From Sarcomyxa edulis (taxonomy: Eukaryota > Basidiomycota > Agaricomycetes > Agaricales > Mycenaceae): 64,000 nucleotides of DNA. Each line of letters opens with the position of its first letter. Within the stretch, counting starts at the first letter, position 1. The notes beneath the pieces were generated by a model. The model was not told the DNA's origin. It saw only the letters and a list, made by a program, of their open reading frames with translations, and searched no databases. This document shows, piece by piece, positions 1-64,000 of this stretch. The stretch covers positions 2,480,001 to 2,544,000 of the forward strand of contig QUOL01000001.1 of assembly GCA_009761415.1 (NCBI GenBank), given 5' to 3'. Made by a program: the position numbers and the translations under genes.

Positions 1-1352
1 TACCTAGTATCATTCTAGCCTGAATCAAGAATTTTTCAGAAAATGATCTAGTTGGGTCCAAATCGAGTCTGTGCCATAGGAAGGAAAAATTGAAGGAGCG
101 GGACATGAGGTCCCCTAGAAGCCGGTGATAGAGCATGAGCTGGAGTCGAGACGATATTGTGTCGTCTTCCGAGGGAAGAGAATACGAGCGTCTGGTCTTG
201 GTGTCTAGTAGATGCAGAGTATAGCGATGAATCAGAACGTCGCAAGTACGTATGATATTTGCTGGTGGGGTTGAAGGCCTTTCAGGTGCAAGTACCGAAG
301 TTGACGGAGATGGATCTAACTTCGAAGATGGTGTGTAAAACGCGGTGATCTGTGGTTGGGAGGGGGAGGGCGTTTGTCGAGTCTTCTTGGCTTTCGGCGT
401 GCTTTGGGATGATTCCCGGGGGCGTTTTCCGACGTTGGGTTCTTCTATCTCTTTTCTTGAGAGCTCGTCCTGGAATGACTGCATTAGTTTGATCATCGGA
501 CGATGGGAAAGTTTTTCTGACGATTATGCCAGTCACGACTTGATTATGTAGGATTCCAAATACAGGCATTTCTCGCTGTGATCAGGCGTCATTAATGGAG
601 GGCGATTAATCGAAGCATTTCACATTACCGCGCATCCCAGAGTCATCAAGCACTCCAAGCATGATAACATATTGACAAGACTAAGTACATGAGAAAATTT
701 CAGTAAATACATCATTATTGTATGGATATTTCCGCACCGCAGGGCCCATCGTTCCTCGTCCGTATCGATGTCCACGTGGATTGTCTCCGGTCGAATCTCC
801 TTTTCTAAAAGTTTGTGCACAGACTGCACATAAGTAGTTGTCGGTGTGTTTAGCACTCAATAGGATATATATCGAACCAACAGACCTGTCCTTTCTTCTG
901 AGTTTGATCATTTTTGACAGCGACGCTCTTTTCCACAGAGATCTGTTTGCCCTCGCCAGATAGGAATGAAGAGGGCCGTTTGTCTAGTTTTCTTGACCGT
1001 TTCTGGCGTAGTCCATAATCGAATTGCACCTCGCACCTTATTGGAAAGACACACTCTTAACCAGAGATTCTAAGATTGACCAAAACACTACACACCAGGC
1101 TGGTGCCACCAGGTCCGAGACTGATAGGATGTGACTGCGACGAAATCTTTCAAAGGGACTCAACTCTGGTTTCCGTATTTTGAAATCCTCCGCATGTAGA
1201 GGTGAGGTTGTCAAGGCGGGGAATTCTGTATCAATTATTATAGATGGACCAGCCTTTGGGTCGATAGTGCCCAAGTCCCTGTCGATCTTGGCCAAGTCCT
1301 CGCAAGTAAATTCTGAGAAATCATAGGAGCTGAACTCGTCAGAGTCTGACAT
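1..1352 (-). CDS. EXO5: Exonuclease V (EXO5/DEM1 family), 3' end outside window
   Basis: Exonuclease V is a PD-(D/E)XK-type single-strand DNA exonuclease with an Fe-S cluster, acting in mitochondrial or nuclear DNA repair. The start ATG at 1352 opens an acidic N-terminus, followed by the family signature SPFERFRRSHILSVSDLVAPAWC. After a short intron comes EVQFDYGLRQKRSR, then a segment ending EKSVAVKNDQTQKKGQ, then VHKLLEKEIRP and RLVNMLSCLECL. The block MPVFGILHNQVVTGII and, further left, LHLLDTKTRRSYSLPS with RLQLMLYHRLL supply the nuclease core. At least five introns are needed. One of them, 45 nt after VVTGII, removes an apparent frame change. The coding sequence runs off the left edge, so the C-terminal cysteines are not visible. 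The family call is firm; exact splice sites are inferred. Confidence 0.88.
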
Positions 1353-2223
1353 TGCGAGATACAAGGCTCGATGGCGAGCGTTGCGCTAGTCCAAGTGAGA
1401 AAAGTAACCAAAAATGAGATGGGAATGCCGCAGGAGAATGCAGGTTGGACTTGGAGGAGAACCAATTGAAAAGTGCAGGGATGAATAATGCCGGCGGCCT
1501 TTTTTCAAGCTCATCATATACATCACGTGGCGGACGCGACGTGTCTACGAAGTTACAAGTATCCTCGAGTGCGGGCGGATACATACAGACACATACCGAG
1601 TGCTCGATAAATCGGAGTGAACGAGAGAGTTACACGACACGAGACAGCTGGTGCATTCATTGTGGACAGGAACGAGCTATTTTATACCAAGCTAACTGGG
1701 GATTGTCCGGCTTGGCCCGGAAATTGCAATTTACATGATGACAGTTGGAGTTCTGGATAGACATATCAGACGGTGTATTTTCGTTCGGTAAGTCATCGCA
1801 GATCCGTATACAAAATCGGGGTTTGCTTTCACGATCCACATTCCAAAGTTGACCAGTTTTTAACAAGCACGTCCTGTTTTTGAGTCCTACACAGATGGCG
1901 AAATTCCACCGATAACGGGAGCCCTGTCGCTCCTGATGTCCTAGAGAATGCATATGGATAATCGTGGCGTGCAAACGCGTTAGTGGCACTTTGCCCGCAC
2001 GGAGATCCAATTATCGTCGATCGAAGATGTAGATGGCGATGCCGACTCGTCGGGAGAACATCCGCTTCGTTTATCTTCCTTGACGAACATCAAATGCGTC
2101 ATATCAGCCTTATCCTGCACTTTATTAGTCCCGGCATTTGATTGTCCCCACCTGAAACCTTTGTGAACCCCACGGTTGCACTCACCATCCAAAGAGCTGC
2201 ATTCCTCTCTCTTCCTTACCATC
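1353..2223. other. Intergenic stretch, nothing recognised
   Basis: This is the divergent spacer between EXO5 and the CPL1-like gene. Several short open frames exist on both strands, but none has a recognisable domain, a convincing splice pattern or a coding-like composition. The promoters of both flanking genes should lie here. Confidence 0.5.
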
Positions 2224-2994
2224 ATGCCAGCGATGAGCCTCAGAACTGTCATCGTCCTCTTCATGGCTGTGTGCACGTCCACGTCAGTTTTGGGCATGCC
2301 ACAGGAAGGAAAGGCAATCTCGTACAAGAGAGCTAGTGCGAATCTCGCTCAAAGAGAGATTCCCATCTTCCCAGCCACCGTCGTTCAGCCCATCACGAAG
2401 CGCCAGTCCGATGAGCACTCCGAGCCTCCTCACCCCAAACCTTCTGGTCAATTTAGACAGCACGACAAACGCCAAGAGAGTCACCCTGATCACCCAACTC
2501 CATCGCATCGTCCTGCCCAGAAACGTCAGCACGATAACGGAGATGACGATAAACCGCATCCGCCCCAACCGTCGCACGGCTTCCACAACGGTGATAAACG
2601 ACGTGGTCTGGATGAGCAGGAGAGTCTCGCAAGTCTTGCAGTGGCTACCAAGATGTACGGGAAGCTCTGCCCCGTTGAGCTACTGCCCTGCCCCATTGGG
2701 GAGCTCGGCAGCCTGGCAACCCTGCCCTCGTCGTTGGCTGAATGGAATGCGGAAGGTTTCGAGTGTGTGGATATGATGGCGGATTTGCATTCGTGTGGAG
2801 GTTGCGCAAGTGTTGATGCTAGGTAACCTCACTGTTCGTTCCGGTCAAGCACGTAGCTGATATGACCCCATCATAGTCACGACTGCACCGAGATCGACGG
2901 TGCACTCAGCGTCTCCTGCGTCGCCGGCAGCTGCCAAGTCTACACCTGCGACATCGGGTACAGACTTTCCAACGGAACCTGCGTAGAAAACTAG
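2224..2994 (+). CDS. Secreted CPL1/PriA-like protein with Kex2-processed repeat region
   Basis: A 238-residue protein from two exons (2224-2822, 2877-2994). Residues 1-24 form a signal peptide (core MSLRTVIVLFMAVCTST). Five Lys-Arg sites follow at about 35-36, 59-60, 82-83, 100-101 and 125-126. The three middle segments each start with Gln and are rich in His, Pro and Asp. From about residue 149 a cysteine-rich domain carries the CPL1/PriA pattern: LCPVELLPCPIG, GFECVDM, LHSCGGC, then across the intron HDCTEIDGALSVSCVAGSC and YTCDIGYRLSNGTC. CPL1-type domains occur in small secreted or surface proteins of basidiomycetes; their biochemical role is unclear. The ATG at 2224 was chosen because it starts the hydrophobic leader; an in-frame ATG at 2176 would add 16 residues. 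The KR sites suggest processing by the Golgi protease Kex2 (inference). Confidence 0.85.
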
Positions 2995-4177
2995 AAGGGC
3001 GACATCGACATCATTTAGACTTGTCCGACATATAGACATATAGAAGACTACACACCGCCGACCAATTATTCTGTCACTACTTTTACATACCCTTCCTGGA
3101 CTTTCACCGTTACTGCTTTAATACTAGATATAGATATGCCTTATGTCTCAAAGTTCGGAAGTGCAAGGTCCAGCGTAGAGGGGAAATTTGTGAGCGAGAG
3201 TCGGAACCGGTCATGGTGTCAAAAGCAGACATGGATCGACGCGATCGGGCTCTTCCATAGCACACCACCATCATGATGGCCAGACCGCCAGTACTAGTGC
3301 AGCGACTCTATCGCTCGGATACCCGTCAGTCTTATATTTTCTTACTTCTAGAAGATTGAACACACCGCTCAGTAGAGTCGGAATCCAGAATTTTTTCCAA
3401 TTGCCAGTTTTTGCGTCAGAACCGCAATGATGAACGCGGCTGTCGTCTTGAATAACACTGGCCATTTCTCCGACTGATGTGCTGGCTTTGTCTTGTGCAT
3501 TCTTTTACCCGCATCTTCTGACTGGAATTCGAAGTAGATAGATGTCGACATGACCCCAAGACACATTCTTCACATATCACAATCTCCAGCAGAGGGCACG
3601 AGATATGTCAGAGAGTCGCGCAATCTTCCTCGGTACCAGGCGATGCGTCAGTCTTGTACCACAATTCCTCAAGACACGGTCCCTTTCCTGTACTTTATGT
3701 CCTGTCCGTCTGCTATTCTGTTCTTTCACGGTCCGATAGAATCACTCTATGATCGACACACGATGCGGATGACAAGACACGTCATAATTCATCTTTCCAG
3801 GAATGGGAACCCCCTCTACACACTATACAATCTGCATATGGCAGATACTCCGTGTCTCTATTGGCTAGTATCTACTCGACGAACTTCTGACTTGGCTGCA
3901 CGGAATACCAGAGGAAAAACCACGGCTTAGCACGACTTTCACCGCGGAGGGCTTGAGCTGCTTCCCCTTGCGTTCTACTGGTCTCACTCTCGGAATCATG
4001 AAGCTCTCGTCATACAATATTCCTGGTTGGAGTATTACCTATGCTTGCAACCGCATTTTTGCCGTTAGTTCATTCAACTGGTTGCTGTCAGCGAACTCTC
4101 GGCGTATCTGGAACGTTTAAAAGCCTTCGTTCTACTTCGGTGTGAACTAAGGAGCCGAAATTTCCTCTGTGCGACTA
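2995..4177. other. Intergenic stretch, no supported gene
   Basis: About 1.2 kb between two secreted-protein genes. One 126-codon frame (3550-3930, + strand) is open but has no domain, no signal peptide and no splice support. The 3' part should hold the promoter of the dioxygenase-like gene. Confidence 0.45.
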
Positions 4178-5421
4178 ATGCGCGCCTCTACTTTTGCAAC
4201 ACTAGCTATTCTTTGTGGCCTTGTAGCTGGTAAGTCTTTCCGCAATCCTAACGTAACCTGCTTTAGTTAAAGAGCGGCATTTCTAGCATATCCGAAACAG
4301 AACTCGCAAGACTTAGTGGCTAGAGATTGTTCTGCGGAGGTCAGCGCCTTCAATCTAGCAAGACGGGAACGCCGTGGCCTTGCTGAGAGGACTTGGTATC
4401 CAAGTCTCAATAATGTAGGATGAATTTAACATGATAGACAATGTCAAGTGGCTGATGTTCATGTTGGCCTATAGCTTACGTGCGTCCTCTCTCCGGAAGC
4501 TCCTCGCGGCAAGTTACTCTATTTTTCGCCCGCAGCAATTTACTGAGACCTATCAACTCCAGAGAATTATGTTGCTGGATCTGTACGGTTGTTCCAGTTC
4601 TATCTCGATTTATGCTTACAATGACCTCAAATTTAGCCCGTTCAACAAAATATAGCCGGGGGACAGACGTATGTACCCTCATTGCCGTGTAATTCGCTAT
4701 AGCCGGACACTTAACTCTCTTTCAGCGGTGTCTCTATGCTCTTGGACATTGGGGTCCTCGACATCACCACTTGTAAACCTCTACCTAATGCCATGGTAGA
4801 AGTGTGGTCTGGTAAGCTTTTCTCTTCGTCCTTCTGAGGTGCTTGACTGATGCTCCACAAAGCCAATGCACAAGGCGAATACGGATCTTCTTTCCTGCGT
4901 GGGTCATTCCCCACTGCTTCCAACGGTATCGCAGAGTTCAACACGATTTTCCCGGGATGGACCTCGTCTGGTGCGAATCACATCAATGTTCTTGTACATT
5001 CCTCGTCGTCTGTTTCATCCTCCGCCTCCCACGTCGGTCAAGTGTTCTTCACAGACCGATGGAGCGACGTCATAGGTATGCATTGATAATGATCTCACAA
5101 CACGTCTCGACTTTACACCGTTGCTTCCAGGGATGTCGAGCCCATATGATGCCAACACAAATACCCGCATGCTCAATGCAGCCGACCCTGCCTTCAAAGC
5201 TGCCAACAGCCAAGGCTACAGCGCTATCGTGGAGTGAGTGCCCTCTGTTTGCAGTGTTGATCAAGCTGATTTTTTGTTTGCAGCATCGAGGAGATTTATG
5301 ATGATTGGCCTGAAGGGGTCAGTGGATACATCAGTAAGCTGCGTTCGGTCGCACTGATGACATGCAAGGCTGATTTTTTCTGCTTCCAGCCGTTGGAATC
5401 AATCCAGACCAGTCTCTCTGA
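4178..5421 (+). CDS. Secreted intradiol ring-cleavage dioxygenase-like protein, iron site altered
   Basis: Ten exons give 249 residues: 4178-4229, 4287-4414, 4475-4508, 4563-4582, 4637-4668, 4726-4811, 4863-5075, 5131-5233, 5284-5333 and 5390-5421. All phases join cleanly. A signal peptide (MRASTFATLAILCGLVA) is followed by a charged propeptide-like segment, TCVLSPEAPR, ENYVAGS, then GVSMLLDIGVLDITTC and PLPNAMVEVWSANAQGEYG, the typical order for fungal secreted intradiol dioxygenases that open catechols using Fe(III). In the ligand region I read FPGWTSSGANHINV, where the usual family pattern is GxYxGRxxHIHV. One Tyr and one His remain, but the second Tyr is Thr and the second His is Asn. The third intron (4509-4562) uses a GC donor. 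The fold assignment is firm; catalytic activity is doubtful. Confidence 0.85.
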
Positions 5422-5863
5422 AACTTTTAGTGATAGTGCGTTGTAACATATCGCCTGAGGTCAATAAACTCGGTGTCCGAATCGTATTCAATGAATATTG
5501 TTTATAAAAATACACGTGATCCGATCCCGGCGATCGGCCGCTTACGCGAAAATAAAAGTGAGCTGACCTTGGCGCGACGGGCCAATGGCATAAATCTTTC
5601 AAAAGTTTGAGAATCTTTCGTGGTTGCACCGTCCAACATTGAAACGATTCAACGTTAACACGCCATTCCAAGGCGTCTCTTTTCTTCGATGCTGTTTTCT
5701 TTTTAATACGAACCTCTCCTGTTTCTTTCTCCTTGATAATCGTACACCTCCTGTTCTTCACCACGATCGCTGAGTCTCGGAACTCAGGGGGCCCGAAACC
5801 TTTCCCGGAAAACGATATGCTCTGCTTTTTCATGTAATGACCTTATACCTCGGACAGACAAAC
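5422..5863. other. Spacer upstream of the first membrane paralog
   Basis: A short spacer between two + strand genes. A 144-codon frame on the - strand covers most of it, but it overlaps the last dioxygenase exon and has no recognisable feature, so it is not annotated. The spacer should hold the terminator of the dioxygenase-like gene and the promoter of the next gene. Confidence 0.4.
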
Positions 5864-7187
5864 ATGAGTCTCACAAATCACCACCCAGCTCCTCTGACCG
5901 ACACTCATGCCCCCATCGCAATGCCTTTCATGCCTTACCACGATATTTCTCTCCCTGCCATAGTACTAGCAAAAGCTATAGGCTCTGTCGGGTTCGCACT
6001 GGTGAGTTTTACAATCATTTGTTCTATGAAAAATGTATTGAAGACTGCTTATACTTCAGAGCGTCCTCGCCATAGCCATCGGCTGGTTTTTAACCGCATT
6101 TTCTGTGGCAGAGCCAACCTCAGAGCAACAGTCACCGCTTTCTCCACACATAACCTCCCGTCGATCACATAGAACGCAGCCGTCTTCACCAGTCCAGATA
6201 TATTCTCCGCATCCTGGTAAACACAACCATCCTCGGCATGTTTCTTTTACACCGTATCCCGATCCACCACCAAAATCCGTCTCTCCAGAAAAGCCTTCTG
6301 AGCTGGAGCAGTCTCCTAATTCCTCTATCGAAACCCAGTCATCTTCTCCAAGTCAATCCGACAAGAGTGATTTATTGTCAAGTGAATCATCTTCCGGTCC
6401 TGCGTCGAGTCCAGAACAAGAGGCAATGAAGACCGAGCCATCGCGGTCATCGTCGCGGCCTCCTCCATTACGATTACCTCGCATTAAAAATGTCTTCAGC
6501 AGTAAACGACGCAAGACTGCCACTATGTCTGATTCTGAAGTTACGGATTCATCGTCGGTCTCACCAAGCATCAACTCTAAAGGTATTCTAGTGTCTTTTC
6601 CCGGGCTTGACATTTGTTGAACTTTATTCTTCTCAAATCCCCCAGATCTTGAGCTACCCAAGTCGTCACGCAAGACTACTTGGTCGATTTCTCTCAAACG
6701 CGCATCGACTGTCGATGACTCGACCAGTAGACGCAACTCTCGTCTACCCTTCATTCGCGGATCATCAGGCTCCACGAGCGCGCGGGAACCGTCCTTTCCA
6801 TCCAAACTCTCCTCACCTTGCAACCACATTCGTCATCAATCAAGTCCCATACCAATTCCCCGCACGCATCCCTATGAATACCCATATTACGCAGCACCAC
6901 CTGTTGCTGCATCTGTTCGTGCCGACCCTACGTATTCCACATACCTCAAAGGACTGCCGCAATTCGAAAACGAGATGAATAATGTGAAACGCGTCGACCC
7001 GGCACCTGTCTCAGATGACAAAACGGGGAAAGAGCCTCATCGCAGTCGGAGCTTGGAACGCAAAGTAACGGCTGATGAACCACAACTCGCAATCCCACAC
7101 GGCCGTGGTCGATGTCGGAGACCGATCTGTAAACACAGGTCTGTCAGCGAAAGTTGGGCGAGCAAAGGGTCTTCCAATGACATCTGA
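5864..7187 (+). CDS. Single-span membrane protein with long disordered tail, paralog A
   Basis: Three exons (5864-6001, 6060-6582, 6646-7187). A hydrophobic stretch of about 28 residues (LAKAIGSVGFAL then SVLAIAIGWFLTAF) is split by a phase-0 intron directly before Ser. The rest is a long Ser/Pro/Arg-rich, probably disordered tail containing a basic PRIKNVFSSKRRKT patch and, near the C-terminus, RTHPYEYPYYAAPPVAA. I do not recognise a named family. The next gene (7543-8465) and the gene at 19847-20875 share the split membrane segment, and the latter shares the PYExPY motif, so these look like paralogs. An in-frame ATG at 5837 would add nine residues. A short hydrophobic N-terminus and basic cytosolic tail suggest a membrane-anchored scaffold or sensor, but no function can be assigned. 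Confidence 0.7.
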
Positions 7188-7542
7188 CTTATATACTTAC
7201 ACATTCGTATGTTCTCGACTTGCGTCAGTGGTCATCTCCTACAGGCCACTGCAACTTATATATATTGTATTTATTATGTTACTTACTCGCCATACAGGAT
7301 TGTATCTATCTCATCGCTATCCCACATCCATTACAGTAGTTAATCAAACACCACTCGATTTGTTACTTGCACTTTTTGCCGTTGCCGAGCGTCGACGTTA
7401 CGAGGCTCTTGTTCGTCAGCCTGTAGCCGGAAATTGCCGTTTGCCCCTATGTCCCAAAGTCGCGTTCAAAACTCAAACCGTGTTAGCCTCCTCCTTCCTC
7501 TTCCCACTACAATCACCATATCACTCATTCACGCGATAAATC

Positions 7543-8465
7543 ATGAAATCTACTGTGCAAATACACGAGACGCCTGGAAATATCTTTCTTCGTCTATGTT
7601 CACGAGTTTCTACTTATTTCGGCATCGCAATGGTTCGTTCATCATTATCTAGTAATCCGTGTCTGATCAATTTCTTATGACCGTACAGAGTGTCCTAGCT
7701 ATATGCATAGTCTGGTGCATTCCATCCTTAGGAGCTACTGCTCCCGAATACCATAGAAGGGCTCATGCACCGTCAAGACGTCGTCGTTCAACCTACCCAA
7801 CCCTCAAAGCTACTAGATCGCACTCCGGTGTTAGTCCTGAAGAGCCTTCTCCCCTACCACCAGTAGTCAACTGGTTTGCTACAAACGACCCTTTCCAAAA
7901 GCCATACACACTCCGCAAAGGGTCCTTCACTAAAGGCCTCTTGCATCTTCCTGGCGCACCTCCAAGTCCGCGTGCCTCTGATCCGCGTCCTACATTCACT
8001 CGACACTTCTCGTCGCCGCCTATCAGTATCACCCATTCTCCAGATCTGACGTTCCGAAAGCCTAGACTACTTCGCACAGAGACTTTCAGTTGTGTCGGAT
8101 CGCAACTCAACCCAGCTGCAGGTCGGAGATGGTCGCTTACATCTGCTCCTCAGGAATCAGATTCCACCGAAGACGAGGCTAGTTCTGGTCGCAGCTCCTT
8201 CTCTTCGGGCGAATCGTCCTCTCTAGTTGGGCCACTGGATACTGGTATTCCGCCCGCACCTGTATCCGAAACGCAGGATACTTCCGTCCTACCCGATCCG
8301 GGGACGCCCCTATCTCCGTCAGCCGAGCCTGCTTCACCTCTCCAAGGATCTCCAAGGTCGAGATTTGGTGCTGGTTCCAAAGGTGGATCCAAGCTCATGA
8401 AGCGGGTCCATACGAGGACCATGTCTCTCCTTCACGTCCGTCGTACGCCTCCTGTTGGTCTCTAG
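7543..8465 (+). CDS. Single-span membrane protein with disordered tail, paralog B
   Basis: Two exons (7543-7632, 7689-8465) give 288 residues. Exon 1 ends in STYFGIAM and exon 2 opens with SVLAICIVWCIPSLGA, so the predicted membrane segment is cut by a phase-0 intron before Ser-Val-Leu-Ala, exactly as in paralog A just upstream. The remainder is rich in Ser, Pro and Arg, with an RRRR cluster soon after the membrane segment and a basic C-terminus (KLMKRVHTRTM). The start ATG at 7543 opens exon 1; the longest uninterrupted frame instead begins inside the intron at 7659. No enzymatic domain is visible. Tandem placement and the shared intron imply local duplication followed by strong divergence of the tail. 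Function unknown. Confidence 0.65.
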
Positions 8466-8718
8466 ATCACAACTCTATACCCGTTCACACGACCCATTGT
8501 ACCCGTCGAACACCGTTTTTTGGACTTTATCACGGACATAACATCCTCAAATAATCATGCTTAGTTGCTTTCTATACATACCTAGCTACTCTAGTAGCTC
8601 GATTTCAGCACGACGATTTTCTGCCAGTTAATTTTAGGCCCCTATCTCTATTGACGTTGAAACCCAACAGATCCAAGCAAGCGCCTATAACAATCCTTGA
8701 TCTAAAGTATAAATAGCG

Positions 8719-11300
8719 TCACAATTTCAAATCCCGTCTGTACTCGATGAACGCGACCAAATTATCCCTCATCTCTTCACCTCGTCTTCGCAGCTCCTTC
8801 CCTCCTTCTTTCCGTCTGTCAATCGCCCTGACTGCCTTCTTCACGCCATCGACGCTAGCAGCGAGTTTGGTGAGGTAATTACCTTGACGGAAGTTGATAT
8901 CGTAAGGCATGCTCTCGTCTGAATATATGTCAATAAGCGCGGAGAGGACCTGAACGAGGGGTTCTGTTCCTAGTGGAGAAGGCGTAGCAGATGTCGGAAG
9001 AATAGAGAGCAAATAGTCTGCGATGAGCTAAGAACGAGGATAGATTCGTCAGAGATGTAAATATGACAAAAGTATCTATAATACGCACTCTGTTGCCTTC
9101 AATCGACTCGGGATACTGGGCAAGACATTCAAGTGTGCCTATACACCTAACTCGGATTTTCGGATCTGAGCTTGCATCACAAAGTTGAATGAGAATTTTC
9201 ACGTGTTCCACTTCAGGCGCCTTGGAGAGGAGATCATTGAGGATGAGATACAATAAGGGGATCATTTTCACGCACAATAGTACCCTTCCAGACATTCCCG
9301 ATGCCCCACAGAACGCCAACAGCAAGCTCCCACATCTCTTGTCTTCGTTCTTGTCCTAAACCGTACTGCGTGCCGACAGCACTCAAGGCTCGCCAGACTT
9401 CGCTCCATACTTTACGCCCACTGTCCTTGTCCGAAGACACAGCAAGATTTGGAGCGGTGGCAAGAGAAAGAAAAACATTGTTCAGACATTCGAGGGCGGA
9501 TATGTGGATGGCACTGAGTGCGGATGTCGTGGGCGGATGAGGAGATGGTGCGGAAAACGGAGGGAAAGAGAGGGATGTAGGATGTATAAGGGCTAGAAGA
9601 GGTTCTACTAAGACGGGCAAGAACGTCACTGGAGAAGCTTCTACAGCTGACGGATCATCGTCCATTGCCATGTCAGCGTCCTGGAGATCATCATCAACCC
9701 AACCTTCATCTGCGAGGTGTGAGTTAAGGTTGCCGCACAGATAACAAGATGAAACAGGCCATACCTCCGTCATCACCTTCTTTTTCGTCAGGTGCTAGAC
9801 TTGACACATCGGCCTCAGGATCAGGCAAGGTCGCGCATGCGCCTGTGAGGACTTCGAGAGCGAGTCGGACGGTCCGCAATTGAGCTTCTAGTCTCTCGAG
9901 CTCCAGCTCAGCTCCAGATTTATGATCTGTTTTTGGTGTGTTTTTGAGCGACAGTTTCTCCATATTCGGTTCAGAGGCCTAAATATATGGATATCTGTTA
10001 TTACTGATACAACTGCACAAATTTTGGTGTTCAGCTACCTCGCGTAATATGAGCTCTTGTGCACGGTTGGATATGTCAGCCAACGATACCGATGAGATAA
10101 CAGGTTGTAGAAGAGGAAGGACAACCTCCTTATCGAGATCGATCAGGGATGCGGCAGCGGGAGGAGGTATCGGAGAGACGTTCCGTAGAATGCCTTGAGA
10201 TGATTCAGAGTTGAGCAAGGAATCATACACTAGCTGCACGTACCGGAAGCAAGAACGCTAAGAGTCAATGTTTGTTCAGCATTCTCCTTTCGAGAGTTAT
10301 CTTCGCGAACGATGGAGAGCAGACATGATAGGTATCCTGCATTATGTCGTACCTCCTGTGTCGCAGGCCTGTTGTCATCGGTCAGTACATAGAGACATTG
10401 CGCTAACGGACAGAAAAGGTTCAGAGCGAGGTAATGTGAAAGAGGAAAAGGCTTACCAGCAGATACGACAGTGGTGAGGGGGAGCTGATCCCGGGACGCA
10501 AGGAAAGACATAAGGAATGGGATCAGGGCTATCTCATTGATGGCATTGAGGGCCTTATTTGAAGTCTCTCTAGGATTTATGAACGGGCAGTACACAAAAA
10601 TATGGAAACCACTCACGAAAGACACCACAGGATAGTGATGACGTTATCAGCAAACTCATAGATGAATTTTTGGGTATTCTCTGGAGCGGTTTTAGGCGAC
10701 TCCAAGAATTGTGAGAGTGTGGAAGAGATCTAAGTAGAAGAGAGGTGAGAAGAGAACGACAAGAGATAGATTGCATGCGTTACTTTTGGAACGAACGTCT
10801 TCAGAGGTGTCAAGATATTCTTATTGTACATCTCTGCGCAGATGTCATATCCTCCGTCGATACAAAGATTTCTGTTTAGAGATGAGCTGGAAACGTAGCA
10901 CAACAGGTCAAAATAGCTAGCGTACCGAAGAGCACCTGCAGCTTCCACTACGACTTCCTCCTGGCTATCCGTAAGGCGCGTGATTAGTGCACCGACAACG
11001 TTTTTTCCTTGAAGCAGACGCCGCGTTGAAGGGTCATTCTGTATTAGGTTGGAGACTGCTACACAGGCCCATTTGCGTTCAGCTTCATCTGTGCTTTCCA
11101 TCTAAGATTCAAACAGTCTAGATTAGTCGAAATTGCTGGCCAGAATGGCAACCGGGACAGACTTTCTGGAGTATGGGTAGAATGGCTTCTTTTTTTGAGG
11201 ACGCAGATTCGGCGGATGCAAGACCCTTTGGAAGGTGAGAGTCGGGAACTCGCATAGGGTTATGCCTTCGCATTGAACGTTTCTTCTGAGATTTGCCCAT
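8719..11300 (-). CDS. SYO1: SYO1/HEATR3-like import adaptor for ribosomal proteins
   Basis: Syo1 is an ARM/HEAT-repeat adaptor that carries Rpl5 and Rpl11 together into the nucleus with a karyopherin. Eleven exons join in frame to 676 residues, close to the usual length of about 675. Limits from the 5' end: 11300-11163, 11101-10926, 10871-10784, 10729-10617, 10569-10457, 10402-10244, 10193-10039, 9978-9765, 9709-9276, 9220-9089 and 9027-8719. The N-terminus MGKSQKKRSMRRHNPMRV is a basic PY-NLS-like segment. Typical blocks follow: ERKWACVAVSNLI, GALRNLCIDGGYD, ETSNKALNAINE, LYVLTDDNRPA and SDPKIRVRCIGTLECLAQ. An acidic loop (EKEGDD, then WVDDDLQDADMAMDDD) lies mid-protein, as in known Syo1. 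Nothing looks broken. Confidence 0.92.
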
Positions 11301-11407
11301 CCTGTAGAGACTGTTGTAGTACGAGCAGGACTTTGGAGAGATGAAGAGTGATCGAGAATGATTTTTTGGGCACGTGGCTTCAAGCCCATATCGAGCTACG
11401 CAGCTTT

Positions 11408-11762
11408 CATAATACGCTTTCTTGAACTTTCAAAGATTTAGAGTCAAGATTTGGAACACCTACAATACACTTATGAATGCATTCGCAGTCAGGAAGCTGG
11501 AGGCCTGAGGCTTGCTTAGTGTCCAAGTGACCACGCTTATCGAACAGGTCTGTCGTACAGTTAAATATAGCAAAACTACATAAACCAACACACCTGTCTT
11601 TAGTTTCGAGATCCGTGTCTTCTGTTTCTCCTGGTCGCTAAAGGTCCAGTCAGCAGGGTGTATGCATAATTGTTTCGTGATTGCGGCCGGTGCTTTCCAA
11701 GTCTATGGAACTACTTACTGGTTTCCACACATGCTGGGTCCTAGAACTTACCCCTTGGACAT
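11408..11762 (-). CDS. Possible small multi-exon gene of unknown function
   Basis: A frame of about 65 codons can be built from exons 11762-11752, 11637-11594 and 11549-11408. The first intron has a GTAAGT donor and a CTGAC branch-like signal before CCTTTAG; the second runs from GTGTGT to CGACAG. The product would begin MSKGDQEKQKTRISKLKT and contain LFDKRGHLDTKQASG and a CECIHKC cysteine cluster. It lies just upstream of SYO1 on the same strand. I do not recognise a family. The clean splice signals and the protein-like composition argue for a real gene, but the C-terminal end is uncertain because another donor-like GT lies near the end of the last exon. Confidence 0.35.
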
Positions 11763-12911
11763 ATGATCTATTCTCTATGTCTGCTCCCGCTCGGTTATGA
11801 AATGTGAAAGTGAGAATGCAATACTTATAGCTTTCAAGGTCGTGTCACTGATTGTATTCCCGTACTACCTCCGAATCCTCCCACCGTCAAGTCGCATCTC
11901 AGTTCTTCTTCTTTGCAGAGTCATTCAACCTCTCTGGAGCAAGTACTAATCTTGAATGCCCCCCGTGTATTTTTGGTCCAGGCACGTCTGTGCAGATATT
12001 ATTGCTCAACCACGCGAAGGGTGCTGAGTGCCTAGTACACAGTATCCTATGGATCGTCTTGTCCATACCCACACCCACACACGGCACTCACTATTCTCAA
12101 ATTCGGGCCGGGGATCCTCATATGTTGGAAAACCTCGTCTACGCCGCTACGATCTCATTGTAGAGAAGTGCCGAAGACTAGGACCGCACAATGGTGCGCA
12201 CGCCTTACATATTGCCGTAAATACCTCGCAAATAACATGACATTCATCTCAGCTACTGATTTACCGGAACTTGCTGAAGTGCGAGAACCCACGGTTCTGT
12301 GTACTGCAGTAAATTTAGAATAGGAAGTCAAGACTTCGTTCGACTCTTCGTACGCTGCCGAGGTAAGTGCGCCACTTGTATGAGATGTATATTATTAGCA
12401 CTTGTGAAAGAGGTCTTTCATGTACTCTCATCATGAGACAATTGACGCTCTTGGAACGCACGGTGCCTCGCCAGTGTGGCTCTAAAAACAGTATGATAGA
12501 CCCTTCTTATAGTTAGGGTGTTTGCAATTGGCGTCGAGAATGGTCTGGGTATAGAGGGGCGCTTGAGCTTACGTTCTCATCGGAGCGATAATTCCTGATC
12601 CTTCCTATCATGACGGGAAAATGTCATCGAGAAGGAGTGAAGACGTGATAATGGACAATTTGTGTTGCAATGATAACGAGCAGCTGTCGTTATCCTCACC
12701 CAAATCAATGAACTCGGCGCTTGATCCTGAATCGATTGGCTGTGCCGTTTTAGCTAACGAGAGCGTTCTAGTAAACAGAAAGTTTGAGAAAGGTCATTGT
12801 CAGTTCCGCTGTGCCCATCAACACTCCAAAGAAGCAAGATATGTAGATTGAAACGAAAATATTCAGTAAAAGACAATGAGCTGCCCGTTTACCGAATGTA
12901 CCCTGATAATG
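11763..12911. other. Intergenic stretch, no supported gene
   Basis: About 1.15 kb. Open frames of 103 codons (11852-12163) and 76 codons (12621-12851) on the + strand show no domain, signal peptide or consistent splice partners. No tRNA or repeat structure was recognised. Confidence 0.4.
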
Positions 12912-14768
12912 TTATGGATGGTACGTAGGAAGTAAGCCGCCACCTACAGCGCGTCCAGTCAAGAGTTGAACTTGAGTTTGCGGGCGGATGTCGGGAGCAG
13001 GGGAAGGTGATTGACTATCAGGTTGACGGTCAGACTGAGCCTGAGATTGAGTCAAAATTTCTTCTGGTACATCAATGTGTCCATCATCCCATGCATCGTC
13101 GAGATCTGACTGTGAATAATTGTCATGAAGAGGAGGGGCTGACGGGATCGCTTTGGGATGGATGTCTTCATCGAGAGGAGGAGCATTGGGATACTCCTGA
13201 AACGGTGGTGCGGATGGTTCGAATTCTAACGCAATGTCTTCGAGCGAATAGTCGTAAGTTTTGATGGTACGAGATTCGGGTGGTGGAGGGAAAGGTAGCG
13301 GAGATGACAGCGTTGGGATATTTGATATAATGGGGGAAGGTCCGTCGTCTTGACTAGGAGGTGGGCTAGCACTTTCATCGTTCGCATCATATTCATAGAC
13401 ATCATCCTCGGGCCAAACAGGAGCCGACACCGACATGGAAGACTCCCCATTATTGGTCAACGGAGGGGAACTGGGAGGTGCACTCGCAAGACCTGCGAGG
13501 CGCGCGAGGAGGGCCTTGTCATCTGTAGCAACGTGGGCTCCGTGAATATAGTCCCTGGTCAGGACTGGAGTGTTCGATCCAGACGCATTCTCCGCGGGCA
13601 CGAAGTCAGTTTGATCATTATTAATAGAAGGCGAGGACTGCATGACAGAACGTCGATGGTAAGCTGGGGGTAAATGTGGGACTCCTACAGGCTCCGGGAT
13701 TGATGTTGATACAATGTGATCTTGAGATGGGGGTATAGGTGAACTTGATCGAGATACGTCGACAGATAATAGAGATGGCAAAGGAGGTATGGAAGGTGAG
13801 GGCGCTCTGGAAGGTACGGGATCCTCGGGCTGTAACGAGACAGCCGAAGTTTCTGCTTGCGTACCTTTTCCTAGTGAACGTTTGCCTCGTCGTTGTCTGG
13901 CAGTGTACCGGGCATTTGCTTTCCAGCGTGCGGTTGCCCGAGCCCATATCTTTTGTTTGACACGGGCATCCTTTTCGAGGATCATCTGCTCATCTTCCTC
14001 GGCATCTCGTTTAGGGAATTTCTTCATCCTCATCTCCAAATCGCGATGCCTCTTCTTTCGCCTGTTACTCCGCCAAAACAAACATCCAATGATAAAGAAA
14101 CATATCGCAAATGCGAAGACCATAGATACAGCTAAGATGATAACCGTGCGGCGAGTTTCATGCGGTTTTGAGGGTGTCCAGCCTGTTGGAAGGCTGCTAA
14201 GGATGTCGTCAACAGTGGCTGAAGGAGACGCCAGTCCCGACCCCGACGTAGAGGATGTGTCGATGGTGGAGTCCTGTGATTCATCGTCGACTGAGGGGGG
14301 AGGGAGGGAGGTGCTGGAAGTGGAACATTCCTATGCAGACGTGTGAGAAAAGGACAATGGGGCATCGAGATGTAAGATAACACGCACTGGGCATACGGTA
14401 GAACCATATAGTGTATATTCAACTCTACGCCATCGCCCGTCAGAGCCTTGCTCATACTTGTATGGGATCTGCCGAGACTTTCTGCGCTTTGTCGTCGTCG
14501 GGTGCAAATGCAAGGGCTTGTCAGAAGGTTCGTCATCATCGGACAACCCTCGTGATAATTCTGTAGAGTCGTAGAAAGGGCATAGGAATGAAGGTGGAGC
14601 GGGAGAGCCATGTGCTGGAGTTGAAGATGCAGCAATGGTAGCAAGGATTGACAGCAAACTTGAGGAAGGAACCAACGATCGTGGGCGACGATTAGGCTTA
14701 TTCGAACGGGTACGATGGGGCGAAGAGGTCGATGTGTTGGTGGCCTCTTGTCTGTATGTCTTGGCCAT
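12912..14768 (-). CDS. Type I membrane protein with PSAP and PPxY motifs in its cytosolic tail
   Basis: Two exons (14768-14388, 14330-12912) give 599 residues. A basic N-terminus leads to a hydrophobic leader (SSLLSILATIAASSTPAHG, about residues 36-54). A lumenal part of about 130 residues contains LCPFYDS and TVCPECS cysteines. A single membrane span (VIILAVSMVFAFAICFFIIG, about 190-212) is followed by a strongly basic helical stretch (RRKKRHRDLEMRMKKFPKR, then WARATARWKANARYTARQRR). The long tail is Pro/Ser-rich and carries PPAY at about 348-351, two PSAPP motifs at about 499-503 and 523-527, and LPTY four residues from the end. PPxY/LPxY motifs recruit Rsp5/Nedd4 ubiquitin ligases and P(S/T)AP recruits the ESCRT-I subunit Vps23/TSG101. 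A role in cargo ubiquitination or vacuolar sorting is inferred from these motifs only. Confidence 0.75.
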
Positions 14769-15075
14769 TAAAACAACAATGTTGCTGAATATGTTGCCAA
14801 GTAAGTCTTGACTTGGTCTTGACCGTTTACGAGATATTAGGAGATTCCGACTCCGATATCCGTTGGCGCGGTTCGCCGTGGAGAACGATGACAAGCAGCG
14901 TGACCAACAGCGACAAGGAGGTGAAAAGGAGGCTCAACGTCGAGCTAGACAACGAGCTACGAAGATATGCACGACGACGACGAGCTGGGGAGAAAAGTTA
15001 GACAACAACCGCTGCTTTCACTTCATGCCAGTTCAAATCTCCGACAAGTTATAAATAGACTGTCTAGGCACATTT
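14769..15075. other. Spacer between two - strand genes
   Basis: About 0.3 kb holding the promoter of the PSAP/PPxY membrane gene and the 3' end of SIN3. Short + strand frames here are arginine-rich out-of-frame readings with no support as genes. Confidence 0.4.
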
Positions 15076-18000
15076 TTAGACTTGCATTAGGTAATTACAC
15101 CGCTTTCTTTCTTCATGGCGTGCCCGAGCCCGCTCAACCAACATCTCTTCCTCATCCTTTCCTCGAATCCGTACCATATAATCTTCACTTTCTGCCCCAT
15201 AGAATAGCTTATACGTACCAAAACTGATGCGGATACTCATCTTTCTTTCTTCCAACACCACCGGTTTCTGAGTTTCTTCCGCATTCCGGAAAGTCCTATT
15301 TTTAAAAATTGTCGTCAATCACGCGGGCCGCAATCTATGATTGGATGTCCCTAAAGACACGGAGATCGTCTTGGACTTACCTCCGGAGAAACAAAGGACT
15401 CTTCGCCTTGACTGGTCGACTTGTTGGAATCCATTCGGTGGGATAGTCCATCACATAGCTATCGACGTATTCTCGCCATCGATCCTCTGCAGATCCATCC
15501 CAATCCACGCTCGGGTCTTCTGGCCCAATCAGTTCTAGGGTCAACTTTTTTGATGTGTCCACCTACCAAAAAAAATCAGCTCTGTCTAAAATAACATGGG
15601 ACTAAACATAGATCTTACCCAATGAACCTTATACAGGTGATCGTCTTGCTTGTGCAGCTCAGCCTCTCTGCGGTAACGAATGACATCCTTGTTTGTTATA
15701 CAGTCCGCGTTCCGCGTGTTCTGAAGAAGCGTGTACAATTCCTGGCATTTGTTGTCCGAAAGTATCGTCTGAACCTGCAAATTTGAGGGGCTCCGAAATT
15801 AGATACCAGCGTTAGAGAGGAGCCGGCCGTTTTGGAATTTTACCTGCTTCACCAACGCGATAATCAATTTGTCCAGGGTGAACACATGATATGCCTATGA
15901 ATATATCAGTCCACGTCAACTCCCGCTTCATTCATTCATAACGACAGAGCTAAAAGTAAGAGTGGTCTTCGCACCTTGTTCCCGAAAAACCATCTCATGT
16001 GTTCCTCGTACGTAGCTTGGTCTAGTTCATTATCGAACACCTTCTCTAGTGCATCAAGAAGATACATATAGACAACATTAGCATTCGCAGCGCTTTCGCC
16101 CTCGCCCAATGTTGAAGTGACTGCTTCCACAGCCTGAGCGAGCACGGCCGAAGGACCATTTGGATCGTCCAGTCCTAAGTCAACGGCAACGGGATTGGAC
16201 AAAAGTCCCTTGTGCTTATTCGCTGCGTGTTTAACTCCAATTTCCTTGCATGCGTGTAGCCGAGAATAGAGAAGCTGCATGACAAAATCAGAGTGGCATT
16301 CTGATTGAAAGAACGGCATGTTCGATCGAAAGAACTCACCTGGAGGAGCCGCAGCAAAGTATAAAATGTTGTGTTCGCAAAGAAGGGCCGGTGACTCGGA
16401 TTTGAATAACGAGTAGAATGTTCCGAATCTGTGATGGCAAGGGTTTCCGTTTCTGTGACCCATATATCGTCTGTTCTGCCCGGCGAGCTCTGGCGATGAT
16501 GAGGAACAGTGGGTGATTGATGACCTGTAGTAGGGGACGCAGACGCGGAAGTACGGGGTGCCCCTCTATTGTCACGGCTCCCACTCGCCACCGATGCCTT
16601 CTCTTGTGCGGTCTTGAGAAGTTTCTTCCTGAGATCACCTGCCGCAACGCCACCAGGACCAGAGTGAACCAGACTAGCACTAGCACTTCCACCAGTGGAC
16701 CTTCTCCCACTCCCATGAGCATCATCATCATGATGACCACCTCCACCTTCCAGTGGTCCACAAGCAGCGTTGAACTCGGCGGGCGGATATACGCACAGAA
16801 GTGGAATAAAAGACCGCAAAAACTTCTCGATGCTGCGTCTTTCCTGCGGGCTATATGTTGCCTGAGAATGATCTAAGAAAGAGTATATCATCTTGAGCGA
16901 GTCATGTAAGACAGAGGTGTCATCGAACAGGTAGTCGAGCTGGGGACCTAGAGGCCTTGACGAATGGCGAGGAGTGGTGCCTCGCTTCTCTTCCTCTGTG
17001 GCCTTGAGTCCTTCGATCTGCGCCATGAAATGTTTGGAGGTTATGTTCTTCTTGTCGTTTGCCTTGAAGCTGATGCCTTGATGATCGAGGCTCTTATAGA
17101 AGTTCTTTGCGTCCACTTCTTTCCACGTCCGACTCCAATCTCTCTGTGCTCGCCTCCATTCTTCGTCCTTCTGCTTCAGCCGTGCAAGCACCACTGGAAC
17201 AGCAATACTGGGGCATTCCTGCAACGCCTGTAGGACCTCCGAAGACGCGTCTCTCCCGTATATCTTGCGAATGATTCGGTGATAGATGCATTTGCTAGGA
17301 CCTCCTAAATCCGGCTTTAATTTGAATAGAGTCTTCTCTTCAGCCGTCATTTCAGAGAAACGGGCCAGTAGTGGCTCTAGCAGAGCAATTGTCCGCGTCA
17401 AAGCTTCGATGTGGACATGATATTCGTGACGTTCTTCTTCGCTCTTATGGAGCGCATCCTCGAAGGAATTCTTCTTATGCGTGACGAAACCTGCTTCCTC
17501 GGACGCCCAAGTCGGATGAGACACCCATTCGTCGTTGAGAACAGATCGACAAAGTTGGTCGCGCCCCGAACAAGCCAATTTGATTTCCTGTCATCAAACG
17601 CGCGTCAATGAGAGGGCGATTAGGACAGGGTCAAACTCACATTATCAGGTAGTCGCCGATAACTGGGTCCTTGACCATCATCAGCGGGCAATGCTGACAA
17701 CGCCTCGGGAGGCCCAGTTCTGATACTACCAGGTGGCCCCATCTCTGGATTATCCTGCCTTTCATCCCACCCAACCAGCTCCTTGAACTCGCTCATCAGT
17801 TCCCCATCCCCAAGGAACACTCGTGTCCGCTCGACAAGTGTCTTGACATCGATTATGTCTCTCGAGAAAAGACTCAGCAGCTTCAAAAACTCTTCGTAGA
17901 TCTCGCGATTCTCGAGTGATTTCTTTGCGCGATCGAAGAAAAGCAGTTTGTCCGCAGATGTGGTGGCATTTGGGCCGATACTGCTCGACGAGGGATAGGA

Positions 18001-19660
18001 TTGCAGACTGTGCAGCACTGCATTAGGTGGCGGGGGAAGAGCGGCAGCATACACACTGACTGGCGGGGGAGATTGGGGCCCAACGTATGGAGAGAATGAA
18101 GGTGAATCCAGGTCAGGTTTATGAGTGTGTTTGGGTTTCTTCGCCTAGATCATAGATGTAGAAGCGATTAGTTTCTAATTTCAAGGTGTGTTTCTAGAAC
18201 GCACCCGACTTGGTGCAATCTTAGCAGGAGGCACTGGTGTTGGATCCTTCTCTGCGGGTCGTTTCTTCCTTTTCAATGGTGGGATGGGTTTCTTTGCCGT
18301 TTTTGAATCAGGATTAGGAGTGGAAGCTGGAAGATCTGGTGGTGCCCACGGCATAGGGGGAGGAGCAACTGGTTGAGGGAGGATAACGACACCAGTTTGT
18401 GCCACACCGGGAACAGCCTCTGGCAAGAAATCTTTGAACTCTCCCAAGAGGTCGGGAGCGTCTTTGAAGAGCATCTGTACTTGGACGTAGACTTGGGACT
18501 AAGTTGAGATGATGATGATGAGTAGGGTGAGACTTCGACGAACCATGAAATGACTCACATCTTGGAGGTGTCTTTGTTCTTTTTGATACGTTTGTAAAAT
18601 CTCAAGAAACTGCTTATACGTAGTAGAGTCATCAGCGTATCGCGCTTTGATTTTGTTTAGATACTGTATAGCGTGATTGAACTCCCCAGCAGGCTGCTTC
18701 TCTACAGGATTGTTCCGATTATTGAGGTTGCCTAAGACGGAGGCAGCAGCGGTGGTCTGAGTACTTTGAAAACTCGGGGAATATGGAGCATTTGGCATGT
18801 CAAAGGGAGGTAAGGCCTGATTGATAGCCATCTGTTGATATGCGTGTGGGGTGAGGGAACGTGACATTAGGCCATTTGCGAGTGGCGGTAGAGTATTTGG
18901 TGGGCCGGGGAATGGAAGATTGTGGGGGGTACTACTGAGTCCTGGGATAGGTCGAGATACTTGGCCGAATGAATTTGTGGTGCTCTGTGTGGTTGTACCC
19001 ATAGGAGTAGTCACTGTGATCATGTTCGGGTCGGAAGGGTCCTTGGATATGTCAATCCGGTACCCAAGAGGTAGGAAGGTATTGAAGCCTTGGATTAGAG
19101 CTGGATTTCCGTGAAAGAGCATGGACACTCGTTCGATGACACCAGGGGTATCGATCCTAAGAAGTTGGGTCAGAACTCGAGAGAAGCAGCAGACCGGGAA
19201 ACAGTGCACGCTCTGATGTAGGACCTATCGAGATGATATATGAAGCCACTCACACTTGGCTCTTGAAATCTTTCATGATATCCAAGAAGCGATTGTACAC
19301 GTCCGGCATCTCCTGAAACTGCACTTTGACCGCGTCGAGGTAGCTGAGAGCATCGGTGACATTCAACGGTCTCCCAAAGTCGGGTGATCCCTGGAGTGCG
19401 GCGGTTTCACCTGTCCTCGGACGAGGAGTAGCAGGCTTTGGAGTCCTGGGCTTCATGCTAGGTGTAGCCGAGCGCTGAGGAAGGGAATGAGAAAAGATGG
19501 GATCCAAATTGGACATTGGATGCGTTGGCTGAGGAGACGCTGTGGCAGAGTCGAAGGGTAGATGATGGGCGCTATGTCCAAGTTTAGTCGGGTCTGGTTC
19601 CAAGATAGATGCCAGAACTTGAACGAGGTCAATAGCCTCCGACGTCTCATAGGCGTCCAT
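15076..19660 (-). CDS. SIN3: Transcriptional corepressor SIN3 (three PAH domains and HDAC-interaction domain)
   Basis: Sin3 is the scaffold of Rpd3-type histone deacetylase complexes in the nucleus. Ten exons join in phase to about 1,319 residues: 19660-19254, 19156-18559, 18498-18205, 18144-17641, 17587-16340, 16274-15975, 15894-15844, 15774-15619, 15562-15381 and 15295-15076. PAH1 lies near residues 98-167 ([31 protein letters not shown]), PAH2 near 294-365 ([27 protein letters not shown]) and PAH3 near 498-561 ([32 protein letters not shown]). The HDAC-interaction region follows ([20 protein letters not shown]). The C-terminal Sin3 domain includes [19 protein letters not shown], and the end [19 protein letters not shown] is typical. 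The first in-frame ATG after an upstream stop is at 19660; an extra 5' exon cannot be excluded. Confidence 0.93.
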
Positions 19661-19846
19661 GACTTTTGCCAACAAGCGACGGATGAGGACAACCGATCAT
19701 TCATCCCCGCTAATCTTATCGCGTGCAAATTTGAAAATTGTATTTTACACTAAGTACTGGGTACTTATACGAGGTTGTAAGTACATACGAACAATTTACG
19801 GAGGTGTTATAAGTTATGAAGTGTAAGAGTCCAATTGGTATGATGT

Positions 19847-20875
19847 CTATGTCTTGGGTAGCAATGTCTGGCTACGAGTCGGTTTCGCACGGTCGGGTAC
19901 GTATTCAGCAGCAGCAGCCGTGCCAGGCTGTGGAAAGAAGTAAGGCGCTTCGTATGGTTGAGTACGGAGGGGTTGTGACCGTCTCTTGGGTAGCGGCGTA
20001 GAATGAGAAGAACATTTGGTGGTGATTCGGGAGGTGCTGGTCGCTTTATGAAGCGTCGTGAGACGGTCAGAGTTCGTGGCAGCGGTGTGAGGCCTTTTGT
20101 TGGACTCCACATAATGTGAAGGGAGATCAGGGACTGGAGGTGGGGATGTCTGTTGTAAATCGAATTGATGAGAGTTCGATGCCCGACGCGCCATCTTCTC
20201 TGATAAAGATCGTTTGAAGCAGCCGAGTGGACGGTGATGGGGACGCAAGTCTTCTGTTGTATTCCTGCGTCGGTCATTGACAGAAACGGGAGATACGGTT
20301 GAAGGGATTGGATTGGGGGATGGGGATGACTGGCTATCTGACTGAGGCTTCAAGTGATCTTCCGAGGTCCCCGGTCTCGGGAGTATCATCTCCTCGGAAT
20401 AAGGGTGGGACGACGCGTGTGGATTCGAAGGTGAAGGAGAGTGTGGAATATGAAGATGGTCTCTAAGAGTACCTATAGAAGTCGAAGAAATATAGATAGG
20501 CTGTTGAAAGGTTGTAGAGGTGATAGGCGGTGTCTTTAGATCGAGGGATGAAGAAGACGACGACGTCGATGTCGTCCGTGAGTCATCACTCAGCGTGCTC
20601 ATACAGTGGGAAGCACCAGAGCGCCGGTTATGGGCTCTATGCACACGTTTCTCAATCGTTCCATCATTGGGCGGAGAGGTATCGACTTTCAACGAGGATG
20701 AGCTCGGTATCACCGTGAGGATGAGTGCAGCGATAGCGCTCTGCCAGAAAATCTCCAAATCAGTTTTGACTGTATGAACGTTCGAGAGATGACATACTAT
20801 GAAGAACCCAACACCGCCAATGAATATGCTCGCTAACCCTATAAGAAAAGACCTGACATGCGAAACTATGGTCAT
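19847..20875 (-). CDS. Single-span membrane protein with disordered tail, paralog C
   Basis: Two exons (20875-20798, 20740-19847) give 323 residues. Exon 1 encodes MTIVSHVRSFLIGLASIFIG and ends in GVGFFI; exon 2 opens with SAIAALILTVIP. The membrane segment is therefore divided by a phase-0 intron just before Ser, as in the two + strand genes at 5.9-8.5 kb. The tail is Ser/Thr/Pro-rich with a basic GCFKRSLSEKMARRAS segment, and near the C-terminus RTQPYEAPYFFPQPG, which resembles RTHPYEYPYYAAPP of paralog A. No named domain is seen. It follows SIN3 in reverse order on the same strand with a gap of about 190 bp. Function unknown; the shared split membrane exon is the reason to group the three genes. 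Confidence 0.65.
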   Translation of the reverse strand: MTIVSHVRSFLIGLASIFIGGVGFFIVCHLSNVHTVKTDLEIFWQSAIAALILTVIPSSSSLKVDTSPPNDGTIEKRVHRAHNRRSGASHCMSTLSDDSRTTSTSSSSSSLDLKTPPITSTTFQQPIYISSTSIGTLRDHLHIPHSPSPSNPHASSHPYSEEMILPRPGTSEDHLKPQSDSQSSPSPNPIPSTVSPVSVNDRRRNTTEDLRPHHRPLGCFKRSLSEKMARRASNSHQFDLQQTSPPPVPDLPSHYVESNKRPHTAATNSDRLTTLHKATSTSRITTKCSSHSTPLPKRRSQPLRTQPYEAPYFFPQPGTAAAAEYVPDRAKPTRSQTLLPKT

Positions 20876-21714
20876 GATATGAAAAGTACTGGACTCGGGA
20901 GGTTTCAATTCGGTGAGTGATGTCGGGAGTAATCCGCACAGCGGAGGTACTTAACCAGACAGAAGCGAGTAGGCACCGGAGTGTTTCACCAGGCCTACGG
21001 GATGACACGTACTAGCGGCTCGAGGTTACTGCGCGTTGCAGAAGTCGAAGGGAAAGGAAGGGTCCTGAGTTGGTCCTGAGACTCACGAAGAGTAAGATGG
21101 ATGTCGTGTATGTATATGTGAAAACATATAAGTATAGTACATCACCTTGGATGGTCCAATCAGATATCTTCGAGCAAGTGTAGCAGTGATTGGGATCAGT
21201 ATCATATTCATCTCACCGATACATTTTCACACAGCATCAAACTGTGGAGTGTCGGCGCAGGCCGCGCAGTGATGGGATACCTCCTTGGCCTCCAGAGCAG
21301 TGCTAGCGCTGCTGGGTACGCCACCAGTGGTCAGTGAGTGGGATGTTCCATTGTGATGGAGATGATTCGCAGGACGCCGAAGAGGGAATGATCACATCGA
21401 GTCGGGAGGAAAATGACCGAGCACGTGCCCACGCGTCGCGTGTCGAAGGGTCGCGATCGGACTGACCGATAAGATCTCCAACTCAAATGCCGAGAAAGTC
21501 ACTAGAGCCGAGGGTCTCAGAGCTGAGAAATAATAGAAGAACAGAAGAGACATGTATGTGGTGTTCTACGGGCAATGAGTCGGCGAGAGTGGCCAAAGAC
21601 AGCGCTGAGCATCTCTGCGATGCATGAGATATATCCATCAAAGGGTCCCATCCTTCGTTGTAAACACGCAACAGGATCAAGCGTGTGCGTATGGATCATG
21701 CGTGCGTCTAGGTC
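20876..21714. other. Intergenic stretch, nothing recognised
   Basis: About 0.84 kb containing the promoter of paralog C and the 3' flank of the DHX57-like helicase. No open frame longer than about 80 codons with any recognisable feature is present. Confidence 0.45.
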
Positions 21715-24700
21715 TTATGCGAAAGATAATCCATCACCCGTAAGCAATGCCAAAATCGCCTTTAGCACCGGATTTTCTTGACTGACATTGAGCATCGTTC
21801 CATCTTCTATACAGCGCTGTAGTTGGATATCCAGGAGTCGACTAGCATTACTGTCAGCAAGCAAAACGGGGGGGCTGTGTGCAGGACTGCTCACCGTAGC
21901 TGGTTGACCAAGATGCCTATCCGGGGCCACGCCTTCAGTTTTATCCAACAATCGTTGCCCGCGATAGTGACTCCACCTGCGATATGGTTTACGTATACTG
22001 GTCCTCCAAATAACAAAAGAGCATATAATGGAACCTAGAGAACCACTGATTAGTACGCTACCACCTAGACAACATCAAAACATCATGCCTCCGTTGCATC
22101 TCTGAGAAAGACCTTAGAAGTCATAGCCTTGTGAAAATAAACCAGGAAGGGCGATTTCCAAGCGGCGTTACCAAACAAGACACTAGCCGGATGCAAAAAC
22201 ACTCTCCCTTCCTTTAAATCGTATATCTTGAACTCTTTTGCGGTATTTTCTCGCTGGATCGTCCCGGCTTGTACTTTATCAAACTTGATGGCTGATTTGG
22301 GTAGATGGACGCGTGCGACGCGTGGCCATAGTCCACCGAGAACTACTGCCTTTAGGAGGTTGATGTTATGACTATTAGTATTGAGGGCAGGGGATGAGGG
22401 TGTCGAGGACAGAGGGATGAAGCCGATGTCAGAAAGAGATGCCATGAAATCGTGGCGAAGGGTGCTGATATCGCGAATAGTGGTTGCAGATATGAAGTTC
22501 TGTGGAGATCAAATGTGTTCACAAAAGGGCTTAGGAAACATGGTAATGGATCGCTCACTTCCTCGCAGAATAACCTTATAGCAGATTGTGATTTTCCCTC
22601 AGAGCGGAGACGAGCACATGTATCAAAGGCCTGAAGATCTGTCAAGAGGTCACTACCTCCGGTGGAGAAACGTGCTCTCGCTCTGATGATACAAATCATT
22701 TGAGAATCACGTCAATGAAGGGAAGAACGATGGACATACTGTGAGGCTTCCTCTCGTTTATCCATCGGACTGAGGAACAATGGCTTAGACGACAATGACG
22801 CGGCAATTGTCAAAACTGGTCCCAGACACTGGAATATGGTTCCAAGAACTAACATCTGCAAAAGCGAGATCGAATTTTGAATCACTGTGATGACATGATC
22901 TTGAGCATACCTTAGCGAGTCTTAGATCGACGGGTAACATAGACTGCGGGGCATCAGATGGAGGACAAATCTAAGTATCAACAAATATGCTCACGATGTG
23001 TTTTCCCAAGGCCGTAAGTTTGTCGTCTTGATCTACAGCACCAAGCTCTTGCAGAACCAACCAGGCCTTCTCCATAGCAACAACCTTCGGTGGGTCAATA
23101 GCTCGATTCAAAAAGAGCTGACAATCCGTTAAGAACCACAGAAAAGAAATACGATAGACCGTAACATTACCTTGACATCCTCATTCTCCCTCATAACCTT
23201 CACCGTCAACGATATACTCTCCAAAGGAACACGAAGGATTTCTGGCACAGGGAACCTGTCCATCTTATCTTCCTGTCTTCTGGTGTATACCTTGTAGCAA
23301 ATACCAGGTTGTGTTCGTCCGGCCCTTCCTCGCCTTTGTCGAGCAGCGGCGCGGGTTACCCATGTCTCCACCAATCGCGACATGCTAGTTTCTGGATCAT
23401 ATTGTGTCTCTTTGACTTTACCAACGTCCACGACGTATATCACGTCGTCTATAGTGATAGATGTCTATCGACGAACTCATCAGATGTTGATGTCTTCGCG
23501 AGGAGCTTAACAGATAGGAGACGTACCTCTGCGACATTAGTCGCAGCGATAATCTTCCACTTCGATGTTTTCGCGAAAACGCGACGTTGCTCTTCACTCG
23601 ACAGATTCGCATGGAGGGGTAAGATGTCGGTCTGTGTACCACCTAAGACATTCCGTACGGCATCCATGCATTGTCGGATTTCTTGAACACCCGGGAGGAA
23701 TATTAGGATGCCTCCTCGTTTCTCGGCAGTCGATACGATGTGGTTGATCACAGCTGCAATGAGCTATATCGGCATGGTCGTTCAGCAAAAAAAAGTCGCC
23801 TAGTAGAAACATACACACACACCTGATAATCGATCCGTTCTGCCCTACTAAGATTCTGGATGACAGAAACGCTCTGATCATCAAGACCTTTAGACTTGTA
23901 TTCTTCTCGAAAAGCACGAGTTTCGTCTTCCTTTTCCCTTTTGGTCGATTTGACGAGAGGAGGCCGGTAGTTGATCAAATGGATTACGTCTTCCAAGTAT
24001 CTGAATCAGAATAGAAAACAGGTTAGATGATAGGTCATCAACAGACAGTACAACTAACATATCGGTTACAGGATGAGTGATCCCTGGGATAGTTAGAAGC
24101 GGTGCACCGTTGAAATATTTCACAAATGTCTCGTGGTTGATGGTGGCAGACATGAGAACGACTTTCAAGGTGGGATGTCTCGTCAAGAGCTCTTTCAGCT
24201 CTAGTAGGAGGAAATCTCCATCGACAGAACGTTCGTGCACCTAATAAAAGAATGAATGAACGCTTGAATCCAGATAATTTGGAGACAAAAGAAGAATATC
24301 ACACCTCATCAACGATAACATGAGTCACGCCGTCAAGAGTATCTCCCGATCCTAAACGTCTCAGGACCACACCCGTCGTGCAAAAAAGCAACTTCGTTCG
24401 TTGCTCCTGTTTACTTTCTCCACGAATGGCGTACCCGACCGAACCGTCATCAAGTCTTTCGGCAGAGACTCGGGCAGCGACTGAGATTGCAGAAAGTCGT
24501 CTTGGTTGGGTCACGAGGATGGATGTTTTTGAGCCGTGACCCGAGAGGATGAGCGAGTCTAGGATAAATTGAGGCACTGTAGTGATGATGTGTGAGGTTA
24601 GTGGAAGACAACGACGGAAAATATGGACAGACACTGTGTTGTTTTCCCGCATCCTGTTTCTCCGACGACAACGACAACGCGATTGTTCGCTAATTGTTTC

Positions 24701-26730
24701 AAGAATTCGTCCTGAGCAGCAAATGCAGGAAGTTTCTTCCTCAGGGCAAAAAATGCCGCGTACTGAATCTTGATCAGTGAGTGAGGCATTGATGACAAGA
24801 TATCAATCCCACCTTCGCACTACTCCGGAGACTCTCAAACTCATCTCGTACTTGTTGGTCAGAGCGATTATCACGTCGCGCATGCCCACCTCTCTTACGG
24901 CCTGACGACTTTTGCGACGTAGCCAGACGAGGAGTTTCTTCTTGATGGGCTGATGCCTGAGGAACAATATGCCGCAACACAGCAGACATATCCGGTGGTC
25001 CATTATCTTCGATCTGAGCCCATTCACCTTCTAAGAACCGCATAGCCGCCATACAGAATCCTTCTCCAGATTCCACAAATCCAGGCGTCTTGACCGCCGA
25101 AACGATCTGTGCTAATAGGTGAAGACGCACATATGCAGGGATCGATCCGGAAGTGAGATACATGGGTGGATAGCCAGTGGGATATGCGCCGTTGGGGGAA
25201 ATTAGGATGTGGAGCTGTATGGGAGCACTGAAGAGTGGCATGACTAGATGCGTTGGGTCTTCGTAGTGCGCACCGAGAGATTCGATTTCGTCGACGTCCA
25301 TTTGGAATTCTTGGGGTTGGGGTATAGGTGGAGGGGAGTCGGTCGAAAGGAACGTATCCCAATGTCCTCCGATTAGTTTTTCACCTAAAGCAGCAATGAG
25401 GAGATCCCAGCTCTCCACGAGCCTTGGGTCAGAGGTACAGTCTCTGACGAGTGCGGCTGGCCAACCAGCTTCTTTGATAGCTTTGTCCTCGATCCAACGT
25501 CGCTTCAAGTCGTCGACTCCTGAATGTGCGGAGGTAACGAATGAACTAGAGGAATTTACTGTAGGAAGAAAACGCTCTGGAAGGTCGCATTCCGGAATAT
25601 GCAAGACCAAGTATTCGATGGATGCCTCGAGTGCCGAGAGCGATCCGAGAAGGTTAGATGCTAGAGGAGAAGGTTGAGACAGGAACTTGACAGCATTTTT
25701 TGCTTGAACTGGGGTAAAGCCTAACAAGCCTAGCTGCTGGAGAACTTTCAGTGCATCCTCTTCACCAAGTAAGGACGGATTAATATCTGCAGCCTCCGGA
25801 TATAGTGATATAGCCTGTTGAGTGTTGCATCAGTGAAGGTATTCCCAGTGAGTTTGGAGACAAACCTTTTTTACTGCATCTTCCACCAACTCACGCAAAC
25901 TACTCGCCATTTTGACCTCAGGTGCCTGCGAGAATTCGGCGGAAGCAGGCAAATCTTTAGGACCTCGAGAATCTACGGATTCTTTCGGTTCCTCTCGTTT
26001 TTTGGCAGATTTGGCTTGTCGGTCGTCTACTTCACGACGAGCAGCAAACGGATCAGCAGAATACATCCATTTCATATGCTCAGGAGCATTCTTGTGCTCT
26101 GCGGCCAATTCATTCCAATAGTCTCGAGGGCCAGGTGGGAGAACGAGGTGAAGTTGGATAGAATTGCAAAACTGATGCGATATATGTTCAACAAGGGTAG
26201 GATACAACATGGTGGATAAGACGCAACTCGATATAAAGCGTAGGTAGCACCCCACTGACGCGCTTCTGGAGCTGTTGGGCGAATATACGGAGGGTGAGGC
26301 TGGTAGACACAGAAGTTAGCTGGAGGTGTGGTAGGCGATGATGGATTTCACAAAAACCTCTAAGCGGACGTTCTCTTTCAGCGAGGTCTTCGGGTTGAGA
26401 TACCTGAGTGTGACATAGAACGAATAACCCCCAGATAATTTTCGCTAGCTTAGATTGTCAGTCGTGAGTGTAGAGCGAACTAGATGCTACTTACCGTTTC
26501 CACCGTCGGTTTCAACCAACCATTTTTCTGACACCTTCGCTAGTGAGTGGGTTCATTCGAACTTGTAGCACGCCAACACACCTTTCTTGGAGTAAGCTCA
26601 ATGGATCATTTGAGCCCGGAGGAAACAAAGGAGGAGGAGCGTCTGAAGGGGGTGCCGGGGCTGGTGTGGATTTGACAGACTTTGAGTTGCCAGCGTTGCC
26701 AGATTTGACGATGCCTTTCCTTGGGGGCAT
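21715..26730 (-). CDS. DEAH/RHA-type RNA helicase, DHX57/DHX29/YLR419W-like
   Basis: A large multi-exon ATP-dependent RNA helicase. The ATG at 26730 begins MPPRKGIVKSG. Segments joined across introns include KNGWLKPTVET, SGGYSFYVTLRYLNPKTS, LPPGPRDYWNELAAEHKNAP, a UBA-like part (LGLLGFTPVQAKNAVKFL) and an RWD-like part (LFSAPIQLHILISPNGAYP). The helicase core follows: Walker A GETGCGKTT, TQPRRLSAISVAARVS, the DEVH box HVIVDEV/HERS split by an intron near 24241-24298, LMSATIN, IAATNVAE, and QRRGRAGRTQPG. The HA2 and OB-fold C-terminal regions follow (FKIYDLKEGRVFLHPASVLF), and the end ALLTGDGL is typical. The DEVH box and UBA plus RWD domains point to the DHX57/DHX29 branch, whose members act in translation or RNA turnover. 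It shares a 128-bp promoter with PRP22. Confidence 0.88.
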
Positions 26731-26858
26731 TCGACGACGGCAAGCGAACGGTAGACTCAGAGAGATCGAAATAATTTGAAGTTCCCGTACATGACGTAAG
26801 CTACAGACCATCTCCTCCTCCTCCTCCTACCTCAGTTGGCCTCAAAGGCCTCATTAGC
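26731..26858. promoter_or_regulatory. Bidirectional promoter between two helicase genes
   Basis: Only 128 bp separate the start codons of the DHX57-like helicase (-) and PRP22 (+). The spacer contains a run of TCC triplets (about 26812-26829) followed by TACCTCAGTTGG. Pyrimidine-rich tracts near the start are common in fungal promoters. No TATA box is evident. Co-regulation of the two genes is inferred from the spacing alone. Confidence 0.5.
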
Positions 26859-30638
<3,780 letters not shown>

Positions 30639-30961
30639 TAGTGTTTTGGAGTTGTTCGCCAGTGCCCAATATGTGTATTTAATGTAATCGTAGAAAATAT
30701 CCTGCAAATTCGTGCTCTGATACAAATCGTTGACTCGTGCTAAGTAGTCCGTCCTCTGGCTAATTCCCCTAGCCCCCTCCTCCCAACGCGGCGCGACGTG
30801 GTCTCGTGTCGAGATTGTGTCGGAATTTGTGGATAGGGCAGTTCTGAGATGTGAGATGTGCAAGTCGTAAGGGTAGGTGGTAGTGTGGTTCGTAGGTCTG
30901 TAGCTGCAAGTCAGCTTTTGCTGCAAGAATGGCCCCAAACACATACCATTTCTTTTATCTC

Positions 30962-31534
30962 TCAACCAACAAATCTCACTGCATCCGCTATAACGTAATA
31001 TTTCGCGACCTCTCCAACTTTGGTGGGAGGTGCGGCAGGGTCGGGGACTAACATGAATGTTTGCGAGAAAACACGAGGTTGACCGTCGACGGATTTGGAG
31101 TTTGGCGGAGGCTTTTTGCCATGCAAAACATTGCCGGAGACAGTCACGAGTAGAGAGGGCGGCTGTGTTCCTGTTCATTGGTACGATGAGAATGGGCTTT
31201 CGAGAATATGGAGGGGATTATAAACCAGGTATGGGATGGCAGTCGAAACACTGCACGTCGTGTTTAGTGAAGGGCATCTTTTTTATGAGAGCCCTGACCC
31301 CTTCCGCGCCCTGAAATGGGGTTCCGTTCCATGTCAAGGAGGAATTGGCACGATAAAACTGTGGGACGTCGTCCACTCTGGTACTGGAGTCATAACTGGC
31401 GTAATAGATGCGAGTAAAGTGTTCGGCTGCTCGAGTGGCAATTTCGATGCTAGTAGAGTAGAATTAGAGAGACTGTATAGTCTTGATACGAGATAGACAT
31501 ACTCTTTAGTTGTGAGTTTCGTGGTAGTCGCCAT
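30962..31534 (-). CDS. NTF2-like mRNA export factor (NXT1/p15-like)
   Basis: Three exons (31534-31503, 31449-31226, 31170-30962) give 154 residues forming one NTF2-like domain. It begins MATTTKLTTKD and continues IEIATRAAEHFTRIYYASYD, VDDVPQFYRANSSLTWNGTP, KHDVQCFDCHPIPG, LLVTVSGNVLHGK, and RVFSQTFMLVPD, ending KYYVIADAVRFVG. This matches NXT1/p15, the small partner of the NXF1/Mex67 export receptor at nuclear pores. The stop is at 30962. The gene is head to head with ISC1, with 187 bp between the two start codons, and tail to tail with PRP22. The family is clear; the NXT assignment over other small NTF2-like proteins rests on length and the absence of other domains. Confidence 0.85.
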
Positions 31535-31721
31535 TGAGTATTTGAGTGGTATGCGGCGATGCGGTTGTGGCGTTGCAAAACAAAAGCACCGGCCAGTGTG
31601 ACTGACCTCGGATGTCACAGTGGCTGTGCTCAATCTCATCGCACTCGCGTGCGCGTCACAACCTCCGTCGCCTCTTTCCTTCCGTCCTCACTTACGGTAC
31701 TCGCGTTGTACTCACGCACTA

Positions 31722-33287
31722 ATGTCTGAGGACCAAATCCGAATTTTGAGTCTCAACTGCTGGTCTGGTACCTTAATTTATAGTCCCACACATCCACTTA
31801 CACTTCACCCGCAGGGGCTTGAAGTATGTCTCCAAAAATAGGAGGGAACGCATCGGAGGGATTGCGAGTGCACTGGGCAAAAGCAATCATGACATAGTTG
31901 CACTCCAAGAGTTATGGGTAATGACAGATTATGAACTTGTCCGCGAAAGCGTTACGAGACGGTTGCCGTACTCCAAGTTCTTCTACAGGTCAGTCATGCA
32001 TCCCAATACTTCCGACCGCGTCTGAATAAGTGCCTACTAGTGGAGCCCTGGGTGCAGGTCTTGCTATGTTCTCTCGCTTTCCCATAATATCAAGCTCGAT
32101 ACATCCATATTCGTTGAATGGAGCGCCTACTGACGTTGCCGGGGGCGACTGGTTCGTTGGTAAAGCTGCAGCCAGCATAATCATCCAACATCCCGTTCTT
32201 GGTCAGGTTCAAATATTCAACACCCACGTGAGACTTCTATTTCATCTTTCATGCATCTACTGACTGACCGGTACATCCACACAAAGTTATTTGCTAAAGG
32301 CGGAGAAGACGGTCCAGAGCACAACAGAGCACATCGCCTAGTGAATGCCTGGGAGTTCGCCAAACTTGCACGGCAATCAGCTGAATTAGGTCGATATGTC
32401 ATTGCGGTACGCCTGTCCACGAGAGCCTTACTTTCAGTCATTTCCGAACTGACTTTGTTTGTCAGGCAGGAGACTTCAACAGCATCCCTACAACGCTTCC
32501 TATGACTATTATTCGCGACCATGCTGCTCTCACCGATTGCTGGTCAACAACTCATCCGAACAACTTGTCTTCCTCTTCTGCCAATAGCAATATCCCTCCT
32601 CCACTCGAGGCCGTCACTAAATACGGTGTCACCGCGGATTCACCTCTGAACTCATATTCTGCCGGTAAACCTCTCGACCCTCACGCTCGTCAATTTTTGG
32701 GAAAACGTCTCGATTACATATTCTACCGCCAACCAAACAGACCTTACGCTTCCGCTAACGAAAAATTCCCCGTCCTAAGATGCAGTGAATGCACAGTCGT
32801 CATGACGGAGAAAGTACAGGGATATGACTTCTCCTTCTCCGACCATTTCGGTCTGGAAACCACATTGGATATACTTACACCACAGGATTCGGAACGGCAA
32901 GGGTCCTCAGGCTCGACGACGCCTCATCCCGAAAAGTTCACGGAGCTCACATCAGCGTCAATTTCCACTACTATACAGGCGCTGACGGCGTGTTATCGCG
33001 TTTCACGGCATCGATCGAGTCGAGAGTTGGCTGTTTTCGCGCTGTGTGTTATCCTCCTAGTGGCTATGGTGGTTGGTTCATCGTGGTTACCTCATGCTTG
33101 GATCAATCCTATACTCCTCTTGGCCACTGTATTCTTCTCGTGGTTGGGGACGACCATGTTATATGAGGGATTCTTGTACGGGAACTGGGAGCGCAACGCG
33201 CTCATGAATGTGATAGAGGAGCTGGAAATCCATAGAAAGGGACTAGACGAGACGCGGAGAGGGAGCAGGTCACCTACCGATTATTAG
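31722..33287 (+). CDS. ISC1: Neutral sphingomyelinase / inositol phosphosphingolipid phospholipase C
   Basis: Isc1 hydrolyses complex sphingolipids to ceramide at ER and mitochondrial membranes. Five exons (31722-31762, 31815-31988, 32041-32227, 32287-32406, 32466-33287) give 447 residues, near the yeast length. The DNase I-like fold motifs are present: LSLNCWGLKYVSK, IVALQELWV, FNTHLFA, AGDFNSIP and FSDHFGLE, which supply the metal-binding Glu, Asn, Asp and His. The C-terminus has two predicted membrane segments (LAVFALCVILLVAMVVGSSW and INPILLLATVFFSWLG), as in Isc1 and mammalian nSMase1. The first intron splits the Trp codon of LNCW, which hides exon 1 from simple frame searches. A second, unrelated sphingomyelinase lies at 54.1-57.3 kb. 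Confidence 0.92.
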
Positions 33288-33473
33288 AGGCCTTATCAAC
33301 TACTGGATAGAATGATGATGCTTTATTATTCGCTACCTCTGGCAGATGCTACCAAGGTTACAACGTGAATAGAGTGCGAATCAGAAAGATAGATATGATA
33401 ATATAATACAATGACTAGTTGAACAGATGCAAGTGATTCCTGATAAAAATGAGACGAAGAATATAAATGGTAC

Positions 33474-35919
33474 CTAAGCTTTGAACAACATAGTCTCGTT
33501 CGCAGGTCCAGTAGCCGTGAAATCGTCGACCAAGGACGCAATGTCAGGATGACTGACGTTCGACCTGCGAATAGACGGAGAAGGAATGGGAAGTGACTCG
33601 CGAGACTCGAAATCGGAGATGCTGAACACTGGAAGGCGAAGGGATCCAGGAGAATAGTGACCCATCCGACGGTAATCATTCGTAGTAGCAGCAGCGGGAG
33701 ATCGACAGGGGTCGTTGTATCGTGACTGATTTGAACGTGTGCGTTGGTGATATCTAGGCCTGGACACCGCAATAGGCTCAGGCATGATGAGGGAAATGGC
33801 AGATCGGATACGACGAATAGTGGGCAATGTCTCTGAACGACTATGACTATGCGACCGTCGCTCTTGCTTGGGTTTAACGGGTTTCTCGACTTCCTCGTCC
33901 TCGTCCTCGTCGGAAACAAGAGGTGGGGTCCAGTTATGCGATCGTCCCCAACTTGGAAAGGTAGCTTGATTGACAGGTAGACTATCCTCGTCACTCTCGC
34001 TTTCTGTCCTGTCGGAGTCACCGAGCTCCTCCTTGACTTCTTCCATACCCGTTGCAGTCTCCACTCCATCACCGCGAACGACTGTGGCATTCTCATTCTC
34101 GATCTCTAGCTCCATTTCAGCTTCAGCAGCTACATCCAGAATCTGTGGCGAGGCGCTTTGTATCGCTGGTAAGACATTTTGCACAAAGTCTCGGCAGGAC
34201 ATGAACGCCCTGACGGCTGAACTCAGAAAGGGATATGCCTGGAATACATGAACCTGGGAGAATGCAAGACACGCGTTCAGATACTATCAGGAACGTAGCT
34301 CAAGACATAAACTCACTGCATCCTCATATAATTCGTGACGAACTTCAACCCCGGCTAAAGATGCTTTGTGTGCTAGAAGGGTAATCTCGTCTCTCAACAG
34401 TTCCGCATCTCCAGCCTGGATGAGCAAAGGTGGGAGCCCTTTGAAATTTCCGAACAGAGGACTGGCATATGGATGCGTGATGTATTCCTCCATATGGTCA
34501 CCAAGGTACAGAGAGACTGGGTTCAGATAATTGTCCGGAACCGGTGCGGGCAGAACGTCAAAACGGGCATTAGAATCCCAGGATTCGCAACTCATCGTCA
34601 AGTCTTCCAAAAATGAAAATGATGAGTCTCGAGTGCATCATGAAAATGTGGATATACTTACCGACCCACGGAGACATGAGGATGGCGCCACCCGGCATTG
34701 GATAGCATTCATCCCGTAAATACATCAGAAGCGCAAGAGCCAAGCCGCCTCCTGCGCTATCGCCTGAAACAATGATATTTTCCGCTGGTATATGGAGGTC
34801 TTCTACCAATCTGAGGTATGCGGCGACTGAATCGTGCAGTGGTCCGGGAAAGCGGGTTTCTGGTGCCAGTCGATAATCAAGAGCTGAAAACGAGTATCGA
34901 TGAACGGACGGGAAAACAAGAGGATGAGATATCTTGACGCACCAAAAACTCGAGCGTCAGTGTATTTTGACAAGGGGATCGATATCAGTCTCTGAGCAGC
35001 GGCACTGGAGAGATAGTATGCACCTGTGCAGAGTGTCAGTATGTTATGATCCTATTTCAATACGTTCTCCTCGACTTACCACCATGTATATAGAGAATAA
35101 CGCGTTCTTTCTTTCTATGATACTTCGTCTCATTATTCGTCCCTTGAACCTGCACTTTACGAGCTGCCCTCCATTCCGACTGAAGCCTCTGCCATGTCCT
35201 CTTACCAACCACCCACTCGCCAGAAAGCTCGCGAAAACCAGTCTCCTTGGAATCAAGATCCGCAAGGATGCCTCGGAGCCCCCGTTTCTGAACACGAAAA
35301 GTGACAGGGGTTACTAGAGCGTCTGAAGGGATAGGGACGAGACCTCCGAGGCCCATGAGCATCCGCACCGTACCCTGAGCAAATCATCAAGATCAGATGT
35401 GTAGAAAATTGGAATCGGAGGGGGTAGGACGTACGATATCGACCAATGCGCTATGTCTCGCAGCGCCTTTCATTAAGCTATTTATCAATGTCATCTCAAT
35501 CCCCCACGACTTCCTCTCAGGCCCCCTTATATAAAATTTGAGAACATCTATAGACATTTCGGTCGCTAAAGATCGAAAACATCAGATACAGCCGAGATAC
35601 AGCCATAACGACGATACCCAAAGATTCCCTCTTCGCAAAAAGGCATCCAATCCATAGTATATGACTCACCTTTAGCAGCCACAACCACCCCATACTTCCA
35701 CACATCCCAAAATCGAATGGGACGGGCCTCGCGAGGTTTCAAACGCGGATCGATACGAGCGGAAGGGGGTGAGACACCCGGGGTCGAGTAATGGCGAAGC
35801 CATAGAGGGATGAGATGTGCGTCGTTGGTGTTGCCCGCGGTGTTTGGTAGTGGTAGGACTGGTAGGGTAGCAGAACGATTGAAAGGCCAGGGAATCGGGA
35901 TCAGAGATACGATAGTCAT
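33474..35919 (-). CDS. Alpha/beta hydrolase of the hormone-sensitive lipase type with long acidic C-terminal extension
   Basis: Seven exons (35919-35670, 35565-35435, 35374-35080, 35023-34943, 34883-34662, 34603-34317, 34253-33474) give 681 residues. The HSL-family oxyanion motif reads LYIHGGAYYLSS, split by an intron inside HGG/AYY. It is followed by LDYRLAPETRFPGPLHD, the nucleophile elbow GDSAGGGLAL, the acid-bearing segment PLLIQAGDAELLRDE, and the catalytic His in AVHVFQAYPF. This fold covers esterases, lipases and deacetylases of membrane-associated lipids. After the core, about 240 residues form a low-complexity acidic and Ser-rich tail (EIENENATVV, SDEDEDEEVEKP, then basic RRSHSHSRSETLP). 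A hydrophobic N-terminal segment (YGVVVAAKG region) may associate with membranes. The substrate is unknown. Confidence 0.85.
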
Positions 35920-36361
35920 CTTCAGAATCCAAGTCCGAGTCCGAGTTCAAGGGGGGTCCAGGGGGATGTATCGAGAGTATATACTGCACGCAGTATTCAA
36001 TACAGCGAGAGCGATTTATGTGAGGAAGCCAACTGGAACTTGAAGGTCAAGATACGAATAACACGCAGAGGCATGAACGACTCGGAGTCCGATAGGTAAA
36101 AATATGAAACAGAAAATCGATATCGGTTCATGTGGGGAAATGTGGGGTAAAGTCGACCACGTGAATTAGCACCCCCTCTCTCGAGCGGACCTTGATCAAA
36201 AGCGTTGTAACTGGCACAAGACCACGGCCGGCCCTAGGAGAACCAGGTGGCAGGTATTTAAAACCACAAGATCCATTCCGGACATGCATCCGTTTCATGG
36301 TTTTGAATAATGGGAAATGTATATCAGATTCACACACAAAGACATGAAAAGCCCTTGTACA
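35920..36361. other. Spacer between two - strand genes
   Basis: About 0.44 kb holding the hydrolase promoter and the 3' untranslated region of MetAP2. No supported gene was found. Confidence 0.45.
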
Positions 36362-38130
<1,769 letters not shown>

Positions 38131-38184
38131 GACGAGTTCAGTCGTAGCTGGTTGTGCTTTGGTTGTAGCTTGGCCCTGGTTGTA

Positions 38185-38194
38185 ACCGTCGATG
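38185..38194. repeat. Left copy of putative target-site duplication
   Basis: The 10-mer ACCGTCGATG occurs here and again at 51189-51198 in the same orientation. It directly abuts the putative left end TAGGCTCGT of the RecQ/DUF6589 element. The duplication could be 9 bp (CCGTCGATG) if the right-hand A belongs to the element. Confidence 0.6.
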
Positions 38195-38278
38195 TAGGCT
38201 CGTCCCCATCCGGCTTCGCACAAATACAACCCTTCCAAAAATAACACAGGCAAAGGAAAAAACACGGCAAGAGGCGAA

Positions 38279-38324
38279 GCCGGCTGGGCCCCCTCGTCGC
38301 TTTTTTGGCGGGACAGAAATTTCC
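38279..38324 (+). repeat. Left subterminal inverted repeat
   Basis: A 46-bp sequence starting GCCGGCTGGGCCCCCTCGTC and ending GGCGGGACAGAAATTTCC. Its reverse complement recurs at 51043-51088 with two differences. It starts about 84 bp inside the proposed left end. Confidence 0.85.
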
Positions 38325-38540
38325 CTGCCAACGAAGAGGCCACACTTCAACGAGAAAACACAAAAATTTGTCAAAAAAGTCCCTTAACTTAGTATATATA
38401 ATATGAATTTTCTTGAGCTGTGGACCAAATGAGACAAACTTTTTTTTCGGGCCTAGAAATTTTATAAGTCCTTGACATCGAGGGTCCGTGCAGATTGAGA
38501 GAGGAGAATGATACATATGGTAGCTAAAGGTAAAGTAGAG

Positions 38541-41037
38541 TCATCGGTAGTGAGCCTGGGGCCTATAATATGAACGAGAACCCGAGGCGGAAGGAATTTG
38601 GGGATCCACTGCAGTCAGTGGAGGCGCAGAAGTGGAAAAGGGGACAGAACCGTCGGGTGGATGGACTGGTGATGCTGCAGCAGTATGTGGGTGGTCAGAA
38701 ACATGGTTACGGTAGTGCGAGAATGTAGTCCTTGTAATCGGAGGTGGGGATGATGTGTTGTCATCGCGTTGTGGCATGGCGGAGGTGTTAGCAGTGGAAG
38801 AATGTGTTGTGCGAGTACGTTTAGCTGGACGGACTATATTCACGCCGTCATCCGCATCGGTGCGACGTCGTTTGGGTGCGGCACGTTTTTTGGTCGCTGG
38901 TAAAGAAGGAATTTCGAGGTTAATGATAAATTCGAAAAGTTCGTCGCCTAGTTTATCCCAGCGTTGCCAGCTGGATTGAATGAGTAGTGCAAGCTGCCCT
39001 TTTGTGCCTATAGGGCCTACTGATGATAGTAATTCGCAGATGTTATTATCGAGAATTGCATGTGGGGCCCACATAGCGGTGGGATAGTCACGACGCTTGA
39101 TGGAACGACGCCATGTATATAGAGCATCACGAACGGAGGGAACCGCTGGCACTTTCTTGGTGGCTTGTTGGCGTGAGACGGCAATGGGTTTACTAGGCCG
39201 TACGAGGTCGTAGAGGCGAGGGTTACATATATCGCAGCATTCGGAAGGAATCACATCTTTCGTGTAATTGGTCAATGAGATCTTTACACCCGAAAACAGA
39301 CGAAACTTACTGGATAGTTGATTGTGAAATATAGCCGCGAGAATTGATCGACGACAAATCGTTGCTTGGATGAAAGCGTATAGGCCTTCTCCGGGTGCAT
39401 CTTCTGAAGGTGTCGGATCGTCGAGACGCGCAACGACATCGTGTTCACCACAAAACATGCCTCGCTTCAGGCCATGAAGCACCGCATAGCCCAAATCTCC
39501 CTTAGCACCTTTACTAACTCGTACTTTCCCTTTTCCTCTGCCCCGGCCTCTCCCTCTTCTCGTTCCAGTACCCCGAGCCGAAGTAGTAACAGTCCGAGTG
39601 TTGTCAGTAACCTCTACAACACTCGGATTAGTTTCGAATGCTGAACGCTCCACTAGCATGATCGCGAGACCCGTGCGGCCATGACTGCGAGCGGCGCGGC
39701 CTGCACGTTGGACCCAGGAAGATAGAGTGCTGGGAGCTTTCCATTGTACGACCATATCGACATCAGGGATGTCACAACCCTACGACAACTTGTCAGTCAG
39801 ACACAGGAAGGAGAGAACAGTCACGTACCATTCCAGCGGCATCCGTACAAACAAGAATACGAATAGCACCTTGTTTGAACAATCGCATAGCCTCATTCCG
39901 ATAGCTAGTCGACATAGCAGCTGTATATGGTCGCACGAGACCTTGCGCACGGTAGCAGGATTTTACACGAGCATTCAAGTGGTCAGTCAGCTCCCCCCCA
40001 ACCTTGATATCGTCGACATATACAAATGCCTTCTTGAGATCTGCTGGTGTTTCCATATTCTCTGGGACGAGGAAGTCGGCATCACGGAATGTATTCATAG
40101 GATGTTCCATTGCGCGAACGACTTGAGAGACATTAGGCCGATCGTTTCCCTCGTTGATGAAGCGATAATTCTTTGCATCAAATTGGAGCTTGACAAGAAG
40201 GTCCCGATGAACCCGTGGTGTGAGAGTGGCAGTCACTGCAATGATGGGGACACTGCGTGGTAAGAACGCACGGATTGTGCCTAAGCTAGCATATTTTTTG
40301 CGGAAAGAATCGCCCCAGTGAGAAACGCAGTGAGCTTCGTCTATGAACACGGAGAGACATCGGGCACCAAATTCAGGCTTGCGCATCACCCCGTCTATGA
40401 ACCGGCGTGACAACAACATCTCGGGGGATATGAGGACAATTTGTGGTTTCCCCGCAACAACATCCTATAATGATTGTGAAAGCCATTAGATCTAGTCTGA
40501 GACTCGATCAACTTGGATGAGGTACGTACCGCCATAACATTCTTTGCACAACCACCATTTGAGCTATTGATTGCGATCGCTTTCAGTCCAAACTCATCCC
40601 GAAAAGTTGCAACCTTAGGAATCTAGTTGGTTAATGCACGATATATGTTTTACTAGTAGACTTACTTGTTCTTCTTGGAGCGCCATCAGTGGCGAGATGA
40701 TAAGTGTTACCTTGCCTTGACTCGATGGAAGAAGATGTGGGCCGGCCGCGATCCCAGTCTTGCCCGAACCGGTAGCTGCATGAAGGATGACGTCCTCGCG
40801 AAGTACCTGTGATGCCATGCATTGAAGCTGGAAGGGACGAGCACCATGTGCCCACGTAGTATAGTGACTTTTGATGAGTTCTGGAAGGCGGTCGAGTTCA
40901 CTTTGGATGGTTCGGCGCTGCTCCTCGGTAAACTTCGAAGATGAAGGTAGAGCCTTTCTAACCCTTCGATTTCTTTGCTTGTGGCGGGTACCCGTAGGAG
41001 TAGATCTAGGCTGGGGCCGAAGAGGAGGGGAAGGCAT
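38541..41037 (-). CDS. RecQ-like ATP-dependent DNA helicase of the mobile element
   Basis: The ATG at 41037 opens a basic N-terminus. Motifs in order are Walker A HAATGSGKTGIAAG (about residues 86-99), ISPLMALQEEQ, ISPEMLLSRRF, the RecQ-type box FIDEAHCVSHWGDSFRKKY, IAVTATLTPRVHRDL, ILVCTDAAGMGCDIPDVD and the motif VI version QRAGRAARSHGRTG. A RecQ zinc-binding-like cysteine set follows (PSECCDIC). The C-terminal part is basic and Ser-rich (KKRAAPKRRRTDADD). At least four introns are needed, including one of 54 nt in phase that removes the FRLFSGVK segment before VIPSECC. The helicase would unwind DNA 3'-5' by family analogy. It is transcribed away from the DUF6589 gene, and no disruption was seen. 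Its place inside inverted repeats suggests that it serves the element rather than the host. Confidence 0.85.
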
Positions 41038-41128
41038 GATCAGAAGAAAGGAGCTTCGAGATAGGAGCAGTCAAGTCTAAAAAATGTGGCAGTGTCGAAT
41101 CGCACTCCCCTCTTTCCTCGAGTCTCCC
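41038..41128. promoter_or_regulatory. Bidirectional promoter of the helicase/DUF6589 pair
   Basis: The two start codons (41037 on - and 41129 on +) are only 91 bp apart. An earlier in-frame ATG for DUF6589 at 41084 would leave 46 bp. No TATA box is obvious. Such tight divergence implies joint expression of the two proteins before the retrotransposon insertion. Confidence 0.5.
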
Positions 41129-41425
41129 ATGTCGAATCATATCCATGTACGGGGGAATACCATCCTTTCGTCCAGTGGCTTCTCTGAGAGTGATAGGGCA
41201 AACCTCAACAACAATCTCCCCCCTTCCAGCCCACCCTCACCGGCATCATCGGATATATATGTGGACGGCACTTCAGACGGCATCCCCCTCCTGGAGCTTC
41301 TGAAGCAAAGAGAAGAGGCCCTCAAAACCCCTGTAAAACGCCGGTTGGTTCGTTTACGTCCTCGGAGCTCGTCACTTCCCTATCCTGCACCTTTCATAGA
41401 CACGCCAACAGACTATGCCAGTGAT
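41129..41425 (+). pseudogene. DUF6589 gene, 5' fragment, cut by the retrotransposon
   Basis: The frame begins MSNHIHVRGNTILSSSGFS and encodes a Ser/Pro-rich, probably disordered N-terminus ending in DTPTDYASD at the insertion point. Translation then runs into the 3' LTR of the gypsy element and stops about 50 codons later. The reading frame is the one that resumes at 47577 (DIFFTPRTERKMKN), counting one copy of GTGAT, so this is the same gene as the 3' fragment. The 5' part carries no domain by itself. ATG 41129 was preferred; 41084 is also in frame. Confidence 0.75.
41421..41425. repeat. Target-site duplication GTGAT, left copy
   Basis: GTGAT precedes the LTR start TGTCAG here and follows the other LTR end CTGACA at 47577-47581. 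Five base pairs is the usual Ty3/gypsy duplication length. Confidence 0.9.
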
Positions 41426-41857
41426 TGTCAGGGCAACACCAATCTATACAAGACCAGCGGGCCACTGAAGCGTCACGAGCGAAAGGCGAGAACAGAGAAA
41501 GAGGAGGAGAGGAGATACAGAGGGAAAGAGAGAAGAGAGGGAAGCGATAGAGGATACTACAGGAGTTATATGACTTAGGTTCCCACTAGATTAGCGGTAA
41601 TCCTGAGAGATCGAACTGAGGATCCCCAGGGTGCATAGCGCCCTTTATATATCTACCTACATTACATGATTGGTAAGCTATAGAATCCTATGGAACATAA
41701 TGGAACACCATTAGTAAGATGATGATGCAACTCCGCAGCACCTTAGTAATTGCATCAGTCAGCAGCAGGAATAAAGGTATCCCAAGGAATAACTATAGCC
41801 CCCTGATAAGATAAGATAAGATCAAAGATAAAGTCCAAAATGAGTCGTTTCCTGACA
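41426..41857 (-). repeat. 3' LTR of the gypsy element
   Basis: 432 bp, bounded by TGTCAG and CTGACA. It appears identical to 47145-47576. On the - strand it contains a TATATAAAGG box about 33 nt before a TCAGTTCGATCT sequence, the likely promoter and transcript start in the matching 5' LTR. Confidence 0.93.
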
Positions 41858-41868
41858 TCACCCCCCTT
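41858..41868 (-). promoter_or_regulatory. Polypurine tract
   Basis: AAGGGGGGTGA on the - strand directly precedes the 3' LTR and directly follows the pol stop codon. It is the expected plus-strand DNA primer of the retroelement. Confidence 0.8.
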
Positions 41869-44800
41869 CTAGGTCGAATCGTCCTCGATATGACTACGAT
41901 TAAGTGGTATCGACCAAGTCGGGATGTGTTTTGTCCTTTCCTTCTCCAAGACCGAGATTGTGGCATCAGTGTAGGTTTCGAGAGGTCTAAACGGCAGTTG
42001 AGTGAAGAGTGCAGCGTTAATCCGTCGCGGTGCATTGGGGTGCAACTGATGGAACTGTCGAACCAGTCTTTTTGCACGATCAACGTTATCCTCCGGTTCC
42101 CAGGTGTTGTGTTCGTCGGTGTACCCCTTCCACTTGATCAAATAGTACAGCTTGCCTCGTTCCAACTTAGAGTTCAAGATTTCTTCAACTTCGTATTGGG
42201 GTTCACCTTCGACCTGGATTGGAGGGGGAGGATCGGATCTTTGGCCTTCGATCTGGGGTGGAACGTAGCGTCGCAGTTTGGAGACATTGAATACGGGGTG
42301 TAGCTTGTTGTAACGCTTTGGCAACTTGAGTTTATACGCGTTGGGCGACACAACTTTGGTGATTTCGAATGGTCCGTCCCGCTTGTGACTTAGCTTTTTG
42401 GAGGGGCGGTCTGTCTTGATGTCGCTCAAGTCAAGATACACCTTGTCTCCAACCTTGTACTGTGGGGTTTCGATCCGACCTTGATCTGCAAATCTCTTCA
42501 TCTCATCTGCCGCCTTATTTAGAGCCGCCTCTACTTCCTCATGGACCTTTTTCATGCGTAGTGCAAAGTCCTCAGCAGCTTCTGACTTGACATTTCTTTT
42601 CGGCTCGACCCCCATCCTTGGATGTCTTCCAGTATTGGCGTAGAAGGGGGAGACTTGAGTCGACGACGAAACTCGGTTGTTAAGCGCAAACTCGGCGATG
42701 GCTAGCCAATCAGCCCAATCATTTTGCCTATGATTGATGAACAAGCGAAGATATTGTTCAATTTCCTGGTTGGTTCTTTCCGTTTGTCCATCACTTTGAG
42801 GGTGGTAGGCTGTCGACAGTTTGCGTTTGACACCGAGTAGCGTGTGAAGGTCTTTCATGAGCTGCGAGGCAAATTGCGGTCCGCGGTCCGAGATGACTGA
42901 GTCCGGGAGACCGTGGTACCTCCAGACGTGATCTCTGTAAAGCGCGGCTAGTCCAAGGGACGACAATTCTTCGGAGCATGGGATGATGTGGGTCATTTTG
43001 GTGAATCTGTCAACGACCACGAGAATTGCATCGTTCCCTTGGCTATCTGGCAGTCCAGTGATCAAATCTACGGAGATATCTGTCCACGGCGCCGAAGGGG
43101 TGCGGTTAGGCATGAGCTTTCCTATTGGTGGGGCAGGGAATGTCTTTGTTCGATTACATTTGTCGCAACCTTCGATGTACTGGGTTACAAATTTAGTCAT
43201 TCCTGGCCACCAGTAGTTCCTGCTCATGAGCTCTAGGGTCTTCCACTTTCCAGGGTGTCCCATGACTGCAGAATCGTGATGTAATTCCACAATCTTTCGC
43301 CGTAGTTCTTCCTTCTTAGGGACGTAGACTTTTCCCCGGAATAGTATCAACCCTTGCTCTTCTGACCACTCTTCTTCTCTGAGACGTCTGACAGGGGAAT
43401 GTTTGAGTTCTTCAACAGCTTTGACCACCGACTCATCATAGTCTTTGCACTTTCTGATGTCTGATAAAATGCTAGACTCGTTGTTTTCGATCAAAACGTG
43501 GCCCTGTTGAAGCGCTCGGATTCGGAAAAACTCTGGTTTCAGAAGGATTTGATTCTGGTTATCCTCTTCCCCCTTGTCATGATCTGCTCGTCTCGAGAGA
43601 TAATCTGGTTTGGCCGATGCAGACCCTGGTCGGTGTTTCAGCACAAAATCAAATCGCGATAGGTAAAGTGCCCATCTCGCTTGTCGTCGATTCAAGTTCC
43701 GTGCTGTTTTGAAGTATTCCAGGTTCTTATGGTCGCTCCAGATTACCACCGGGTGGTCAGCCCCTTCGAGGTAGTGTCGCCATTCTTCCAAACATCGAAT
43801 GATGGCTAGCATTTCTTTATCGTGTATATCATAGTTGCGTTGCACATCATTCAATCCTTTGGAGAGATAGGCGCACGGTCTCCATTTACCATCATCACAG
43901 AGCATGCTTAGAATACCCCCAGTCGCATGACCTGAGGAGTCGGCCTCAATCTTCATCTGCTTTGTCGGGTCAGGATATACGAGGACAGGCTTGGAGGAGA
44001 ATCTTCTCTTTAACTCGTCGAATGCCTTTTGTTGTTCCTCCGTCCATTTCCATGGTGCATCCTTCCGGGTGAGCTGATGAAGGGGTTTTGCCACTTTAGA
44101 GAATCCCTCTATGAAGCGCCGGTAGAAGTTAGCAAAGCCGAGAAAGGCTTGCAGCTCCTTGACTTTTGTTGGTACCGGCCACTTCATGACTGCTTCGACT
44201 TTCTTGGGATCCATTCTAATGTGGTCACCCGAGATGATGAGACCGAGGTATTCCAGCTCTGTTTTCTCAAACTCGCATTTTTCGGGTTTAAGGAATAGAT
44301 CATTGTCTCGTAGGATTTCAAGAACTTGTTTGACTATTTTCCTGTGTTCTTCCAGTGTCTTGGTGAAGATCAGGATGTCGTCCATGTAAACAATGACTAC
44401 TCCTTTATCGATCAGCGGTTTGAGAATGTGGTTCATCATGGTCTGGAAGGAAGCCGGCGAATTCATCAGTCCAAAGAACATAACGGTTGGTTCGAACATC
44501 CCTCTGTTGGTTTTGAAGGCTGCTTTCCACTCATCCCCTTCCTTGATGCGCAAATTGTTGTATCCCCACCGTAGGTCTAATTTGGTGAAGATCTTTGCGT
44601 TTTTAAGTTTATCGACAAGTTCGGGGATCAGGGGTAGTGGGTAAGCGTTCTTGACTGTGTGGGAGTTCAGATGCCGATAGTCTTGAACCGGGCGATTCGT
44701 ACCGTCTTTCTTCTTCACGAAGAAGAAGGGAGCCGCTTGGGGAGACTTCGAGGGTCGGATATATCCTTTGCGTAGGTTCTCGTCGATGAATTTGTCGAGT

Positions 44801-45600
44801 TCCTTTTGTTCTTTTGGTGACAGAGGGTACAGTTTAGGGTTTTGAGGGATAAAGGTGTCTTTCAGATCTATGGGATGGTCCCAAGGTCGTCGTTCAGGGA
44901 GTCGTTCCGACGCCTTCTTTTCGAACAGTTCTAAGAACTCATGATACTGTTCGGGGACTATGGTTTCGGGTTTAGGTTTAGATTGAAAGACCCCTGCGTC
45001 ACCAGCAAAGAATATCCGTTCCGTTGGAATTTCTTCATACTCGTCGTCTTCTTTATGAGCCCAAGGATCATACCACGTGTGGTAGATGGCTTCTTCGTCT
45101 TCACCTTCTTCATCTTCGTTGACCATGGTGGGGAATGGGGTCTTAGCTTTGGCTTTTGCCTTGCGGCGTACCTTAGCGTCGTACCCACATTCTTTTGGAC
45201 ACCTAGTCATCTCCACTTCACCCTTTTCCCAGTCTATTTCCGGGTTGTGCTTCTTCAACCAGGAGTGTCCGATAATAACCGCCATCTTTCCAAGGTTGGT
45301 GATCGCAAAAGTAGCACGTTCCTTATGCCCCTTATAGTTCAGGATCATGTCTACTTCTTCTGTGATCGACCCTCCTTCGTTCAGGGTTCCATCTACATTG
45401 TATACTTGAATGGGTCTTTTCAGTCGTCGGGTTGCTAGCCCATTGCCTTTTGCAAATTCTTTATCCATAAACAATGTAGTGGCCCCTGAATCCAGCAACG
45501 CATCAATGTTGATCGCACGATGAGTGTCAAGAGTTCTAAGACCAACGTTCATAGAAACGTGTGTCTTAAGGTTGAGGGTTCTGACATAATGTTTTTCCAC
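41869..45600 (-). CDS. pol: Pol polyprotein of chromodomain gypsy element
   Basis: About 1,243 codons without a stop. A retropepsin motif LLDSGATTLF lies near residues 35-44. Reverse transcriptase has FFVKKKDGTNRPVQDYRHLN and the active site YMDDILIF near 403-410. RNase H carries KIEADSSGHATGG near 550. Integrase has the zinc finger HHDSAVMGHPGKW with CDKCNRTK near 770-815, and a DDE core with DISVDLITG, ISDRGPQF and GQTERTNQEIE near 840-940. A GPY/F-like part (KRDGPFEI) precedes a C-terminal chromodomain (YEVEEILNSK, LIKWKGYTDEHNTWEPEDNV) near 1130-1175. The first listed codon is GTG, and the frame stays open upstream across the gag stop in the -1 frame, so expression by frameshifting from gag is likely. 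Confidence 0.93.
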   Translation of the reverse strand: MEKHYVRTLNLKTHVSMNVGLRTLDTHRAINIDALLDSGATTLFMDKEFAKGNGLATRRLKRPIQVYNVDGTLNEGGSITEEVDMILNYKGHKERATFAITNLGKMAVIIGHSWLKKHNPEIDWEKGEVEMTRCPKECGYDAKVRRKAKAKAKTPFPTMVNEDEEGEDEEAIYHTWYDPWAHKEDDEYEEIPTERIFFAGDAGVFQSKPKPETIVPEQYHEFLELFEKKASERLPERRPWDHPIDLKDTFIPQNPKLYPLSPKEQKELDKFIDENLRKGYIRPSKSPQAAPFFFVKKKDGTNRPVQDYRHLNSHTVKNAYPLPLIPELVDKLKNAKIFTKLDLRWGYNNLRIKEGDEWKAAFKTNRGMFEPTVMFFGLMNSPASFQTMMNHILKPLIDKGVVIVYMDDILIFTKTLEEHRKIVKQVLEILRDNDLFLKPEKCEFEKTELEYLGLIISGDHIRMDPKKVEAVMKWPVPTKVKELQAFLGFANFYRRFIEGFSKVAKPLHQLTRKDAPWKWTEEQQKAFDELKRRFSSKPVLVYPDPTKQMKIEADSSGHATGGILSMLCDDGKWRPCAYLSKGLNDVQRNYDIHDKEMLAIIRCLEEWRHYLEGADHPVVIWSDHKNLEYFKTARNLNRRQARWALYLSRFDFVLKHRPGSASAKPDYLSRRADHDKGEEDNQNQILLKPEFFRIRALQQGHVLIENNESSILSDIRKCKDYDESVVKAVEELKHSPVRRLREEEWSEEQGLILFRGKVYVPKKEELRRKIVELHHDSAVMGHPGKWKTLELMSRNYWWPGMTKFVTQYIEGCDKCNRTKTFPAPPIGKLMPNRTPSAPWTDISVDLITGLPDSQGNDAILVVVDRFTKMTHIIPCSEELSSLGLAALYRDHVWRYHGLPDSVISDRGPQFASQLMKDLHTLLGVKRKLSTAYHPQSDGQTERTNQEIEQYLRLFINHRQNDWADWLAIAEFALNNRVSSSTQVSPFYANTGRHPRMGVEPKRNVKSEAAEDFALRMKKVHEEVEAALNKAADEMKRFADQGRIETPQYKVGDKVYLDLSDIKTDRPSKKLSHKRDGPFEITKVVSPNAYKLKLPKRYNKLHPVFNVSKLRRYVPPQIEGQRSDPPPPIQVEGEPQYEVEEILNSKLERGKLYYLIKWKGYTDEHNTWEPEDNVDRAKRLVRQFHQLHPNAPRRINAALFTQLPFRPLETYTDATISVLEKERTKHIPTWSIPLNRSHIEDDST

Positions 45601-45710
45601 AGGGGGTTTCGATTCGTGAGCGGGGGAAACAACTTTATTTTCTTCAAAATGTACATGTTTTTCTATTCTAGAATCGGAACCCTTGGTAGCGGCAACCGAG
45701 TTTGTGGAAG

Positions 45711-46700
45711 TTACTGATTGCCGTTTTGAAAACCCTCTTCCTTTCGGAAGTACTCTCTCAACTCGTCAAACGTCATGCTTCTGATGTCGGCATAGGTACA
45801 GTTACGAGCGATGTGTCCTAGCCGTTGGCAACGGAAGCATTTGATAGGTGGACGTTTGCCGGCGCGATCCACATCCATGGCGTCTGGGTCCCTTTGCCTT
45901 GGCGCATCGGGCTGACGTTGAGGTGGTACAACTGGGGCTGGAGGCGGAGCTACTGGTTTGTCTCGACGAGGTTGTGTCCTGGATGTGTCGTTCCAGACGT
46001 TCTTGGCTTTCTCGTTGTAGCGAATGCGTTGATTGTCCAGCTTTAGCACCCATTCGTACCAGCCAGCCAGGGTGTTTGGCATAGCAGGTAATGCGTAGAC
46101 GCGTTCTCGAAGCCGATGGTTTAGACCCGTTTCGAACTTTTCAATCAATGCTACCTCATTGTACCCAGTACGTGGGGCGATCGATGCAAAAGCCCGGACG
46201 TACTCGTCGGCGGTCTGGCTGCCCTGGAACAACTTGCTCATGTCAGTCTGAGCCGTATCTTGGGGATTGGGATCGGCAAAAGACTTTCTGAACTTTTGGA
46301 TAAAGTCATTCCAGCTGGTGAAGGGAGCCTGTCGCCGGAGAGAGGTCATAGGATCTATTGTTCCAACCTGACTGATAGCCGTTAACGCCAAATCCACAAA
46401 GGTTTGTGCGGTTCCCCCCTGGATGTATGAGAGCGCAAACGAGATTTTGGTATCATCGTTTGGGAACTCAATGGCTCGACCGTTCATATAGTTGATGTTT
46501 TCGTTGATGAACGCATCGGCCTGGGCTTTGTCTCCAGAGAAAATACGAGGGGGATTGATTTTAGGAAGTCGGGGATGAGGGGCAGGAAGCGGTTGCGGCA
46601 TGGGTTGTGGCTGGGGTTGGGCAAGCTGTTGGTTCAGCAGGTTGGTGAGGGCGGCGATTTGGGTTTCGAGTTGCGTAATGCGGTCATCAGGGTCCTCCAT
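45711..46700 (-). CDS. gag: Gag protein of the gypsy element
   Basis: A 329-codon frame beginning MEDPDDRITQLETQIAALTN, a short coiled-coil-like start followed by a Gln/Pro-rich linker. A retrotransposon gag core follows (KINPPRIFSGDKAQADAFIN, FTSWNDFIQKFRKSFADPN, SQTADEYVRAFASIAPRTGY). The end carries a CCHC zinc knuckle, CFRCQRLGHIARNC, near residues 288-302, which binds the genomic RNA. The stop lies about 110 nt before the listed pol start. Pol is in the -1 frame relative to gag. Confidence 0.9.
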   Translation of the reverse strand: MEDPDDRITQLETQIAALTNLLNQQLAQPQPQPMPQPLPAPHPRLPKINPPRIFSGDKAQADAFINENINYMNGRAIEFPNDDTKISFALSYIQGGTAQTFVDLALTAISQVGTIDPMTSLRRQAPFTSWNDFIQKFRKSFADPNPQDTAQTDMSKLFQGSQTADEYVRAFASIAPRTGYNEVALIEKFETGLNHRLRERVYALPAMPNTLAGWYEWVLKLDNQRIRYNEKAKNVWNDTSRTQPRRDKPVAPPPAPVVPPQRQPDAPRQRDPDAMDVDRAGKRPPIKCFRCQRLGHIARNCTYADIRSMTFDELREYFRKEEGFQNGNQ

Positions 46701-47130
46701 GGTAGTAGCAAGAGGAGATGCGAGGTGGGAAGGAGTTATGGAAAGATGGGGAGGTTACTACAGACACGATCGAATGCGTGATACTAAACAGGTCCCCGTT
46801 GGTTAGACGGATCAACCCAACCGGATAGTATGCACGAGCGAAAACAATATGAGTGTAGCGCGGTATGCGTAAGGCGAGGTGCCGTTAGCTTGTGTTCTGT
46901 TGCTACTCAGACAATATCCTTCTTCTCTTCCAAAAGGACTATTGCGCGGTTAAGCCTTGGCGACTACTGCAGATCTGAAGTCGGGCTCAACGTTACTTCA
47001 GATTATGCTTGTCAGCTGAGTTGAGTGGAACACAAGTTCTTGATGGCGAGGTAAAAGGTAGTTAGTAATGTGAATGGAAAGAGGGAATGGAGGGGCGCAG
47101 CGTGTATTTCAGGATTAGGGCGTCGTAGGG

Positions 47131-47142
47131 TCAGTTCGATCT
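47131..47142 (-). promoter_or_regulatory. Self-priming primer binding site
   Basis: On the - strand, AGATCGAACTGA lies two bases inside the 5' LTR. It is perfectly complementary over 12 nt to TCAGTTCGATCT within the LTR, about 33 nt downstream of the TATATAAAGG box. This is the arrangement of Tf1/sushi elements, in which the 5' end of the transcript folds back to prime reverse transcription. No tRNA-type TGG start is present at this position. Confidence 0.75.
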
Positions 47143-47144
47143 TC

Positions 47145-47576
47145 TGTCAGGGCAACACCAATCTATACAAGACCAGCGGGCCACTGAAGCGTCACGAGCG
47201 AAAGGCGAGAACAGAGAAAGAGGAGGAGAGGAGATACAGAGGGAAAGAGAGAAGAGAGGGAAGCGATAGAGGATACTACAGGAGTTATATGACTTAGGTT
47301 CCCACTAGATTAGCGGTAATCCTGAGAGATCGAACTGAGGATCCCCAGGGTGCATAGCGCCCTTTATATATCTACCTACATTACATGATTGGTAAGCTAT
47401 AGAATCCTATGGAACATAATGGAACACCATTAGTAAGATGATGATGCAACTCCGCAGCACCTTAGTAATTGCATCAGTCAGCAGCAGGAATAAAGGTATC
47501 CCAAGGAATAACTATAGCCCCCTGATAAGATAAGATAAGATCAAAGATAAAGTCCAAAATGAGTCGTTTCCTGACA
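47145..47576 (-). repeat. 5' LTR of the gypsy element
   Basis: 432 bp with TGTCAG and CTGACA termini. It appears identical to the 3' LTR. The transcript is predicted to start at the TCAGTTCG sequence (- strand; about 47338 in window coordinates), downstream of the TATATAAAGG box. Confidence 0.93.
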
Positions 47577-47581
47577 GTGAT
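47577..47581. repeat. Target-site duplication GTGAT, right copy
   Basis: GTGAT directly follows the LTR end CTGACA and matches 41421-41425. Confidence 0.9.
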
Positions 47582-50500
47582 GATATCTTCTTCACTCCCA
47601 GAACTGAACGCAAGATGAAAAATACAGAAATACAGAAGAAGCGACAGGAAACCATTGCGCAGAAGTCCGGAGATGGTCGAGAGGCTGCGAGAAAAAGAAA
47701 GGAATTAGAAGCAGCAAAAGCTAAAGTGACGAGGGACCTATACTTCGACAGGATGTTGGATGAGATGCATGAGCGAGGTTATTCGTTGGCAGAGCTGTTG
47801 GATTATGTCTTCAATCCCTCAACAAAATTCGCCTTTGACTGGCGTTGGAAAGGGTTTTTCGCATACAAGACAACTGTCGAGAGAATATTCAATTACTGGA
47901 CAACATCGAAATATGCAAAATCAGTACGTACGCTTGTTCGAGACTGGTCGCTAGTGCAGGTCAAGAGAGAAGTCGGAAAGGAATCTAGACGTATCACTCG
48001 GTCAGGAATCCTGAGTCGCACAAACAAGATTGTGAATGAAGACTTCTTCCTGCAATACAGCCTGGCACGACTTACCGACAGCTTGAGAGCACTGGCCCCC
48101 AGTATATTTGGTGTTCTCGATGCATTTTCTACCACCTCCCGACAAGTCAGAGAGATGTCGCCGGAATGGTTCTACAAAAAGCGCCTGGTGAGCTATGGCA
48201 TTCTATCTTCTCGGGCAACAATGAATCTCATACCTTCGACAGCTAGGCGGCTCTGCTGCATTAGGTCTACTCAGAGGAGCTAGTCAGAATAACAGCTATC
48301 CCGCTGCAGTGAACAGCACCTACTTCATGGCAACAGGTGCTCAGAGACAACATCTAAGTGTTCTTGGATCTTACGGAGTGACGATGGGCTATTCAAGTGT
48401 AATCACACAAGGGGTTGAGGCAAAATTGGTATTGAGTGGAGACGATGAAGTGGAAGTGGAAGTTGATGGTATAGACATCGATGTGGAAAAGGAGACTAGC
48501 CCAGGTGGTCCGAATCAGCCTTCGATAATCAACAAACCAAAAAAGAACCGTATACGCACTCCTGGGACCTTGTTCCAGCTATCGCAGTCATGTCGTACAA
48601 CAGCACGTACTATCGCGGAAACGGCTCTCTTTTCCACTGTGTACGACAACATAAACATGATGGTAAGAGTTGCAGAGCAAATTCTAGGACGGAAAAGTAA
48701 GCCTAGTATTCCTCTATGATTCAGGGTAGCAGTCTCACCAATCGTAATGCAGACGCACAGGAAAATGGGACGTGTGCAACAGTGATTCCTCTGTACAATT
48801 CAAAACTTGAAGACCTCCTCACGACAAATCTGGAAGAGGGTATCAGGAATGCCCCACCGTTGACACTCGAAAACCTCCAACTCACCGATACCGAGTCCGA
48901 ATTCATGGCAGCATCAATGGTCCACACGGTCCTTCGTATAATTGTGCTTCAAGGAGGTGAAGGATTCCTACGGTGGAAGAAAGACCTAGATGAATGTGAA
49001 CCCTCGAGCTCGGAAAGAATTGAAGTGCACAAATCGTCGATACACCCTCTACCATCAATGGAGATCGACGAAAACTCGACAACTGGGAATATCGAGGTCA
49101 TCGAGGCAATCGACAAAGAGCTTGGCCTAAGCCAAGATAATCCCACTTATACACGATATGTGAAGATCATTGCTGGCGACCAATTGACAATAGCACGTCA
49201 GAGGTCCATCTTGAATGTACGTTTAGGCCACGAAGATGGTGCTAATGCTTGGAAACATGTCGTACTCATGCCTGGCCTCTTCCACGCTAAGATCGCTGAC
49301 TGCCATGGGTTGTTGGAGACTCACTTTGGTCGACCGAATTCCGGAATTCGAAATCCAGGCAGCCTTGCTTTCCACAACACCTGTCTTGATCGGATTCCTA
49401 TTGTCCTCAGCTCCCTTCCACCATTTCGCACTTGCCGGGATTTGATCTTGGTCTCCCTATACGGGCGTGTACTTCACCTCCTCTGTCATATTTCCGGCTA
49501 TGATTCGCTCGAGGAATATCTCTTGAATGTCGAAGAGTGGGCCACCGTCGAGAAACACGCTCAACAGATTGTTTCGGAGTACGCAAATGCTGACAAAGTA
49601 CAAGAACTGCGAGAGTTACGAGTTCCTGAAGAGCGCGAGCGAGAGGCGACAAAAGCGGCTGCAAAGAAGAACAAATTGCCAGCACCTGAGCCTCCCACGG
49701 AACACGTCAAGGAAGGAGATATGGTGTACGAGAATGGAAACTTGTTTCTACGCGATGCACTGGTGACACGCATGTTCTCTGATGCTGTGAAAGCTGGGGA
49801 TTCCGGCAAGGTTGTCTTGATTCTGAAGCTCTGGTCATTCTCGTATCGTGGTAGTGGCCGCAGCAAGTATGCTCACGAAATGTTGCATCTCCTCCACAAC
49901 TTGATCAATGTCTGGTCTACCGACTTACGGTGCGTCTCAACCTTGGTGATCTGGCTTGTTTCGATTCATTTTGTAACTAACTCTTTTCGACATGAACAGG
50001 AGAGTGATCACTCAAAATTGGTTGCTAAATCCAACAGGCAAAGCGAATGCGTTCGTTGAAATAGACTTAGTCCAGGAGCATCTCAATTTTTGGATCAAGG
50101 TATGCATTCTTTGTTGTCTGTCTCATCATGTTTCCGACATCCCTTCTATCGAGGAGAAAATCTACAAGGCAGACGGAGATGGTCATTCATGGGACTGGCT
50201 TGCTCTCGTTTCTCCATGTGTCGATGTTTTGCGGAGGCTCGCAGCTCAAATCAACACAGACTTAGGTGCCCAGCAAGGTACGAAACATAGCATTCCGGAC
50301 TTGAGCAAAGACATTGCCACCATCATGGCCAGTCTCAAGGAACACGAAGTCTATACTATCAAGAACGGCCGAGTATTTGACATCGAAGAGGCTCCCGCTA
50401 CCGATATCATGTCAGCGGGCCTTGCTGCGTTGTCCCACGGATCTTCAAGCACACCGCTCTCCGAGTTCAACCATCAATTTGACCGTCTACGTGAGCGGCG

Positions 50501-50864
50501 TGACCTCGTTCCATTATCCTTTCTTCGTGACCTATCACTGGCAGCCCAACCCCTCCCAGAGCCCGAACTCACATTGCCTCAGCCTGCGGATAGCGATCAG
50601 TCCATGGATACCGACTCGGATAGTGAGATTGATGAAACCGAGCTCCCAGATCTGATGGTACTACCTGACTCCAGTGATGAAGAAGATGGTGATGACGAGT
50701 ACGACGAAGACTTGTTTTCAGCATCACCAACGCTTACACGAGATGATGCTGGAGATACGGCACTGGATATGGACGTAAGGGAGTGGTATTTGGATGATGA
50801 GGATGCCGAGAGAGGTGATGGGTTTGTTTCGGATGACTCAAACAGCTCGGACGGAGAGGACTAG
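47577..50864 (+). pseudogene. DUF6589 gene, 3' fragment carrying the conserved domain
   Basis: The frame resumes after the retrotransposon and runs through four introns (48187-48242, 48697-48752, 49930-49999, and 50100 to about 50153) to the TAG at 50864. DUF6589 hallmarks are visible: FDWRWKGFFAYKTTVERIFN, LGGSAALGLLRGASQ, YFMATGAQRQHLSVLGSYG, YDNIN, AQENGTCATVIPLYN, GDQLTIARQRS, LMPGLFHAKIADCHGLLETH, SLAFHNTCLDRIPIVLSSLP, FRTCRDLILVSLYGRV and SKYAHEMLHLLHNL. The C-terminus is very acidic (SDEEDGDDEYDEDLFSA). DUF6589 is widespread in Agaricomycetes, with no assigned activity that I know of. Apart from the insertion I see no frameshift or premature stop, so the gene was intact until recently. 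An internal ATG at 47614 could give an N-truncated product containing the whole domain. Confidence 0.8.
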
Positions 50865-51042
50865 CATATAACGCACGGACCGCTCGACGTCGGGGACTTG
50901 TATTAATTTTTTTGACCTCGAAAGAAAGTCTATCTTATTTTGTGCAGAGCTAAATAAAATCCAGATTATATGCACTGACTTAGAGATGAATTTTCCAAGA
51001 AATCGAAGCTTTTTTGTCGAAGTGCGACTGCTTCAATGGTGA

Positions 51043-51088
51043 GGAAATTTCTGTCCCGCCAAAAAGGCGACGAGGGGGCCCAGTCGGC
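51043..51088 (-). repeat. Right subterminal inverted repeat
   Basis: The reverse complement of 38279-38324 with two mismatches in 46 bp. It begins GGAAATTTCTGTCCCGCC on the + strand. It lies about 100 bp inside the proposed right end and about 180 bp after the DUF6589 stop. Confidence 0.85.
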
Positions 51089-51188
51089 TCGCAAGCTCGC
51101 CCCCGGTTCTTGTTGTCTTTGTTTGGTGCGATCAAAAAATGTCCGCATTTGGACGGAGAACTTGCGAGTCTGACTGGTTCACGAGTCT

Positions 51189-51198
51189 ACCGTCGATG
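51189..51198. repeat. Right copy of putative target-site duplication
   Basis: ACCGTCGATG directly follows the right terminus (ACGAGTCT on the + strand) and repeats 38185-38194. Confidence 0.6.
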
Positions 51199-51310
51199 CT
51201 GCAATTGGCTCTCATGAAAAGCCTCTTTGTTTGTCTTTGTCTGGCTACACCCTTAGACTTCCCCTTTTGGATCACACCGCCGTCCGTCTCGGAGTCACGG
51301 TCACGGTGCC

Positions 51311-52360
51311 ATGTCTTCTCCGCCCGAGTCTCCGCCCGAGTTTCTTTCGTCTGTTCTTGCGAATTTAAACAACACATCTGCCACCCAGTCAAGGCCTAAC
51401 GTGACTCTGACTTTTGCTCAATCACTAGATGCTAAAATTGCAGGAAAAGATGGAGAACAGCTCATTCTTAGTGGGAAAGAAAGCATGATCATGACACACT
51501 GGTGAGTATCGATATACGGCCAGTGGTAAAGGTCTGATATACCAAGAGTAGGATGAGAACTATGCATGATGCTATTCTTGTTGGAATCGGTACCGCCTTG
51601 AATGATGATCCTCAGCTCAACAGTGCGTAGCTTATCACGCGACGGTGGTTTGTATCACGGAAGTCATTGCACAGCGCGACACCTCCCTCCCAGACCCGAA
51701 GGTGTACCCAATGCGGAACACAGCAACCCGTATCATCTTCCTCGACCAGTGATCATTGACTCAGCGTTGCAGTTCTCGCCTGATGCTAAACTACTGAAGA
51801 ACTATCGGGAAGGACGAGGACGACGGCCTTGGATTATCTGTTCCAATTCTAGCTCGGCTGCACATGGCGGACCAGCATATTCCGCGTGGTCTTTCCGTCT
51901 GCGCACCCTAGAAGATTTGGGCGCACGAGTGATTCAAGTTCCAGCCATCAATGGTACGAATCGGAGTATCATGTTCGAGACATTATTCTGATTCCTCTCA
52001 AGGTCGGATACCTGTCCCAACAATTCTTACGACCCTCCACGAACTAGGCATTCGGTCCCTCATGGTAGAAGGTGGCGCAAGAGTGATCGAATCCTTCTTT
52101 ACCGAGGACGCCTCTTCATCACCCGAGAGACGAATCATAGATACCATTATCCTGACCGTTGCTCCGATATTTGTTGGAGAAGATGGGGTCGGATATGCTA
52201 TCAAATTCGGAGATGAGGTATGTAGTCGAGATTCTCTTCCACCGGTTGGAAGATACCAATATCTGGATAGAACAACTCGTTCAGCTATTTGTCAACGGAG
52301 ATGGCAGGCAAGGATACAGTGGTCGCGCTGAAAGCTGCAAAAGTAATTATACCTGCATAG
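51311..52360 (+). CDS. RIB7: 2,5-diamino-6-ribosylamino-pyrimidinone 5'-phosphate reductase (riboflavin synthesis)
   Basis: Rib7 performs the NAD(P)H-dependent side-chain reduction in fungal riboflavin synthesis. The ATG at 51311 starts MSSPPESPPEF. The reductase motifs follow: RPNVTLTFAQSLDAKIAG, LILSGKESMIMTHW (intron), MRTMHDAILVGIGTALNDDPQLN (intron), RPEGVPNAEHSNPYHLPRPVI, and the late segment LGIRSLMVEGGARVIESFF with VAPIFVGEDGVGY. The last exon ends STEMAGKDTVVALKAAK and stops at 52360. At least four introns are present; the limits of the last one (about 52219-52290) are the least certain. The start codon lies about 112 bp from the right end of the mobile element, so its original promoter was probably shared with MetAP2. 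Confidence 0.9.
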
Positions 52361-52519
52361 GCGGCTGTCGAATGTAGATAGGGATGAAACCTTCACTGCC
52401 ACGTAGATTCTGAAGGTTGCATGCACATCACAGCACACGAGTCGCATATCGCACTTGACTGAGGGTCAATAAAATGGGTATCAAAGTTTCGCATAAAAAG
52501 AAAGGTTTGGAGTTCGATA

Positions 52520-52613
52520 CTCTCTGTCTGGGAATCGAACCCAGCTTTCGCGCGTACGTCGCTATGTCTATGTCTATGACAGGCGCGTGTACTAACCGAT
52601 ATACGAACAGAGA
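52520..52613 (-). tRNA. tRNA-Asp: tRNA-Asp(GTC) with a 22-nt intron
   Basis: On the - strand the acceptor stem TCTCTGT pairs with ACAGAGA and is followed by G, the Asp discriminator base. The T arm reads CTGGG TTCGATT CCCAG. The anticodon stem CGCGC/GCGCG encloses the loop CTGTCA, with anticodon GTC, then a 22-nt intron (52555-52576), then C. The intron lies one base 3' of the anticodon (position 37/38), the canonical site for nuclear tRNA introns. The intron contains a short TAGACA repeat. TPT1, needed to finish tRNA splicing, is the next gene. Confidence 0.93.
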
Positions 52614-52704
52614 TGTTGAAATTGCTCTCAGGGATGGTTAAGACACGAGCGTATATGATTGTTGTATTGAGAACGTGACTTTCATTTACCTACTGTTTGC
52701 ATTC

Positions 52705-54002
52705 ATGATTTACAGACTTTCACAGACCATCAAACGCCAACATCTGAATCGCCTGCTTCTACCATCCTCACCACCAACTTTCCTCCGAGTCGTGCAACAC
52801 AGGTCATTCTCCCAACGCCCATATTTCCGATCCAGAATGGACACTCCCCCTCCACCAACCAGCGTCCCAGACGAACGAAAAGAACGACGAAAGCAGAAAC
52901 AAGAGCAGAAGCAGAAGAAACAGGGTACTCCGAATACCAAAGGAAAAGGAACAGCTCAACAGCCTTCTTCGAAGCTTCGAGGTAATCCTCTCCGGGATGC
53001 ACCAGAAGTGCAAATATCCAAAACACTGTCTTGGATGTTGCGGCATGGTGCGAAGGAAGAAGGACTGGTGATGCGTCCGGACGGGTATGCTAAAGTCGTA
53101 GATGTGGTACGTACGCCGTTCTGTAGTCATATATCATCTGGTAGCAAACTAATGCCACCCGTGTCTCGCTATTCACAGTTGGGTAACCCCAAATTGAAGA
53201 CACTGGACTTCGAATCATTACAAGAAATCGTACAAGCGGATAAGAAGAACCGCTACGGACTATTATTCGAACCTGATCAAGACTCTAACGCTCCGGGGAT
53301 TTGGTGGATCAGAGCGAATCAAGGACATTCGATACGGGTATGTCGTTGTCGTTCACTCCATAGACGAGACGAGAATCTACGCTAACACCTGTTTGTTTTC
53401 TTTTGTGGATGGTAGTCCGTCAAAGTCGATTTCACACCTATCCTTTCTATTCAGGATATCCCGAGTGGGGTAGCGGTCCATGGGACGAATCTTAGAGCTT
53501 GGCAGTCTATATGTACGTTACTCCGCTTGTTCCGCGTTCGTCCAGATGGAATGGACTAACGCTGCCAATAGCTAAGGAAGGGCTAAGGAGAATGACGCGG
53601 AATCACATCCATTTGGCACAAGGTATCCCCGGAGCAGACAGCGTTATCAGTGGTACGTCCCATTCGCATTCGCATTCTCGTTCTTCAATCCTTACAACTG
53701 ACCCCCCCAACCGCGCCTCAGGTATGCGAACCTCCTCCCAAATCCTAATCTACATCGACGTCGAAAAAGCTCTCACGGACGGCATCAAATTCTTCATGTC
53801 GGCGAATGGAGTCGTGCTCACTGAGGGGAATCCAGAGACGGGTGTACTGAGTACGAAGTACTTTAGTAAAGTCGAGAATGCGAAACGTCAGACGTTGGAG
53901 GTGTGGGGCTCTGAGCAAGGGAAGGATTCGGAAGATGGGGTTCGGGAGAATCTGAATAGCGAGCAATCGGGAAGTACGACGGAGGCGCCAGCGCCAGCTT
54001 GA
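52705..54002 (+). CDS. TPT1: tRNA 2'-phosphotransferase
   Basis: Tpt1 transfers the 2'-phosphate left at the splice junction of ligated tRNA to NAD+. Five exons (52705-53106, 53179-53337, 53416-53512, 53572-53652, 53722-54002) give 339 residues from the ATG at 52705, or 295 from the in-frame ATG at 52837. Family motifs are ISKTLSWMLRHGAKEEGLVM, PDGYAKVVDVL, KNRYGLLFE, IRANQGHSI, GVAVHGTNLRAWQSI, MTRNHIHLAQG and ILIYIDVEKAL, covering the NAD- and phosphate-binding Arg-His-Arg-Arg set. The longer start adds a stretch rich in Arg and lacking acidic residues (core RLSQTIKRQHLNR, then HRSFSQRPYF) that resembles a mitochondrial targeting sequence. The C-terminus is a short acidic tail. Confidence 0.92.
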
Positions 54003-54134
54003 AGGCGTTTGTAACGGATCGAAGCATCTATTGTACACTTTCACCAGGTGACTCGGAATCACTAATGTTATACTTATTTCATTTCCATTCTCAAATTGAT
54101 GTCATTGTCATCAAGAGAGGAGCTTTACAAACGA

Positions 54135-57100
54135 TCATTGTACTGACCCGAACCCTTGAACACAGTTCTGCCTCGCAATCGGCGCGGACCCACTGCGTAT
54201 GTAGCAGATCTTCGCAGTGATGCAGTCGCCTGTACACGAGGGGCTTCGGACACTGGTTTTGCCTTGGAAAGTGTTGAAGGTCTACAACGAATCATCAGCC
54301 TCGGGGGATAAGCGTCCAGCTTCAGATTGCTTACTGTAACAAGTTCGGGCGTAGCTTCCATGGCTTGAACAACCAACCATCAGATCATGGGTCATTCCGG
54401 AGGAAAGTCGCGCACATACCTTCTGTGACGAGATGCCACCACGTAGCATTCAAGGGATCGTCTGGTCCCCAGCCAGTGATGTTTGCGCCGTACGTTTGAC
54501 GGGTATTATACTCGTACTCGTACGTAGGCCCGAAGTGGATTTGTGGATCTAAACTGGGGAAAGAGCTGACGTCGCTTTTCCATCTATGGGTTGTTCGAGA
54601 CAGGTTGAGCGAAAGGTCATTTGATACGAGGAATGGGAATGACTTGCGTATGTGCATCGAGGATATCGAAAGTCTGTGTGATAATGATAACGGCACAATG
54701 ATTAGAAACGAAGAGAGGGGGGTGATGAAGGACGTACCGATGAATCTACTTCGTAAACTCGGAACCCCGAGTTCAAATTGGTAAGAGGTGTGATAGAGGG
54801 GCCAATCTGTTGATGTCTTTGAGATCAAAAGAGAATTCTGTTCATCATCGCACGCACCCAAGCCGTGGTTCCTGCAGTTTCAGCACTCATATTGGTACCG
54901 TTGTTGGCATAAAAGATCTGGAGAATCTCTTCATGAGCTGACGACTGATGGAAATCTTTACAGAGATACTCACGGACATCTGATCTTCATGAGTGTGGCC
55001 GAAGAAGATATCTGGAGTTCGATGCAGTTTAGCAACAATGTCATAGGAAACAAGTTGCTATACGCACTTGCGATAACGTGGGGCGTGAAACGGTCGACAC
55101 TGTAGACTCGAACCGTCAGTACAAAATGCTAGATAGTCAGGAAGAAAGCGGTGACATTTGGTAGACTGTAAATTTAGTCAGTCTGACAGTCGAATAGGCA
55201 GCGAGAAGTCGAGGAACAAACTGACAAAGATTAGTAGGATTTGCGAGGGGGTTTGTACCATCCCATCCGGAGAGGACGTGTCCCTATACGCATGATCATC
55301 AAACAAGGCATAATTTCAGGATGAAACTGAGTCCCAACCATGATCCAAACTAAGTGCAGCATCAGAACTATGACATGAGAGTCTCAAGGAACGGACAAAC
55401 CTCGATCTCCTGCGTCTTCTGCATCCTGTAACTCGTCCGTCAAGAAGCGTAATAATCCCGATGGATCCGACTCAGACATGTTGATGTAGTTGAAGTAATT
55501 CGCCCTATACACCACCATTCAATGCGATGTTGAGAGAAGACTCGACAATACTCGTACCGGTACCCTGAGAGTACGAGATGTAAGCAAAGAAAATGTTTAG
55601 TTCGAAGTATGTGACTTACATAGATTCGTGTTCAAAGAAATGACCCTCAGACCATCTCCGCGTTTAACCATATACGCAGAATAATGAGCACGGGCGAGAG
55701 TTACGGCACTCTCAGGAAGCCATTTTTCGTGTTCCCAGAGCGAAGCGACGTGATCATAGTTCCTAGATTGAGATTGAGAGTCAGTGATCAACAAACGCCA
55801 GACACCTGGGAGATGAAGAACGAACGCACCAGCTAAATTGGTCAGCTAGGCCTTCTCCGATGGCGTGAGGGGCATCTTGTGCTCTGATGATGATAAGCTT
55901 GGGAAGGATGGATCAAAGAAGGAATTGACTGACTGGTTATAGCTATCATGGTTTCCTAATGCTGCGTAGACTGGGCCGCCACCAAGGAATCGTTTGAATA
56001 GGTCATAGATCGTAGTCTGTTATATGCCTTGAGTAAAGATCGCATAAGGAGTTACAGAACCACGAATACCTCTGCATATTCAACATAGCCTCTAAGAATA
56101 GCAAAGGGTTCAGTAACACATCAGATTGATGCAGTGGTATTTACCTGGAAAGCTGATTGTCCGGATCATGCGAAACAAGGTCACCGGTATACAGGGTCCA
56201 GTCGAAGCCAGTCTCTTCGGTTTCCGTCAAAGGTGGGATTGCTTGCAGAGCAGATACGGCCAAAGAGAGAGGAGAATCACTGTGGCACCTATCGTGTCAG
56301 TAGTTGAGTCAGAATGTTGTGCTGTACTTGCCATGAGAATGTGCCAAATCGAGGAGCAGGGAATATAGTTTGATTGGGGCTCTGTGTATTGACATTGCCC
56401 TCTCGGCAGCAAAGACCAGAGGTGCAATTTGCCTCCGCATTGGTAGTATACCCTGCCGTGAAAGCACATCAGTGATCATATAAGAGTCAGGTCGATAGAA
56501 ACGTTTACTAGGATCGAGATGCAAGTCAGACACGTGCAGGACTTTTAGTCGTTTTCCACTAGGTTTTTTAGTGGCTGGGAGAGGATTCGGTTTAGGCTTC
56601 GCAAACCACCCGGTCAAATTCAAAGGCGAAGCAGGAGGAAGTGGGCACAGATTCAGGAAATTCTGGCAAAGCATCTATATACATAGACAATGTGAGAATG
56701 ACCGATATCATGGATGATTTGTCGAACACACCTGTCCATCGATACCTCCGACATCAGCGTTAGCAACGACCTGCGTGATGACAGATCCAAGGGCCAATCG
56801 ACTGAAAGAGGTTCCACACGTCGCGGAAAACGAGAAGAATTCGCACAATTCGACTGCCAAGTTTGGACCTTGTTCAGGAGCAGCTAGCGCAAGGAACTTT
56901 GCGACTTCGAGACCGGCTTGGCATCGGGCGCAAATATTATCGCCATAGACAGGGTTAGTCGCAATAGATTTCACTTGAATCACGGCCTGCTGAAGGAGTC
57001 TAGTCGAAGACGCCGTGGGAGGCAACGGATGAGGATCAACTGTATTATTCTTAGGAATAGTATCGGGATTTGTCAGTGACAAAGGATATATTTTGTGCTT

Positions 57101-57343
57101 GGATAGACATTAGCCAGTGAGTGGAACGAGAGCTGAGGCGTCAATGCTTACTGTGACAGGGTCAGATATCACAGGCTGGACTTGCTCGAACGTCGCAGTA
57201 GGTGAGTTATAGTACTTCGAGTATATGGAGGTTGGGAAAGCGCCTGGAACGGTGAATGTCGAAGGCTCAATACCTGGGGTAGATGCAAGCACTACCGTCC
57301 GGATTCCGAACACGAGAAGAACGCGCAAAATGTTGGAATGCAT
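54135..57343 (-). CDS. Acid sphingomyelinase-type phosphodiesterase (secreted/vacuolar)
   Basis: A multi-exon gene. The ATG at 57343 opens a signal peptide (MHSNILRVLLVFGIRTVVLA). A saposin-B-like domain follows (NICARCQAGLEVAKFLALAA, VELCEFFSFSATCG, FLNLCPLPP), then a calcineurin-like phosphoesterase core typical of acid sphingomyelinases: LHVSDLHLDP, LYTGDLVSHDPDNQLS, YAALGNHDSYN, GHVLSGWDG and FFGHTHEDQMS, which supply the Asp, His and Asn zinc ligands. The C-terminal cysteine-rich part (CTGDCITAKICYIRSG, RQNCVQGFG) ends at the TGA at 54135. Acid sphingomyelinases cleave sphingomyelin-like lipids to ceramide in the vacuole or outside the cell. Many very short exons lie between 55.0 and 56.4 kb, and I did not fix every splice site. 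Confidence 0.87.
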
Positions 57344-60300
57344 CGTCTGCACGTCGGAGGGGTTCAAAGATGGGAACAGGTCCGCGGTCTATTCTCGACA
57401 TCGTCAAAGACACTTAAATAGTTACATGGAAAGATGGTGGGAACAATCATCAGATCGGAAAGAACGTGCATCGGAAAAGTTGAAAGCCTGAAGGGACTCT
57501 AAGATCGAGAGCACCAGGGCCATCACGTCGACCACAAGCTGCAAGGTGACTTCTACAATTCAAGTTAACTTTGGCACAGAAATGAGATACAATGGACCAC
57601 GCACTCTAGGTAGCAAAGTAATCTTGAACTTTTGTACTTGGAAGAGATCATGATGATGAGTCGGCTCAAAGTCGGCTTGACAGAAATCGACCTGTTTTGG
57701 CTATCGCTCGCACGTGGTCGTATTGAGAACCGCGCCCGTTTCAGGTCTGCGTGTCCTTGCAATTTCTTCCCCCACTGTCAACGGTCCAATAACGTTATAT
57801 CTTGATACGAACGTACAATTGCTCTGTGGCGTATCTCCGCAGCTTGGTGACACGCTCGGTAGTCTTAGACTCTTCACCGGGGACGAAGGCTTGCTCTCTT
57901 GCTCTCCGTCGGAGTCCGTCCTCTTTCAAGTCCGAATCTTAGCTTCAGGTATGACCTTCCAGAAGTCCTGAGCTACTAATGTACTGGTACAATATACAGT
58001 TCATCGACCGTCTGATCATGATTGTGGCACCTTGTTGACACTTCGGGAGGTCCAGGAGGGCAGGTCTATGACTCCCTTGCACTACAACGAAGAGGTCCAA
58101 GACTCAGAGGCACTAAAACGTGGATTGTACAGTGCCTGCCATGACCTTACCACCACCCATTTTGGGACATACCTACTCTGTAATTTTTGCTCAAAATTTT
58201 TTCTAGGAAGGAACAAGAGGCAGGCGGAACGGTAATATTAGACACCAACTGCAGAAAGTTTCGAGACCCCCCCCCCCTCCCCGCGGGAATTTATGCCCGC
58301 ATTAGGAAGCCGGTTCAATAGTCACCGACTACCGACTTGTCGAGGTGCGTCTCCTCGAATCCTTGCACAACCACATTCATGGGGTCAATTGGATGCTAGT
58401 ACAAATATTTCTACAGGTGTATTACCTATAATATGGTGAAAATGCATTGTACATCATAATTAACAGATAATCAACCAAAAATTGAAAACTCAGATAGGAC
58501 AACGAGATAAGTAACTTGTACATTTGAGGCTTGAGCTTGCATGAGTTCGAGTTTACTGTCTGACAATAATGGCACTGGTGCTCCGGAGGTATAGTGTAGG
58601 GCGAAAAGAATGAAATATCTTCCTTGAAATGTCTTCTTTGTCGAGGGGCGAACTCGACTGATTTGGCGCGTGGTTCGCGACACTTCTTACTCGTGAAATG
58701 GGGATTGAGATTATGAAAGTATTCCTTTGGTCCATATATCTGCGCATTAGGGAAAGGTATCTGACTATTAGAAACCCATTCGTCACAAGCAGGGTATTGG
58801 ATCTCGATTGTCGCAGATTCCTCTGCTGTCCGAGCTCGCCGGAGACGCAACTCGTTGTAGAGTTCTATGACCTACTCAAGACTGGAAGGACGTGCGTTCT
58901 CAAACCCATCGGAAGCGGATCTCTCGAGGGACGACTTGGGTGAAAGCCGCGGTATAGGAAGTGAGGGAACATGTCGATGTAGGGGTCTTGAGGTCACAAA
59001 CCAATGTGAAGAGGCTTACAGACAGGAGCACATTGTTTAACCTCATACACAATCCGTGTATGCATGGGTGCGAAGATGGATGCGTCGACTTCATCACGGT
59101 TGGCTGAAGATTGGTGAGAGCAAGGTGAGAGCAAGGTGAGAGTTGAGACGTGCCAACGCGTTACCCAGATTTGGACATTTACCACGTGAATCAGCCGTAC
59201 ATTCGATAAAAATGATATGCATATGCAAGGAGCACTCTGAACAAAAAACTGAGTAGACAGTTTTGTTGCCAGCATGCACTTGTAGGGGGGGTGTTGGAGG
59301 TCAAAATGAGCATATCTCTTGATTTGAGGTCCTCAGACAGAACGGGAGATACAAGGTGTAGAACGATAATCGGACAACGGATCGGAATCCGGAAGTGCCA
59401 GTGGGGTGTCACGGAATAGGATCCCGCCTGCCTCTTGGGAAGGAAACCAGGTAAAAGAATGCGATTGGCATCTTCAACGGAAATTTTCCCACGGTCGGTC
59501 ATTTTTTCGGGGCAAATCCAAAAAATAAAAATATTATCCTCCCTTTGAGACAATGTGGAAGGATCCGGAGCAGTGTAAGGCTCCACTGGGCTATGTTCTT
59601 GACAAAATTCGGAAATTTTGCCCAAGCGGAGCGCCGGATGTGGCTGAGAGCGTGACATAACTTGGCGGATGTGACGCGTGACGTCACACAATCGGTCATT
59701 TTTTTCGAGGTCAAAAACACGAAATTGAAGCTACGCCTTAGCCCTTCACAAGGTAGCATCCTGCATCTAAAAGAAGACGATTCGCATACTTTTTATGAAA
59801 TTTTTGGGAAAAATAAAAAGGCAGAAAGAGTTCCAAAATTTCCGCGACTCACCACCAAATCGGGTAGTCGCGAGGTCGTGATAGGCACTGTATGTCTACT
59901 ATGCGCAAGGGCAAGGCACCGAAGAACTTGATCATGATCAGTTGACGGTGACGTATCCCTAAAGTTAAATCCTAGCATCCCAATATGGTATGTTTTTTGA
60001 CATCTCCCACTAGTCCTGTTTCTGACGTATAGTTGTTCACAATGTTTTCTGTTTAGAAGATCGGCAGCTCGAAAATTAGTCGACGAGACATGTTATGAAA
60101 CTGGGGTCATATGTTTGCTCTCCGGAAACACGCTTCTGGTCTGACGAATCGAAAATAATTGACCGAAAATTGCAGCGGCAATTGGTGGAGATGGAGGCTT
60201 CAATGTGCAGACACTTGCTGGCGAGAGACCTTGAGCGTGTCTCCAGTTCACGGATTCCTGACTAATTCAATGTTTTGACCGTGACGGGATCTCCAGTGGT

Positions 60301-60750
60301 GCGAACAGGACTGGAGACATTCATTGGCTGGCAGGATCCGTCAGGACATAGAACGGTTGGATCAGGATCTCGTGATGGAGTATATATAAGATGTACCTAT
60401 CACAGTGTAAGTCCGACACGATAAGCATGTAAAACGTACGAGGAGAGAGCAGTAACAAATATATCAGAAAAAGAGTGCGCAAAACTGTGAGGGAATGCAT
60501 GTAGCACGGTGATGCCAGAGGGTATAAATACAGATGAAAGAAGACGTGTAAGGTGAATGGCGGAGACCGTGTTGTAACGATGGACGTATTTCCACAGAGA
60601 TATTAGTGCGATAAGTTCATTGCCTGCATGAAACTTGGTAGGGGAGTCAATGATGGGGTTTCGATGTCAGATCTTCAGGTCAGAACGTACCGATGAAGGG
60701 GGGGGTGTCATAGTAATGGGCGTCCGTGGCTCGCGTTCTCCGAGTCCAGC
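57344..60750. other. Gene-poor, repeat-like 3.4-kb stretch
   Basis: No gene can be supported with confidence. Open frames of 85 codons (57714-57971, +) and 142 codons (58422-58850, -) are present. The latter may be the end of an exon starting after a TAG acceptor near 58871 (IELYNELRLRRARTAEES), but it has no recognised domain. A C-rich run is at 58268-58278, and a tandem GTGAGAGCAAG repeat is at about 59112-59133. The part 59480-59780 looks like a non-coding dispersed repeat and is listed separately. Confidence 0.4.
59480..59780. repeat. Probable dispersed non-coding repeat (MITE- or SINE-like remnant)
   Basis: Two direct copies of the motif TCGGTCATTTTTTCGRGG (about 59495-59512 and 59691-59709) bracket an AT-rich segment and a palindromic GTGACGTCAC. 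The inverted pair GGAAATTTTG/CAAAATTTCC occurs at about 59612 and 59832. Frames on both strands are open but show composition bias rather than domains. No clear terminal inverted repeats or target duplication were found, so the class is unknown. Confidence 0.35.
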
Positions 60751-60975
60751 TCACGGACTTTTGGTAAGCGAATCAAGTGTGGTCTTCCTTTTCTGCTCTG
60801 CCTCGTCTATCATGCGCTGCCTCTGTTTCGCTTTCTCTTCTGCTACCCTCCTTGATTCCGTCCAAAGTCGGAGTGTATAGTCATGCAGCGACTTTGAGTA
60901 TAAGGCGAGCGAGTCGGGGCTTGCCACAGGCTCTGAGGGAGTAACAGGCACAGGTGGCTGGGGATTCGAGAGCAT
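60751..60975 (-). CDS. Small charged coiled-coil protein, function unknown
   Basis: A single-exon frame of 74 codons from the ATG at 60975. The N-terminus is Pro-rich (MLSNPQPPVPVTPSEPVASP), followed by a probable amphipathic helix (LALYSKSLHDYTLRLWTESR) and a charged coiled coil (RVAEEKAKQRQRMIDEAEQK). Composition and the sharp helix boundary look like a real small protein, and a codon-like pattern is kept throughout. I do not recognise a family. A longer in-frame start at 61011 would add 12 residues. Confidence 0.5.
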   Translation of the reverse strand: MLSNPQPPVPVTPSEPVASPDSLALYSKSLHDYTLRLWTESRRVAEEKAKQRQRMIDEAEQKRKTTLDSLTKSP

Positions 60976-61731
60976 AAAGAAAGTCGCACAAAAATGGGAG
61001 AACGGTGGCAATATTTAGAGAATAGACAACACGGTGAGCTATATAGGTGAGAGTCGGCCTCGGATCATTTGCCGTTTCTGAAACGAAAAGGCCGCTCCAC
61101 CTGTTTAATGAGTACTACCTTCACGTGGTGTATATACAAATTCATCGGACATCTTTGGAGCACCGTTATTTCGTCGATATTTAGACTATCCTTATCCTAT
61201 AAGAAGTCGACAAATCCACGGCGAAATGGACGATGAGCTTGAAAGTTCGCGTACGCGCCTTGGAGGCGCGTCTTCGAGCGGGAGATGCGCTCGACGTGAG
61301 TCTCGATGATCATGACGTCGTCAAGCACGATCATTTCGGCATCAACCTCAAGGACAAATCAAGAGCACGAGCTTCCTTTTCTGGTTGTCACCAAGACTGC
61401 AAGTTGATTCCACCATCTTGCAGTCTGAAGTATTTCGTTAGAGAGTATCATGTCTCAGTCGGATGTAGGATAGTCAAAGCATAGGGTCCACTCCACCCCA
61501 TCTTGTGGAGCAGCGAAGAGAAGTGACGGGTAACTCGGATCCATCCTTGGTTCAATTCTATTGAGTACCTAGCTAGAACAAATCACGTTCGAGGGTTGTT
61601 CCAAACATAACCGACATTAGCAAAATCCGTTCAGATAACAAGGTATACAGTAAGTAAGTGTTAAACAGAGTCCGACCAAAAAATATCATAACATCACCGA
61701 TAGAAAGTAACAAATAAGTCCGGTCCAAAAG
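60976..61731. other. Intergenic stretch, no supported gene
   Basis: About 0.76 kb. A + strand frame at 61233-61484 (or a different frame from ATG 61225) has no domain and no confirmed splice partners. The 3' end of the CSC1-like gene lies to the right. Confidence 0.4.
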
Positions 61732-64000
61732 TTATCGCGAAGACGATGGTCGAGGCATGACATCTTCTTTTGCCCGCACATCGAGGGTGACCTGTAGATC
61801 ATGGTATTTTTGCAGATCGACAGCTTCCGAGCGAGCCACACCGGCCGAATCGTTGGGAAGCCATATGATAGGCGGAGGCGCTAAGAGTTCGGGTGCATAG
61901 AGGATACCTGCCATATCCTCTGCATGATCGGTAAAGGGTAAAGGAGGAAGGTGAGGCGGCGCGTCTGGGTGTGTACGCGCAGCCCGTTCAGTCGCTGTAA
62001 GGTCGTCTAGGGTTTCGGTTTCTAAATTTATACTTTCCGTAAGAGACAACAAGCAACCACAATAACGTGAACACTTACGCAGAGGTACGGGCCCTCGAGA
62101 CGGAGAAGGCGACGGCATGACGGCCAATGTAAGAGACATCATTTCGAGTACAGATGCCATAGATCCGGAACGAATCCGCGTCCCGTGTCCGCTTGTGACG
62201 AGGCTGGTGCTCTCCTCGTCAATATCACGACGAGTGGCAGGCTTAGCCTCGCGTGCAAAGGTATCTAGAGAATCCTGAGTGATATTGCTCAACGAGCTCC
62301 GGCCCGGAAGTCTTGTCTTCCAGTTCGTATACGACTCCACAAAAATGATCACGAACACGGCGACACCAACTAGGATTCCGCCTTCTATCCAGAATTCTCG
62401 GCTGAGTAATATCAATCCCAGGAGCAACGGCTGGAATGCAAGCAGGGTGCCGAATCGCTGTAAAAGCCATATTTGCAAGAGCCCCCCAGTCTGCGAATGT
62501 GTGCGTGCGTACACATATCCGACAAGGTAGCGATGTGCTAATAATAAAAATGATATGGTTAAGTCTTCTTGGGTAAGACATGTTTAATTACTCACCAATC
62601 AGAGTCAAGAAGAGAAGAACGACAACAGCCGGTCCAATCAGAGGGAAAATCATTGCAAAGGTCGAAGCAAAGACAATCGCCAAAACGCAAGCTCCCGTAG
62701 CAAAAGAAGGGTTGTACGTCCTTGGATATACCGCTGTACAGACGCCGATAATGATAAGTCGACATCAGGACTATTGATGGACCGGGACTTGCCTCGGAAT
62801 CGCTGTCTAGGCGTAATTGCTTGTCTCTCGGCACGTATAACGTGCCAAAGACGCATGGGTTGAAGTAAGAGAAGGCCAGGAAAGATGATAGCGATATTTA
62901 TAACGATAGCCAGTGCCAAAGCACTCATGTATATGGAGCCATTGGCGACTGCTTGGGACCGATTGGTATCAGTGCTGAACGCCTGCATCGCGAATAGAAG
63001 AGCGCCGACGGTGATCAACCAGATGGCAGCAATAGCAGCCAATACGAAGAATGTTGCCTTGAAGACAAGTAATTGGCCAGCAGAGACAGAGACCGATCCA
63101 CGGATATTTGCGGCCCCTGCACAATCCGTATGTCAATAAAAAGATTCGGAAGATATTTTGATAGAGAACGCTTGCAGTTGATGATTGCGAGGGCTAGAAC
63201 AATGAAAATTGTGGCAGCTAGGGCGGGGCACAACACGGTAGCTATGCCAGAGGCTAAAGCATTACCACTTGTAAGTGGGGCTAAGAAAGGCAGGAAATGG
63301 GCAACATCTGGGGCGGTGCCTAATGCAAGACCAGATGCCGCGGTCACTATGATATCTGTGAGACAAAAACTCCAGAAAACATGAGAGTAGAGGACTCACA
63401 TCCAGCGGCGAGTAGCACAGTAACGACCGCGATGACCGCCCACAGAATGATGCTATCCAATACGCTTCGTTCGTTCTGCAACACGTCCCATCGGATATCC
63501 TCTTTTGCACGCCCCTCTATAAGCTCGACGCCAGGAACGAACCGCAGACCTCGTCCGACCAACAGCCACCCCTTGATCCTAGCACCATCCGCGATATCAT
63601 TATAGCACTCGCGCTGCACGTCAGCGATTTCAGCATTGATGATCTTCAACTTTGATCGCCATTGTCTGATGTCTCCGTATACGATTCCAAGATCATCGTG
63701 ATTTATTCCTGACATGGGCCGCACAAACGGCCCAGAAGGTTGGAGACGGAGATGAGGAGGAAGTACTTCTTCACCCTCAGCCTGGCTACGACCATTGCGA
63801 TTCGACCTGAAAGGGAAAGTTTCGCGTCGGGAAGAGGATAACGGCTCTTTTTCTGGGCGCCGCCTCGAGCTGGAAGGTGGTGTCCCATTGTAATCGCTCT
63901 CGAATTCAGACGGTCTTCCCCCCTGAGTGACATCCACCCACTCATCATTCAGAGCCTCTTCTTCGTTGGGAGTTTCGTACTCGGTTTCTGTGGTCGTTTC
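61732..64000 (-). CDS. CSC1/OSCA-type stress-gated cation channel (RSN1 family), 5' end outside window
   Basis: CSC1/RSN1/PHM7-type proteins are multi-span plasma-membrane channels opened by osmotic or mechanical stress. From the right edge the frame reads NDEWVDVTQGGRPSEFES, then LPPHLRLQPSGPFVRPMSG, INHDDLGIVYGDIRQWRSK, and YNDIADGARIKGWLLVGRGL followed by LIEGRAKEDIRWDVLQ, the usual segment before the seven-span pore domain. Membrane segments follow across introns (SIILWAVIAVVTVLLAAG, ALAATIFIVLALAIIN, FFVLAAIAAIWLITVGALLF, MSALALAIVINIAIIFPGLL, VVVLLFLTLIAHRYLVGYVY, LAFQPLLLGLILLSREF and ILVGVAVFVIIFVESY). The cytosolic C-terminus is about 200 residues, with LPPLPFTDHAEDMAGILYAP, stopping at 61732. 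The first membrane spans and the true start lie beyond 64000. Confidence 0.88.

Follow-up and report, generated by a model that had tools for sequence, protein, structure and literature searches.

The segment between positions 38195 and 51189 of the window (the 64,000-nt stretch of Sarcomyxa edulis DNA analysed here, corresponding to C1:2480001-2544000 in a genome assembly of 35.6 Mb and 40 contigs) is one mobile unit, a genuine transposon. It is probably a cut-and-paste DNA transposon with a DUF6589 transposase and a RecQ helicase gene as a regular part, most likely of the AcademH type. Its features are as follows.

38195..51189, 12,995 bp: whole transposon, nested Gypsy element included, defined by paired ends and duplication
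38186..38194, unstranded: left copy of the 9-bp target site duplication, CCGTCGATG
38195..38203, plus strand: left terminal inverted repeat, TAGGCTCGT
38279..38324, plus strand: left subterminal inverted repeat, 44/46 matching
38541..41037, minus strand: gene of three open stretches for a RecQ-type helicase, with DEAD and Helicase_C domains
41084..50864, plus strand: DUF6589 (PF20231) gene for the proposed DDE transposase, split by the nested Gypsy element
41426..47576, minus strand: Ty3/Gypsy element with chromodomain, 6,151 bp
51043..51088, minus strand: right subterminal inverted repeat, 44/46 matching
51181..51189, minus strand: right terminal inverted repeat, TAGACTCGT when read on the minus strand
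51190..51198, unstranded: right copy of the 9-bp target site duplication, CCGTCGATG

The two ends agree at 8/9 positions, and the left one is directly followed by CCCCATCCGGCTTCG, a stretch with similar counterparts in other copies. The 46-bp subterminal repeats with 44 matches are embedded in 80-bp arms that are 83% matching. Both sets of inverted repeats thus bear out the original prediction. The direct repeat at the outer edges, described there as 9-10 bp, is also present; its 10-bp reading, ACCGTCGATG, counts in the last base (A) of the right end, and 9 bp is to be preferred, being the size seen in other copies.

A 9-bp repeat combined with 9-bp ends is not in itself rare in 64 kb. Fifty Markov shuffles of the window gave 0-2 chance pairs each and the real window has 2, a pair being a 9-bp repeat adjoining 9-bp ends with at most one mismatch, 0.5-20 kb apart. 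For one window, these repeats are therefore within what would be expected if two host genes lay by accident between chance repeats. As a genome-wide marker, TAGNCTCGT was not enriched (1,022 matches vs 1,248 for the reversed pattern). What exceeds chance is the long subterminal repeat, together with longer ends that recur with duplications across the genome. The longer end pattern AGNCTCST(0-2)CCCATCC has 24 matches in the genome, as against 1 for the reversed pattern. Eighteen are ends of paired elements and one lies inside one of these; the remainder comprise one at the DUF6589 locus on C6, one that is unpaired (C5:540066) and three that are chance-like.

Altogether, 13 elements were identified in which related ends form a pair and the duplication is exact. 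Twelve of the duplications are 9 bp and one is 8 bp long, and the two ends of one element differ at up to 2/9 bases. Six of the elements carry both DUF6589 and RecQ:

window element, 38195-51189, duplication CCGTCGATG
C1:2874755-2880422, duplication TCTATATGC
C11:621470-628048, duplication GGAAGGACA
C13:40213-46464, duplication CGTGACCGG
C17:250574-269080, duplication ATCAGATAT
C19:154649-160597, duplication CGCTCAAT (8 bp)

The others have no DUF6589 or RecQ match:

C13:231153-232265, duplication GCTCATCGT
C17:242796-243971, duplication CGCCGTGCG
C37:102570-103988, duplication CTGGACACC
C37:1436988-1444813, duplication AATCACTGG
C38:1653285-1655199, duplication GCACCTAGT
C39:1312642-1313755, duplication GACGCTTTG
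C40:579943-581012, duplication TATAATACT

The main scan covered 30 stretches (194,141 bases), picked because they matched DUF6589, RecQ or an end. It yielded ten 9-bp pairs plus the one 8-bp pair; two further elements were added from stretches merged afterwards or from flanking sequence. Since an exact duplication was demanded, elements with decayed duplications would escape. The same scan for 9-bp duplications, the only size to which the control applies, gave no pair at all in a Markov control of 750,705 bases. A looser scan (8-10 bp duplication, ends allowed 3 mismatches at most) added pairs at C10:391292, C37:1436037 and C37:1445561, which were judged to be due to chance. For C5, C6 (left) and C10, ends were not found within the DNA read.

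Over 6,252 bp the copies on C13 and C17 show no difference bar one nested insertion in C17, and they have different flanks and different 9-bp duplications. Because identical copies occupy unrelated sites with distinct duplications, these data speak for recent movement of the sister copies in this genome and against segmental duplication. Together with the presence of the same gene pair at six loci with recurrent ends and duplications, they also argue against two host genes caught between chance repeats, a reading that we consider to have almost no prospect of being correct. The insertion in the C17 copy (C17:253227-265478) is about 12.3 kb long and has a 5-bp duplication. The C37:1436988-1444813 element (L059, L067, L060) is likewise a composite, a 1.4-kb non-autonomous copy holding about 6.4 kb of a nested element whose ORFs resemble reverse transcriptase and tyrosine recombinase, of DIRS/Ngaro type by eye. 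In the non-autonomous element on C17, the end is repeated in inverted orientation 150 bp inside (C17:242796-242946, L052); 13 bp of flank are mirrored as well, which gives the look of a fusion of two ends.

A PF20231 search of the genome returned 21 pieces forming at least nine DUF6589 loci, only the best candidates having been scored. Six of these nine are among the 13 elements, all six with RecQ. Overall, a RecQ match lies within 14 kb of 7/9 loci; with 14 RecQ matches in the genome, about 1% of randomly placed loci would be expected to have one within 15 kb. At the C10 locus the nearest RecQ is 27 kb off, and the C6 contig has no RecQ match. Thus, the proposal that the pair is the machinery of one unit holds in that DUF6589 and RecQ recur as its gene content; the roles assigned to them below are of a more conjectural kind. 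The C6 locus (C6:528601-536939; L041, L006, L003) encodes the closest relative of the window DUF6589 in its own genome (72% over 395 aa), with a Copia-like ORF (by eye) adjoining the DUF6589 N-terminus and one recognisable end. RecQ matches with stop codons at C8:699891-700505 (L031) and C4:294893-295444 (L032), on contigs without a DUF6589 locus, are possible relics.

The helicase gene of the window comprises open stretches at 40615-41070, 39793-40464 and 38541-39779. Both PF00270 and PF00271 scored above cut-off in a Pfam scan, so a helicase is indeed encoded, and the middle stretch matches the solved structures of WRN, RecQ, BLM and RECQ5 (E down to 1.9e-15). On the other strand, PF20231 matches at 48707-50059 (E 3.9e-100) and 49977-50864 (E 1.4e-25), and the closest named relatives are from Mycena, Hypsizygus, Favolaschia and the like, pointing to a mushroom-type fungus. 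The first Met of RecQ is at 41037 (-), and a plus-strand frame has its first Mets at 41084/41129, leaving a spacer of 46-91 bp, provided that DUF6589 begins with the frame at 41084. The 114 residues that precede the Gypsy element are collinear with the N-termini of two full-length relatives (E 0.011 and 0.057), and in the stretch right behind it the match to relatives sets in near residue 100 (E down to 1.9e-32). These alignments weakly suggest that the DUF6589 gene starts at 41084. The predicted head-to-head arrangement with a spacer below 100 bp is therefore tentatively retained for the window, but not as a defining order: in the seven close pairs the two genes are always on opposite strands, divergent in the window and convergent in the other six, and among complete copies the window is divergent and the five others convergent. 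A fixed head-to-head order as the defining trait was accordingly dropped.

Contrary to the original prediction, RecQ and DUF6589 are not the only genes inside. The Ty3/Gypsy element at 41426-47576 has matches to gag, protease, reverse transcriptase, RNase H, integrase and chromodomain, two identical 432-bp LTRs (41426-41857 and 47145-47576) and a 5-bp duplication, GTGAT (41421-41425 / 47577-47581). It is a recent insertion, younger than and unrelated to its host transposon. As it sits in the DUF6589 gene, about half of the 13 kb is younger, unrelated DNA, and the window copy's own transposase gene has probably been inactivated.

The left neighbour, which matches methionine aminopeptidase 2 (MetAP2) and Peptidase_M24, has its first Met at 38130 (-); the frame of the right neighbour, with a RibD_C domain and a name (RIB7) taken from the original prediction, starts at 51311 (+). 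Subtracting the element and one duplication leaves a former gap of 176 bp between these divergent frames, both of housekeeping genes. The element may therefore affect the promoters of both genes. An empty allele was not seen in the assembly, where both flanks of the window copy are single; the left flank of the C13 copy retrieved only itself and four weak partial matches.

The AlphaFold models of DUF6589, made for two clades, superpose best on enzymes of the Hermes, P-element and RAG type. The probable DDE transposase is therefore DUF6589 and not RecQ. The predicted fold is an RNase H core with a helical insertion. The D-D-E columns are intact in 103/103 rows of one aligned set (P0121-P0223). 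In the large C13-type clade (L008, C13:40826-44791, and P0224-P0343), the third column, a conserved Glu in the first set, holds His or Gln in 95/109 lettered rows, and the Asp of a GDxGR motif is invariant in both sets. A bolder reading raises DUF6589 to a separate transposase superfamily that is coupled to RecQ throughout the mushroom fungi, the third acid of one mobile clade being changed to His or moved to the GDxGR Asp; we regard it as doubtful. A sequence-profile search of the PDB had 0 matches at E up to 1, a viral fold library gave 23 matches at E up to 10 and none at ≤0.001, and 17 stretches of viral contigs fitted peptide patterns, none of them a relative. No second Pfam domain, as in a helicase fusion, was present in the 120 listed of 728 DUF6589 matches, where a length limit hides long proteins.

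hAT elements make 8-bp duplications and P elements 7-8-bp ones, the former with an RNase H core and helical insertion. The predicted DUF6589 fold resembles both hAT (Hermes) and P element; an 8-bp duplication occurs in 1/13 elements here, and hAT and P elements are not known to carry RecQ. Mutator-like elements make 8-11-bp duplications, a range that includes the 9 bp found here, and no MULE Pfam domain was detected among the ORFs scanned (E 0.01). Helitrons have neither inverted ends nor duplications; both being present here, Helitron was dropped.

The AcademH lineage of Academ DNA transposons reportedly goes back to Kojima in 2020. According to later papers, duplications are 9 or 10 bp long in AcademH and 3 or 4 bp in AcademX, sizes linked to helicase versus nuclease (PMC10045372). 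AcademH elements are described there as low-copy in Basidiomycota, Ascomycota and Mucoromycota, and DEAD and Helicase_C domains are listed as coming from AcademH, KolobokH or Helitron (PMC10799480). Academ is listed among the superfamilies with a DDD/E transposase (PMC9587614), and putative Academ elements were reported in Marasmius oreades (PMC8290104). The unit resembles AcademH, as portrayed there, in its helicase, 9-bp duplications, low copy number and basidiomycete host (PMC10045372, PMC10799480): 12/13 elements have a duplication of the AcademH size, the helicase has PF00270/PF00271 and RecQ relatives, and a DDD/E transposase with terminal inverted repeats is indicated by sequence and fold only. 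In our unit the helicase has its own gene, which lies on the strand opposite to DUF6589 and occurs in two gene orders. Membership of AcademH appears most likely, the match being to the published description.

KolobokH likewise carries RecQ, is found only in fungi and has a DDD/E transposase, with TTAA as the Kolobok duplication (PMC9587614). The unit could in principle be such an element, a RecQ-bearing fungal Kolobok transposon; TTAA is the duplication in 0/13 elements and KolobokH is excluded on this ground, with RecQ and DUF6589 lying on opposite strands in 7/7 close pairs, so that this reading is very improbable. The original prediction knew of no named superfamily with this pair, a statement overtaken by helicase-bearing AcademH (PMC10045372) and RecQ-bearing KolobokH (PMC9587614). 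Its claim of an undescribed family survives in part: the transposon is genuine and a probable transposase role for DUF6589 looks new, but the AcademH description fits best. DUF6589 was not named in the literature searched, nor were RecQ, transposon, Agaricomycetes and terminal inverted repeats found there together. The former would agree with a separate, unnamed superfamily of DUF6589 and RecQ, merely AcademH-like in helicase and 9-bp duplications; helicase, 9-10-bp duplications and Basidiomycota are all stated of AcademH (PMC10045372, PMC10799480), and we consider a separate superfamily unlikely.

In the preferred explanation, DUF6589 would be a DDE-type enzyme whose RNase H fold carries a large helical insertion, resembling the transposases of the hAT, P-element and RAG type. 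It would pair both ends (YAGNCTCST... and the subterminal repeats), excise the unit and insert it through 9-bp staggered cuts. The constant association of RecQ with DUF6589 suggests a role in transposition, and the helicase would probably open or resolve DNA at ends or gaps while the unit moves or once it has moved. The shorter elements, which share the ends but lack both genes, were probably moved in trans. The window copy would have entered the MetAP2-RIB7 gap of about 176 bp, and the Gypsy element would have struck later.

The hundreds of fungal DUF6589 proteins without a function (728 matches in one search) would gain a role as transposases. If DUF6589 is the transposase, some RecQ-like helicases of mushrooms are transposon cargo and not host repair genes. 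With its paired ends, its recent copies of identical sequence and its non-autonomous relatives, the system provides material for testing the role of the helicase in transposition.
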